DNA of 45,829 nucleotides from an uncultured Caryophanales bacterium. GTDB lineage: Bacteria > Bacillota_I > Bacilli_A > RF39 > UBA660. A model generated the notes under the pieces. The model saw nothing but the letters and a program-made list of their open reading frames with translations, made no database searches and was not told the DNA's origin. Made by a program: the position numbers and the translations under genes. Below, piece by piece: positions 1-45,829 of the stretch (position 1 is its first letter; each line of letters begins with the position of its first letter). The stretch lies in NCBI GenBank assembly GCA_946615975.1, contig CAMOID010000001.1, forward strand, positions 130,638 to 176,466, in the 5' to 3' direction.

Positions 1-116
1 CAGTTATTAGTAGTAAAGATTATTTCAAGTTAAAAGAAGGAATAAAGACTATTGATCCAGATGCATTTATTGCAATTACTGATACATATGAATCAATGAA
101 TCTAAAAACATTCTAG
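1..116 (+). CDS. C-terminal end of a YitT/DUF2179-like membrane protein (5' partial)
   Basis: The window opens inside a gene. The frame beginning at base 3 stays open for 37 codons and stops with TAG at 114-116. The residues read like the cytoplasmic DUF2179 tail of YitT-family membrane proteins, with a DPDAFIAITD stretch resembling their conserved DP-x-AF-x-x-[VI]-x-[DE] motif near the C-terminus. The stop codon overlaps the ribosome binding site of the next gene, so the two may be cotranscribed. The membrane part lies outside the window, so this rests on a short tail only. Confidence 0.6.
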   Translation, partial: VISSKDYFKLKEGIKTIDPDAFIAITDTYESMNLKTF

Positions 117-125
117 GAGGGTTTT

Positions 126-575
126 ATGAAAAAAATATTATTAATTATTGTTACATGTGTTTTATCATTAACATTATTTACTGGTTGTTCTTCTAAAACA
201 AAAGAAAAAATAACTGGTGAACAATTTTATGAAAAGATTAGTCCTAATTATAAATTAGTAGATTATACTTCTAAAATAGATTATGTTAAAAAAGCCTATG
301 TATATGATAGTGAAGGTATTAAATTCTATTTTTATGAAGGTAATAGATCATTTGATATGGGTAATATTTATTTAGATGAAGTAAATAATGCTGCAAGTGA
401 TTTATTTAATAAAACTGATGAAATTGATAAAGGTGATAATTATTCATCTGTAAAAATGTGGAATGATCAAACATACTATAGAATTGCATATATAGATAAT
501 ACTTTATTATATGCAAAAGGTAGAATTGATTATAAAGATAGAGTAGATGATATATTTGAAAAATGTGGATATTAA
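126..575 (+). CDS. Small predicted lipoprotein, unknown function
   Basis: 149 residues. The N-terminus is a lipoprotein signal: MKK, a hydrophobic run, then the lipobox LFTGC at residues 17-21, so the mature protein should be lipid-anchored on the outer face of the membrane at Cys21. The mature part (about 128 residues) is rich in Tyr, Asp and Lys and has no motif I recognise. The ribosome binding site AGGAGGG overlaps the stop of the previous gene. A second small lipoprotein at 6281-6787 has a similar layout, including a short N/D-x-K-L-V-D segment soon after the lipobox; distant relationship is possible but unproven. The terminator hairpin contains the stop codon. Confidence 0.8.
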   Translation: MKKILLIIVTCVLSLTLFTGCSSKTKEKITGEQFYEKISPNYKLVDYTSKIDYVKKAYVYDSEGIKFYFYEGNRSFDMGNIYLDEVNNAASDLFNKTDEIDKGDNYSSVKMWNDQTYYRIAYIDNTLLYAKGRIDYKDRVDDIFEKCGY

Positions 576-588
576 TCCACGTTTTTTA
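563..588 (+). terminator. Intrinsic terminator after the lipoprotein gene
   Basis: GTGGAT (565-570), loop ATTA, ATCCAC (575-580), followed by GTTTTTT. The TAA stop codon at 573-575 lies inside the hairpin. Confidence 0.8.
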
Positions 589-645
589 TTGTAAATTATA
601 TTGTAAATCATACATTTTCTTTACTCCTATTTACATGTGCTAATA

Positions 646-651
646 TATAAT
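646..651 (+). promoter_or_regulatory. -10 box (TATAAT) of the 673-1152 gene
   Basis: Consensus -10 about 20 bases before the start codon; no good -35 is seen. The implied leader is only about 15 bases. Confidence 0.5.
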
Positions 652-672
652 TATATTGAGAAGGTGTGTAAT

Positions 673-1152
673 ATGGATTTCAGTAGATTTAAAACTGCAA
701 TAGAAGGACAACAACAAGCTTTTAATGGTATTAAGGATACTTTAAATGCTAAAGCATATGATGATATTTGTAATGTATTAAATAATACATTAAATGATAT
801 CTCTTTAGTTGCAAGTGTTGTACCAATTGATTCTAAGAAAGAATTAATTAGTATTTTAAAGTCTTTAAGAAATCTAGCTGTAGATTTAGCTGATTATAAA
901 AAGAAATTTAATACTACTAAAGAAGAAACTGCTACTGTAGAAGCTCCAAGTGCACCAGTAGAAAGTGCTCCTGTTCAAACAGAGGAAGTTAATACTGAAC
1001 CTGTAATTGATGAAACAGTGCCAGAAGAAAATAATAGTATTAATCAAACTGAAGGACAATCAGTTCAACAAGCAAATCAAAAGACATTGACTTTAAATAA
1101 TCCTAATGTACCAAAACATGGCAATCCATTTGTTATGCCAAATGCAGCATAA
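673..1152 (+). CDS. Unknown small soluble protein with a low-complexity tail
   Basis: 159 residues from ATG 673. This start is preferred over the upstream in-frame ATG at 637 because a GAGAAGGTG ribosome binding site lies just before it and the -10 box at 646-651 falls downstream of 637. The first ~90 residues look helical (MDFSRFKTAIEGQQQ...). Residues ~95-140 are a Pro/Glu/Thr/Val-rich, probably disordered linker, and the end is Asn/Pro-rich. There is no signal peptide or membrane segment, so it is probably cytoplasmic. I do not recognise the family. It is a one-gene unit with its own -10 box and terminator. Confidence 0.7.
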   Translation: MDFSRFKTAIEGQQQAFNGIKDTLNAKAYDDICNVLNNTLNDISLVASVVPIDSKKELISILKSLRNLAVDLADYKKKFNTTKEETATVEAPSAPVESAPVQTEEVNTEPVIDETVPEENNSINQTEGQSVQQANQKTLTLNNPNVPKHGNPFVMPNAA

Positions 1153-1182
1153 AAAGAAATGTGTTAAAACATTTCTTTTTTT
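1153..1182 (+). terminator. Intrinsic terminator
   Basis: Ten-bp stem AAAGAAATGT/ACATTTCTTT (1153-1162 with 1169-1178), loop GTTAAA, U-tract to 1182. It starts directly after the stop codon. Confidence 0.9.
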
Positions 1183-1236
1183 CATATTAAATTCATATAT
1201 CTTTTGTATATTTTTATCGTGAGATGTGATATTATT

Positions 1237-1242
1237 TATAAT
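1237..1242 (+). promoter_or_regulatory. -10 box (TATAAT) of the abi-htrA unit
   Basis: TATAAT ends one base before the AGGTGAG ribosome binding site. If used, the mRNA would begin within or just before the ribosome binding site, so either the leader is almost absent or another promoter exists. Confidence 0.4.
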
Positions 1243-1252
1243 AGGTGAGAGT

Positions 1253-2182
1253 ATGGAAAAAGTATTTAAGACTCTTGACGAACAAATAGAAATATTAAAA
1301 GGGAAAGGCTTAGTTATAGATGATATCGAATATGCAAGAAATATCATCTTACGTGAGAACTATTTCTTTTTAATGGGGTATCGTCATTTATTTTATAAAT
1401 CTGATGGTAGTAAAACATTTAGAGATAATACTAACTTTAGAGAATTATATGCATTATTTACTTTTGATAGACAGCTAAGAAATATAATTTTTAAAAATGT
1501 ATTAATAATTGAAAATAACTGTAAAAGTATTTTTTCCTATGTTTTATCACATAAATATGGTTATAAAGAAAATGATTATTTAAGGCCACAAAATTATGTT
1601 CAAAGTCATGATAAACAAAGACAAGTTAATGACTTATTAAGAAAGATGAAGAGACAAATAAGAATTAATGGTGGACAACATGATGCTACTAAACACTACA
1701 TTAATAATTATGGATATATTCCTTTATGGGTAGTTGTTAAAGTATTATCATTTGGTATTACATCTGAATTATATACAATTATGAAAGATGTAGATCAAAG
1801 AGAAATAGCTAAAGAATTCCATGTTGATCCAGAAAACTTATTAACATTCTTACCAATTCTTTCGAACTATAGAAATTTATGTGCTCATGAAGATATATTA
1901 TTTGAACATCACACTCAAAAAGTTATTCCTGATAATAAATATCATGAAGCATTACATATAAGTAAAATGGACGATGAATATATGTATGGAAAAGGCGATG
2001 TTTTTGCTGTAGTTCTTATTTTTAAATATTTATTATCTAAAGATGACTTTAGATTATTTCTAAATGAGGTTTCATATGAACTAGATAGATTAGCAGGTAA
2101 GTTAGATTCTATTCCTGTATATTATGTATTAGATCATATGGGATTCCCAACTAATTATTTAGAATTATTAGATATGGAATAG
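1253..2182 (+). CDS. Abi_2 (AbiD/AbiF-like) abortive-infection-type HEPN protein
   Basis: 309 residues from ATG 1253; AGGTGAG lies 4 bases upstream, so the in-frame ATG at 1226 is less likely. Family features seen: an N-terminal segment ending FFLMGYRHLF, then YALFTFDRQLRNIIF with a following IENN, the YIPLWVVVKVLSFG segment typical of Abi_2 proteins, and near the C-terminus SNYRNLCAH. The last contains R207-x4-H212, the R-x4-6-H motif of HEPN ribonucleases. Members of this family are known or suspected to act in phage defence by cleaving RNA. No toxin partner, restriction gene or mobile element is adjacent. The htrA-like gene follows after 10 bases, so the two are probably cotranscribed. Family membership is fairly sure; activity is inferred. 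Confidence 0.85.
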   Translation: MEKVFKTLDEQIEILKGKGLVIDDIEYARNIILRENYFFLMGYRHLFYKSDGSKTFRDNTNFRELYALFTFDRQLRNIIFKNVLIIENNCKSIFSYVLSHKYGYKENDYLRPQNYVQSHDKQRQVNDLLRKMKRQIRINGGQHDATKHYINNYGYIPLWVVVKVLSFGITSELYTIMKDVDQREIAKEFHVDPENLLTFLPILSNYRNLCAHEDILFEHHTQKVIPDNKYHEALHISKMDDEYMYGKGDVFAVVLIFKYLLSKDDFRLFLNEVSYELDRLAGKLDSIPVYYVLDHMGFPTNYLELLDME

Positions 2183-2192
2183 GAAGTGTATT

Positions 2193-3323
2193 ATGAAAAC
2201 AACTAAAGATGACAAGGGAGTTAAGGTTGTTATTGTTTTAGCGATTATTGTTTTCGTTTTATTATTGGGTGTTGCTACATTAAGCACTGTTGATTTTAAA
2301 AAGTTATTTAAAAATGAAACAATTAATATTACTAAAACTGAAAAAGAAGTAACTGTTACTGATGAAGGAATTGCTGATGCAGTTTCTAAATTATATGATG
2401 CTACTGTTATTGTAGAAGTTGGATCTTCTAAAAATGATTTATCTGGATGGGGATCTGGTGTTGTATATGATACTGATGATAAATATGGTTATATATTAAC
2501 TAATCACCATGTAGTTGAAGGTGCAAATTATATTTTAATTGAATATACTGATGAAACTGAAGTTGAAGGTGAAGTAGTTGGATCAGATGAGATTCAAGAT
2601 ATAGCTGTAATTAAAGTTCCAGTTGAATCAATTAAAGCTAAAGCTGAAATAGGAAGTTCAAATGAATTAGAATTAGGTGATACTGTATTTACTATTGGAA
2701 CACCAGTAAGTTTAAGTTATAAATTTACTGTAACAAGAGGTATTCTTTCTGGTAAAGATAGATTATGCCAAATGAGAAGTTCAGGTGGATATGGTTATTC
2801 AAATACTCAAAACACTTGGTATATGAGTTTATTACAAATAGATGCAACTATTAATTCAGGAAATTCAGGTGGACCACTTGCAAATTCAAATGGACAATTA
2901 GTAGGTATTAATAATAGTAAGTTATCTAGTACTTATAGTAGTGTTTCTATTGAAAATATGGGATTTGCAATTCCTATTGAAGATGCATTAAATGTTGCTG
3001 ATCAATTAAGAAAAAATGGTAAAGTAACTAGACCATTCTTAGGTGTAAGTGTAAGTGATGTTAGTCAAGCATCTAGATATGATATTAATCTTGATTCATC
3101 AATTACAAGTGGTGCTTTAATAACATCAGTTGAAAATGATTCTACTGCTGATAGTTCAGGATTAAAGGTAGGAGATGTAATTACTAAGATTGGTGATTAT
3201 GAAGTTAAAAACTATAAATATTTTAGATATTATTTATATAGATATTCAGTTGGTGATAAAGTAAAAATTACTTATCTAAGAGATGGAAAAGAAAAATCTA
3301 CTGATATCACCTTAAAAAGTTAG
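2193..3323 (+). CDS. htrA: HtrA/DegP-type membrane-anchored serine protease with PDZ domain
   Basis: 376 residues. One N-terminal membrane segment (about 11-32) anchors an external trypsin-like domain. Catalytic triad residues are visible: His106 in TNHHVV, Asp136 in IQDIAV, and Ser225 in NSGNSGGPL. A PDZ domain follows (about 285-375, beginning near RPFLGVSVSD). Length and order match HtrA-type quality-control proteases that degrade misfolded exported proteins. An insert of about 20 residues (190-210, Ser/Gly/Tyr-rich) sits between two conserved strands. The gene follows the Abi-like gene by 10 bases. In Bacillus an htrA paralogue sits between walJ and rlmH; here those two genes are adjacent without a protease and the htrA gene is about 7 kb away. 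Confidence 0.95.
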   Translation: MKTTKDDKGVKVVIVLAIIVFVLLLGVATLSTVDFKKLFKNETINITKTEKEVTVTDEGIADAVSKLYDATVIVEVGSSKNDLSGWGSGVVYDTDDKYGYILTNHHVVEGANYILIEYTDETEVEGEVVGSDEIQDIAVIKVPVESIKAKAEIGSSNELELGDTVFTIGTPVSLSYKFTVTRGILSGKDRLCQMRSSGGYGYSNTQNTWYMSLLQIDATINSGNSGGPLANSNGQLVGINNSKLSSTYSSVSIENMGFAIPIEDALNVADQLRKNGKVTRPFLGVSVSDVSQASRYDINLDSSITSGALITSVENDSTADSSGLKVGDVITKIGDYEVKNYKYFRYYLYRYSVGDKVKITYLRDGKEKSTDITLKS

Positions 3324-3342
3324 TTAAAAACTAACTTTTTTT
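3314..3342 (+). terminator. Intrinsic terminator after htrA
   Basis: Ten-bp stem AAAAAGTTAG/CTAACTTTTT (3314-3323 with 3331-3340), then U's. The stop codon TAG is the last triplet of the left arm. Confidence 0.9.
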
Positions 3343-3343
3343 A

Positions 3344-3352
3344 TGCTATAAT
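3344..3352 (+). promoter_or_regulatory. Extended -10 promoter of ychF (TGCTATAAT)
   Basis: The TG dinucleotide plus TATAAT begins two bases after the upstream U-tract. A -35 at normal spacing would fall inside the terminator hairpin (TTAAAA at 3324-3329, poor). Confidence 0.6.
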
Positions 3353-3378
3353 AGGTCATGAAGAAATGAGGAATGAAT

Positions 3379-4479
3379 ATGTCTTTAAAAGCAGGTATAG
3401 TTGGACTTCCTAATGTTGGTAAGTCTACACTTTTCAACGCTATTACAAAACAACAAGCATTAGCTGCTAATTATCCATTTGCAACTATTGAACCAAATGT
3501 AGGAGTAGTTACTGTTCCAGATAAAAGATTGGATTTTTTAAATGATATGTATAAACCAAAAAGTTTAGTACCAACTGCATATGAGTTTATTGATATTGCA
3601 GGATTAGTAAAGGGTGCATCAACTGGTGAAGGTTTAGGTAATAAATTCTTATCTCATATTAGAGAAGTAGATGCAGTTGTTGAAGTAGTTAGATGTTTTG
3701 AAAATAGTGATATTACTCACGTTGAAGGTGGAGTAGATCCTATAAGAGATATTGAAATTATAAATACTGAATTAATTTTATCTGATTTAGAAATTGTTGA
3801 AAATAGAATTGCTAAAATGGGTAAAAAAGCTCAAATGACTAAAGATAAACAAGAATTATTAGAAATTGGTACATTAAATAAATGTAAGGAAGCATTAGAA
3901 AATAATCTTCCATTAAGAAGAGTAGATTTTGATGAAGATGAATTAGCAATCATGAGAGGATTCCAATTTATTACTTCTAAACCAATTATATATGTAGCTA
4001 ATGTATCAGAAGAAGATATAGCAGTAGGTAGAAATGAATATACTGATAGAGTTTCTAAATATGCTGATGAAGAAGGTGCAGGAGTTATAGTAATGTGTGC
4101 AAGAATTGAAGAAGAACTTGCTACATTATCTAATGAAGATAGAGAATTATTTATGTCTGATTTAGGTATTACTAATTCAGGATTAGATAAGTTAATATTT
4201 GAAACTTATGATTTATTAGGACTTGCAACATTCTTTACTGCTGGTGCTGATGAATGTAGAGCTTGGACATTTAAAAAAGGTATGAAAGCTCCTAAGTGTG
4301 CTGGTATTATTCATACAGATTTTGAAAGAGGTTTCATTAGAGCTGAAGTTATGAGTTATGATGATTTAGTAGAATATGGAACTGAATTAAAAGTTAAAGA
4401 AGCTGGTAAAGTTAGACTTGAAGGTAAAGAATATCAAATGCAAGATGGAGATATTGTATATTTTAGATTTAATGTATAA
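3379..4479 (+). CDS. ychF: Ribosome-associated ATPase/GTPase YchF (OLA1 family)
   Basis: 366 residues, the normal YchF length, from ATG 3379. The ATG at 3373 abuts the ATGAGGA ribosome binding site and is rejected. P-loop GLPNVGKST at about residues 8-16, DIAG switch motif near 72-75, and NVSEED in the place of the GTPase NKxD, which fits the family's preference for ATP. A C-terminal TGS domain ends in DGDIVYFRFNV. The protein binds ribosomes and takes part in translation and stress control. In many Bacilli ychF directly precedes rpsF-ssb-rpsR; here one unknown gene lies between. Confidence 0.97.
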   Translation: MSLKAGIVGLPNVGKSTLFNAITKQQALAANYPFATIEPNVGVVTVPDKRLDFLNDMYKPKSLVPTAYEFIDIAGLVKGASTGEGLGNKFLSHIREVDAVVEVVRCFENSDITHVEGGVDPIRDIEIINTELILSDLEIVENRIAKMGKKAQMTKDKQELLEIGTLNKCKEALENNLPLRRVDFDEDELAIMRGFQFITSKPIIYVANVSEEDIAVGRNEYTDRVSKYADEEGAGVIVMCARIEEELATLSNEDRELFMSDLGITNSGLDKLIFETYDLLGLATFFTAGADECRAWTFKKGMKAPKCAGIIHTDFERGFIRAEVMSYDDLVEYGTELKVKEAGKVRLEGKEYQMQDGDIVYFRFNV

Positions 4480-4506
4480 AAATAGACTTTAAAAGTCTAT
4501 TTTTTT
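4478..4506 (+). terminator. Intrinsic terminator after ychF
   Basis: AAAAATAGACTT ... AAGTCTATTTTTT, long AT-rich stem with U-tract 4501-4506. It overlaps the stop codon. Confidence 0.85.
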
Positions 4507-4510
4507 ATAT

Positions 4511-4516
4511 TATAAT
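4511..4516 (+). promoter_or_regulatory. -10 box (TATAAT) of the 4542 gene
   Basis: Four bases after the U-tract; the best -35 at 17-bp spacing is TTTAAA (4488-4493) within the terminator. Confidence 0.45.
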
Positions 4517-4541
4517 GTAACTAGAATAGGAGAAGTGTGAT

Positions 4542-5090
4542 ATGGCTAGTAAAGAGACTAAAAAGAATGAAGTATTAGTAAAAACAAAAAGAATGAGAGA
4601 AATTAGTATTATTTCTATAATTATTATTTATATCGTTGGTATAGCAGCTATTGGATTAAGTGCATATGCATTTGCTGAACAAGGATTTATTGAAAATAAA
4701 CTTGGAAAAGTATCAGCTAAGTTTGCTAAAGAAGTTAATTCTTCTTCAAAAAGCATTAGTTTTATTGATGCATCTTTAGATGATAATGTTTGTACTAATA
4801 CAAATGGATCTGTTAGATGTAGAAAAAATATAAGTGATTCATCAATTATTAAAGGATATATTTTATATCTTACTGAAAGTTATGGCTTAGAAGGAGATAA
4901 GAAAGTTAATATTGAATCTGAATTAACCGTTAATGGTACAGTTATTCATGCTGAACATGGATACGAATTTGATACTCTTGAAGCTAAGAAATTTGGTGGT
5001 AATACTTATGTAGTAGCTAATCTTTATAACCAAAGTGGTGATTCTTACTCTGTAGTTATCAATTCAGTAGGAAATGTAGTATTTAAATAA
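4542..5090 (+). CDS. Unknown membrane-anchored protein
   Basis: 182 residues. A charged, Lys-rich cytoplasmic start is followed by one membrane helix (about 21-46, ISIISIIIIYIVGIAAIG...) and an external domain of about 130 residues. The external part has two cysteines ten residues apart (CTNTNGSVRC), possibly a disulfide, and ends in beta-rich sequence (SYSVVINSVGNVVF). Ribosome binding site AGGAGA at 4528-4533. It is a single-gene unit between ychF and rpsF. I do not recognise the family; anchor-plus-exodomain is the only safe statement. Confidence 0.75.
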   Translation: MASKETKKNEVLVKTKRMREISIISIIIIYIVGIAAIGLSAYAFAEQGFIENKLGKVSAKFAKEVNSSSKSISFIDASLDDNVCTNTNGSVRCRKNISDSSIIKGYILYLTESYGLEGDKKVNIESELTVNGTVIHAEHGYEFDTLEAKKFGGNTYVVANLYNQSGDSYSVVINSVGNVVFK

Positions 5091-5113
5091 AAGCAACTAT
5101 GTTGCTTTTTTTG
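5089..5113 (+). terminator. Intrinsic terminator
   Basis: AAAAGCAAC-TAT-GTTGCTTTTTTT, directly at the stop codon. Confidence 0.9.
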
Positions 5114-5137
5114 TTTACAATTTAATATTTTTTATTG

Positions 5138-5166
5138 TTTACAAACAATTGTATCTTTGCTATAAT
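5138..5166 (+). promoter_or_regulatory. Strong promoter of rpsF-ssb-rpsR
   Basis: TTTACA (5138-5143), 17-bp spacer, TATAAT (5161-5166) with an upstream TGC extension. One of the best promoters in the window, as expected for ribosomal protein genes. Confidence 0.8.
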
Positions 5167-5172
5167 ACTTTC

Positions 5173-5220
5173 GAGCGAAAAGCTCCTTGCTTATATGTAG
5201 ATATAAGCCAAATAGACCAT
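5173..5220 (+). promoter_or_regulatory. Structured 5' leader of rpsF, possible S6:S18 autoregulatory site
   Basis: The leader folds into two adjacent hairpins: GAGC-GAAAA-GCTC (5173-5185) and a perfect 8-bp stem GCTTATAT-GTAG-ATATAAGC (5189-5208). A single-stranded stretch and the AAGGAGG site follow. Many rpsF leaders bind the S6:S18 complex to shut off the operon. I could not identify the conserved bulge of that family with confidence, so the regulatory role is inferred from position and structure. Confidence 0.45.
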
Positions 5221-5234
5221 AAGGAGGTGTAAGA

Positions 5235-5525
5235 ATGAACAAATATGAAATGATGTTCATAGTAAAAACAACACTAGATGAAGAAGCAGCTAACAAGGTT
5301 TCTAAGGTTTATGAAGATATCATTAAATCTATGAAAGGTAACTTAACTGATTCTAAAAATTTAGGAAACAAAAAATTAGCTTACCCAATCAAGAAGGAAG
5401 CTACTGGTTATTACTATGTATTAAACTTTGAAGCTACTCCAGAAATCGTTGCTGAAGTAGATCGTAAAGCTAGAATCGATGAAAGTGTTTTAAGACACAT
5501 GATTATCAGATTAGATGAGGAGTAA
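5235..5525 (+). CDS. rpsF: 30S ribosomal protein S6
   Basis: 96 residues, the usual length for Gram-positive S6. It opens MNKYEMMFIVKTTLDEE and has LGNKKLAYPIKKEATGYYYVLNFEA and a C-terminal ESVLRHMIIRLDEE, all typical. S6 pairs with S18 in the platform of the small subunit. AAGGAGG lies 8 bases before the start. First gene of rpsF-ssb-rpsR. Confidence 0.98.
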   Translation: MNKYEMMFIVKTTLDEEAANKVSKVYEDIIKSMKGNLTDSKNLGNKKLAYPIKKEATGYYYVLNFEATPEIVAEVDRKARIDESVLRHMIIRLDEE

Positions 5526-5530
5526 TTGAT

Positions 5531-5989
5531 ATGAATATAGCATGTTTAGTCGGAAGACTTACTAAAGACCCAGAATTAAGAACTACTACTAGTGGTTTAT
5601 CAACTTGTACTTTTACTATTGCAGTTGATCATTGGAATAGCAGTACTAATCAAAATGAAGCTGATTTTATTCAAATCGTAGCTTGGAGAAATACTGCTGA
5701 TAATGTTTGCAAATATTGTAAAAAAGGTTCTCAAGTAGCCGTAAATGGTAGAATTTCATCAAGATCATATGATGCTCAAGATGGAACTAAGAGATATGTT
5801 ACTGAGGTTGTTGCTAATAATGTTACTTTTGTTGGTGGTAAAAATGATTCCACACCATCATCTGAAGAAAGTGGAACAGATTATGGTATGTCTTCATCAT
5901 CTGAAGTTGAACCTATGGATTTAGCTGAAGATCCTTATAAAGATTTCGGTAGTGAGGTTACTTTAAGTGACGATGACCTTCCATTCTAG
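5531..5989 (+). CDS. ssb: Single-stranded DNA-binding protein SSB
   Basis: 152 residues. An OB-fold domain (about 1-105) begins NIACLVGRLTKDPELR and includes FIQIVAWRNTADNVCKYCKKGS and VNGRISSRSY. A Ser/Glu/Asp-rich linker follows, ending in the acidic tip DDDLPF, through which SSB recruits replication and repair partners. Its ribosome binding site (GAGGAG) lies in the last codons of rpsF, indicating translational coupling. Confidence 0.97.
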   Translation: MNIACLVGRLTKDPELRTTTSGLSTCTFTIAVDHWNSSTNQNEADFIQIVAWRNTADNVCKYCKKGSQVAVNGRISSRSYDAQDGTKRYVTEVVANNVTFVGGKNDSTPSSEESGTDYGMSSSSEVEPMDLAEDPYKDFGSEVTLSDDDLPF

Positions 5990-6008
5990 AAAGGAAAGGT
6001 AAATAATA

Positions 6009-6224
6009 ATGGCAGAATTTTATAGAAAAAAGAAAAAAGTTTGTCAAATGTGCGCTGGTAAAGACGTTGACTACAAAGATGCTAACGTTATTACTAAATA
6101 TATAAATGAAAAAGGCAAAATAATGCCTAGAAGAATGACTGGAGCTTGTGCTAAACATCAAAAACATATAGCTCAACAAGTTAAAAGAGCACGTTTCATG
6201 GCAATTATTGCTGATGTAAAATAA
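6009..6224 (+). CDS. rpsR: 30S ribosomal protein S18
   Basis: 71 residues. Typical features: the basic start FYRKKKKVCQMCAGKDVDYKD with a C-x2-C pair, then GKIMPRRMTGACAKHQ and a basic end. Last gene of the S6-SSB-S18 operon, ending in a strong terminator. Confidence 0.98.
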   Translation: MAEFYRKKKKVCQMCAGKDVDYKDANVITKYINEKGKIMPRRMTGACAKHQKHIAQQVKRARFMAIIADVK

Positions 6225-6249
6225 GATAGTTTATAACTATCTTTTTTTT
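6223..6249 (+). terminator. Terminator of rpsF-ssb-rpsR
   Basis: AAGATAGTT-TAT-AACTATCTT followed by a run of U's; the left arm starts at the stop codon. Confidence 0.9.
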
Positions 6250-6255
6250 ATTGTA

Positions 6256-6264
6256 TGTTATACT
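6256..6264 (+). promoter_or_regulatory. Extended -10 promoter (TGTTATACT)
   Basis: TG-T-TATACT about 17 bases before the start codon at 6281. Confidence 0.5.
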
Positions 6265-6280
6265 TTAAACAGGTGATAAT

Positions 6281-6787
6281 ATGAAGAAGTTTATAAAATT
6301 TTTTGTAGTTATTTTAAGTGTTTTCATATTAACTGGATGTGTATCTGAGAATGATCGAAATGATATCCTAGATTATATGGTTAAAGAAAAATTAATTGAT
6401 AAGAATTGGAAACTTGTTGATACAGTTGTTACTTCATATTATAGTACTGAATTTTGCATTACAAGTTCATATGATTATATATATGAAAATGGTAATGATA
6501 AAATAATGGTTAAAATATATGGTAATAAATATGATGGATATAATTTTAAATCTTTTACAGTAGAATTATTTAATGTAATACGTGAAGATGAACTTGAAGA
6601 AATACCTGAAAATTCTAATGGTTGTAATGGTTCAACATATCAAGATGGCTCAACATACAAGAATAATAAATATGTGGTTGGAGATAAAGGATTTAAAAAA
6701 TATAAAATAGATAGAACTAAACAAAAAAAATTTATAGGATATAAAATTATATGGGGTTATAGTGAGTTAAATGAAGATAGTAATTAA
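6281..6787 (+). CDS. Small predicted lipoprotein, unknown function
   Basis: 168 residues. Signal peptide MKKFIKFF plus a hydrophobic core, with lipobox ILTGC at residues 16-20, so lipid attachment is expected at Cys20. The mature domain is Tyr/Asn/Asp-rich with two further cysteines near residues 48 and 114. No domain recognised. It shares general design with the lipoprotein at 126-575. Ribosome binding site AGGTGA. It is an isolated gene between two essential operons. Confidence 0.8.
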   Translation: MKKFIKFFVVILSVFILTGCVSENDRNDILDYMVKEKLIDKNWKLVDTVVTSYYSTEFCITSSYDYIYENGNDKIMVKIYGNKYDGYNFKSFTVELFNVIREDELEEIPENSNGCNGSTYQDGSTYKNNKYVVGDKGFKKYKIDRTKQKKFIGYKIIWGYSELNEDSN

Positions 6788-6802
6788 TTACTATCTTTTT
6801 TA
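6774..6802 (+). terminator. Intrinsic terminator
   Basis: Perfect palindrome GATAGTAA-TTAA-TTACTATC (6776-6795) followed by U's. The stop codon TAA (6785-6787) is in the loop. Confidence 0.85.
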
Positions 6803-6822
6803 TTTAATAATATTAGTATTTT

Positions 6823-6831
6823 TGGTATAAT
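6823..6831 (+). promoter_or_regulatory. Extended -10 promoter of rplI-dnaB operon (TGGTATAAT)
   Basis: TGG-TATAAT; a weak TTTAAT lies 17 bp upstream. Confidence 0.6.
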
Positions 6832-6857
6832 ATAAACACATGGAAGGAGTGTTTACG

Positions 6858-7295
6858 ATGAAAGTAATATTACTTCAAGATGTTAAAAAACAAGGAAAAA
6901 AAGATGACATCATTAATGTATCTGATGGTTATGCTCAAAACTTTTTAATAAATAAAGGTTTAGCTGTTCCTTATAATGAAGGAAATAAGAAACAATTAGA
7001 TCATAAATTAAAAGATAGAGCTGATGCTGAAGAGGCATTAATTAAAGAATGTGAAGAATTAAAAAAGGAAATAGAAAAGAAAAGTTTTAAGTTTAAAACA
7101 AAAAGTGGTAAAGATGGTAAAATGTTTGGTACAATAAGTACTAAACAAATTGCTGATGAGTTAAAAAAGAATGGTTATAATATCGATAAAAAGATTGTAG
7201 AATTAGATCATGATATTAATTCTTTAGGAACTCATATTGTTAAATTAAACTTACATAAGAAAGTTGTAGCAGAAATAAAAATAATAGCAGAATAG
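6858..7295 (+). CDS. rplI: 50S ribosomal protein L9
   Basis: 145 residues from ATG 6858. An in-frame ATG at 6840 overlaps the GGAAGGAG ribosome binding site and is not used. The N-domain MKVILLQDVKKQGKKDDI...GYAQNFLINKGLAV is diagnostic, followed by a long charged linking helix (about 40-78) and the C-domain ending HKKVVAEIKII. L9 binds 23S rRNA. Start of the rplI-dnaB unit, an order conserved in Firmicutes. Confidence 0.97.
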   Translation: MKVILLQDVKKQGKKDDIINVSDGYAQNFLINKGLAVPYNEGNKKQLDHKLKDRADAEEALIKECEELKKEIEKKSFKFKTKSGKDGKMFGTISTKQIADELKKNGYNIDKKIVELDHDINSLGTHIVKLNLHKKVVAEIKIIAE

Positions 7296-7306
7296 GAGTG
7301 ATTAAA

Positions 7307-8665
7307 ATGGCACAAATAGTTGAAAGAAAAGAACCAGCTAATTTAGAAGCCGAAATGAATGCTTTAGGTTGTGGTTTTTTATCTAAAACAGCATTGACTA
7401 AACTATGTGATGATTTAACAGCTGATATGTTTTATGATGAACGAAATTCATTAATATTTGCTGCCATGAAATCATTACATAATAGAAATGAAAATATTGA
7501 TACAACTATTTTAGTAAATGAAATTGAAAAAAATGGATCAATTAATAAAATTGGTGGATTAGCTTATTTATCAGAAGTAATTGATTCAGTTGTATCTGCT
7601 TCTAATGTTGAATCTTATATTAATATTGTTAGAGATAAAGCATTAAGAAGAAAATTAATAACTGCATGTGAATCTATTGAAAAAACTGCTAGAGATGAAA
7701 TAAATGATACAAATGAAATAATTGATAGTGCTGAAAAAGATATTTTCCAAATAACTAAACAAAAGAAATCTGGAGAATTTAAAAATGTTACTAATGTTTT
7801 AAAGACAGCAAGAGAAAATCTTGAAGCATTATCTAAACAAGCAAGTGATATAACAGGTTTACCTACTGGATTTGTTGATTTTGATAAATTAACTGCTGGA
7901 TTACATCCAAATCAATTAATTATCATTGCAGCTAGACCAGGTATGGGTAAAACTGCATTTGCATTAAATGTTGCTGCTAATGCTGCTATTCAATCAGGAA
8001 AAGCAGTTGCTATATTCAACCTTGAAATGAGTGCTGAACAATTAATCATGAGAATGATTTCTTCAAGAGGTGCTATTGAAGGTGGAAAGTTAATGACTGG
8101 TAAATTAAATCAAGAAGATTGGAAGAAAGTTAATGAAGCAATGAGTGAATTAGATGGTCTTCCATTATTCTTTGAAGATACACCAGGTGTTACAATTGGA
8201 GAATTAACTACTAAATGTAGAAGATTAGCTGAAAAAGAAAATTTGGGATTAATAATAATCGACTACTTACAATTAATTTCAGGTGGATCAGGATATGGTA
8301 ATAATAGAGTACAAGAAATATCAGATGTATCTAGAAAATTAAAAATGCTAGCTATGGAATTAGGAATTCCAGTTATTGCTTTAGCACAATTAAGTAGACA
8401 AGTTGAAGGTAGAGAAGATAAGAGACCTATGATGTCAGACTTAAGAGAATCTGGACAAATTGAACAAGATGCCGATATCATTGGATTCTTATATAGAGAA
8501 GATTATTATACTAAACAAGCTACTGATACAGGAATTTCTAAATCAGAATTTATTATTGGTAAGAACCGTAATGGTGCTACTAAAACTATATTCTTAACAT
8601 TCGAAAGAATTTATAGTAATTTCTGTAATTATATAGATGCTGGAAATCAAACTCCAGAAGATTAG
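7307..8665 (+). CDS. dnaB: Replicative DNA helicase DnaB (DnaC in Bacillus)
   Basis: 452 residues from ATG 7307; AGGAGTG lies 6 bases upstream, and the GTG at 7298 is part of that site. N-terminal primase-interacting domain (about 8-105), linker, then the RecA-like motor from about 180 with Walker A ARPGMGKTA (209-217), Walker B LIIIDYLQLI, and the RESGQIEQDADII motif. This hexameric helicase unwinds the fork. The gene follows rplI by 11 bases and precedes the M23 peptidase by 10 bases. Confidence 0.97.
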   Translation: MAQIVERKEPANLEAEMNALGCGFLSKTALTKLCDDLTADMFYDERNSLIFAAMKSLHNRNENIDTTILVNEIEKNGSINKIGGLAYLSEVIDSVVSASNVESYINIVRDKALRRKLITACESIEKTARDEINDTNEIIDSAEKDIFQITKQKKSGEFKNVTNVLKTARENLEALSKQASDITGLPTGFVDFDKLTAGLHPNQLIIIAARPGMGKTAFALNVAANAAIQSGKAVAIFNLEMSAEQLIMRMISSRGAIEGGKLMTGKLNQEDWKKVNEAMSELDGLPLFFEDTPGVTIGELTTKCRRLAEKENLGLIIIDYLQLISGGSGYGNNRVQEISDVSRKLKMLAMELGIPVIALAQLSRQVEGREDKRPMMSDLRESGQIEQDADIIGFLYREDYYTKQATDTGISKSEFIIGKNRNGATKTIFLTFERIYSNFCNYIDAGNQTPED

Positions 8666-8675
8666 GTGATTATAA

Positions 8676-10196
8676 ATGAATAAAAAGATAATATTGGGGG
8701 CTTTTATTACAATTGGATTAACTGCTTTATTAATTATCGTTGGATTCAATAAGAAGATATCTGGTACACCAGTTGAAGTATATCAAGTATATCTTGATGG
8801 AAAGAAAATGGGATTGATTTCTTCTAAAAACGAATTATTAGATTTAATAGATAAAGAACAATCTGCTATTAAAGAAGAATATGGTGTTGATAAAGTATAT
8901 CCTCCAAATGGATTAGATATTGAAAAGTTATATACTTATGATACTAATTTATCTAATGTTAATGATATTTATAATAGTATTAAAGATACTGAAAATTTTA
9001 CTGTTGAAGGTTATGATGTAACTATTACTTATAATGAAGATAAAATTATAAATGATGGTGAAACTATTAAAGCAGAAGATCGTGAAGCTCAACATATTTA
9101 TATATTAGATAGAAGTATATTAGAGCCAGCTTTATACAATACAGCTGCTGCTTTTATTGGAACAGAAAATTTAAATAACTTTGAAAATAATACTCAAGCT
9201 GAAATAACAGATACAGGTGATATTATTACATCTGTTTATTTTGCTGAAACTATAACAATAAAAAAAGCATTAATATCTACTAAAGAAACAATTTTAGAAA
9301 ATGTTGACGAATTAAGCCAATACTTATTATATGGTTCTATTAATAAACATAATACTTATACAATATCTGAAGGTGAAAACTTACAAAGTATTGCTGATAA
9401 GAATAGTTTAAATATTGAAGAATTATTAATAGCAAATCCAAATTATAAAACTAAAGATGTTTTATTAACAGCTGGTGCTAAAGTAAATGTAGACTTAATT
9501 AATCCATTACTAGATGTTACTTATAGAAAAGAAGCTGTAAGTGATATTGAAGTTGCATATAAACAAGATATCGTTACTGATAGTAGTAAATATGTAGATT
9601 ATAGTGAAGTTACTACTAAAGGTGAAAATGGTATTACTAGAGTTACACAAGATATAAAATATGTTAATGGTGTTATTCAAGATCTTAAAATTATTCAATC
9701 TGATGTTTTAAAAGTTCCTGTAAATGAAGTTGTAACAAAAGGTACTAAGAAAATTAATGACTATGTTAATTGGACTCCAACATATACTGGAAATGGTAAT
9801 TATGCTTGGCCAACATTATCTCCATTCATTATTACTTCTAGATTCGAATATCGTTGGGGTACTTTCCATAAAGGTATCGATATTTCTGGTACTGGATATG
9901 GTTCACCAATTCTTGCTATAGATGATGGTGAAGTATATAAAACTGGATATGGTTCTAATGAAGGTAATTACATTATTATTAAACATAGCGATTCATTATA
10001 TAGCCAATACATGCACTTATCTAAGATTCAATGTTCTGCTGGACAAAAGGTATCTAAAGGACAAAGAATTGGATCTATGGGTAGTACAGGATTCTCAACA
10101 GGTACTCACTTACACTTAGGTATTTGGTTAAATGCACCTCCATATCAACCTGGATCATCAGTTGTTGACCCATGTAGAAGTGTGTTTAGATGTTAG
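8676..10196 (+). CDS. Membrane-anchored M23 peptidase with LysM and G5 domains
   Basis: 506 residues. One N-terminal membrane helix (about 5-24), an uncharacterised external region (25-220), a LysM-type repeat (about 227-272: YTISEGENLQSIADKN...LLIANPNY), a G5-like beta domain (about 275-360) and a C-terminal LytM/M23 metallopeptidase domain. Zinc-site motifs are visible: HKGIDI and, near the end, THLHLGIW. Such enzymes cut peptidoglycan cross-bridges during growth or division. The domain order matches cell-wall hydrolases often found beside walJ. Its last codons overlap the start of walJ by 7 bases. Confidence 0.93.
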   Translation: MNKKIILGAFITIGLTALLIIVGFNKKISGTPVEVYQVYLDGKKMGLISSKNELLDLIDKEQSAIKEEYGVDKVYPPNGLDIEKLYTYDTNLSNVNDIYNSIKDTENFTVEGYDVTITYNEDKIINDGETIKAEDREAQHIYILDRSILEPALYNTAAAFIGTENLNNFENNTQAEITDTGDIITSVYFAETITIKKALISTKETILENVDELSQYLLYGSINKHNTYTISEGENLQSIADKNSLNIEELLIANPNYKTKDVLLTAGAKVNVDLINPLLDVTYRKEAVSDIEVAYKQDIVTDSSKYVDYSEVTTKGENGITRVTQDIKYVNGVIQDLKIIQSDVLKVPVNEVVTKGTKKINDYVNWTPTYTGNGNYAWPTLSPFIITSRFEYRWGTFHKGIDISGTGYGSPILAIDDGEVYKTGYGSNEGNYIIIKHSDSLYSQYMHLSKIQCSAGQKVSKGQRIGSMGSTGFSTGTHLHLGIWLNAPPYQPGSSVVDPCRSVFRC

Positions 10197-10957
10197 TATC
10201 TATACTTTGTAGTGGTTCAGAAGGTAATTCAGTTTTAGTAAAAACTGATAATCATAAATTATTAATTGATTGTGGAATGAATAATAAATATATTAAAGAT
10301 AATCTAGAGGAACTTGGTATTCAAGAAGATGAAATAGATTCAATATTTATTACTCACTCCCATTCAGATCATATTGGTGCATTAAAAGTATTTTTAAATA
10401 AAAATCATCCAAGAGTATATGTTGATGAAAAAATGTTTGAAGATCCTGCTATGGAATTCTTGAGAGAATATGATAATCTTGAATTTAGTAAAGGACCTTT
10501 TGAACTAGATGATATTAAAGTTGAAATATATAAAACTAGTCATGATGCTCCTGGATCAAGAGGATATATAATTACTAATAATGATAAGTCAGTTGTATAT
10601 TGTACTGATACAGGATATATAAATCATAAATTATTTGAAAAATTAAGTAATAAAACATTATATATATTTGAAAGTAATCATGATATTGAAATGCTTATGC
10701 ATGGAAGATATCCATCATGGTTAAAGAAGAGAGTATCATCTGATACAGGTCACTTATCAAATCATCAAGCAGGTTTTTATTTAAGTAAGATAATTGGAGA
10801 TGATACTAAACAAGTAGTATTAGCTCATATATCTAAAGAAAATAATAGTCCCGAAATTGCATTAGAAGATGTATTAAGTGAACTAAAAGAAAATGATGTT
10901 AAATTTAATAATTTGATTTGTGCAAAACAAAGAGAAAGATTGGATATTGATTTATAA
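10190..10957 (+). CDS. walJ: Metallo-beta-lactamase-fold hydrolase WalJ (YycJ)
   Basis: 255 residues. MBL fold with the metal motif THSHSDH followed by IGALK, a typical YycJ start (VSILCSGSEGNSVLVK...LLIDCG), a TGHLSNHQAG histidine motif, and LAHISKENN near the end. YycJ/WalJ-type proteins are thought to be 5'-3' DNA exonucleases linked to replication and the cell-wall WalRK regulon. The gene overlaps the peptidase by 7 bases and abuts rlmH (1-base overlap). The walRK-walHI genes that usually precede walJ are absent; dnaB and the M23 gene take their place. Confidence 0.92.
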   Translation: MLVSILCSGSEGNSVLVKTDNHKLLIDCGMNNKYIKDNLEELGIQEDEIDSIFITHSHSDHIGALKVFLNKNHPRVYVDEKMFEDPAMEFLREYDNLEFSKGPFELDDIKVEIYKTSHDAPGSRGYIITNNDKSVVYCTDTGYINHKLFEKLSNKTLYIFESNHDIEMLMHGRYPSWLKKRVSSDTGHLSNHQAGFYLSKIIGDDTKQVVLAHISKENNSPEIALEDVLSELKENDVKFNNLICAKQRERLDIDL

Positions 10958-11391
10958 TGATAAATATTATATGTGTTGGAAAATTAAAAGATAAATATTT
11001 AGTTGATATGAGTAATGATTATTTAACTAGATTAACTAAATATCATAAAGTAAATGTTATTGAATTAAAAGATAGTAATATTACTGAAGAAGGAGATTTA
11101 ATTCTTAAACATATAAACAATAAAGATTTTATTGTAACTATGGAAATAAATGGTAAGAATTTATCTTCTGTAGAATTATCTGAATTAATTGATAAAACAT
11201 TTATTAGTTATCCAACAATTACATTTATAATTGGTGGATCTGATGGAATAGATGGTAGAGTATTAGAAAAATCTAATTATAGATTATCATTTGGTAGAAA
11301 TACTTATCCACATGGTGTATTTAGATGTTTATTATTAGAACAAATATATAGATCATTTAAAATTTTAAACAATGAAAGTTATCATAAATGA
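10957..11391 (+). CDS. rlmH: 23S rRNA (pseudouridine1915-N3)-methyltransferase RlmH
   Basis: 144 residues, slightly shorter than the usual ~155-160. SPOUT-fold signatures are clear: FIIGGSDG, LSFGRNTYPHGVFRCLLLEQIYRSF, and the conserved C-terminus ESYHK. The family methylates Psi1915 of helix 69 in the 70S ribosome. The start overlaps the walJ stop (TAATG). The stop is TGA, evidence that TGA is not read as Trp. The sequence encoding the last residues forms the left arm of the terminator. Confidence 0.95.
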   Translation: MINIICVGKLKDKYLVDMSNDYLTRLTKYHKVNVIELKDSNITEEGDLILKHINNKDFIVTMEINGKNLSSVELSELIDKTFISYPTITFIIGGSDGIDGRVLEKSNYRLSFGRNTYPHGVFRCLLLEQIYRSFKILNNESYHK

Positions 11392-11402
11392 TAACTTTTT
11401 TT
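11375..11402 (+). terminator. Terminator of the rplI-dnaB-M23-walJ-rlmH unit
   Basis: Eleven-bp stem AAAGTTATCAT/ATGATAACTTT with U's to 11402. The left arm encodes the last residues of RlmH and the right arm holds the TGA stop. Confidence 0.9.
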
Positions 11403-11407
11403 AATGC

Positions 11408-11437
11408 TTGACATTTGTTTTTTATTTTTGGTATAAT
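11408..11437 (+). promoter_or_regulatory. Consensus promoter of pyk
   Basis: Perfect TTGACA (11408-11413), 18-bp spacer, TGG-extended perfect TATAAT (11432-11437). The strongest-looking promoter in the window. Confidence 0.9.
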
Positions 11438-11476
11438 GTCTTCTGTTCGCGTCTAAAAAAGGAGAGTGTTTCATTT

Positions 11477-12883
11477 ATGAAAAAGACAAAGATTGTAACA
11501 AGTATAGGACCTGCATCTTCAAGCGTTGAAGTATTTACTAAGATGGTTGAAGCAGGAGCTAATATTGCTAGAATTAATTTCTCACATGCAACTATAGAAG
11601 AAAGAGAACAAGTTGTTAATACTGTTAAAGCGGTAAGAAAAAACCTTAATACTCACATTGGAATTTTGTACGATACTAAAGGACCAGAATTTAGAAATGG
11701 CGAAGTTATTCCTGAAGGTATAGAATTAGTCCCAGGCAAAACTATTAAAGTAGTTAAAGAAAATGTTATTGGCGATAATTCACAATTCTCCCTTAACCAT
11801 CCTAATGCAATTGATGCATTAGAAGTTGGTAATACAATACTTTTAGAAAATGGCCTAATGGAAATAAAAGTTGTTGAAAAATATTCTGATTATTTAGTTT
11901 GTGAAGTTATTAATGGTGGAAGATTGTTCTCAAGAAAAAGTTTATCTGCACCTGGAGTTAACTTAAATATTCCTTTCATCTCAGATGTAGATAGAGAAGA
12001 TATTATATATGCATGTAGACACGATGGTGATTTCTTAGCAGCTAGTTTTGTACAAACACCTGAAGATGTTTTAGCTATTAGAGAAATTCTTAAGAGTGAA
12101 AATAGAGAAGATATGAAAATTATCTCTAAAATTGAATCTCAAATGGGAATGGATAATTTAGAAGAAATAGTTAAAGTATCTGATGGATGTATGGTTGCAA
12201 GAGGTGACTTAGGGGTTGAAGTTCCTATGTCAGATTTACCAATTTGTCAAAAGAGAATTGTTAAATTATGTAGACAATATAAGAAAATGTGTATTGTTGC
12301 AACAGAAATGTTAGAATCAATGAAACACAATCCTAGACCTACTAGAGCAGAAGTTACAGACGTTGCTAATGCTGTTTATAATGGTACTGATGCAGTAATG
12401 TTATCAGGTGAAACAACAACAGGAGAATATGTTGTTGAAACAGTTAAAGCAATGGCTGACATCTGTGAACATATTGAAGAATCAATCGATTATAAAAACA
12501 TCTTTGCAGATAAAAAGGTAGAAAATGCAACTGATGCTGTTATTAAATCAGTTGCAACAGCTGCGAACAGTTTAGATGCTAAATTAATTGTTGTTCCAAC
12601 TATATCAGGAACATCTGCTAGATTAATTTCTAACTTAGAACCAAAATGTCCAATTTTAGCTTTAGTTGGAAATGATGATGTAGCTAATAAGTTAGCATTA
12701 AATTATGGTGTATATTCAAAAGTTATTAATGTTGCAAATGATTTAGATGAACTTATGGATATATGTATTAAAGAAGCTAAAGAATTTACTTCATTAAAAG
12801 AAGGAGATAATATTGTTATTACTGGTGGTTTAGTTGCTGGTAAGATAGGATTTACTAATTTAATGAAGATAGAAACTATATAA
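11477..12883 (+). CDS. pyk: Pyruvate kinase
   Basis: 468 residues from ATG 11477. Earlier in-frame starts are rejected because they lie within the promoter, and GGAGAG precedes 11477. It opens MKKTKIVTSIGPASS and carries ARINFSHA (substrate Arg), YDTKGPEFR, the IISKIESQMG catalytic Lys/Glu motif, MVARGDLGVEVP, MLESM and SGETTTGEY. There is no extra C-terminal phosphohistidine-like domain as found in Bacillus Pyk. It makes pyruvate and ATP from phosphoenolpyruvate in glycolysis. Monocistronic with a strong promoter, as expected for a fermentative metabolism. Confidence 0.97.
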   Translation: MKKTKIVTSIGPASSSVEVFTKMVEAGANIARINFSHATIEEREQVVNTVKAVRKNLNTHIGILYDTKGPEFRNGEVIPEGIELVPGKTIKVVKENVIGDNSQFSLNHPNAIDALEVGNTILLENGLMEIKVVEKYSDYLVCEVINGGRLFSRKSLSAPGVNLNIPFISDVDREDIIYACRHDGDFLAASFVQTPEDVLAIREILKSENREDMKIISKIESQMGMDNLEEIVKVSDGCMVARGDLGVEVPMSDLPICQKRIVKLCRQYKKMCIVATEMLESMKHNPRPTRAEVTDVANAVYNGTDAVMLSGETTTGEYVVETVKAMADICEHIEESIDYKNIFADKKVENATDAVIKSVATAANSLDAKLIVVPTISGTSARLISNLEPKCPILALVGNDDVANKLALNYGVYSKVINVANDLDELMDICIKEAKEFTSLKEGDNIVITGGLVAGKIGFTNLMKIETI

Positions 12884-12884
12884 T

Positions 12885-12909
12885 AAAGAGAGTTAAATAA
12901 CTCTCTTTT
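12885..12909 (+). terminator. Terminator of pyk
   Basis: AAAGAGAGTTA ... TAACTCTCTTTT; strong stem but a short U-tract. Confidence 0.75.
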
Positions 12910-12913
12910 ATTA

Positions 12914-12922
12914 TGTTATAAT
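12914..12922 (+). promoter_or_regulatory. Extended -10 promoter (TGTTATAAT) of 12939-ung
   Basis: TGT-TATAAT five bases after the short U-tract of the pyk terminator. Confidence 0.55.
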
Positions 12923-12938
12923 AATTATAGGTGATAAA

Positions 12939-13631
12939 ATGATTACTACTATTGAAGATGCGATTAAATACTTAAGAAGTTTGGATTATATATGTATGCC
13001 TTCTAAATATACTTATTTTCATCATAATACATCATATGTAGCTAATTATGATAGAGAAGAAGGTAAATATAATAAGGCATGGCCTGAAGTACCAACAGAA
13101 GATTTTAAAGTAAAGTTTGAATTATCATGTGTAGAAAGAGATAAAAGAATTAAAGATGCTTTAGACTTTGGTGGTTTAGAACATGCTAGTATTTCATACG
13201 CACCTGAAAAAAATAGTAAGTTATTTGCAATTAGAATTATAATGCCTAAGAATAATTTAACTGATGAAGAATATAAGCAATTAGGATTATCTAATGATGA
13301 TATTAAAAAATTAAAATCTGAGTATAGAGGATTAGGAGATATTAGACATCCTAAATTAGCTAATAATGAACATGTAATAATGATAGGAAATATTACTAAA
13401 GATGAAGTAAGTGGTAAAGATTTAGATATAGTATATGGAGTAAGAGAACAAGATATAATTTCATATGCTAATATAGTATCTCAAAAATTGGATATTGAAT
13501 CTGTACTTCCTAATGATAAATTTAATAGATTAAAAAATAGAGGATTAACAAGTGAAGATCCAAATAAAGCATTAGTAGTATTATCAGAATTTGAAAATGA
13601 ATATAATAAAGAAAAAGGAAGAGTAAAATAA
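12939..13631 (+). CDS. Unknown cytoplasmic protein upstream of ung
   Basis: 230 residues with no signal or membrane segment. The sequence is mixed alpha/beta and highly charged. Notable stretches are YFHHNTSYVANYDREEGKYN, an SYAPEKNSKLFAIRIIMP strand and RGLTSEDPNKA near the C-terminus. I do not recognise the family. It ends one base before the ung start, with the ung ribosome binding site (AAAGGAAG) inside its coding region, so the two are translated from one mRNA. A link to ung is suggested by position only. Confidence 0.75.
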   Translation: MITTIEDAIKYLRSLDYICMPSKYTYFHHNTSYVANYDREEGKYNKAWPEVPTEDFKVKFELSCVERDKRIKDALDFGGLEHASISYAPEKNSKLFAIRIIMPKNNLTDEEYKQLGLSNDDIKKLKSEYRGLGDIRHPKLANNEHVIMIGNITKDEVSGKDLDIVYGVREQDIISYANIVSQKLDIESVLPNDKFNRLKNRGLTSEDPNKALVVLSEFENEYNKEKGRVK

Positions 13632-13632
13632 T

Positions 13633-14295
13633 ATGATAGGTAATGATTGGGATAATAAATTAAGTGTTATATGGAATTCGGATGGATTTAAAAAGTTTAT
13701 GTCTATTATAGATAATGAATATAATACTAAAACTATCTATCCTCCTAAAGAAGATATTTTTGCTGCTTTAAAGAATACTCCTTTTAAAGATACTAAAGTA
13801 GTAATAGTTGGACAAGATCCATATCACGGTGAAGGAGAAGCAATGGGTTTATCTTTTTCAGTTCATGATGGTATTAAATTACCTCCATCTTTAAAAAATA
13901 TTTATCAAGAATTAAAAGATGATTTAGGATATGAACCTGTTAAATCAGGTGATTTAACTAAATGGACTAAAGAAGGAGTATTATTATTAAATGCTACTTT
14001 AACTGTAGTTAAAGATACACCTAATAGTCATTCAAAAATAGGATGGAATTTATTTACTGATTATATAATTAGAGTTTTAAATGAAAAAGAAGAACCTGTA
14101 GTATTTATATTATGGGGTAACTTTGCTAGAAGTAAAAAAGAATTAATTACTAATAAAAAACATTTAGTAATCGAAAGTGCTCATCCATCTCCATTCAGTG
14201 CAAGAAATGGATTCTTTGGATCAAAACCATTTAGTAAAACTAATGAATTCTTAAAGAAGAATAATATAAAAGAAATAGATTGGAATTTAAATTAA
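13633..14295 (+). CDS. ung: Uracil-DNA glycosylase, family 1
   Basis: 220 residues, standard length. The water-activating motif GQDPYHG is at 60-66 (Asp62), and the Leu/His motif HPSPFSA is at 184-190 (His184). LLLNATLTV and ILWGNFARSK are also typical. It removes uracil from DNA after cytosine deamination or dUTP incorporation. Second gene of a two-gene unit; convergent with the LemA-like gene and sharing a bidirectional terminator with it. Confidence 0.97.
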   Translation: MIGNDWDNKLSVIWNSDGFKKFMSIIDNEYNTKTIYPPKEDIFAALKNTPFKDTKVVIVGQDPYHGEGEAMGLSFSVHDGIKLPPSLKNIYQELKDDLGYEPVKSGDLTKWTKEGVLLLNATLTVVKDTPNSHSKIGWNLFTDYIIRVLNEKEEPVVFILWGNFARSKKELITNKKHLVIESAHPSPFSARNGFFGSKPFSKTNEFLKKNNIKEIDWNLN

Positions 14296-14296
14296 A

Positions 14297-14324
14297 AAGA
14301 CATAAGATTAATATCTTATGTCTT
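14297..14324. terminator. Bidirectional terminator between ung and the LemA-like gene
   Basis: Perfect 12-bp stem AAGACATAAGAT-TAAT-ATCTTATGTCTT. Downstream U's are better on the minus strand (CTTTTTAAT). It contains the minus-strand stop codon. Confidence 0.85.
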
Positions 14325-14856
14325 CTTCAATTGCATTAAATATTTCTTTAGCTTCATAATTAGGATTTATTGTATATCCTTTTATTTTGCCAATTAAGTT
14401 TGTTGGGAATTTTTTTAATAATTCATTTAATTTATTATTATTAGAATTATAAAAAGATTTAGCTGCATCTAATTTAGTAGTTGATTCACTTATCTTTCTT
14501 AATATTTCTTTATAATCTTTTTTATCTAATAATTTAGGATAATCATCTGTAATAACATTAAGAGTTGCAATAGATGCTGTTAATTGTTTTTCAAATTCAA
14601 TAGTATTAATATTAGCACTTTTAGTTTTTTCTAAATCTTCATAAAAGTTTAAATCCATCTTTGTATTCTTTTTAACTAATGCTTTTGATGACATTACTAA
14701 ATCATATCTGATTTCTAATTCTTTTTCTATAACGCCTTCTGCTTCGACAGTTCTTGTTTTATAGAATTTTAATTTATTCATTTTTCTTATATATAATGTA
14801 ACCATTACTGCTACAATTATTATTAATGTTATTAAAATTATGTATATTGCATTCAT
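14308..14856 (-). CDS. LemA-family membrane protein
   Basis: 182 residues reading leftward from ATG at 14856. AGGTGA ends 5 bases upstream, so the GTG at 14865, which lies within that site, is rejected. One N-terminal membrane helix (about 3-22), then a helical bundle with coiled-coil character. The C-terminal segment SFYNSNNNKLNELLKKFPTNLIGKI...Y closely follows the LemA signature (YN..v...N..i..FP.nlia...G). LemA proteins are small anchored proteins of unclear, possibly stress-related, function. This is one of only two minus-strand protein genes supported in the window. Confidence 0.85.
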   Translation of the reverse strand: MNAIYIILITLIIIVAVMVTLYIRKMNKLKFYKTRTVEAEGVIEKELEIRYDLVMSSKALVKKNTKMDLNFYEDLEKTKSANINTIEFEKQLTASIATLNVITDDYPKLLDKKDYKEILRKISESTTKLDAAKSFYNSNNNKLNELLKKFPTNLIGKIKGYTINPNYEAKEIFNAIEEDIRY

Positions 14857-14869
14857 ATTATTCACCTAG

Positions 14870-14879
14870 TATAATTATA
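14870..14879. promoter_or_regulatory. Overlapping back-to-back -10 boxes
   Basis: The segment holds TATAAT on the plus strand (14870-14875, toward the 14916 gene) and TATAAT on the minus strand (14879-14874, toward the LemA-like gene). The two share two base pairs, so simultaneous occupation is unlikely. Confidence 0.5.
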
Positions 14880-14915
14880 ACATGGAACTTTAAAGTAGAA
14901 AAGAAGGGAATATAC

Positions 14916-15452
14916 ATGAATCTTAAAACATTAATAGTAGGTGAACTAAGAACAAATTGTTATATTATTGAAAAAGGTAATTCTTGTATTATTATTGACC
15001 CTGGTGCTGAGGCAGATGTAATATTAAAAAATCTTAATCCTAACAAAAAATTACTTGGATTATTTGTAACACATAGTCATGATGATCATATTGGTGCAGT
15101 AAGAGATATACTTGCAAAAAATACTGTACCTATTTATAGTTTAAGTAATTTAAAAGAAGGTATTAATAAAATAGAAAATTTTGATATAAATGTTATTTAT
15201 ACACCAGGTCATAAATCAGATTGTATTACATTATATTTTGAACAAGAAAAAGTAATGTTCTGTGGTGATTTTATATTTAAAGATGGAATAGGTAGAATAG
15301 ATATGGAAGATGCATCTCCTTTAGATATGAAATTATCTATCGAAAAAATATTAGCATATCCTGATGATATAACTTTATGTCCTGGTCATGGGCCAATGAC
15401 AACATTAGGAAATGAAAGAGCTAATTTAGAATATTTTAAAGTTGCTATTTAG
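14916..15452 (+). CDS. Metallo-beta-lactamase-fold hydrolase, glyoxalase-II/YqgX-like
   Basis: 178 residues from ATG 14916 (AGAAGGG upstream); the longer frame back to 14826 runs through the opposing gene's start and is rejected. Metal motif THSHDDHIG, then TPGHKSDC, VMFCGDFIF with the bridging Asp, and LCPGHGPMT. Length and motifs match the short YqgX/YcbL-like branch of the hydroxyacylglutathione-hydrolase family; the substrate is not predictable. Divergent from the LemA-like gene. Confidence 0.9.
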   Translation: MNLKTLIVGELRTNCYIIEKGNSCIIIDPGAEADVILKNLNPNKKLLGLFVTHSHDDHIGAVRDILAKNTVPIYSLSNLKEGINKIENFDINVIYTPGHKSDCITLYFEQEKVMFCGDFIFKDGIGRIDMEDASPLDMKLSIEKILAYPDDITLCPGHGPMTTLGNERANLEYFKVAI

Positions 15453-15462
15453 CAACTTTTTT
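15438..15462 (+). terminator. Intrinsic terminator
   Basis: AAAGTTGCTA-TT-TAGCAACTTT with U's to 15462. The stop codon TAG is the first triplet of the right arm. Confidence 0.85.
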
Positions 15463-15467
15463 GTTAG

Positions 15468-15473
15468 TATAAT
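15468..15473 (+). promoter_or_regulatory. -10 box (TATAAT) of the 15493 gene
   Basis: Six bases past the U-tract; no recognisable -35. Start codon only 20 bases downstream. Confidence 0.4.
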
Positions 15474-15492
15474 TTTTTATGAGGGTGGTAAT

Positions 15493-16293
15493 ATGGCTGA
15501 TATAAAAGTAAAAAGAGTATATGAAGAATCTTTTTCTAGTGTTGCTATGTATTTAGAATATGTATTAGGTATTACTAAAGAAATGGGAATACCTTACTTT
15601 ATAGATATTGATGGAACAAGATATTTTGTTACTAAAGCTAGATATAACGATGGATTTATATATGCTTGTTCATATGAAAAAAATGGAAAGATGAAATCTT
15701 TTGGTTTATCTGTTCCTAATGCAACTCCTGAATGTGTTAGCTTAACTGATGGTGTTACTATTTATAGAGATTTTTCTAGATTGAAAGAAAATCCATTTAT
15801 TATTAAAGAAAATGTTATAAATGATAATACTGAACAAGTTGCTATTGGTAATGATATAGATGGTCAAAAATGTTTAGTTTATTTTCAAGAAAATAAAAAC
15901 GATAATAGGGATTGTGAAATAATATATTCATTAAAGAATTTTGAAGATAGATTAAATGCGTATATGAATTATATTGATACTAAATATCCAAAGAGTATTG
16001 TAATTGGAGAAGATACAAAAATATTAAAAGTTATAAAACATAGAAAACAAGAAACATATAGATATTGTGATTCTCAATATTTAATTCCTAAGTTTAAAAT
16101 ATTTGGATTTGAATTTGCTGATGTTAAAAATGTTATTAATTTAGATGAAGCTTTATATAATGTTAAAGTAAATGGATTTAATCCATATGTTCCTAAAACT
16201 ATATCTGATTTATTAACTCAAAGATCTGATGTAGAAAATAATATGAAGACATTAGCAAAAATATATGATGAAAGTATTATGAAATTAAAATAG
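15493..16293 (+). CDS. Unknown cytoplasmic protein
   Basis: 266 residues from ATG 15493; GAGGGTGG lies 5 bases upstream, and the longer frame from 15442 crosses the previous terminator. There is no membrane segment. The N-terminal ~110 residues look beta-rich (YFIDIDGTRYFVTKARYNDGF..), and the C-terminal ~50 residues are helical and charged. I do not recognise the family. It is monocistronic with its own -10 box and terminator. Confidence 0.7.
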   Translation: MADIKVKRVYEESFSSVAMYLEYVLGITKEMGIPYFIDIDGTRYFVTKARYNDGFIYACSYEKNGKMKSFGLSVPNATPECVSLTDGVTIYRDFSRLKENPFIIKENVINDNTEQVAIGNDIDGQKCLVYFQENKNDNRDCEIIYSLKNFEDRLNAYMNYIDTKYPKSIVIGEDTKILKVIKHRKQETYRYCDSQYLIPKFKIFGFEFADVKNVINLDEALYNVKVNGFNPYVPKTISDLLTQRSDVENNMKTLAKIYDESIMKLK

Positions 16294-16320
16294 AAATGAG
16301 GTTTTTACCTCATTTTTTTT
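16294..16320 (+). terminator. Intrinsic terminator
   Basis: AAATGAGGT-TTTT-ACCTCATTT, then a long U-tract. Confidence 0.9.
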
Positions 16321-16339
16321 ATTCATTCTTTTTATCTTA

Positions 16340-16348
16340 TGGTATAAT
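16340..16348 (+). promoter_or_regulatory. Extended -10 promoter (TGGTATAAT)
   Basis: TGG-TATAAT 20 bases upstream of the start codon at 16369. Confidence 0.6.
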
Positions 16349-16368
16349 TGAGTTATAGGAGGTTTAAC

Positions 16369-17760
16369 ATGAAGAAATTTTTTGAAAAACATGATTTATT
16401 CAAAATGAGCATGATTGTTTTATTACTTGCTGTATTATTTTCTTGGATAATGCCATATACATTCTTTGATGGTTCTAATTTTACAAATCAAGATGTAACT
16501 AGAGTTGGTTTATTCGATTTATCTACATACAGTATGTTAGGATTCTATTACTTCACTACATTCTTTATTTTTGTATTTGTAGTAGCTGGATTCTATAAGT
16601 TCTTAGGAAACATTCCTGGATATCAAGTAATGACAGACAAGATTGCTACTGTATTTAAAGGAAAGGAAAAAGTATTAGCTGTATTATCTATAGTAATCTA
16701 TGCAGTAATAACAAGTATTACTACTAATTTTATGGCACCTCTTGCTTTAATTCCACTTTCACTTACTGTATTTAGTAAGATAAAAGTTGATAAAGTAACT
16801 GGAGTTGCTTCTACAATTGGTGGTATGTTAATTGGTATTTTATGTTCTACATATAGTACTCAAGTTGCTGGTATGATTGTTAATGGATTCAAATTAGATT
16901 ATGTATTTGAATTAGTTCCAATCATTTTACTTGCAGTTGTAGCTATTGGTTTACTTTCATTCTTCGTTATTAAGAAGATTGATAATACAGACAAAGATAA
17001 TTTATTAGAAGATGTATTTGCACCTAAAACTACTAAAGCTCAAAAAGCTAGTGCTGTTCCAGTTGCAATTGTATTAGCAGTTGTATTAATCGCAACAGTT
17101 TTAGCATTTATTGGTTGGTCTGATGTATTTAAAGTTACTTTATTTACTGATTGGATGACTAGTATTAAAGATGCTGAAGTATTTGGTTTCAAATTATTTG
17201 GATCATTATTAGGTGAAAACGCTCAACCATTTGGTGCTTGGGATGGATTTACAGTTTCTGGTTTAATGTTTATTGCTACATTAATATTACAAATTGTTTA
17301 TAGAGTACCTGCAGATACTGTTATTGATTCATATTCTGCTGGATTCAAAAAGATTAATAAAACAGTTGTTATATTATTAGTTGTATATGCAATTTTAATT
17401 GTATCAGTTGTATTCCCAACAATACCTTATATTATTAGTGGAATTGCTAAATTAGGATCTAATGTATTTACATGGTTCTTAGAATCTGTATTAGTTTCTA
17501 TATTTGGTATTGATATGCAATATGTTATTACTTTAGGTGGTTCATATTTAGCTACTGTTGGTAATAATAGTGTTGCTGCATTAGCATTACAAACTGGTTA
17601 TGGTTTAGTTCAATTTATTTCTCCTACAAGTGTAGTCCTAGTATTCGGATTATCATTAATGGATGTTAAGTTTAAAGATTACTTCAAATTCATTTGGAAA
17701 TTCTTACTTGCATTACTTGTAGTAGTACTAATTGTACTTGCAGTTGTTGCATACGTATAG
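16369..17760 (+). CDS. Ion-transporter-superfamily membrane protein (YfcC/AbgT-like)
   Basis: 463 residues from ATG 16369 (TAGGAGG upstream); the TTG at 16348 overlaps the -10 box and is rejected. About 11-12 membrane segments with two half-repeats. A helix break TSITTNFMAPLALIPL (near 125-140) and a second one containing TVGNNSVAALALQTGYGLVQFISPTS resemble the hairpin regions of the IT superfamily (YfcC, DcuC, AbgT). The substrate is unknown; peptides, amino acids or dicarboxylates are typical for relatives. A second, clearer AbgT-type carrier is at 41499-43040. Monocistronic. Confidence 0.7.
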   Translation: MKKFFEKHDLFKMSMIVLLLAVLFSWIMPYTFFDGSNFTNQDVTRVGLFDLSTYSMLGFYYFTTFFIFVFVVAGFYKFLGNIPGYQVMTDKIATVFKGKEKVLAVLSIVIYAVITSITTNFMAPLALIPLSLTVFSKIKVDKVTGVASTIGGMLIGILCSTYSTQVAGMIVNGFKLDYVFELVPIILLAVVAIGLLSFFVIKKIDNTDKDNLLEDVFAPKTTKAQKASAVPVAIVLAVVLIATVLAFIGWSDVFKVTLFTDWMTSIKDAEVFGFKLFGSLLGENAQPFGAWDGFTVSGLMFIATLILQIVYRVPADTVIDSYSAGFKKINKTVVILLVVYAILIVSVVFPTIPYIISGIAKLGSNVFTWFLESVLVSIFGIDMQYVITLGGSYLATVGNNSVAALALQTGYGLVQFISPTSVVLVFGLSLMDVKFKDYFKFIWKFLLALLVVVLIVLAVVAYV

Positions 17761-17766
17761 TAAATA

Positions 17767-17791
17767 AAACTAGGTTATACCTAGTTTTTTT
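17767..17791 (+). terminator. Intrinsic terminator
   Basis: AAACTAGGT-TAT-ACCTAGTTT followed by U's. Confidence 0.9.
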
Positions 17792-17792
17792 A

Positions 17793-17821
17793 TTGACTAA
17801 ATTATTAAAAAAGTATAAAAT
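17793..17821 (+). promoter_or_regulatory. Promoter of the T-box/pheST transcript
   Basis: TTGACT (17793-17798), 17-bp spacer, TAAAAT (17816-17821). Transcription should start near 17828. Confidence 0.65.
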
Positions 17822-17827
17822 AGTTCT

Positions 17828-18040
17828 AGTAATGCGGAGATAGTATTCAAAGTAATTATATATTTAACTTACTAGAGAAAAGGTATCATCGGGTGGAAGT
17901 ACCTTAAGAACGTATATAATGAAATTTCAAATACAGGAGTATTAATCGCTTATCAGCGTTATAGATAATAAGTGCATGAAAGTCATGAACTAAGGTGGTA
18001 CCACGGGTATATCTCGTCCTTAGATTTATGGCTTTTTTTT
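17828..18040 (+). promoter_or_regulatory. T-box riboswitch controlling pheST (Phe, UUC specifier)
   Basis: The T-box sequence AAGGTGGTACCACGG is at 17992-18006. The antiterminator can be drawn: CTAAGG (17990-17995), bulge TGGTACC, ACG, loop, CGT, CCTTAG (18018-18023). Stem I is visible: base helix GTATT (17843-17847) with AATAC (17930-17934), 9-bp upper helix 17855-17863 with 17912-17920, and a distal arm AAGGTA...TACCTT at 17880-17905. The specifier loop holds TTC (17926-17928), the Phe codon, matching the downstream genes. The expression platform is odd: the U8 tract at 18033-18040 closes a helix (17981-17989 with 18025-18033) that extends the antiterminator instead of competing with it. 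Confidence 0.93.
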
Positions 18041-18061
18041 ATTATAGAAAGAAGGGTTAAT

Positions 18062-19108
18062 ATGAAAGAAAAGGTAGAACAAATTATAAGCCAATTACAA
18101 GAAGATATTAAGAATGTTAAGACTACTCAAGATGTTGTTGATATCAAAGCTAAGTATATTGGTAAGTCTGGTTTAATTACAGACCTTATGAAAAACATGA
18201 AAGATTATAGTCCAGAAGAAAGAAAAGAAATTGGACAAATAGTTAATGTTGCTAAAAATGAAGCAACTGAATTAATTGGTACTAAAGAAGAAGAAATCAA
18301 CAAGGCTATTCTAAATGAAAAGTTAGAAAAGGAAGCTATTGATATTTCATTACCTGCAACTGAAATTGCTACAGGTGCACCTTCAATACTAGAAAAGGTT
18401 ATTGAAGATTTTGAAGATGTATTTATGTCTATGGGATATGATGTAGTTGATGGTCCTGAATTAGAAGAAGATAGATATAACTTCGAATTATTAGGATTAC
18501 CAAAAGGACATCCAGCAAGAGATGCTCAAGATACATTCTATGTTAAAGGTGATGAATTATTATTAAGATCACATACATCTCCTGTTCAAGCAAGAGTTAT
18601 GACTTCTAAAAATGGTGATGAACCTGTTAGAATTATATGTCCTGGTAAAGCTTATAGAAGAGATGATGATGACGCTACTCATTCACATCAATTTACTCAA
18701 ATTGAAGGATTAATTGTTGATAAAGATATTAAGTTATCTGATTTAAAAGGAACTGTTACAGTTATTTGCAAGAGATTATTTGGAGAAGATACTGTAACTA
18801 GATTTAGACCTTCTTATTATCAATTTACTGAACCTTCAGTTGAAATGGATATTTCATGTTTTAATTGTAAAGGTAAAGGATGTAATATTTGTAAGAATAC
18901 TGGATGGATTACAATTGGTGGTGCTGGTGTAGTTCATTATGATGTATTAAAAGGATGTGGATATGATCCAAATAAATGGAGTGGATTCGCATTTGGATTT
19001 GGTGCTGAAAGATGTGCCATGCTTAAATATGGTATTAACGATATAAGAACTTTCTATAATGTAGATTTAAGAGAATCTAAAGTATTCGATAGAAAGGAGG
19101 AACAATAA
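18062..19108 (+). CDS. pheS: Phenylalanyl-tRNA synthetase alpha subunit
   Basis: 348 residues from ATG 18062 (GAAGGG upstream); the longer frame back to 17972 runs through the T-box and is false. N-terminal tRNA-binding coiled coil (1-85), then the class II catalytic core: DRYNFELLGLPKGHPARDAQDTF, SHTSPVQAR, PGKAYRRDDDDATHSHQFTQIEG, and the zinc-knuckle-like C-x2-C-x4-C-x2-C near CFNCKGKGCNIC. The motif 3 region is FAFGFGAERCAML. The segment usually holding a His-Pro before motif 1 reads TGAPSILEKVIEDF, a deviation from most bacterial PheS. First gene of pheST under T-box control. Confidence 0.96.
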   Translation: MKEKVEQIISQLQEDIKNVKTTQDVVDIKAKYIGKSGLITDLMKNMKDYSPEERKEIGQIVNVAKNEATELIGTKEEEINKAILNEKLEKEAIDISLPATEIATGAPSILEKVIEDFEDVFMSMGYDVVDGPELEEDRYNFELLGLPKGHPARDAQDTFYVKGDELLLRSHTSPVQARVMTSKNGDEPVRIICPGKAYRRDDDDATHSHQFTQIEGLIVDKDIKLSDLKGTVTVICKRLFGEDTVTRFRPSYYQFTEPSVEMDISCFNCKGKGCNICKNTGWITIGGAGVVHYDVLKGCGYDPNKWSGFAFGFGAERCAMLKYGINDIRTFYNVDLRESKVFDRKEEQ

Positions 19109-19109
19109 G

Positions 19110-21476
19110 ATGATATCTTTAAATTGGGTAAAAGATTATATTGATCTTGAAGGTGAAGATTTAGTTGAATTAGCTGATAAAGTTACTAAAGCTGGTATTA
19201 ATGTTGAAGGTGTTGTAACTAATCATATTAATAACTTAGTTGTTGGTGAAGTATTAGAATGTGTTGATCATCCAGATTCAGATCACTTACATGTTTGTAA
19301 GGTTAATGTTGGAAAAGAAACAGTACAAATAGTGTGTGGTGCTCCAAATGTTAGAGCAGGATTAAAAGTAATAGTTGCATTACCTGGTGCCGTTCTTCCT
19401 GGAGATTTTGAAATTAAAGCAGGTAAGATTCGTGGAGAAGAATCTAATGGTATGATTTGTGCTTTATTTGAATTAGGATTAGAAGAAAAAACAGAAGAAA
19501 CATATAATAAAGGTATAGAAGAATTACCTGAAGATGCTCCAGTTGGAATGGATGCAATGGAATATCTTGGATGTGATGATACATTATATGAATTAGATGT
19601 TCATAAACACAGAAATAATGACTGTTATTATCACATTGGATTTGCTCATGAAATTGGTACTGTATTAGGTAAAAAAGTTACTTATCCAGAAGCTAAATAT
19701 GATGAAGTAAAAGATGATGTTAATAATTATGTTGAATTAAAAGTTGAAACTGATAGATGTCCATTCTATTTAGGTAAGATGGTTAGAAATGTAAAAATTG
19801 GTGAATCACCTGAATGGATTAAAAAGAGAATTATTGCTGCAGGTATGAGACCAATTAACAATGTTGTAGATATTTCTAACTTTGTAATGTTAGAGTATGG
19901 ACAACCAACACATTTCTTTGATGCAGATAAGTTAGGTAAAACTGTTTTAGTTAGAGATGCTTATGCTGATGAAAAACTTGTAACATTAGATGAAGTTGAA
20001 AGAACTTTATCTCCAGCTGATATTGTTATTACTGATGGTAATGTTCCAACTTGTATTGCTGGTGTTATGGGTGGTATGAATACAGAAGTTGATGAAAATA
20101 CTAAAAATATTTTCATTGAAGCTGCTATATTTGATGCTTTCTCAATTACTAAAACTTCAAATAGATTAAATTTAAAATCAGAAGCTTCACGTAGATATGG
20201 TAAAGGATTAAATTATGAATATACTATAGCTGCTATGGATAGATGTTGTGCTCTTCTTCAAGAATATGCATCAGGTGAAGTATTATCAGGAACTGTATTA
20301 CATGATACAGTTGATAAGACTGAAAAGACTATTGATGTAACTACTGAAGATTTAAACGGAGTACTTGGAATGCATATGACTAACGAAGATGTTGAAAAAC
20401 AATTAGATAAGTTAGATTTCCCATATGAATTAAATGGAGATACATTCCATATTACTATTCCAAGAAGAAGATTAGATGTTGAACCTAATAAAGCAGATTT
20501 AGCTGAAGAAATTGGTAGATTATATGGATATAATAATCTAGAAGATACATTACCAGTTGTAGGTACTAAACGTGGTGTTTATGTTGGTGATGTTGCTCTT
20601 AGAAAATCAATTTCTAAGAGATTAAGACAACTAGGATTAACTGAAGTAAGAACTTATACTTTAGTTCCTGAAGATGTTGCTAATTCATTCAATTATGATA
20701 ATAAAGAAGTATTAGCATTACCAAATCCTATGTCTTCTGATAAAGGATATTTAAGATTATCTTTATTACCTTCATTAATTCAAACTTATGAATATAATAA
20801 AGCTAGAAAAGTTGAAAATATTAATATCTATGAAATAGCTAAAACATATGATAAAGATTATGTTGAAGATCATAAAGTTGCTATGTTAATAAGTGGTACT
20901 TATATGGCTAATGCAGTTAATCAAGTTAATGTTAAAGCTGATTTCTATTTATTAAAAGGTATTATTGAAAACTTACTTAAATATTTGGGATTCAAAAATA
21001 GATATGATTTCCAAAAGGTTGAAGTTAAAGAATTACATCCAGGTGTAAGTGCTTCAATTATGATTGATAGAAAACCAGTTGGTATAATTGGTAGAGTACA
21101 TCCATCTATGATGAAAGATAATATTTATGTAGCTGAATTATCTATGACAGCTCTATATAACTTAAAAACTAAACCACTTAAGTTTAAAGAAGCTTCTAAA
21201 TATCCTGAAATTAAAAAGGATGTTGCGTTTGTTGTTCCAAATGAATTAACTAATGCTGAAATTGAAGCAGTTATTAAACATGCAGGTGGAAGATTATTAG
21301 ATAACATTGATATATTCGATATTTATAGAGATATTGAACCTGGAAAGAAATCTATGGCATATAACTTAACATTCAAAGATGATACTAGAACATTATCTGA
21401 TGAAGAAGTAATGCAAGTATTTAATAATGTTATTAAAGAAGTTGAATCTAAATTAGATGCTAAATTAAGAGGATAA
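19110..21476 (+). CDS. pheT: Phenylalanyl-tRNA synthetase beta subunit
   Basis: 788 residues, normal length. Domain order: EMAP-type tRNA-binding domain (about 38-150, with VDHPDSDHLHVCKV), B3/B4 editing region (about 210-390, PINNVVDISNFVMLEYGQPTHFFD), B5 (about 405-480), catalytic-like core and C-terminal ferredoxin-fold anticodon-binding domain (about 695-788, YPEIKKDVAFVV). It forms the alpha2beta2 enzyme with PheS; the start is one base after the pheS stop, with AGGAGG in the pheS tail. Confidence 0.97.
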   Translation: MISLNWVKDYIDLEGEDLVELADKVTKAGINVEGVVTNHINNLVVGEVLECVDHPDSDHLHVCKVNVGKETVQIVCGAPNVRAGLKVIVALPGAVLPGDFEIKAGKIRGEESNGMICALFELGLEEKTEETYNKGIEELPEDAPVGMDAMEYLGCDDTLYELDVHKHRNNDCYYHIGFAHEIGTVLGKKVTYPEAKYDEVKDDVNNYVELKVETDRCPFYLGKMVRNVKIGESPEWIKKRIIAAGMRPINNVVDISNFVMLEYGQPTHFFDADKLGKTVLVRDAYADEKLVTLDEVERTLSPADIVITDGNVPTCIAGVMGGMNTEVDENTKNIFIEAAIFDAFSITKTSNRLNLKSEASRRYGKGLNYEYTIAAMDRCCALLQEYASGEVLSGTVLHDTVDKTEKTIDVTTEDLNGVLGMHMTNEDVEKQLDKLDFPYELNGDTFHITIPRRRLDVEPNKADLAEEIGRLYGYNNLEDTLPVVGTKRGVYVGDVALRKSISKRLRQLGLTEVRTYTLVPEDVANSFNYDNKEVLALPNPMSSDKGYLRLSLLPSLIQTYEYNKARKVENINIYEIAKTYDKDYVEDHKVAMLISGTYMANAVNQVNVKADFYLLKGIIENLLKYLGFKNRYDFQKVEVKELHPGVSASIMIDRKPVGIIGRVHPSMMKDNIYVAELSMTALYNLKTKPLKFKEASKYPEIKKDVAFVVPNELTNAEIEAVIKHAGGRLLDNIDIFDIYRDIEPGKKSMAYNLTFKDDTRTLSDEEVMQVFNNVIKEVESKLDAKLRG

Positions 21477-21492
21477 AAAATCCTCTTTTTTT
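21467..21492 (+). terminator. Terminator of pheST
   Basis: AAGAGGA ... TCCTCTT with U's to 21492; the stop codon lies in the hairpin. Confidence 0.9.
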
Positions 21493-21525
21493 ATGTAAAC
21501 AATAGTTAAAAATATATATGATATT

Positions 21526-21534
21526 TGTTATAAT
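21526..21534 (+). promoter_or_regulatory. Extended -10 promoter of pcrA (TGTTATAAT)
   Basis: TGT-TATAAT; weak -35 TTAAAA at 21506-21511. Confidence 0.6.
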
Positions 21535-21558
21535 ATTTAAATGGAAGAAGGAAAAGAC

Positions 21559-23646
21559 ATGGTAAATTTCAACGGATTAAATGAACAACAATTAGAAGCG
21601 GTTAAACACATAGATGGACCATGTCTAGTAATGGCTGGAGCTGGTTCTGGTAAAACTAAAGTATTAACAACTAGAATTGCAAATTTAATTGAAAGTGGAA
21701 TAAAAGATTATAATATTTTAGCTATTACTTTTACTAATAAAGCAGCTGGTGAAATGAGAGATAGAGTATTTAATATGATTGGTGATGTTAGATCTTTTAT
21801 TGGTACTTTTCACTCATTTGGTTTAAGAATAATAAGAGAGAATTATCAATTATGTGGATTAGATAATAATTTTACTATTATTGATTCAGAAGATAGCTTA
21901 TCAATTATTAAAAAAATATTAAAGAATAATAATATTGATCCTAAAAAGTTTAGTCCATATGCTGTAAGAAATAGAATATCTTTAATAAAAAATGAAATGA
22001 TGACAGATGCTGAAATGGATAGAGTATGGAATACTCAATTTGATAAGATGTGTGTAGATATTTATCATACATATCAAAGAATATTATCAGAATCTAATGT
22101 TTTAGACTTTGATGATTTATTAATGAAACCTGTAGAATTATTTAGGGATCATGCTGATATACTAGAAAAGTATCAAGATAGATATCAATATATATTAATA
22201 GATGAATATCAAGATACTAACCCAGTTCAATATAAATTAAGTAAGTTACTTGCTAATAAATATAAAAATATATTTGTTGTAGGTGATATGAATCAAAGTA
22301 TATATGCTTTTAGACAAGCCGATTATAAAAATATAATTAACTTTGAAAATGATTATTCTAATTGTCATGTTATAAAATTAGAAGAAAATTATAGAAGTAC
22401 AAATAATATATTAAATGCTGCAAACTGTGTTATTAAAAATAATGTTAATAGAAAAGATTTAAAACTATGGTCTGAAAAAGGCGATGGTGTTAAAGTTAAA
22501 TACATGCGTAGCTATGATGAAAGACATGAAGCTAAACAAGTTGTTGATGAAATAAAGAAATTACTTAAAGATGGATATAAGAGAAGTGATATAGCTATTC
22601 TTTATAGAACAAATGGACAATCACGTGTATTTGAAGAAGAAATAGTTGCTAATAATATTCCTTATAAAGTTGTGGGTAGTATTTATTTCTATAATAGAAA
22701 AGAAATTAAAGACTTAATTGCATATTTAAGATTAATATATAATCCAAATGATAATATTTCTTTAAGAAGAATTATTAACTATCCTAAAAGAGGTATAGGT
22801 GATGCTGCTGTTGATAAACTAGAAGCATATGCTGAAGGTAATAGTTGTTCAATGTTTGATGCATTATCAACTCCAAAAGAAATTAAGTTTAAAAATTTAA
22901 TTGGTGAATTAATTGAAGATAGTCAAAAAATGTCATTAACTGATTTAATTGATGATATTATTGTTAAAGCTGAAATAGATAAAGATTTAACACAAGATGC
23001 TAAATTAGAAGACGAATTAAGATTAGATAACTTAATGGAATTTAAATCTGTTACTGAAAATTTTGAATCAGTTGAAGGTTCAGTAGATTTAGGAGAATTC
23101 CTAGAAGAAATATCTTTAGTAGCTGATATGTCTCAACATAGAGAAGATGGAGATGAAGTTACATTAATGACTCTTCATGGCTCTAAAGGTTTAGAGTTTG
23201 GTGTAGTATTCTTAGTAGGTATGGAAGAAGGAATATTCCCTCATTCTAATGCTTTACTAGAAGAAGATGGGTTAGAAGAAGAAAGAAGACTTTGCTATGT
23301 TGGTATAACAAGAGCGAAAGAATTACTTTATTTAACTAATGCTAAACGAAGAATGTTATATGGTAGAGAAAATAATAATATGCCTTCTAGATTTATTGAT
23401 GAAATAGATAAAGAATATGTTGAAACAATTAATAATATTCCTGGTGAGACATATCAAGAAAGAATTGATACACGTAAGATGTATAATGAAGGTTCTAATG
23501 AAGATATTAAACAAGGTGATACTATTGAACATGAAACATTAGGATTAGGTGTTGTTATTAAAGTTGATGGATCATTGATAGATGTAGCATTTAAAACTGG
23601 TGTAAAAAAATTGATGAAAAATCATAAGAGTATAAAAAAGATTTAG
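21559..23646 (+). CDS. pcrA: ATP-dependent DNA helicase PcrA/UvrD
   Basis: 695 residues from ATG 21559; the ATG at 21541 is too close to the -10 box and upstream of the GGAAAAG site. SF1 motifs in order: Walker A AGAGSGKT (about 26-33), TFTNKAAGEMRDR, IDEYQDTN, GDMNQSIYAFRQA, LEENYRST, VTLMTLHGSKGLEF, and RRLCYVGITRAKE. The C-terminal Tudor-like segment (GDTIEHETLGLGVVIKVDG) is the RNA-polymerase-binding element of PcrA. It works in repair and clearing of transcription-replication conflicts. It lies near ligA, as in Bacillus, but a nucleotidyltransferase gene is inserted between them. Confidence 0.96.
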   Translation: MVNFNGLNEQQLEAVKHIDGPCLVMAGAGSGKTKVLTTRIANLIESGIKDYNILAITFTNKAAGEMRDRVFNMIGDVRSFIGTFHSFGLRIIRENYQLCGLDNNFTIIDSEDSLSIIKKILKNNNIDPKKFSPYAVRNRISLIKNEMMTDAEMDRVWNTQFDKMCVDIYHTYQRILSESNVLDFDDLLMKPVELFRDHADILEKYQDRYQYILIDEYQDTNPVQYKLSKLLANKYKNIFVVGDMNQSIYAFRQADYKNIINFENDYSNCHVIKLEENYRSTNNILNAANCVIKNNVNRKDLKLWSEKGDGVKVKYMRSYDERHEAKQVVDEIKKLLKDGYKRSDIAILYRTNGQSRVFEEEIVANNIPYKVVGSIYFYNRKEIKDLIAYLRLIYNPNDNISLRRIINYPKRGIGDAAVDKLEAYAEGNSCSMFDALSTPKEIKFKNLIGELIEDSQKMSLTDLIDDIIVKAEIDKDLTQDAKLEDELRLDNLMEFKSVTENFESVEGSVDLGEFLEEISLVADMSQHREDGDEVTLMTLHGSKGLEFGVVFLVGMEEGIFPHSNALLEEDGLEEERRLCYVGITRAKELLYLTNAKRRMLYGRENNNMPSRFIDEIDKEYVETINNIPGETYQERIDTRKMYNEGSNEDIKQGDTIEHETLGLGVVIKVDGSLIDVAFKTGVKKLMKNHKSIKKI

Positions 23647-23662
23647 TAATAAATCTTTTTTT
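23637..23662 (+). terminator. Terminator of pcrA
   Basis: AAAGATTTA-GTAA-TAAATCTTT plus U's; the TAG stop straddles the loop. Confidence 0.85.
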
Positions 23663-23666
23663 GTTT

Positions 23667-23672
23667 TATAAT
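23667..23672 (+). promoter_or_regulatory. -10 box (TATAAT) of the 23691 gene
   Basis: Five bases after the U-tract; no -35 or TG extension. Confidence 0.4.
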
Positions 23673-23690
23673 AAGTTTGGGTGATAAAAA

Positions 23691-24581
23691 ATGGAAAAAA
23701 CATTAGTAGTATTAGCTGCTGGAATGGGATCTAGATTTGGTGGAATGAAACAAACTTATCCAGTTGGACCAAATGATGAATTCATCATGGATTATTCTAT
23801 TTATTCTGCTATCAAATATGGATTTACTAAAGTAGTTTTTATTATTAGAGAAGAATACTTAGATTTATTCAAAAGTACTATTGGAAAAAGAATAGAAGGA
23901 AAAATTAAAGTTGGATATGCATTCCAAAAATTAGATGATATTCCTGAAGGATTTGAAGTTCCAGAAGGAAGAGAAAAACCTTGGGGAACTGCACATGCAA
24001 TTTATTGTGCACGTAATGAAATAGAAGGAAACTTTGGAGTAATAACTGCAGATGATTTCTATGGAGATAAAGGATTTGAAGATTTAGCTAAAGGATTAGA
24101 TACAAATCATTCATGTGTAATTGGTTATCATGTAGCTGATACTTTATCTGAAAATGGAGCAGTTAAAAGAGGTATTATTAAATCAACTGATGGAGTTATA
24201 AATTCTATAATTGAATCATCATGTGTATTAGAAGGAGATAAAGTAAAATGTACTCCACTTGATGAATCAATTCCTGAATTCTATGTTGAAAAAGATAATT
24301 CTTGTTCAATGTTATTAAATGGATTTACACCTGATATGATTACTAAAATTGGTGATACTATGAAATCTGATTTTGAAAAACATAAAGATAACTTAGCTAC
24401 TTATGAAATGTTATTACCAGATATCATGGATGAATATATAAGAGAAGGTAATATTATCTTAGATATTCCTACAGATTCTATATGGGTAGGTATGACTTAT
24501 AAAGAAGATGCTGAATATCTAAAAGAATTTATTAAAAAAGAAATTGAAAAGGGAGTATATCCTGAAAATTTATGGAACTAA
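23691..24581 (+). CDS. Sugar nucleotidyltransferase-like protein
   Basis: 296 residues. The N-terminus LVVLAAGMGSRFGGMKQ is the nucleotide-binding signature of the NTP-transferase (GT-A-like) fold. KPWGTAHAIYCARN and VITADDFYGDKGF (metal-binding Asp pair) are the usual following motifs. Relatives activate sugar-1-phosphates or choline-type head groups with an NTP. No partner kinase or glycosyltransferase is adjacent, so the substrate is open. Monocistronic, with an 8-9-bp terminator. Confidence 0.85.
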   Translation: MEKTLVVLAAGMGSRFGGMKQTYPVGPNDEFIMDYSIYSAIKYGFTKVVFIIREEYLDLFKSTIGKRIEGKIKVGYAFQKLDDIPEGFEVPEGREKPWGTAHAIYCARNEIEGNFGVITADDFYGDKGFEDLAKGLDTNHSCVIGYHVADTLSENGAVKRGIIKSTDGVINSIIESSCVLEGDKVKCTPLDESIPEFYVEKDNSCSMLLNGFTPDMITKIGDTMKSDFEKHKDNLATYEMLLPDIMDEYIREGNIILDIPTDSIWVGMTYKEDAEYLKEFIKKEIEKGVYPENLWN

Positions 24582-24608
24582 AAAGCACTGTAGAATAAGT
24601 GCTTTTTT
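24581..24608 (+). terminator. Intrinsic terminator
   Basis: AAAAGCACT, 8-base loop, AGTGCTTTTTT. Confidence 0.9.
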
Positions 24609-24629
24609 AATGCTTAAATATGTATAATT

Positions 24630-24638
24630 TGATATAAT
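24630..24638 (+). promoter_or_regulatory. Extended -10 promoter of ligA (TGATATAAT)
   Basis: TGA-TATAAT; start codon 20 bases downstream. Confidence 0.55.
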
Positions 24639-24648
24639 ATATATATAG

Positions 24649-27178
<2,530 letters not shown>

Positions 27179-27213
27179 GTTCTACTTTTTCTATGTATTA
27201 TGTTATTAGAATA

Positions 27214-27222
27214 TGATATAAT
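27214..27222 (+). promoter_or_regulatory. Extended -10 promoter (TGATATAAT) of the 27252-30650 operon
   Basis: TGA-TATAAT, 29 bases upstream of the first start codon. Confidence 0.55.
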
Positions 27223-27251
27223 TTATATATCAAATTTCGAGGTGAAATATT

Positions 27252-27740
27252 ATGTCTAAAAAGGGAACAATTAAAAAATTTTATAGAAACAATAGAATAT
27301 ATTGCATACTAATGATGGTATCATTTTTATGTATATTATTATTAGGTGGAAGTGTATTAGTATATTTTATACATCAAGCTGCAGGTGATTCTTATGGTGT
27401 TAGACTTGAAGGAGTTAAAACAGAAGAAGTAGAAAAAGATGTTAATGCAATTAAAGATTGGTATTCTAATAAAGAAGGTATTATTAAATCTAATGTTAGA
27501 ATTCAAGGAAAGATTGTATATGTTGAATTTGAAGTAGATGCTTCAGTTTCAAATGAAACTATTCAAGGTATTGCAACTTCTTCATTAGAAGTTATAAGTG
27601 ATTACACTAAAGATACTTGTGATATTCAATTTATAGTAAATAGAAAAGATATGGGTTCATATTTTGGATCTAAAGGTAGAGGTAAAACTGTTATATCTTG
27701 GGCTAATTATAATTTAAATCAAGATAAAGCAGAGCAATAA
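27252..27740 (+). CDS. Unknown membrane-anchored protein
   Basis: 162 residues. Basic N-terminus, one membrane helix (about 18-42, CILMMVSFLCILLLGGSVLVYFI), then an external domain of ~115 residues with alternating alpha/beta pattern (KIVYVEFEVDASVSNETIQGIATSSLEVISDY). No known motif. First gene of a three-gene unit with the SBP/GGDEF-like protein (20 bases downstream) and the YihY-like protein, so probably part of the same envelope function. Confidence 0.75.
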   Translation: MSKKGTIKKFYRNNRIYCILMMVSFLCILLLGGSVLVYFIHQAAGDSYGVRLEGVKTEEVEKDVNAIKDWYSNKEGIIKSNVRIQGKIVYVEFEVDASVSNETIQGIATSSLEVISDYTKDTCDIQFIVNRKDMGSYFGSKGRGKTVISWANYNLNQDKAEQ

Positions 27741-27760
27741 AAGAAAATAGGTGAAAAACT

Positions 27761-29797
27761 ATGAGAAGATGGCAAAAGGTGGTTATAATTGTTATTATAG
27801 CTGTCGCTATAGTAACTGGTATAGGTATTGGATTATATACAATTTTAGTTGATGAAAATTCATTATCTATAAAAGAAAAAGAATGGTTAGATAATAATAA
27901 ATCTAAAGTATTATCAATTGCTATTCCTAATGATTTACCAGTGTTTGGTAATACAGGAGCAGGTGTATTCTTTGATTTTGTTAATTATGTAAGTGATGAT
28001 TTAGGAATAGATGTTAATAAAAATACTATTTCTTATTTAACTGAATCTGAAGGATATGGTTTCTATGTTTCAAATAGTTGGGATAGTAATAGTTTATTAT
28101 TATATAAAGATCATTATGTATTAATAAGTAAAACTAATGGAATTATAAATGATGGTTCTAAAATTAAAGATTTAAAAGCTGGTGTTTTAAATACTAGCTT
28201 AGATATTGTTGCTAATTATTATGGTGTTAGTGCTGATCATTTTAAATCTTATGAATCATATAATGCTATTACTGAAGCATTAGGAAATGGTGATGTAGCA
28301 TATGCTATTGTTCCATTAAATGAATATAAAGATAAACTTATTTCTAATAGAGTTAATATTATTTATCATATAAGTGATTTAAATAGATATTATTATTTTA
28401 GATTATCTGATAATGATATGTATAATAATATTTTAAAGAAGACATTCAATTCTTGGAAAGAAAAGAAATATAATGATTCTTATGATAAAAATAACTATAA
28501 CTTATTTGTTAAACAATTAGGAATTACTGAAGCTGAAGAAGCTCAATTAACAAGTAAAACATATGTATATGGATTTGCTGAGAATGCTCCATATGAAATA
28601 CTTGCAAGTGGTGAATACGGTGGTATAACTGCTCAATATTTAAATTCATTTAGTAAATTCTCAAATGTTGAATTTACATTTAAGAAATATAAGAATCCAG
28701 AAGAATTAGCTAAAGCTGCTATCGAAAATAAAATTAATTTATATTATAACTACTATAATTTAACAACTAATTATATTGATGCTGGTGCATTAAATACAAT
28801 TAATTATGAAATTATTGCTGATAATAGTATAGATTTATCATTAACAAATATAAGTGGTTTAGCAAATCAAGAAGTATATGTTCAAGAAAATTCATATTTA
28901 TTTGATGCTATCAAAGATATAGATGGTATAACAATTAAGACTTATAAAAATACTTCTGATTTAAGAAGACTTTTAAAAGGTAAACATATAATTATATTAG
29001 ATGAAAATGTAGTAACATATTATGTTTATAAAAATAATAATAATTATTCTGTTAGATATAGAGGATATTTAACTGATAATACTTATGCATTTAGATATGA
29101 AAATGATTCTGATCCTTTCTATAGATTATTTAGTGCTTATACTAAAACTATTGATCCATCAGATTTAGTAAGAATGGGTGTTACTACTTATAATAAAGTA
29201 AATAAAAGAGGAACTATTATTACTAATATTGCATTTACTGTTTTAGTAGTTATTGGTAGTGCTATTTTATTATCTACATTTGTATTTAAGAAGAAGAGAA
29301 AATTAAATTTAAATACTAAAGTTAAGAAAGAAGATAGAATTAAATATATTGATTTATTAACTTCTTTAAAGAATAGAAATTACTATAATGAAAAGATTAA
29401 AGTATGGAATAAAAATAGAGTTTATCCTCAAGCATGTATAGTATTAGATTGTAATAGAGTTAAAGAATTAAATGACTTACTTGGTCATGAAGAAGGAGAT
29501 AAGCAAATACAAGCTGTTTCTAATGTTTTAATTCGTACTCAAGTTGATAATTCAGAAATAATGAGAACAGATGGAAATGAGTTCTTTGTATATATGGTTG
29601 GTTATTCTGAAAAACAAGTATTATCTTACATGAAGAGATTAGTTAAAGGATTCAAGAAATTACCACATGATTATGGTGTAGCTATGGGATTCTCAATGAT
29701 TGAAAATGATACTAAATTAGTAGAAGATGCATTTAATGAAGCTTCTATTAAGATGAGAGAGAATAAGGATTTAGAAGAGGAACATCATGAAAAATAG
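27761..29797 (+). CDS. Two-domain solute-binding sensor with degenerate GGDEF domain
   Basis: 678 residues. Membrane helix 7-30, two consecutive external SBP_bac_3-like regions (about 40-250 and 265-475), second membrane helix about 486-509, short basic linker and a C-terminal cytoplasmic GGDEF-fold domain (about 525-670). The fold is supported by LLTSLKNRNYYNEK (530-545), VLDCNRVKELNDLLGHEEGD with metal Asp563, and the signature position. That signature reads D604-G-N-E-F608 in place of GGDEF, and no RxxD inhibitory site is visible. The arrangement resembles BvgS/EvgS-type sensors in front of an output domain that may bind nucleotides without making c-di-GMP. The 3' end overlaps the YihY-like gene by 11 bases. 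Confidence 0.8.
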   Translation: MRRWQKVVIIVIIAVAIVTGIGIGLYTILVDENSLSIKEKEWLDNNKSKVLSIAIPNDLPVFGNTGAGVFFDFVNYVSDDLGIDVNKNTISYLTESEGYGFYVSNSWDSNSLLLYKDHYVLISKTNGIINDGSKIKDLKAGVLNTSLDIVANYYGVSADHFKSYESYNAITEALGNGDVAYAIVPLNEYKDKLISNRVNIIYHISDLNRYYYFRLSDNDMYNNILKKTFNSWKEKKYNDSYDKNNYNLFVKQLGITEAEEAQLTSKTYVYGFAENAPYEILASGEYGGITAQYLNSFSKFSNVEFTFKKYKNPEELAKAAIENKINLYYNYYNLTTNYIDAGALNTINYEIIADNSIDLSLTNISGLANQEVYVQENSYLFDAIKDIDGITIKTYKNTSDLRRLLKGKHIIILDENVVTYYVYKNNNNYSVRYRGYLTDNTYAFRYENDSDPFYRLFSAYTKTIDPSDLVRMGVTTYNKVNKRGTIITNIAFTVLVVIGSAILLSTFVFKKKRKLNLNTKVKKEDRIKYIDLLTSLKNRNYYNEKIKVWNKNRVYPQACIVLDCNRVKELNDLLGHEEGDKQIQAVSNVLIRTQVDNSEIMRTDGNEFFVYMVGYSEKQVLSYMKRLVKGFKKLPHDYGVAMGFSMIENDTKLVEDAFNEASIKMRENKDLEEEHHEK

Positions 29798-30650
29798 TAA
29801 TAAGTTTATTACTAAAGCTAAAAATAGATTTAAGAAATATACTAAAAGTATTTGGTCAATTATAATAAAACCGGAGATGGGTATATTACCTGGTCAATTA
29901 GCTTTCTTTATACTTCTATCTTTAGTTCCAATTGTTACTTTAGCTTCATATATAGCAGGTTTATTTGAAATAAAAGTAGATTCAGTATTAGATATGTTAG
30001 GATTTATTCCTGGAGCTGTAGAATTGTTAGTACCAAATTTTAAAGGTGGTTTAGGATTAGGTTTTGTAATCATCTTTATATGGATGTTTTATATAGCTAC
30101 TAATGGATGTAATACAATAATACTTATATCTAATCAAATATATGGTATTAATCAATCTACATGGCTAAAAAGAAGAATTAAAGCTATATTCATGACTTTG
30201 ATGATAGTTCTATTAATTATATTTATGTTAATATTTCCTGTATTTAGTCAAAACTTATTAGAAATGTTAAAAGAAATACCTGGATATGGTTTATTAATAA
30301 ATATATATAGTATTGCATATCCAATATTTTCTATATTAGTTATATATGTATTCTTAAGAGTATTTTATAATTTTGCTCCTGATAGAGTTAGAGATAAAAC
30401 TAATATAGGAACAGGAGCATTTGTTACATCTATAGGATGGTATTTTATTACTTTATTCTATAGTTATACTTCACATAATATGGTTACATATAACTTATTA
30501 TATTCATCTCTTAGTAACTTAGCTTTACTAATGATTTGGTTATATTTTATTTCTTATATGTTTGTATTAGGTTTAGCATTAAACTATGGTGAAGAATTAC
30601 ATGAAAAAGAATCTGAAACAGGTATTATTAAAGTAATAAAAAATAAATAA
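29787..30650 (+). CDS. YihY/BrkB-family (UPF0761) membrane protein
   Basis: 287 residues with about six membrane helices. Family marks: an N-terminal amphipathic part, GQLAFFILLSLVPIVTL, YNFAPDRVRDKTNIGTGAFVTSIGWYF, and ALLMIWLYFISYMFVLGLALNYG. The family is annotated as BrkB-like or YihY; the molecular role is unsettled, and the old RNase BN name is not supported. Last gene of the three-gene unit, starting inside the GGDEF-like gene. Confidence 0.9.
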   Translation: MKNSNKFITKAKNRFKKYTKSIWSIIIKPEMGILPGQLAFFILLSLVPIVTLASYIAGLFEIKVDSVLDMLGFIPGAVELLVPNFKGGLGLGFVIIFIWMFYIATNGCNTIILISNQIYGINQSTWLKRRIKAIFMTLMIVLLIIFMLIFPVFSQNLLEMLKEIPGYGLLINIYSIAYPIFSILVIYVFLRVFYNFAPDRVRDKTNIGTGAFVTSIGWYFITLFYSYTSHNMVTYNLLYSSLSNLALLMIWLYFISYMFVLGLALNYGEELHEKESETGIIKVIKNK

Positions 30651-30677
30651 AGAACCATTTTATGGTTCTTTTTTTTT
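30649..30677 (+). terminator. Intrinsic terminator
   Basis: AAAGAACCAT-TTT-ATGGTTCTTT plus a long U-tract. Confidence 0.9.
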
Positions 30678-30684
30678 CATTTAA

Positions 30685-30693
30685 TGTTATAAT
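30685..30693 (+). promoter_or_regulatory. Extended -10 promoter (TGTTATAAT)
   Basis: TGT-TATAAT ahead of the EcfA-like pair and truA. The ribosome binding site is an unusually G-rich GGCGGGGG. Confidence 0.6.
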
Positions 30694-30723
30694 AAAAAAC
30701 GTATTTATTAGGCGGGGGATATT

Positions 30724-31473
30724 ATGGATAAATTAGTGGTTAAGAAAATGGATGTTAATATCGAACTAAATGGATTAATAACTGCTGTTATTGGTCCAAC
30801 TAACTCTGGTAAAACAACTTTATTAAAGAAATTATGTAATAAGATAGATAATTCAGATTTATTTATAGATGATATTAATATTAAAGAATATGATATTACT
30901 TTTTTAAGAAATAATTTAGTATGTGTATTAGACGATGATATTCATTATACTGATACTGTAATTGATGAATTATCCTTTCATTTAAGTGAATTAGGATATA
31001 ATTTATCTGAAATAGATAAAAAGATTAAAGATATATTAAAATATTTTAAATTAGAGAAAATAGAACATGAATATTTAGATAGCTTATATATGGAAGATAG
31101 AATGATGATAAAGATATTATCATATTTAATTATTAATCCTAAAGTAATTGCTATTGATGATTTAATGAGTTATTTGGATGATAAAAGAATAGATAAAATA
31201 TTAGATTATATTAAAGATAATAATATTTCTTTAATATATGTTACTACTAATACAGAATTCTTATTAAAAGCTGATAATGTAGTTGTTATGAACAATATGA
31301 AATCAATTATGAATTCTAATGTACAATCAGTTTTAAATGGTAATAGCATATTACCATATATAGGATTAAAGTTACCATTTATAGTAGATTTAAGTCAAAA
31401 CTTAATACTATATAATTTAATAGATAAAGTAATGACTGATGAAGGAAAGTTGGTGTCTAAGTTATGGAAATAG
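30724..31473 (+). CDS. Divergent EcfA1-like ATPase with lost catalytic motifs
   Basis: 249 residues with the outline of an ECF-transporter ATPase. Walker A is intact (GPTNSGKTT, 24-32). The other ABC motifs are degraded: the Q-loop position reads RNNLVCVLDDD without Gln, the LSGGQ signature is replaced by LYMED around 121-125, Walker B is VIAIDD with Asp146 where the catalytic Glu should be, and the switch His is Thr175 (VTTNTEF). The C-terminal GLKLPFIVDLSQNL matches the EcfA1 tail. Position upstream of truA-rplM-rpsI is where ecfA1-ecfA2-ecfT sit in Bacilli. It overlaps the next ORF by 10 bases. The reading frame is open and codon use normal, so this is not a simple pseudogene. Confidence 0.75.
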   Translation: MDKLVVKKMDVNIELNGLITAVIGPTNSGKTTLLKKLCNKIDNSDLFIDDINIKEYDITFLRNNLVCVLDDDIHYTDTVIDELSFHLSELGYNLSEIDKKIKDILKYFKLEKIEHEYLDSLYMEDRMMIKILSYLIINPKVIAIDDLMSYLDDKRIDKILDYIKDNNISLIYVTTNTEFLLKADNVVVMNNMKSIMNSNVQSVLNGNSILPYIGLKLPFIVDLSQNLILYNLIDKVMTDEGKLVSKLWK

Positions 31474-32105
31474 TATATTCAAAAGAGATGCCTGCTGATT
31501 TTAGAAATGGAAAGATAATAGGTTTCTATGGAGATTTATTAGATTTAAATTTATATGATATTGATACATATGGTATTAATTATGATGATGAATGGAAAGT
31601 ATCTAAATTCTTAAATGGTGGACATTTAAGAATGAATAAAAGAATATATGATATTTTAGCATTCCTAGATATAGATAAAAGTATATTAAATTATAAGATT
31701 AAAGATATAAGTAAAGTAACATTTAAATATGTATTATTAACATATGTATTATTAAATAATATTGATAATATTATATTTGATCATATTGAAGTAGGAATGT
31801 CTTATAAAGAAGTAAGACATGTTAAACAAATTATTAAAGAATTATGTAAGAGTAATAAGAATATTGTAGTTATTACTAAAGATTTATTATTTTTAGATGG
31901 TTTGGTTGATGAATTAATAGTTATTAACAATAAAAAAGAAGTTTATCGTGGTTTCTTAAAAGATGTATTTGATGAACCAATTAAACTTGAAGAACCAAAG
32001 ATAATTAAATTTATTAATATGGCAAATAGAAAAGGTGCAGATTTAAATATTACATTAGATAATAAAGAATTATTAAAGGATATTTATAGGAGTGTTGGAA
32101 AGTGA
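31464..32105 (+). CDS. EcfA2-like protein lacking Walker A (ATPase remnant)
   Basis: 213 residues, against about 280 for EcfA2. The region aligned with Walker A reads GKIIGFYGDLLDLN with no GK[ST]. No LSGGQ is present. Walker B is NIIFDHIEV with His107 in place of the catalytic Glu, and the switch position is VVITKD with Lys139 instead of His. Yet the tail LVDELIVINNKKEVYRGFLKDVF followed by a Pro, a helix and KGADLNITLDNKELL follows the EcfA2 C-terminus closely. It starts inside the previous gene and its TGA stop overlaps the GTG start of truA, so all three are translationally coupled. No EcfT follows. A scaffold or regulatory role is possible; unknown. Confidence 0.65.
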   Translation: MEIVYSKEMPADFRNGKIIGFYGDLLDLNLYDIDTYGINYDDEWKVSKFLNGGHLRMNKRIYDILAFLDIDKSILNYKIKDISKVTFKYVLLTYVLLNNIDNIIFDHIEVGMSYKEVRHVKQIIKELCKSNKNIVVITKDLLFLDGLVDELIVINNKKEVYRGFLKDVFDEPIKLEEPKIIKFINMANRKGADLNITLDNKELLKDIYRSVGK

Positions 32106-32827
32106 AATACTTAGTTAGTATTAGTTATGATGGATCTAAATATTATGGATTTGAAAGACAACCTAAATTAAAAACAATACAAGGTGAGATTGAAAGAGTA
32201 TTAAAGAAGATATCTAAAGAAGATATTACTATTAAAGGTGCAGGTAGAACTGATAGAGGTGTACATGCACTAGATCAAAAAGCTCATTTTGAATTATCTA
32301 ATAATATTCCATGTGATGGATTAAAAGATGCAATGAATAGTTTATTAGATGATTATATTTATATTAATTATGTTAAAGAAGTAAATGAAGATTTTCATGC
32401 TAGATTTGACTGTGTTTCTAAAACATATGAATACTATTTAAATGTAGGAGAATATAATCCAATTAAAAATGATTATATTTATAACTATAATAAACCATTG
32501 AATATTGGAAAGATGAGAAAAGCAGCTAAATATTTATGTGGAATGCATTCATATGAAGCATTTACTGCTGGTGAAAGAGAAAACTATAATAGTATTGTTT
32601 ATAAAATAACAATATCTAAGAAAGATAATATTATTAAGTTTAAATTTGATGGAAAGAGTTTTTATAGATATATGGTTAGAAACCTAGTTGGTATATTAAT
32701 AGATGTTGGAAGAGGTAAAATAGAACCAATTGATGCTAAAAAAACACTTGAAGCAAAGAAGAATATATGCGGGTATGTAACAGCACCTGCATGTGGTTTA
32801 TATTTAACTAAGGTAAATTATAAGTAA
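32102..32827 (+). CDS. truA: tRNA pseudouridine(38-40) synthase
   Basis: 241 residues with a GTG start overlapping the previous stop (GTGA). Catalytic motif GAGRTDRGVHA with Asp51; LVSISYDGSKYYGFERQP at the N-terminus and RYMVRNLVGILIDVGRGKI near the C-terminus are diagnostic. It modifies the anticodon arm at U38-40 of many tRNAs. As in other Bacilli it lies between the ecf position and rplM-rpsI. Confidence 0.96.
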   Translation: MKYLVSISYDGSKYYGFERQPKLKTIQGEIERVLKKISKEDITIKGAGRTDRGVHALDQKAHFELSNNIPCDGLKDAMNSLLDDYIYINYVKEVNEDFHARFDCVSKTYEYYLNVGEYNPIKNDYIYNYNKPLNIGKMRKAAKYLCGMHSYEAFTAGERENYNSIVYKITISKKDNIIKFKFDGKSFYRYMVRNLVGILIDVGRGKIEPIDAKKTLEAKKNICGYVTAPACGLYLTKVNYK

Positions 32828-32852
32828 AATATAAGAAAATACCTAAAAATGT

Positions 32853-32881
32853 TTGACTTTAAGCCTTTAATCACATATAAT
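32853..32881 (+). promoter_or_regulatory. Promoter of rplM-rpsI
   Basis: TTGACT (32853-32858), 17-bp spacer, TATAAT (32876-32881). Confidence 0.85.
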
Positions 32882-32887
32882 GTTAAA

Positions 32888-32950
32888 TGGTACATTTTTT
32901 AAATCGAATTCTTTTGAAATGTGGGAAGTTTCAACGGAAAAAGATTTGGA
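32888..32950 (+). promoter_or_regulatory. Probable ribosomal protein L13 leader
   Basis: The ~78-base leader of rplM can form two mutually exclusive helices: ACATTT (32892-32897) with AAATGT (32917-32922), or CTTTTGAAA (32911-32919) with TTTC (32929-32932) and AAAAG (32939-32943) across an AACGG bulge. Position and the GTGGGAAGTTTCAACGG core suggest the Firmicutes L13 autoregulatory leader. This is from memory of the family; a covariance-model search would decide. Confidence 0.5.
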
Positions 32951-32965
32951 AAGGGAAAATAAATT

Positions 32966-33397
32966 ATGAAAAGTACATTCATGGAAAAAAAGGAAACAGT
33001 TAAACGTAATTGGTATGTAATCGATGCAACAGACGTTACATTAGGACGTCTTTGTACAAAGGTAGCTAACTTACTTACAGGTAAGGGAAAAGTTACTTAT
33101 ACACCACATATCGATTGTGGAGACTATGTTATCGTTGTTAATGCTAATAAAGTAAATCTTACAGGAAAGAAATTAACTGATAAGAAATACTACAATCATT
33201 CAGATTTCCCAGGTGGTTTAAGAACTAGAACTGCTGGAGAAATGATTGAAAAATATCCAGAAGAATTAATTGAAAGAGCTGTTAAAGGAATGCTTCCAAA
33301 AGGAAGATTAGGAAGAGCTATGGGTAAGAAATTATTCGTATATGCTGGACCTGAACATGAACAACAAGCTCAAAAACCTGTTAAGGTTGAAATGTAG
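32966..33397 (+). CDS. rplM: 50S ribosomal protein L13
   Basis: 143 residues, normal length. The MKSTFM...[16 protein letters not shown] start, [27 protein letters not shown] and [12 protein letters not shown] are typical. An early assembly protein of the large subunit. AAAGGGA precedes the start. First gene of rplM-rpsI. Confidence 0.98.
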
Positions 33398-33411
33398 TAG
33401 GAGGGTAGAAT

Positions 33412-33825
33412 ATGAGTAAAGTTATAACAGCAAGCGGAAGAAGAAAAGCTTCAACTGCACAAGTTAAAATGACTCCAGGAACTGGTAAAATTACAGTTAA
33501 TGGTGTTGATGTAAACGAATATTTACCATTCGAAGTATTAGTTATGGATTTAAAGCAACCACTAGTTGTTACTAATAACGAAACTTCATTTGATATCGAA
33601 GTTGTAGTTAGAGGTGGCGGATACTCTGGTCAAACTGGAGCTATCAGACTAGCTATTGCTAAAGCATTATTAGCATACGATAAAGACACTGATCCTAACA
33701 GTGATTCTTCTTACAGAAAGATTTTAAAGGCTGAAGGTTTAATTACTAGAGACCCAAGAATCAAAGAACGTAAGAAATATGGTCTTAGAAAAGCTCGTAG
33801 AGCACCACAATTCTCAAAACGTTAA
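33412..33825 (+). CDS. rpsI: 30S ribosomal protein S9
   Basis: 137 residues, about seven longer than Bacillus S9 (130). [12 protein letters not shown] at the start, [22 protein letters not shown] in the middle, and the C-terminal [25 protein letters not shown] reaching the P-site tRNA are conserved. The extra length lies in the loop [22 protein letters not shown] precedes the start. Last gene of the L13-S9 unit. Confidence 0.98.
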
Positions 33826-33837
33826 TATGTTTTCTAT

Positions 33838-33862
33838 GGAACCAATATTTGGTTCCTTTTTT
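33838..33862 (+). terminator. Terminator of rplM-rpsI
   Basis: GGAACCAA-TAT-TTGGTTCC followed by six U's. Confidence 0.93.
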
Positions 33863-33863
33863 C

Positions 33864-33891
33864 TTGCATTTGTTTATAGAAGTGATACAAT
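33864..33891 (+). promoter_or_regulatory. Promoter of the 33914 gene
   Basis: TTGCAT (33864-33869), 16-bp spacer, TGA-extended TACAAT (33886-33891). Confidence 0.65.
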
Positions 33892-33913
33892 AGTGCTTAC
33901 GTGAGGGGAAAAC

Positions 33914-34432
33914 ATGAAAAAACACTATTATTATTACGAAAATTCATTAAGAAAAGATTTAAATAATGTAAGAAAGATCAAAGCTATTAACAAAAGAGAA
34001 ACTGTAATATTTACTGCTGCTTCTTTATTAGGAATGGCTGCATATGGATTAATGAAATCTAAAGGATTTGGAGATTTAGAAAGTAATTATCCATTAATGG
34101 GATTTTATCTTGCATCATATTTAGAAAGTTTACAACATCAACATAAATTATTTGTATCAAAAAATAAAGTTGATGAATTAGCTTTAATGGTTGATGAAAC
34201 TGAACCAGATAAAGTAGTTGATTTATTGATGGATGCAGATGTAGATGTTACAAAAGGAATATCTATATGCGATGGCATTGAAAAAACCACTGTTATTAAA
34301 GAAGAATATGTTAAAGATGGTGAAGTAATATTTACTCAAGAAGAAGAAACTGTTGAAGAATATGATGAATTAAAAAGTTCAAAAGTAGGAGTATATAGCT
34401 ATCCAGAATCATTAAAGAAGACCTTAAAATAA
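33914..34432 (+). CDS. Unknown protein with weakly hydrophobic central segment
   Basis: 172 residues. A Tyr/Lys-rich start (MKKHYYYYENS), then a moderately hydrophobic stretch (about 31-46, VIFTAASLLGMAAYGL) and another (about 62-72) that may dip into the membrane. A highly acidic C-terminal half follows (DELALMVDETEPDKVVDLLMDADVDV...QEEETVEEYDE). No family recognised. Monocistronic, with a strong promoter and terminator, between ribosomal genes and tilS. Confidence 0.7.
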   Translation: MKKHYYYYENSLRKDLNNVRKIKAINKRETVIFTAASLLGMAAYGLMKSKGFGDLESNYPLMGFYLASYLESLQHQHKLFVSKNKVDELALMVDETEPDKVVDLLMDADVDVTKGISICDGIEKTTVIKEEYVKDGEVIFTQEEETVEEYDELKSSKVGVYSYPESLKKTLK

Positions 34433-34443
34433 GGTCTTTTTTT
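34418..34443 (+). terminator. Intrinsic terminator
   Basis: AAGACCTTA-AAA-TAAGGTCTT plus U's; the left arm is coding and the stop is at the loop. Confidence 0.9.
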
Positions 34444-34444
34444 C

Positions 34445-34473
34445 TTGTTATTTTCATAATAATAAAGTATACT
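34445..34473 (+). promoter_or_regulatory. Promoter of tilS-ftsH
   Basis: TTGTTA (34445-34450), 17-bp spacer, TATACT (34468-34473). Confidence 0.55.
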
Positions 34474-34495
34474 ATCTTTAATTTGAGGGATATAT

Positions 34496-35833
34496 ATGAA
34501 GGAAAGCATTGAGTTAATTAAATCATTAAATATTAGTGATAATGATTATATTATTGTAGCGTGTTCAGGTGGACCTGATAGCATGCTTCTTTTATATGTG
34601 TTAAATTCCTTAAATTATAAATGTGTTTGTGCACATGTTAATCATAATCTAAGAGAAGAATCTAAAGAAGAATATGAATATGTAGAACAATATTGCAAAG
34701 ATAATAATATTATATTTGAAGGTACTGAATTACATGATTTACCTAAGGTAAATACTGAACTTAGAGCTAGAGAAAAAAGATATGAATTCTTTAAGAAATT
34801 AGTTAAAAAGTATAATGCAAAATATGTGTTTACTGCACATCATGGAGACGATTTGATTGAAACTATTCTATTAAGACTAGTAAGAGGATCAACATTAAAT
34901 GGATATGCAGGATTTAATATTATTACTGATAAGAAAGATTATAAGATTGTAAGACCTTTAGTATATATGACTAAAGATGATATTGAATCTTATTTAAAAG
35001 AAAAGAATATTAAATATTATATTGATGCTACTAATATGACTGATGAACATTTAAGAAATAGATATAGAAAGAATGTATTACCTATTCTTAAAGAAGAATA
35101 TAAGAATGTTCATCTAAAATTCCTTAAATTTCATGAAGAAGCTCAAGGTTATTATGATTTTGTTAATAAATTAGTATATCAATATATGGACGATATGTTT
35201 GTTGATAACACATTAGATATTAACAAATTTAATAAGTTAGATGATTTTATTAAAGACAAATTATTAAGAGAAGTCATTAGAATATATTATCCAGATGATT
35301 TATATTTAATTGATGATAATCATATTAATGAAATATTAAAGATGATTAATAGTAATAAACCTAATATTGATTTAGTGTTACCTAATATTACTATTACTAA
35401 GAAATATGATAAATTATTGTTTAACAATATTAAATTATCTAATAATAGTTACAAATATGAATTAGTAGATAAAGTTGATACACCTTTAGGTGTAATAAAA
35501 CTAATTGATAAAGATGATAATGATACGTCAAACAATATTATTAGATTAAATAGTAAAGATATTAAGTTACCACTTATAGTTAGAACTAGAGAAAATGGAG
35601 ACAAAATTCATGTAAAAAATATGAATGGTAGTAAAAAAGTAAACGATATTTTTATTGATAGTAAGATAGAAAACGACAAACGTGATATTTATCCTGTTAT
35701 AATAGACAGCAATGGAACTGTTATTTTCATACCAGGGCTTAAAAAAAGCAAATTTGATATAGCAATTAATGGGGATTATGATATAATAGTAAAGTACGAA
35801 AAAGGAGAGAAAAACGATGAAGAAAAAGAATAA
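34496..35833 (+). CDS. tilS: tRNA(Ile)-lysidine synthase
   Basis: 445 residues. N-type PP-loop SGGPDS at 24-29, then HVNHNLREES, TAHHGDDLIETILLRLVRGS and the RNRYRKNVLP motif. A C-terminal TilS substrate-binding region carries RTRENGDKIHV. It converts C34 of tRNA-Ile(CAU) to lysidine so AUA is read as Ile, essential in an AT-rich genome using many ATA codons. The usual tilS-hpt-ftsH order lacks hpt here; tilS overlaps ftsH by 17 bases. Confidence 0.95.
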   Translation: MKESIELIKSLNISDNDYIIVACSGGPDSMLLLYVLNSLNYKCVCAHVNHNLREESKEEYEYVEQYCKDNNIIFEGTELHDLPKVNTELRAREKRYEFFKKLVKKYNAKYVFTAHHGDDLIETILLRLVRGSTLNGYAGFNIITDKKDYKIVRPLVYMTKDDIESYLKEKNIKYYIDATNMTDEHLRNRYRKNVLPILKEEYKNVHLKFLKFHEEAQGYYDFVNKLVYQYMDDMFVDNTLDINKFNKLDDFIKDKLLREVIRIYYPDDLYLIDDNHINEILKMINSNKPNIDLVLPNITITKKYDKLLFNNIKLSNNSYKYELVDKVDTPLGVIKLIDKDDNDTSNNIIRLNSKDIKLPLIVRTRENGDKIHVKNMNGSKKVNDIFIDSKIENDKRDIYPVIIDSNGTVIFIPGLKKSKFDIAINGDYDIIVKYEKGEKNDEEKE

Positions 35834-37787
35834 TTATAAGCAATTTGTTCCTTATGTTGTTTTAATAGTAGTTATCGCAGTTATTCTTCTTGTATTTGGT
35901 TTAGGAAATAATAAACCACATGACATAACTTATAACGAATTATTACAATATTTAAGTGAAAATAAAGTTACTGAAATCACTACATCAGAAAGAAAAAATG
36001 ATGGTGTATTATACATTACTGGTAAATTAAATGATTATCAAAATAATGAATATTTCACAGTAAATGTACCTAATACTGAAGTAACAAATGAAACTATAGC
36101 AAAATATCAACAAACTAATGAATTTAAATGGGAAGTTGAAAAAGATCCAGGAAATGCTGCTTGGTTATCTATCCTAGTAAACGTTGTTCCAATTGTTATT
36201 ATAGTTGGTGCAACTATTTACTTATTTAAATCAATGTCTAAAGGTAATTCAAGCTCTATTGATTTTGGTAAATCAAGAGCTAAATTATCTGAAGATGGTG
36301 GAAAAGTTAGATTTAAAGATGTTGCTGGATTAGAAGAAGAAAAACAAGAAGTTGCTGAACTTATTGATTTCTTAAAGAATCCAAAGAAATTCCAAAAAAT
36401 GGGTGCAAGAATACCTAAAGGTGTATTACTTGTAGGTCCTCCAGGAACTGGTAAAACTTTACTTGCTAAAGCTGTTGCTGGTGAAGCAAATGTACCATTC
36501 TACTTTATAAGTGGTTCAGATTTCGTTGAATTATTTGTTGGTGTTGGTGCATCAAGAGTTAGAGATATGTTCAAACAAGCTAAACATAATGCTCCTTGTT
36601 TAATTTTCATCGATGAAATCGATGCTGTTGGTAGACAAAGAGGTACTGGTTTAGGTGGTGGACATGATGAAAGAGAACAAACACTTAACCAATTATTAAC
36701 TGAAATGGATGGTTTTGGTGCTAATGAAGGTATTATTGTAATTGCTGCAACTAATAGACCTGACGTATTAGACCCAGCCTTATTAAGACCAGGTAGATTT
36801 GATAGACAAGTTACTGTTTCATTACCTGATCAAAAAGAAAGATTAGCTATTTTAGGTGTTCATGCTAAAGGTAAAGTTTTAGGACCTTCAGTCAACTTAG
36901 AAAATTTATCTAAGAGAACTCCTGGATTCTCTGGTGCTGATCTTGAAAATTTATTAAATGAAGCTGCTTTACTTGCAGTTAGACGTAATAAAGAAGCTAT
37001 TACTATGATGGAAGTTGATGAAGCAACTGATAGAGTATTAATGGGACCTGCTAAAACTTCTAGAAAATATTCTGATAAAGAAAAGAGATTAGTTTCTATT
37101 CATGAAGCTGGTCATGCTGTTATTGGTTTAAAACTAGAAAATGCAGAAGATGTTCATAAGATTACAGTTATTCCTCGTGGTGTTGCTGGTGGATACACTA
37201 TGATGATGCCAAAAGAAGAAAAGATGGCTGTAAGAACAAAACAAGAATTATTAGATCAAATTACAGGTTTACTTGGTGGTAGATGCGCTGAAGAATTATT
37301 CTTAAATGCAATAACTACTGGAGCATCTGATGACTTTAGTAAAGCTACTAAGATTGCACGTAACATGGTTACTCAATATGGTATGTCTGATTTAGGACCT
37401 ATCCAATTAGAAGAAAAGAGTGAAGGTGTATTCTTAGGTAGAGATTATAATAAGAATAGAGATTTCTCTGATGCAGTTGCATTAGAAATCGATAGAGAAG
37501 TTAAAAAGATTATCGATGGATGTTTAGTTGAAACTAAGAAAATCTTAAAGAAAAATGAAAAATTAGTTTGGGCTATATCTGATGCATTAATGGAAAGAGA
37601 AACAATTACTAAAGAAGAAATTGAAGAATTAGTTGAAACTGGTCATATATCAGATAAAGAAGATGAATCTTTAAAGAAACTTAAAGAATTAGCTAAAGAA
37701 GCTGGTATTAAAGGCTATACTAAAATGACTAAAGAGCAACTTGAAAGTGCCTTAAATGGTGAAAAAGAAGAAAAGAAAGAAGATTAG
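35817..37787 (+). CDS. ftsH: ATP-dependent membrane zinc protease FtsH
   Basis: 656 residues. Two membrane helices (about 10-29 and 115-137) flank an extracytoplasmic domain. AAA+ module: Walker A GPPGTGKT (207-214), Walker B CLIFIDEIDA, and the second-region-of-homology segment with RPGRFDR. Zinc site HEAGH (429-433), with the third ligand expected in the TTGASDDF segment. The tail is Lys/Glu-rich. FtsH degrades membrane and short-lived cytosolic proteins. Its AAAGGAGAG site and start are within the tilS end, giving translational coupling. Confidence 0.98.
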   Translation: MKKKNNYKQFVPYVVLIVVIAVILLVFGLGNNKPHDITYNELLQYLSENKVTEITTSERKNDGVLYITGKLNDYQNNEYFTVNVPNTEVTNETIAKYQQTNEFKWEVEKDPGNAAWLSILVNVVPIVIIVGATIYLFKSMSKGNSSSIDFGKSRAKLSEDGGKVRFKDVAGLEEEKQEVAELIDFLKNPKKFQKMGARIPKGVLLVGPPGTGKTLLAKAVAGEANVPFYFISGSDFVELFVGVGASRVRDMFKQAKHNAPCLIFIDEIDAVGRQRGTGLGGGHDEREQTLNQLLTEMDGFGANEGIIVIAATNRPDVLDPALLRPGRFDRQVTVSLPDQKERLAILGVHAKGKVLGPSVNLENLSKRTPGFSGADLENLLNEAALLAVRRNKEAITMMEVDEATDRVLMGPAKTSRKYSDKEKRLVSIHEAGHAVIGLKLENAEDVHKITVIPRGVAGGYTMMMPKEEKMAVRTKQELLDQITGLLGGRCAEELFLNAITTGASDDFSKATKIARNMVTQYGMSDLGPIQLEEKSEGVFLGRDYNKNRDFSDAVALEIDREVKKIIDGCLVETKKILKKNEKLVWAISDALMERETITKEEIEELVETGHISDKEDESLKKLKELAKEAGIKGYTKMTKEQLESALNGEKEEKKED

Positions 37788-37807
37788 TAGAATCTTCTTT
37801 TTCTTTT
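37776..37807 (+). terminator. Terminator of tilS-ftsH
   Basis: AAAGAAGATT-AGTAG-AATCTTCTTT with U-rich tail. The left arm encodes the last FtsH residues. Confidence 0.85.
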
Positions 37808-37816
37808 TGGTATAAT
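37808..37816 (+). promoter_or_regulatory. Extended -10 promoter (TGGTATAAT)
   Basis: TGG-TATAAT starts within the U-rich tail of the preceding terminator. Confidence 0.6.
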
Positions 37817-37837
37817 CATTCTAGAGGTGTAATAGAT

Positions 37838-38572
37838 ATGAAAAGAATTAAAGCTAATAATTCAACTTCATCATTTATTTTGTTATTTTTGTTCTTTTTA
37901 ATAGCTATTATATTTATGCTAGTATTTTTACATATACTATCTATAAAAAGAAATGTAGAAGAAGAAAATAATTCTGATGTTACTTCTTCTATTACAAATA
38001 GTACTACTGAAACTACAACAACAGTTACTACTTCTCAAGTAGAAACTAATTTTGAAGCATCACTTGCACGAATTTTAAGTGATACTGAATTAGTTAAAAA
38101 GTATAATGTTGAAGTAGGTTATAATGATGCTATATTTACTTTCAAATGTGCTACATATGATGAAGAAAATAAAGTATGTGAAAGTGGTTCAGCATTAATG
38201 ACAATTGATGATATTACATTCAATTTATATACGTTTGCTTCTAGTACATATGACTATACTACTAGACCAAATGATTATTATATTATTGTTCAAGATAATT
38301 ATGTTATTTTATCTATGAATAAAGCTGGAATTGAACCAGGAATAATGAAAATTTACAGTAGAAAAGGTAAGAATATAAAAGATATTAAAAACTATATATC
38401 TGGATATTTAAATGGTGATCATATAACTAATATGAGATATCCTGAATATGCTGATGGACAATTATCATTGTATTATTGTAATAAAAATAAAGTATATAAA
38501 ACCACTATTGATTTGAAGAACAATTTTGCAACTTTAAATGAAGAAAAATTAAATGATGTTACATGTTATTAA
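37838..38572 (+). CDS. Membrane-anchored exoprotein with Thr-rich linker, unknown
   Basis: 244 residues. One membrane helix (about 12-35), then a Ser/Thr-rich linker (about 46-68, TSSITNSTTETTTTVTTS) and an external domain of ~170 residues with five cysteines (including FKCATYDEENKVCES and a C-terminal TCY), which may form disulfides. No domain recognised. The layout (anchor, poly-Thr spacer, globular exodomain) is shared with the protein at 44303-45070. Such spacers are often O-glycosylated or wall-spanning; that is inference. Confidence 0.75.
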   Translation: MKRIKANNSTSSFILLFLFFLIAIIFMLVFLHILSIKRNVEEENNSDVTSSITNSTTETTTTVTTSQVETNFEASLARILSDTELVKKYNVEVGYNDAIFTFKCATYDEENKVCESGSALMTIDDITFNLYTFASSTYDYTTRPNDYYIIVQDNYVILSMNKAGIEPGIMKIYSRKGKNIKDIKNYISGYLNGDHITNMRYPEYADGQLSLYYCNKNKVYKTTIDLKNNFATLNEEKLNDVTCY

Positions 38573-38595
38573 AAGAGTATTATTACTCTTTTTTT
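38572..38595 (+). terminator. Intrinsic terminator
   Basis: AAAGAGTA-TTAT-TACTCTTT plus U's. Confidence 0.88.
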
Positions 38596-38617
38596 CGTTT
38601 ATTTTTATATAATATAA

Positions 38618-38626
38618 TGGTATAAT
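38618..38626 (+). promoter_or_regulatory. Extended -10 promoter of parA-parB (TGGTATAAT)
   Basis: TGG-TATAAT preceded by further TATAAT-like steps; about 33 bases of leader follow. The parA ribosome binding site AAAGGCAGTG is weak. Confidence 0.55.
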
Positions 38627-38665
38627 TTTATATGAAGACAAAATTTGTAAAGGCAGTGATTTTAT

Positions 38666-39454
38666 ATGGCTAAGGTTATATCATTAGTTAATCAAAAAGG
38701 CGGAGTAGGTAAGACAACAAGTAGTATAAATTTAGCTGCTGCATTAGGTAAATTAGGCAAAAAAACTCTACTTGTAGACTTAGACCCTCAAGGTAATACT
38801 TCTACTGGTTTAGGTGTTAATAAAAGTGATATTACCGCTAGTATATATGAATGTCTTAATGGTGAAGCAGAACCTCATAAGGCTGTTATTAAGACTAGAT
38901 TTACAAATTTATATTTAATGCCTGCTACTATTAATTTAGCTGGTATTGATATTGAATTAGTTACTAAACAATCTCAAGATAGATCGTTTAATATGAGTGC
39001 ACAATTAACTAAAGTATTAGATCCTTTAAGAAAAGAATTTGATTATATTATAATTGATTGTCCACCATCATTAGGATTATTAACTACTAACTCATTAGTA
39101 GCGTCTGATTCAGTTATTATTCCAGTACAATGTGAATTCTTTGCATTAGATGGTATAACTCAATTATTAGAAACTATAATCCAAACACAAACTAAATTAA
39201 ATCCAAGATTACAAATTGAAGGTGTATTACTAACTATGTTAGATCCTAGAACTAATTTAGGATTAGAGGTAGTAGAAGAAGTAAGAGGATTCTTTAAAGA
39301 ATATACTTTCGATACAATTATTCCACGTTTAGTTAGATTCGTTGAAGCTCCATCACATGGTGAACCAATCAATGAATATGACCCAACTAGTAGAGCTGCT
39401 GAAGCTTATAATAACTTAGCTAAGGAGGTTATTGAAAGAGATGGAAGAAACTAA
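38666..39454 (+). CDS. parA: Chromosome-partitioning ATPase ParA (Soj)
   Basis: 262 residues. Deviant Walker A NQKGGVGKTTSSINLAAALG near the N-terminus, the LLVDLDPQGNTSTGLG switch, DYIIIDCPPSLGLLTTNSL (Walker B region), and VPVQCEFFALDG-like sequence. These are diagnostic for Soj-type ParA. It works with ParB-parS in origin segregation. Overlaps parB by 14 bases. First of parA-parB-mscS-DUF951-abgT, all overlapping or adjacent. Confidence 0.97.
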   Translation: MAKVISLVNQKGGVGKTTSSINLAAALGKLGKKTLLVDLDPQGNTSTGLGVNKSDITASIYECLNGEAEPHKAVIKTRFTNLYLMPATINLAGIDIELVTKQSQDRSFNMSAQLTKVLDPLRKEFDYIIIDCPPSLGLLTTNSLVASDSVIIPVQCEFFALDGITQLLETIIQTQTKLNPRLQIEGVLLTMLDPRTNLGLEVVEEVRGFFKEYTFDTIIPRLVRFVEAPSHGEPINEYDPTSRAAEAYNNLAKEVIERDGRN

Positions 39455-40352
39455 AAAAAGAAAAGCGTTAGGGAAAGGATTAGAAGCATTATTTAGTAGT
39501 GAACAATTAGATTTAAATGATATTAAAGATATTAATACTTTTGAAAAATCTATTGTTGAAAATACTCCTGAAAATGAAATAGTAATGATTCCTTTAGATG
39601 AAATTAGAAGTAATCCTTACCAACCAAGATTACACTTTGATGAAGAAGCTTTAAGTGAATTAGCTGATTCAATTAAAGATCATGGTGTATTAGAACCAAT
39701 TATTGTTAAGAAAAGTATTAAAGGATATGAATTAATTGCTGGTGAAAGAAGAACTAAAGCTTCTAAGTTAGCTGGTAAAGTAACTATTCCTGCAATCATT
39801 AAAGATTTTAATGATGAAGAAATGATGGAAATTGCTATCCTTGAAAATATTCAAAGAGAAGATTTAAGCCCTATTGAAGAAGCAAAAGCATATAAAAACT
39901 TCATGGAAAAGATGAATCTTACTCAAGAAGAAGTAGCTAATAGATTTAATAAATCTAGAAGTTATGTAACAAATATTTTAGGTTTATTAAAATTACCTGA
40001 AAAAGTACAAAGAGATCTTACTAATAAAAAGATTTCTATGTCTCATGCAAGAGTATTATCTAAGATAGAAGATGAAGATAAGATTCTTGAATTAGTAGAC
40101 GATATAAAAAATAATGGTATTAGTGTTCATGAATTAGAAGTTTTATCAAGTGAAGATAAAACAATTAAGAAAAAGAACCCAATTAAAAAGAATAATGAGT
40201 TTAATGTAAGACATAAAATATATGAAAAAGCTTTAAGAGAAGCAACTGGAAATAAAGTAACAGTTTCTGGAAACAAAGTTGTTATTCCATTTGATTCTGA
40301 TAAAGACTTAGATCGCATCATGGAGATACTTAATATCGAAGTAGGTGAATAA
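39441..40352 (+). CDS. parB: Chromosome-partitioning CTPase ParB (Spo0J)
   Basis: 303 residues from ATG 39441; AAGGAGGT is 11 bases upstream. The TTG at 39432 is only 2 bases from that site and is rejected. The start EETKKRKALGKGLEALF is typical; the N-domain has IPLDEIRSNPYQPR and LIAGERRTKASKLA (CTP-binding GERR box). The HTH region NLTQEEVANRFNKSRSYVTNILGLLKLP and a C-terminal dimer domain follow. It loads at parS and slides as a clamp. See 25953 for a parS-like site. Confidence 0.97.
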   Translation: MEETKKRKALGKGLEALFSSEQLDLNDIKDINTFEKSIVENTPENEIVMIPLDEIRSNPYQPRLHFDEEALSELADSIKDHGVLEPIIVKKSIKGYELIAGERRTKASKLAGKVTIPAIIKDFNDEEMMEIAILENIQREDLSPIEEAKAYKNFMEKMNLTQEEVANRFNKSRSYVTNILGLLKLPEKVQRDLTNKKISMSHARVLSKIEDEDKILELVDDIKNNGISVHELEVLSSEDKTIKKKNPIKKNNEFNVRHKIYEKALREATGNKVTVSGNKVVIPFDSDKDLDRIMEILNIEVGE

Positions 40353-40353
40353 T

Positions 40354-41331
40354 ATGTTTAAATTATTAGAAGTTATGACTTCTACTGGGATGCCTGTAGC
40401 AGAAAATATTACTGAAGATATATCAACAACAACTACAACTTTAAGTCCAAGTGCAGAAAAGATTTCTGAAATTGCTAACAAAAGTGAAGAAGTAGTTAAT
40501 AATGTTGTTGAATCAAATCCTATAACTACATTTATTAGAGATGTATTAACTGCTCCAGAATTCTATGTACCAGTTATTTCTATAGTACTTGCATTTATTA
40601 TTGTTGGTATTACTAAAAAATATATAAATAAAAGAGTTAGAAAAAATGCTTCTAGTATAACATTAAAAAGAAGAAATACAGTTTATATCTTAGCTGGTAA
40701 TATTATTAAATATGTAGTTACATTAGTATGTTTAATTGTATGTTTGTCAGCATGGGGATTAGATGTAACTAGTTTACTTGCTGGTTTAGGAATTGCAGGT
40801 GCTATTGCAGGTTTAGCATTACAAGACGCTTTAAAAGATATCATCAGTGGTATTTCTATTATATTTGAAAATTTCTTTGTAATAGGAGATTTAGTTAAAT
40901 ATAATGAATTTGAAGGTCATGTAATTGAATTTGGATTAAAATCTACAAAGATTCAAGGATATGATGGAACTGTATTTATTATTTCAAATAGAAATATTGG
41001 AGAAATTAAAAATTTAAGTTATAAAGATTCTAATGTATTTATTGAATTACCTGTTGCTTATGAAGCAAATGAAGAAGAAGTAGTAAGAGTAATTAAAGAA
41101 GTATTAGATAGAATTAGTGAATGGAAAATATCAGCTGCTAAAGGTGAATATTTAGGTGTTAATAATTTAAGTAGTTCATCAGTTGATCATTATGTTGTTG
41201 TTCATTCTAATAGTGAAGATAAATATGCTATTAGAAGAAAAGCTTTAAGTGAATTTAAGAAAGCTTTTGATAAAAATAAGATAAAAATTCCATATACTCA
41301 AATTGAGGTGTATAATCATGGAAAAAAATAA
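40354..41331 (+). CDS. mscS: MscS-type mechanosensitive channel
   Basis: 325 residues from ATG 40354 (AGGTGA 5 bases upstream; the GTG at 40345 lies in that site). An external N-terminal part with a short Thr run (ISTTTTTLSPS) precedes three membrane segments. The pore helix is the Gly/Ala-rich TM3 (LLAGLGIAGAIAGLALQDALKDIISGISI), followed by the beta domain (FFVIGDLVKYNEFEGHVIEFGLKSTKIQGYDG). It releases solutes under osmotic downshock. mscS after parB and before the DUF951 gene is a common Firmicutes order. Confidence 0.93.
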   Translation: MFKLLEVMTSTGMPVAENITEDISTTTTTLSPSAEKISEIANKSEEVVNNVVESNPITTFIRDVLTAPEFYVPVISIVLAFIIVGITKKYINKRVRKNASSITLKRRNTVYILAGNIIKYVVTLVCLIVCLSAWGLDVTSLLAGLGIAGAIAGLALQDALKDIISGISIIFENFFVIGDLVKYNEFEGHVIEFGLKSTKIQGYDGTVFIISNRNIGEIKNLSYKDSNVFIELPVAYEANEEEVVRVIKEVLDRISEWKISAAKGEYLGVNNLSSSSVDHYVVVHSNSEDKYAIRRKALSEFKKAFDKNKIKIPYTQIEVYNHGKK

Positions 41332-41512
41332 TATAAATATAAATGATAAAGTTGTTATGAAAAAACCACATGCATGTGGTGAAAATAAATGGATTGTTAC
41401 AAGAGTAGGTGTTGATATTAAAATTAAATGCCTTAAATGTGGACATGAAGTTATGATTGATAGATTAGAATTTTTAAAGAAAGTAAAGGGTGTTATTAAT
41501 GAAGAAGTTTAA
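41318..41512 (+). CDS. DUF951 (YyzM-like) small zinc-ribbon-like protein
   Basis: 64 residues from ATG 41318 (GAGGTG upstream). The family core is clear: VVMKKPHACGENKWIVTRVGVDIKIKCLKCGHEVMIDRLEF, with a Cys in HACG and a C-x2-C pair. DUF951 proteins are encoded beside parB or ychF in Firmicutes and have no proven role; a nucleic-acid or ribosome link is suspected from context. Overlaps mscS by 14 bases and the AbgT gene by 14. Confidence 0.93.
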   Translation: MEKNNININDKVVMKKPHACGENKWIVTRVGVDIKIKCLKCGHEVMIDRLEFLKKVKGVINEEV

Positions 41513-43040
41513 AAGAATGTCTGATAAAGTTATATTACATCCAATGATGACATTTATTCTATTAACTGCATTCGTTATTGTATTAAGTGGTATTTTAGAT
41601 TTATTTGGTGCATCTGTTACTTATACTAGTATTAATTCTAGAACAGGTAATTTTACATCAACATTAATAACAGTAGATTCATTACTTAGTTTAAGTGGTA
41701 TTAAATATGTATTTAGTACAACTGTTAGAAACTTTGCTGATTTTGCACCTTTAAGTACATTGCTTATTACATTAATTGGATTAGGTATAATGGATAGAAG
41801 TGGATTCCTTGATACTTTATTCTTTGTTTTAACTAAGAAATTAAATAAGACATTTGTTACTTTTATTTTAGTATTATTATGTTTAATATTTTCAATAACT
41901 GGAGATTTAACATTTGTTATATTTATTCCTCTTAGTGCATTACTATTTAAGTATGGTAAAAGAAATCCTATGGCTGGTATTGTTACATCATTTGCATCTC
42001 TAAGTTTAGGATATGGAATTAATATTGGTATGAGTAGTATTGATTCTACATTAACAAATATGACTGAAATTGCTGCTAGTACTATAACTAAAAATTATTC
42101 AATTAATACACATTGTTATATTTGGATAATGCTTGCTGCATTAATATTTGCATCAATCATTATTACATATATTACAGAAAGAATTACTGTTCCTAAATTA
42201 GGTAAATATCAAGATGAAGAAGAAATAGTAGAAGATAAAGAAAAACTTACTAGAAAAGAAAAAAGAGGTTTATTATTTGCTGCTATTGGTTGTATTTTAT
42301 ATATCATATTCTTCATTTGGAATATTATTCCTAATGTACCATTAGGTGGTAATTTATTAAACTATAGAGAAGCAAGATATATTGATATGTTATTCGGTGA
42401 TAATTCATTCTTTGCAGATGGCTATGTGTTTGTTATTACATTCTTATTTTTTATAGCTGGTTTCTTATATGGATTAGGATCAAAAAATATTGAAAATCAT
42501 AGAGATGTTGCAGATTACTTAGGACATTCATTAGATGAAATTGGTAAAGTAATAATGTTATTATTCTTTGGTAGTTTATTTATATCATTATTAAGATATT
42601 CAAAGATTGGCGATTTATTAACTGGTCTATTAACAAATGGTATTTCTAATATTGGTGTAGGTGGTATTCCACTTCTAGTAATAGTATTCGTTATTAGTTT
42701 AATAACAACACCATTATTACCATCATTTGCTGCTAGATGGAACATATTAAGTAGTTCAGTAGTTCCACTTATGATGACTGCTGGATTTAGTCCTGAATTT
42801 GCTCAATTAACATTTAGTTCTGCAAGTAGTATAGGTTATGCTCTTACTCCTGCAATGGCATATTTTGTTATATATGTTGCATATATGGAAAAGTATGGTA
42901 AGAAAGATGTTGGTACAGTTAAATGTATTAGATTAATTCATCCTTATGCTATATCAATTGCTATTGTTTGGTTAGCATTACTATTACTTTGGTATCTAGT
43001 AGGATTACCATTAGGAATAAGTACTGCTTCAGTATTATAA
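41499..43040 (+). CDS. AbgT-family transporter
   Basis: 513 residues from ATG 41499; the GTG at 41490 lies inside the AAAGGGTG site. About 11-13 membrane helices. Family marks: NFADFAPLSTLLITLIGLGIMDRSGFLDTL in the first half, GDLTFVIFIPLSALLFKYGKRNPMAGI, and later SFAARWNILSSSVVPLMM...SPEFAQLTF with YALTPAMAYF. AbgT members move p-aminobenzoyl-glutamate or export sulfonamides; a Gram-positive member could carry short peptides. Its presence at the end of the par operon is unusual and probably reflects local operon growth. Confidence 0.9.
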   Translation: MKKFKRMSDKVILHPMMTFILLTAFVIVLSGILDLFGASVTYTSINSRTGNFTSTLITVDSLLSLSGIKYVFSTTVRNFADFAPLSTLLITLIGLGIMDRSGFLDTLFFVLTKKLNKTFVTFILVLLCLIFSITGDLTFVIFIPLSALLFKYGKRNPMAGIVTSFASLSLGYGINIGMSSIDSTLTNMTEIAASTITKNYSINTHCYIWIMLAALIFASIIITYITERITVPKLGKYQDEEEIVEDKEKLTRKEKRGLLFAAIGCILYIIFFIWNIIPNVPLGGNLLNYREARYIDMLFGDNSFFADGYVFVITFLFFIAGFLYGLGSKNIENHRDVADYLGHSLDEIGKVIMLLFFGSLFISLLRYSKIGDLLTGLLTNGISNIGVGGIPLLVIVFVISLITTPLLPSFAARWNILSSSVVPLMMTAGFSPEFAQLTFSSASSIGYALTPAMAYFVIYVAYMEKYGKKDVGTVKCIRLIHPYAISIAIVWLALLLLWYLVGLPLGISTASVL

Positions 43041-43063
43041 AACGGGTTTTAACTCGTTTTTTT
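43039..43063 (+). terminator. Terminator of the par operon
   Basis: AAACGGGTT/AACTCGTTT with one G-U pair, then U's. Confidence 0.85.
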
Positions 43064-43064
43064 A

Positions 43065-43103
43065 TTACATTTTTATACACATTTACGTATAATATGATAT
43101 AAT
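43065..43103 (+). promoter_or_regulatory. Two stacked -10 boxes for the 43133 gene
   Basis: TTACAT (43065-43070), 17-bp spacer, TATAAT (43088-43093), and a second TGA-extended TATAAT at 43098-43103. Two start sites ten bases apart are likely. Confidence 0.6.
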
Positions 43104-43132
43104 TATTGTAGTGTTAGAAGGAGGAAATGGTT

Positions 43133-43957
43133 ATGAAAAAAGTATTTAAAGTATTACTTGTATTAATAGTTGCTTTAATGCCTTTTGTTGCTGTTAGTGC
43201 AAAGACAACAAAGACTACAACAACAACTGCAGCTAAAATTGAAGGGAATAAGGTTAACTTCTATGTTTTCCATGGTAATGGATGTACACATTGTGCTGAC
43301 TTATTATCATTTTTATCTGAATTAGATAAAGATCCTGAATATAATTATATGTATGATTTAGTTAAATATGAAGTTTGGTATAATCAAGAAAATGCCACTT
43401 TAATGACTAGTGTATTTAAGTATTTTGGCGTTACTGATGAAAATAAAATGGGTGTTCCATTATATGTAATTGGTGATCAACATTTTAGTGGATTCCCAAA
43501 TCCAACATCACAAGCTGAAGCATACAAGAAAGCTACAGATGATATCAAAGCAGCTTTAAAGAAAGCATACACAGATGCAAATTATAAAGATATTGTTGCT
43601 GGTATTGGTTCTGGTTCAATTGATCCAGATGAATCTAAAGCAAATGAAAATAGTTCAAAAGATACAAATAATATTATTGGTTATGTAATAATTGGTTTAG
43701 TTGTTATCGTTATTATTGCTATCATCTTTGGTAGACATAATTCAGATGTTTATTATCCAACTGAAGAAGAAGACGATGAAGAAGAAACAACTGAAGAACC
43801 AAAGAAAGAAGTAGTTGAAGAAAAAGTAGTAGCTAAAAAGGTTGCTGTTAAGAAACCAGCTGCTAAGAAAACAACTGCTAAAACAACTGCAAAGAAAACA
43901 ACAAAGACTACATCAACAAAGAAAACTGCAGCTAAGAAAAACACAAAGAAAAAATAG
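43133..43957 (+). CDS. Membrane thioredoxin-fold protein with histone H1-like tail
   Basis: 274 residues from ATG 43133; AAGGAGG is 8 bases upstream, while the ATG at 43127 is only 2 bases away. Signal/anchor helix 5-23, a short Thr run (25-32), then a thioredoxin-like domain with FHGNGCTHC (Cys51, Cys54) and the cis-Pro region GVPLYVIGD (Pro109). A membrane helix at 181-199 follows, then a strongly acidic stretch (211-230) and a 44-residue Lys/Ala/Thr tail (231-274) resembling histone H1 or AlgP repeats. If the first helix is a cleaved signal, the thiol domain is outside and the basic tail inside. Redox role from CxxC; tail function unknown. Confidence 0.85.
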   Translation: MKKVFKVLLVLIVALMPFVAVSAKTTKTTTTTAAKIEGNKVNFYVFHGNGCTHCADLLSFLSELDKDPEYNYMYDLVKYEVWYNQENATLMTSVFKYFGVTDENKMGVPLYVIGDQHFSGFPNPTSQAEAYKKATDDIKAALKKAYTDANYKDIVAGIGSGSIDPDESKANENSSKDTNNIIGYVIIGLVVIVIIAIIFGRHNSDVYYPTEEEDDEEETTEEPKKEVVEEKVVAKKVAVKKPAAKKTTAKTTAKKTTKTTSTKKTAAKKNTKKK

Positions 43958-43980
43958 AGCTTAAATAAAGCTCTTTTTTT
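43956..43980 (+). terminator. Intrinsic terminator, plus strand
   Basis: AGAGCTT-AAATA-AAGCTCT plus U7. It faces the minus-strand terminator at 43987-44008 with six bases between. Confidence 0.9.
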
Positions 43981-43986
43981 ATGCAT

Positions 43987-44008
43987 AAAAAAAGAGGTAT
44001 TAAACCTC
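43987..44008 (-). terminator. Minus-strand terminator of the small RNA
   Basis: On the minus strand GAGGT-TTAAT-ACCTC is followed by seven U's. Confidence 0.85.
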
Positions 44009-44197
44009 GTATTTATAAAGTAATACATAAGATGCAACTTATTAATGATATTACTGTTGCATCCTATGTATTTATTAGATAGGAAGATGATAAATTTTTT
44101 ATCAAAAACAGAGAGAATGAAATGATTGATAAATAGACTCATTTCATCGTGTAATATCATAACAAATGGATATATAACCTATAACCCCTTTTGCTGA
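43987..44197 (-). ncRNA. Probable structured small RNA, family unknown (~210 nt)
   Basis: The 345-base gap between two plus-strand genes holds a complete minus-strand transcription unit without a convincing ORF. A promoter (44232-44204) and a U-tailed hairpin (44008-43987) bracket it. Reading leftward, hairpins are: a 10-bp stem (44147-44138 with 44124-44115), a 7-bp stem (about 44112-44096), and a 17-bp stem (44073-44057 with 44039-44023, one G-U). The last hairpin's 17-base loop contains GTAATATCAT, complementary to ATGATATTAC at the 5' side (44160-44151), so a pseudoknot is possible. It lacks the conserved cores I know for RNase P, tmRNA or SRP RNA; size would allow a 6S-type RNA. Confidence 0.6.
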
Positions 44198-44203
44198 TAT
44201 GAT

Positions 44204-44232
44204 ATATTACTACTTTATTATATTTTTGTCAA
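44204..44232 (-). promoter_or_regulatory. Minus-strand promoter of the small RNA
   Basis: On the minus strand: perfect TTGACA (44232-44227), 17-bp spacer, TAATAT (44209-44204). Only the pyk promoter also has a perfect TTGACA. The rest of the gap up to 44277 is AT-rich with nothing else recognised. Confidence 0.65.
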
Positions 44233-44277
44233 ATTTTTTTAATCATATTAATTAATTATTTTAATTATTCTTTTTAA

Positions 44278-44286
44278 TGATACAAT
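44278..44286 (+). promoter_or_regulatory. Extended -10 promoter (TGATACAAT)
   Basis: TGA-TACAAT 16 bases before the start codon at 44303. Confidence 0.5.
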
Positions 44287-44302
44287 TAGAATAGGTGATA
44301 AC

Positions 44303-45070
44303 ATGGAAGATAAATTTAAATTAGATAGATTAAATATATATATGATTATAGTTACTACTATAGTATTTATTATATTAGTTATTTCGTGTATTAGATTAGC
44401 TAAAAGTAATAAAACAAGTGATACTCAACTACCTAAGTTAGAGACTACTGCAGGTAATACATCAACTCAATTTACTACTACAAGTACAACTACAGCAACT
44501 ACAACAGTTGTAACTACTACAATTGATTATTCAACTTTAAATAGCCCTTATTATAATGTTGAAATAAATTTAAATGACGATATTTATAAATCAAATGAAG
44601 ATTTAAATGATGAAAAAGCTAAACAAATTGTAACTGGTTTATTAAAATATGCTAATGCATTATTTGATACAAATGATTATAGTATATTTAATACTGATCT
44701 TGTTAATAAAGCAGCTAAAGAAGGAGAAACAGATAAGATAGTAGAAAATGGTGCTACTTATATTGAATTATATAATTTAGAAGATTATATAGATAAATTA
44801 TTTGTAAGATTCAATTATGATAAAGAATTAAATTTAAAATATAAAGATAAAGATGTATTTATTAAAAGGAATGGTAAATTTTATAGATTAGTTACTGATA
44901 TTACATATAACTATGATATTAATACATTATCTATAAATAAAGCTGATAAGAATGAAATAAAAGCTTCTATATCATATAAAGTTAATAGTGGTATAGTTTA
45001 TAAGAAAGCTGAAATTGTATTAAATTATAAAGACTATTGGAAAATAGCAGATTATGTTTATCCAATGTAA
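44303..45070 (+). CDS. Membrane-anchored exoprotein with Thr-rich linker, unknown
   Basis: 255 residues. Membrane helix about 12-32, then a Thr-dominated spacer (about 48-75, TTSTTTATTTVVTTT inside it) and an external domain of ~180 residues. The domain is acidic and Tyr/Asn/Asp-rich, without cysteines after the anchor. The C-terminus NYKDYWKIADYVYPM suggests a beta-rich end. Family not recognised; the layout parallels 37838-38572. AGGTGA before the start. The next gene begins 13 bases downstream and is probably cotranscribed. Confidence 0.75.
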   Translation: MEDKFKLDRLNIYMIIVTTIVFIILVISCIRLAKSNKTSDTQLPKLETTAGNTSTQFTTTSTTTATTTVVTTTIDYSTLNSPYYNVEINLNDDIYKSNEDLNDEKAKQIVTGLLKYANALFDTNDYSIFNTDLVNKAAKEGETDKIVENGATYIELYNLEDYIDKLFVRFNYDKELNLKYKDKDVFIKRNGKFYRLVTDITYNYDINTLSINKADKNEIKASISYKVNSGIVYKKAEIVLNYKDYWKIADYVYPM

Positions 45071-45083
45071 TAGGAGGTAATGT

Positions 45084-45464
45084 ATGTATCCAGAGAATAA
45101 GTTATTAAGTATAGTATTAGGTATTATTACATTTATCATGATTATTGCAATAGTATTCATGAATTATGTAATTAATAATAATAAAAAGGCTATTACATTC
45201 TTTAATATAGAAGAATTTAGTAATATACCTTATAGTAATAAAGATGATTGTAAGTTTGAAATAAAGAATAATAAATTATATCTAACAATTGATGGAGAAG
45301 AAATAGTAAATGGTTCTACAATTGAATTTAATGCTACTACTGGAGAAATAAAGAATAGTAAATTAAATAATGATTTATATATGAGAAGTGTTGGTAGAAC
45401 TAATATAACTATTTGGTATAAATATAAAGTCTATATGTTAGATAAAGATACTATTGCAAATTAA
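45084..45464 (+). CDS. Small membrane-anchored protein, unknown
   Basis: 126 residues. A short N-terminus, one membrane helix (about 8-30, SIVLGIITFIMIIAIVFMNYVI), then an external domain of ~95 residues with a repeating beta pattern (KLYLTIDGEEIVNGSTIEFNATTGEIKN). TAGGAGG precedes the start; the ATG at 45080 is out of frame. Second gene of the 44303 unit, so the two exoproteins may act together. Family unknown. Confidence 0.72.
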   Translation: MYPENKLLSIVLGIITFIMIIAIVFMNYVINNNKKAITFFNIEEFSNIPYSNKDDCKFEIKNNKLYLTIDGEEIVNGSTIEFNATTGEIKNSKLNNDLYMRSVGRTNITIWYKYKVYMLDKDTIAN

Positions 45465-45490
45465 AAGAAGGATTAAATCCTTCTTTTTTT
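45463..45490. terminator. Bidirectional terminator
   Basis: AAAAGAAGGATT-A-AATCCTTCTTTT with U7 on the plus strand and an U-rich flank on the minus strand. It separates converging genes. Confidence 0.88.
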
Positions 45491-45829
45491 ATTCAGTTGT
45501 TTCTTCTGGTGCTTTAGTACTTTCTGTAGTGTTTTCAGTTTTCTTTTCTGTTGTTTCAGTACTAGTTGTATTTTCATCTTGTTTTGCTTCAGTACTATTT
45601 GTATTATCTCCTTGTTTTGTTACAGTTTCTGAAGTAGTAACTTCTCTCTTAGCATATTGAACACTGAAGATTATGCTCTTAACATCTTTAACTAATCTAC
45701 CTTTTGCAACACTTTGTGTTACTATTGTTCCATCAGCATAGTCAGATGAATATAATTCACTATCTGGATATATTGAATTCTTTATTACTTGAATATTTCT
45801 TGCTTCACACCAAGCTTTTGTTTCTTCAA
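45489..45829 (-). CDS. C-terminus of a PASTA-domain protein (5' partial)
   Basis: Reading leftward from the window edge, the frame is open for 113 codons to TAA at 45491-45489. The first ~60 residues match a PASTA repeat: A-W-C-E-A-R-N-I-Q-V at the helix, ELYSSDYADGTIVTQSVAKG for the strand-turn typical of VxxQxPxxG, then a KDVKSIIFSVQ strand. A ~50-residue Thr/Glu/Lys/Ser-rich tail ends PEETTE. PASTA domains bind muropeptides and occur in PrkC-type kinases and penicillin-binding proteins; the upstream domains are outside the window, so the type is open. Confidence 0.75.
   Translation of the reverse strand, partial: EETKAWCEARNIQVIKNSIYPDSELYSSDYADGTIVTQSVAKGRLVKDVKSIIFSVQYAKREVTTSETVTKQGDNTNSTEAKQDENTTSTETTEKKTENTTESTKAPEETTE

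Follow-up and report, generated by a model that had tools for sequence, protein, structure and literature searches.

To our knowledge, no role other than that of a transporter motor is known for ECF ATPases. At the locus described here, the genes for both halves of such a motor are kept, although the rest of the transporter has been lost. The window analysed in this study, a stretch of 45,829 nucleotides from an uncultured Caryophanales bacterium of the RF39 lineage (window genome, G000), carries two open reading frames, referred to as A1 (EcfA1-derived) and A2 (EcfA2-derived), at a site corresponding to the ancestral ecf-truA-rplM-rpsI gene order of Bacilli (PMC8046335) minus ecfT. The features used throughout the text are as follows:

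30724..31473, forward strand: A1, ATPase of 249 aa derived from EcfA1, apparently unable to hydrolyse ATP
30793..30819, forward strand: Walker A of A1, GPTNSGKTT, kept in 53 of 68 EcfT-less A1 proteins
31084..31104, forward strand: former ABC signature site of A1, LSGGQ replaced by LYMED (LYMEDRM)
31144..31161, forward strand: Walker B of A1, VIAIDD, Asp145 retained, catalytic Glu replaced by Asp
31249..31251, forward strand: former switch His of A1, now Asn176
31339..31470, forward strand: conserved C-terminal segment of A1, residues 206-249, LPF..DLS..L..Y..LVxxLWK
31464..31473, forward strand: A1/A2 coding overlap of 10 nt (LWK-stop / MEI), equally long in 119 of 128 pairs
31464..32105, forward strand: A2, EcfA2-derived subunit without P-loop, 213 aa
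31530..31535, forward strand: former P-loop of A2, Gly23-Asp24, with a deletion after it in comparison with intact EcfA2
31707..31727, forward strand: former signature site of A2, ISKVT (ISKVTFK)
31767..31784, forward strand: former Walker B of A2, NIIFDH, Glu replaced by His
31959..32102, forward strand: conserved C-terminal segment of A2, residues 166-213
32102..32827, forward strand: truA, GTG start, 4-nt overlap with the A2 stop
32966..33397, forward strand: rplM, ancestral ecf operon context
33412..33825, forward strand: rpsI, ancestral ecf operon context

The first-pass annotation had described two overlapping frames coupled to truA, and both the coordinates and the overlaps of 10 and 4 nt proved right. 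There is no ecfT at the junction between A2 and truA, where related genera carry it. This junction measures mostly from -10 to +25 nt; whichever gene precedes truA is closely coupled to it, even in genomes without A1-A2. Genes located 5' of the pair differ among genera and even among members of the genus (BrkB, or ORFs of 157 or 494 aa), so a consistent new membrane neighbour of A1-A2 was unsupported. In the window, two genes upstream of A1, we noticed a gene (27761-29797) for a large membrane protein with a C-terminal GGDEF-like domain and preceding domains which by appearance resemble solute-binding proteins; it overlaps the BrkB/YihY gene (29787-30650). An assembly artefact was rejected, since the same arrangement is present in independent MAGs (rumen, rabbit, goat, deer) on contigs of up to 505 kb. 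The relatives are MAGs; wherever a source is given, it is the rumen or the gut of another herbivore.

Both proteins are descended from EcfA1 and EcfA2, as had been proposed. The best NCBIfam match of A1 was TIGR04520 (ECF_ATPase_1; E 3e-26, 92 bits, not reaching the curated equivalog cutoff of 315), accompanied by a Pfam ABC_tran match of 40 bits. A2 matched best to TIGR04521 (ECF_ATPase_2; E 1.9e-9) over residues 57-202, with 37 bits, below the curated equivalog cutoff of 330, and had no Pfam match. The AlphaFold2 model of A1 (pLDDT 72, poor around the P-loop) had CbiO and EcfA chains as its best structural matches, and for the A2 model (mean pLDDT 85.5) EcfA'/CbiO chains ranked first in PDB by Foldseek. 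VIA-align of the A2 model against EcfA' 7nnt_B gave Z of 15.9 and rmsd of 4.0 over 202 aligned residues. Both A1 and A2 combine EcfA homology with the EcfA fold, including its C-terminal segment.

Only Walker A had been credited to A1 at first reading. The signature, catalytic Glu and switch His are indeed gone and Walker A is kept, but the Walker B Asp is retained as well. Within Walker A, G24, P25, G29, K30 and T31 are invariant in eight genus sequences; the catalytic Glu position is Asn in some species, and the coding overlap with A2 places a partial constraint on the final residues of A1. Because the Walker B Asp is retained, Mg-ATP binding by A1 is still plausible, and we regard A1 as a predicted Mg-ATP-binding protein. 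For A2, the loss of all motifs was borne out, as the P-loop, signature, catalytic Glu and switch His, the last replaced by Lys, are all missing. Judging from sequence, the locus does not encode two hydrolysis-competent ATPases equipped with Walker A, LSGGQ, Walker B Glu and switch His.

The lack of EcfT extends beyond the window. PF02361 searches found EcfT in 0 of 11 genus genomes and in 15 of 15 sampled genomes from other families of the class, and a family-specific profile was negative for both the window genome and the genus genome G009. The window genome is only 70% complete, and the genus relatives, at 79-96%, agree on EcfT absence. Relocation of EcfT elsewhere in the genome was rejected, searches with PF02361 and the family-specific profile being negative. 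In other EcfT-less genomes of the family the latter profile gave no convincing copy elsewhere, except in G150, where it lies at a separate locus.

S components, whose search had been recommended, were also missing: PF07155 and BioY profiles found none in the genus, and PF12822 gave a single weak partial match, in G002. The S component of this family is of PF07456 (Hpre_diP_synt_I) type; a family profile found none in G000 and G009, and the component was present in 29 of 65 EcfT-positive versus 0 of 59 EcfT-less genomes (Fisher p 1.6e-10, uncorrected for relatedness). A group II ECF transporter comprises EcfT and at least one S component; in the window genome neither was found with the profiles searched. 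A second, separate ECF locus was noticed in G150 (L258, G150:C13, 1579-3444) and G116 (L259, G116:C53, 1073-2895), comprising one PF12822 S component, one ATPase in which most motifs are preserved, and an EcfT-like protein of only 180-189 aa; in both genomes the truA-linked A1-A2 pair is degenerate.

To assess how widespread the arrangement is, we surveyed 145 genomes of the family with truA as the anchor; these draft MAGs represent nearly one per genus and sample a larger family. Among the 135 scorable genomes, 65 carried EcfT (some with only a shrunken or unrecognisable membrane protein in the EcfT slot), 59 had A1-A2 directly 5' of truA with no EcfT, 9 had no pair at truA and 2 were unclear, these counts of genomes not being independent events. 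The EcfT-less pair spans about 58 genera; a genus-specific oddity was rejected, as such pairs occur across the family in 59 of the 135 scored genomes. On a tree of TruA and, where present, the rplM/rpsI products (L13/S9), with 138 taxa and 526 columns, the EcfT state changed at least 20 times, or 10 times when only branches of support >=95 were used, and a loss-only model gave from 16 to 30 losses depending on the support threshold. Shuffled EcfT labels needed 43 changes on average; therefore relatedness matters, yet losses are many. Altogether, we estimate about 10 losses of EcfT as the minimum and 20-30 as the probable number.

Despite these losses, A1 and A2 are under purifying selection similar to that on neighbouring genes. 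We calculated dN/dS by NG86 with bootstrap, YN00 being unstable at these distances. For the closest pair of genomes (G000/G006) the values were 0.113 for A1 (CI 0.066-0.188) and 0.117 for A2 (0.060-0.229), alongside 0.061 for truA, 0.109 for BrkB and 0.155 for the GGDEF protein gene. The second close pair (G002/G008) gave 0.101 for A1 and 0.169 for A2; in the more distant G005/G007, with synonymous sites near saturation, A1, A2 and truA reached 0.36, 0.31 and 0.28, respectively. In genus members both frames are open and lie upstream of truA, with 43-93% identity and no stops in the truA-linked matches. The exceptions are G010, for which the search returned no close copy, and two genomes, G001 and G004, whose contigs start within A1 or A2. 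Plain pseudogenes were rejected, as the frames are open and dN/dS of about 0.11 is not neutral. The first-pass annotation had left a choice between early decay and retention for another job. The former does not agree with such dN/dS, the lack of stops and an EcfT-less pair in about 58 genera; the latter, retention for something other than ECF uptake, is supported.

The residues which outlive EcfT indicate what is being kept. According to motif calls, read by regular expressions from an automatic alignment, the 68 EcfT-less A1 proteins retain Walker A in 53 and Walker B Asp in 62, and the signature in 7, the switch His in 4 and the catalytic Glu in 2. Walker A of A2 was found in 8/67, so that it is present only in A1 in 46 of 66 EcfT-less pairs and only in A2 in 2 of them; of the 30 clades without EcfT on the tree, 23 retain Walker A in A1 and 5 in A2. 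At similar TruA divergence, identity of the C-terminal segment falls from EcfT-positive to EcfT-less proteins merely from 45 to 40% in A1 and from 43 to 38% in A2, compared with 37 to 21% and 42 to 25% for the helical/signature part. This part and the stretch linking Walker A to the Q-loop lose a third to a half of their identity after EcfT loss. As the Arg motifs of EcfT anchor in grooves on the ATPases (PMC10368641), some loss of constraint on the nucleotide-binding domains is expected once EcfT is gone. The constant length of the A1/A2 overlap suggests matched synthesis of the two proteins.

Present-day species also form a graded series. Counting four motifs (Walker A, signature, catalytic Glu, switch His), the mean number intact in A1 and A2 is 3.3 and 3.3 in genomes with S component and EcfT, 1.8 and 2.0 with EcfT but no S component detected, and 1.0 and 0.5 without EcfT. 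EcfT length falls from about 250 to 187 aa, the first xRG coupling motif being lost more often than the second xRx. In one sub-lineage (e.g. G017, G069, G112) Walker A of A1 is lost and A1 has shrunk to about 150 aa. This suggests that S components were lost first, then hydrolysis, EcfT, the N-terminal half of A2 and, in the one sub-lineage, that of A1.

Several loci illustrate the series. EcfT-like membrane proteins of 187-228 aa (L066 3287-3868, L061 3478-4125 and others) have in most cases lost the first xRG and in many kept the second xRx, and apparently represent a non-transporting intermediate. In G143 (L138, G143:C22) an EcfT-like protein accompanies a 215-aa A2-like ORF, and A1 is not recognisable upstream, where a 173-aa unrelated-looking ORF is located instead. 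The ecf operon of G153 (L222, G153:C51) is apparently interrupted and consists of an A1-like ORF of 152 aa, an unrelated-looking 293-aa ORF, split A2-like pieces and EcfT. At the loci with the shortest A1 (L072, L236, L240, about 150 aa), as well as at L073, L158, L172 and L245, different genes lie upstream of the pair and truA, by eye whiA-like or spoVG/yabP/divIC-like. As the pair with truA stands behind other gene sets in the shortest-A1 sub-lineages, the block has therefore moved with the truA link retained.

The explanation we favour, with a probability of about one half, is that the residual group II ECF ATPase pair forms an ATP-binding, hydrolysis-dead heterodimer with a non-transport role as scaffold or sensor. 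The group II transporter would have lost its S components and then EcfT, leaving A1-A2 as the residual ATPase pair. From the conserved C-terminal segments and the 10-nt overlap we infer a heterodimer joined via these two segments. A1 probably binds Mg-ATP without hydrolysing it and A2 would be devoid of canonical nucleotide binding; with no signature in A2, the pair is not expected to form an ATP sandwich. Most likely it would act as an ATP-bound scaffold or an ATP-responsive switch or sensor for a partner protein, in a role which may be older than EcfT loss and independent of transport. A putative nucleotide-binding scaffold best fits the pattern of retained residues, and the description "EcfT-less pseudo-ATPase pair" is supported at the level of sequence. 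The role appears dispensable and not always ATP-dependent, because one sub-lineage lost the Walker A of A1 and in 9 genera the pair is missing from the truA locus. More tentatively, we propose a widespread soluble pseudo-ATPase complex, repeatedly derived from the ECF motor once the transporter had been lost, in which ATP would be a bound ligand and no longer a fuel, and which would control a process in a major uncultured gut lineage of Bacilli.

The main rival, in our opinion rather unlikely, assumes that A1-A2 work with a membrane protein encoded elsewhere which replaces EcfT and is either unrelated to it or beyond recognition, as part of a non-canonical transporter or membrane complex. EcfT shrinks gradually from 250 to 187 aa and in some genera becomes unrecognisable while keeping its slot and often the second xRx, so a partner can escape the profiles. 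Moreover, RF39 genomes are reported to be highly reduced and devoid of vitamin synthesis (PMC6784871), hence uptake should still be required. However, hydrolysis residues are gone in both A1 and A2, which makes canonical ATP-driven transport unlikely. The negative family-specific EcfT searches (G150 excepted), the absence of the PF07456-type S component from EcfT-less genomes and the reduced conservation between Walker A and the Q-loop after EcfT loss also argue against such a partner.

Slow residual decay, in which the pair is an ECF remnant under relaxed selection, heading to loss with no distinct function, is improbable. It would account for the graded series, which runs from the intact module through motif depletion, shrinkage and loss of EcfT, and shortening of A2 and of A1 to absence of the pair, and for the drop in conservation of the nucleotide-binding domains once EcfT is lost. 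It is at odds with dN/dS of 0.10-0.17 in the closest pairs and zero stops, with open, overlapping frames persisting in about 58 genera, and with the selective retention of Walker A and Walker B Asp in A1 and of both C-terminal segments.

Even more doubtful is a translation-linked role, in which A1-A2 would regulate or bind TruA or the ribosome directly. The pair is still linked to truA-rplM-rpsI in the window genus, and to truA in most genomes without EcfT, but this order is ancestral in Bacilli (PMC8046335), truA persists after loss of the pair, and A1-A2 possess neither tandem ABC domains nor signature motifs like those of ABC-F or RLI proteins. The earlier suggestion of a regulator of truA or ribosomal genes found no specific support, as the order is inherited and truA couples to other genes as well. 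Hardly credible is a translational leader, in which the ORFs only deliver ribosomes to truA by coupling and the protein is irrelevant: the tight junctions described above fit it, but the amino-acid sequences of A1 and A2 are under purifying selection, and truA is coupled to other genes in several genera lacking the pair, so A1-A2 are unnecessary for the coupling. Pseudogene decay and translational leader were each rejected as the sole cause of retention.

Among the papers searched, none dealt with EcfT-less EcfA pairs or with ECF loss in RF39. A family of gut Bacilli appears to have dropped the transporter many times, keeping hydrolysis-dead motor proteins under selection; therefore EcfA1-EcfA2 may have another function besides transport, which could also go unnoticed in bacteria with ordinary ECF transporters. 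Naturally occurring intermediates within the family allow the order of loss to be inferred, and the family raises the question of how RF39, reported to be without vitamin synthesis (PMC6784871), lives without ECF uptake. If the favoured scaffold or sensor role is found, the pairs would be a clean model for conversion of an ABC motor into a scaffold.

Among known systems, the closest is the group II EcfA1-EcfA2-EcfT module (B. subtilis, L. delbrueckii; 4hlu, 5jsz, 7nnt, 8bms), with which A1-A2 share adjacent overlapping genes of EcfA1/EcfA2 type, the operon position before truA-rplM-rpsI and the fold including the C-terminal segment. They differ from it in having no EcfT, no S component and no P-loop in A2, in the absence of signature, catalytic Glu and switch His from both subunits, and in A2 being about 70 residues shorter than intact EcfA2 of the family. 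In heterodimeric ABC exporters with a degenerate nucleotide-binding site, one half has lost catalytic residues and nucleotide binding persists at one site (PMC7756269), a pattern resembling that predicted for A1-A2. These exporters retain their membrane domains and a functional site, whereas neither site of A1-A2 looks competent for hydrolysis and there is no membrane subunit left. ABC-F, RLI/ABCE1 and SufC are soluble ABC proteins which have no membrane domains and keep the catalytic motifs, ABC-F and RLI in tandem. A1-A2 resemble them in having ABC-type domains apart from a transport domain, and differ in being two separate, motif-depleted subunits of EcfA descent.
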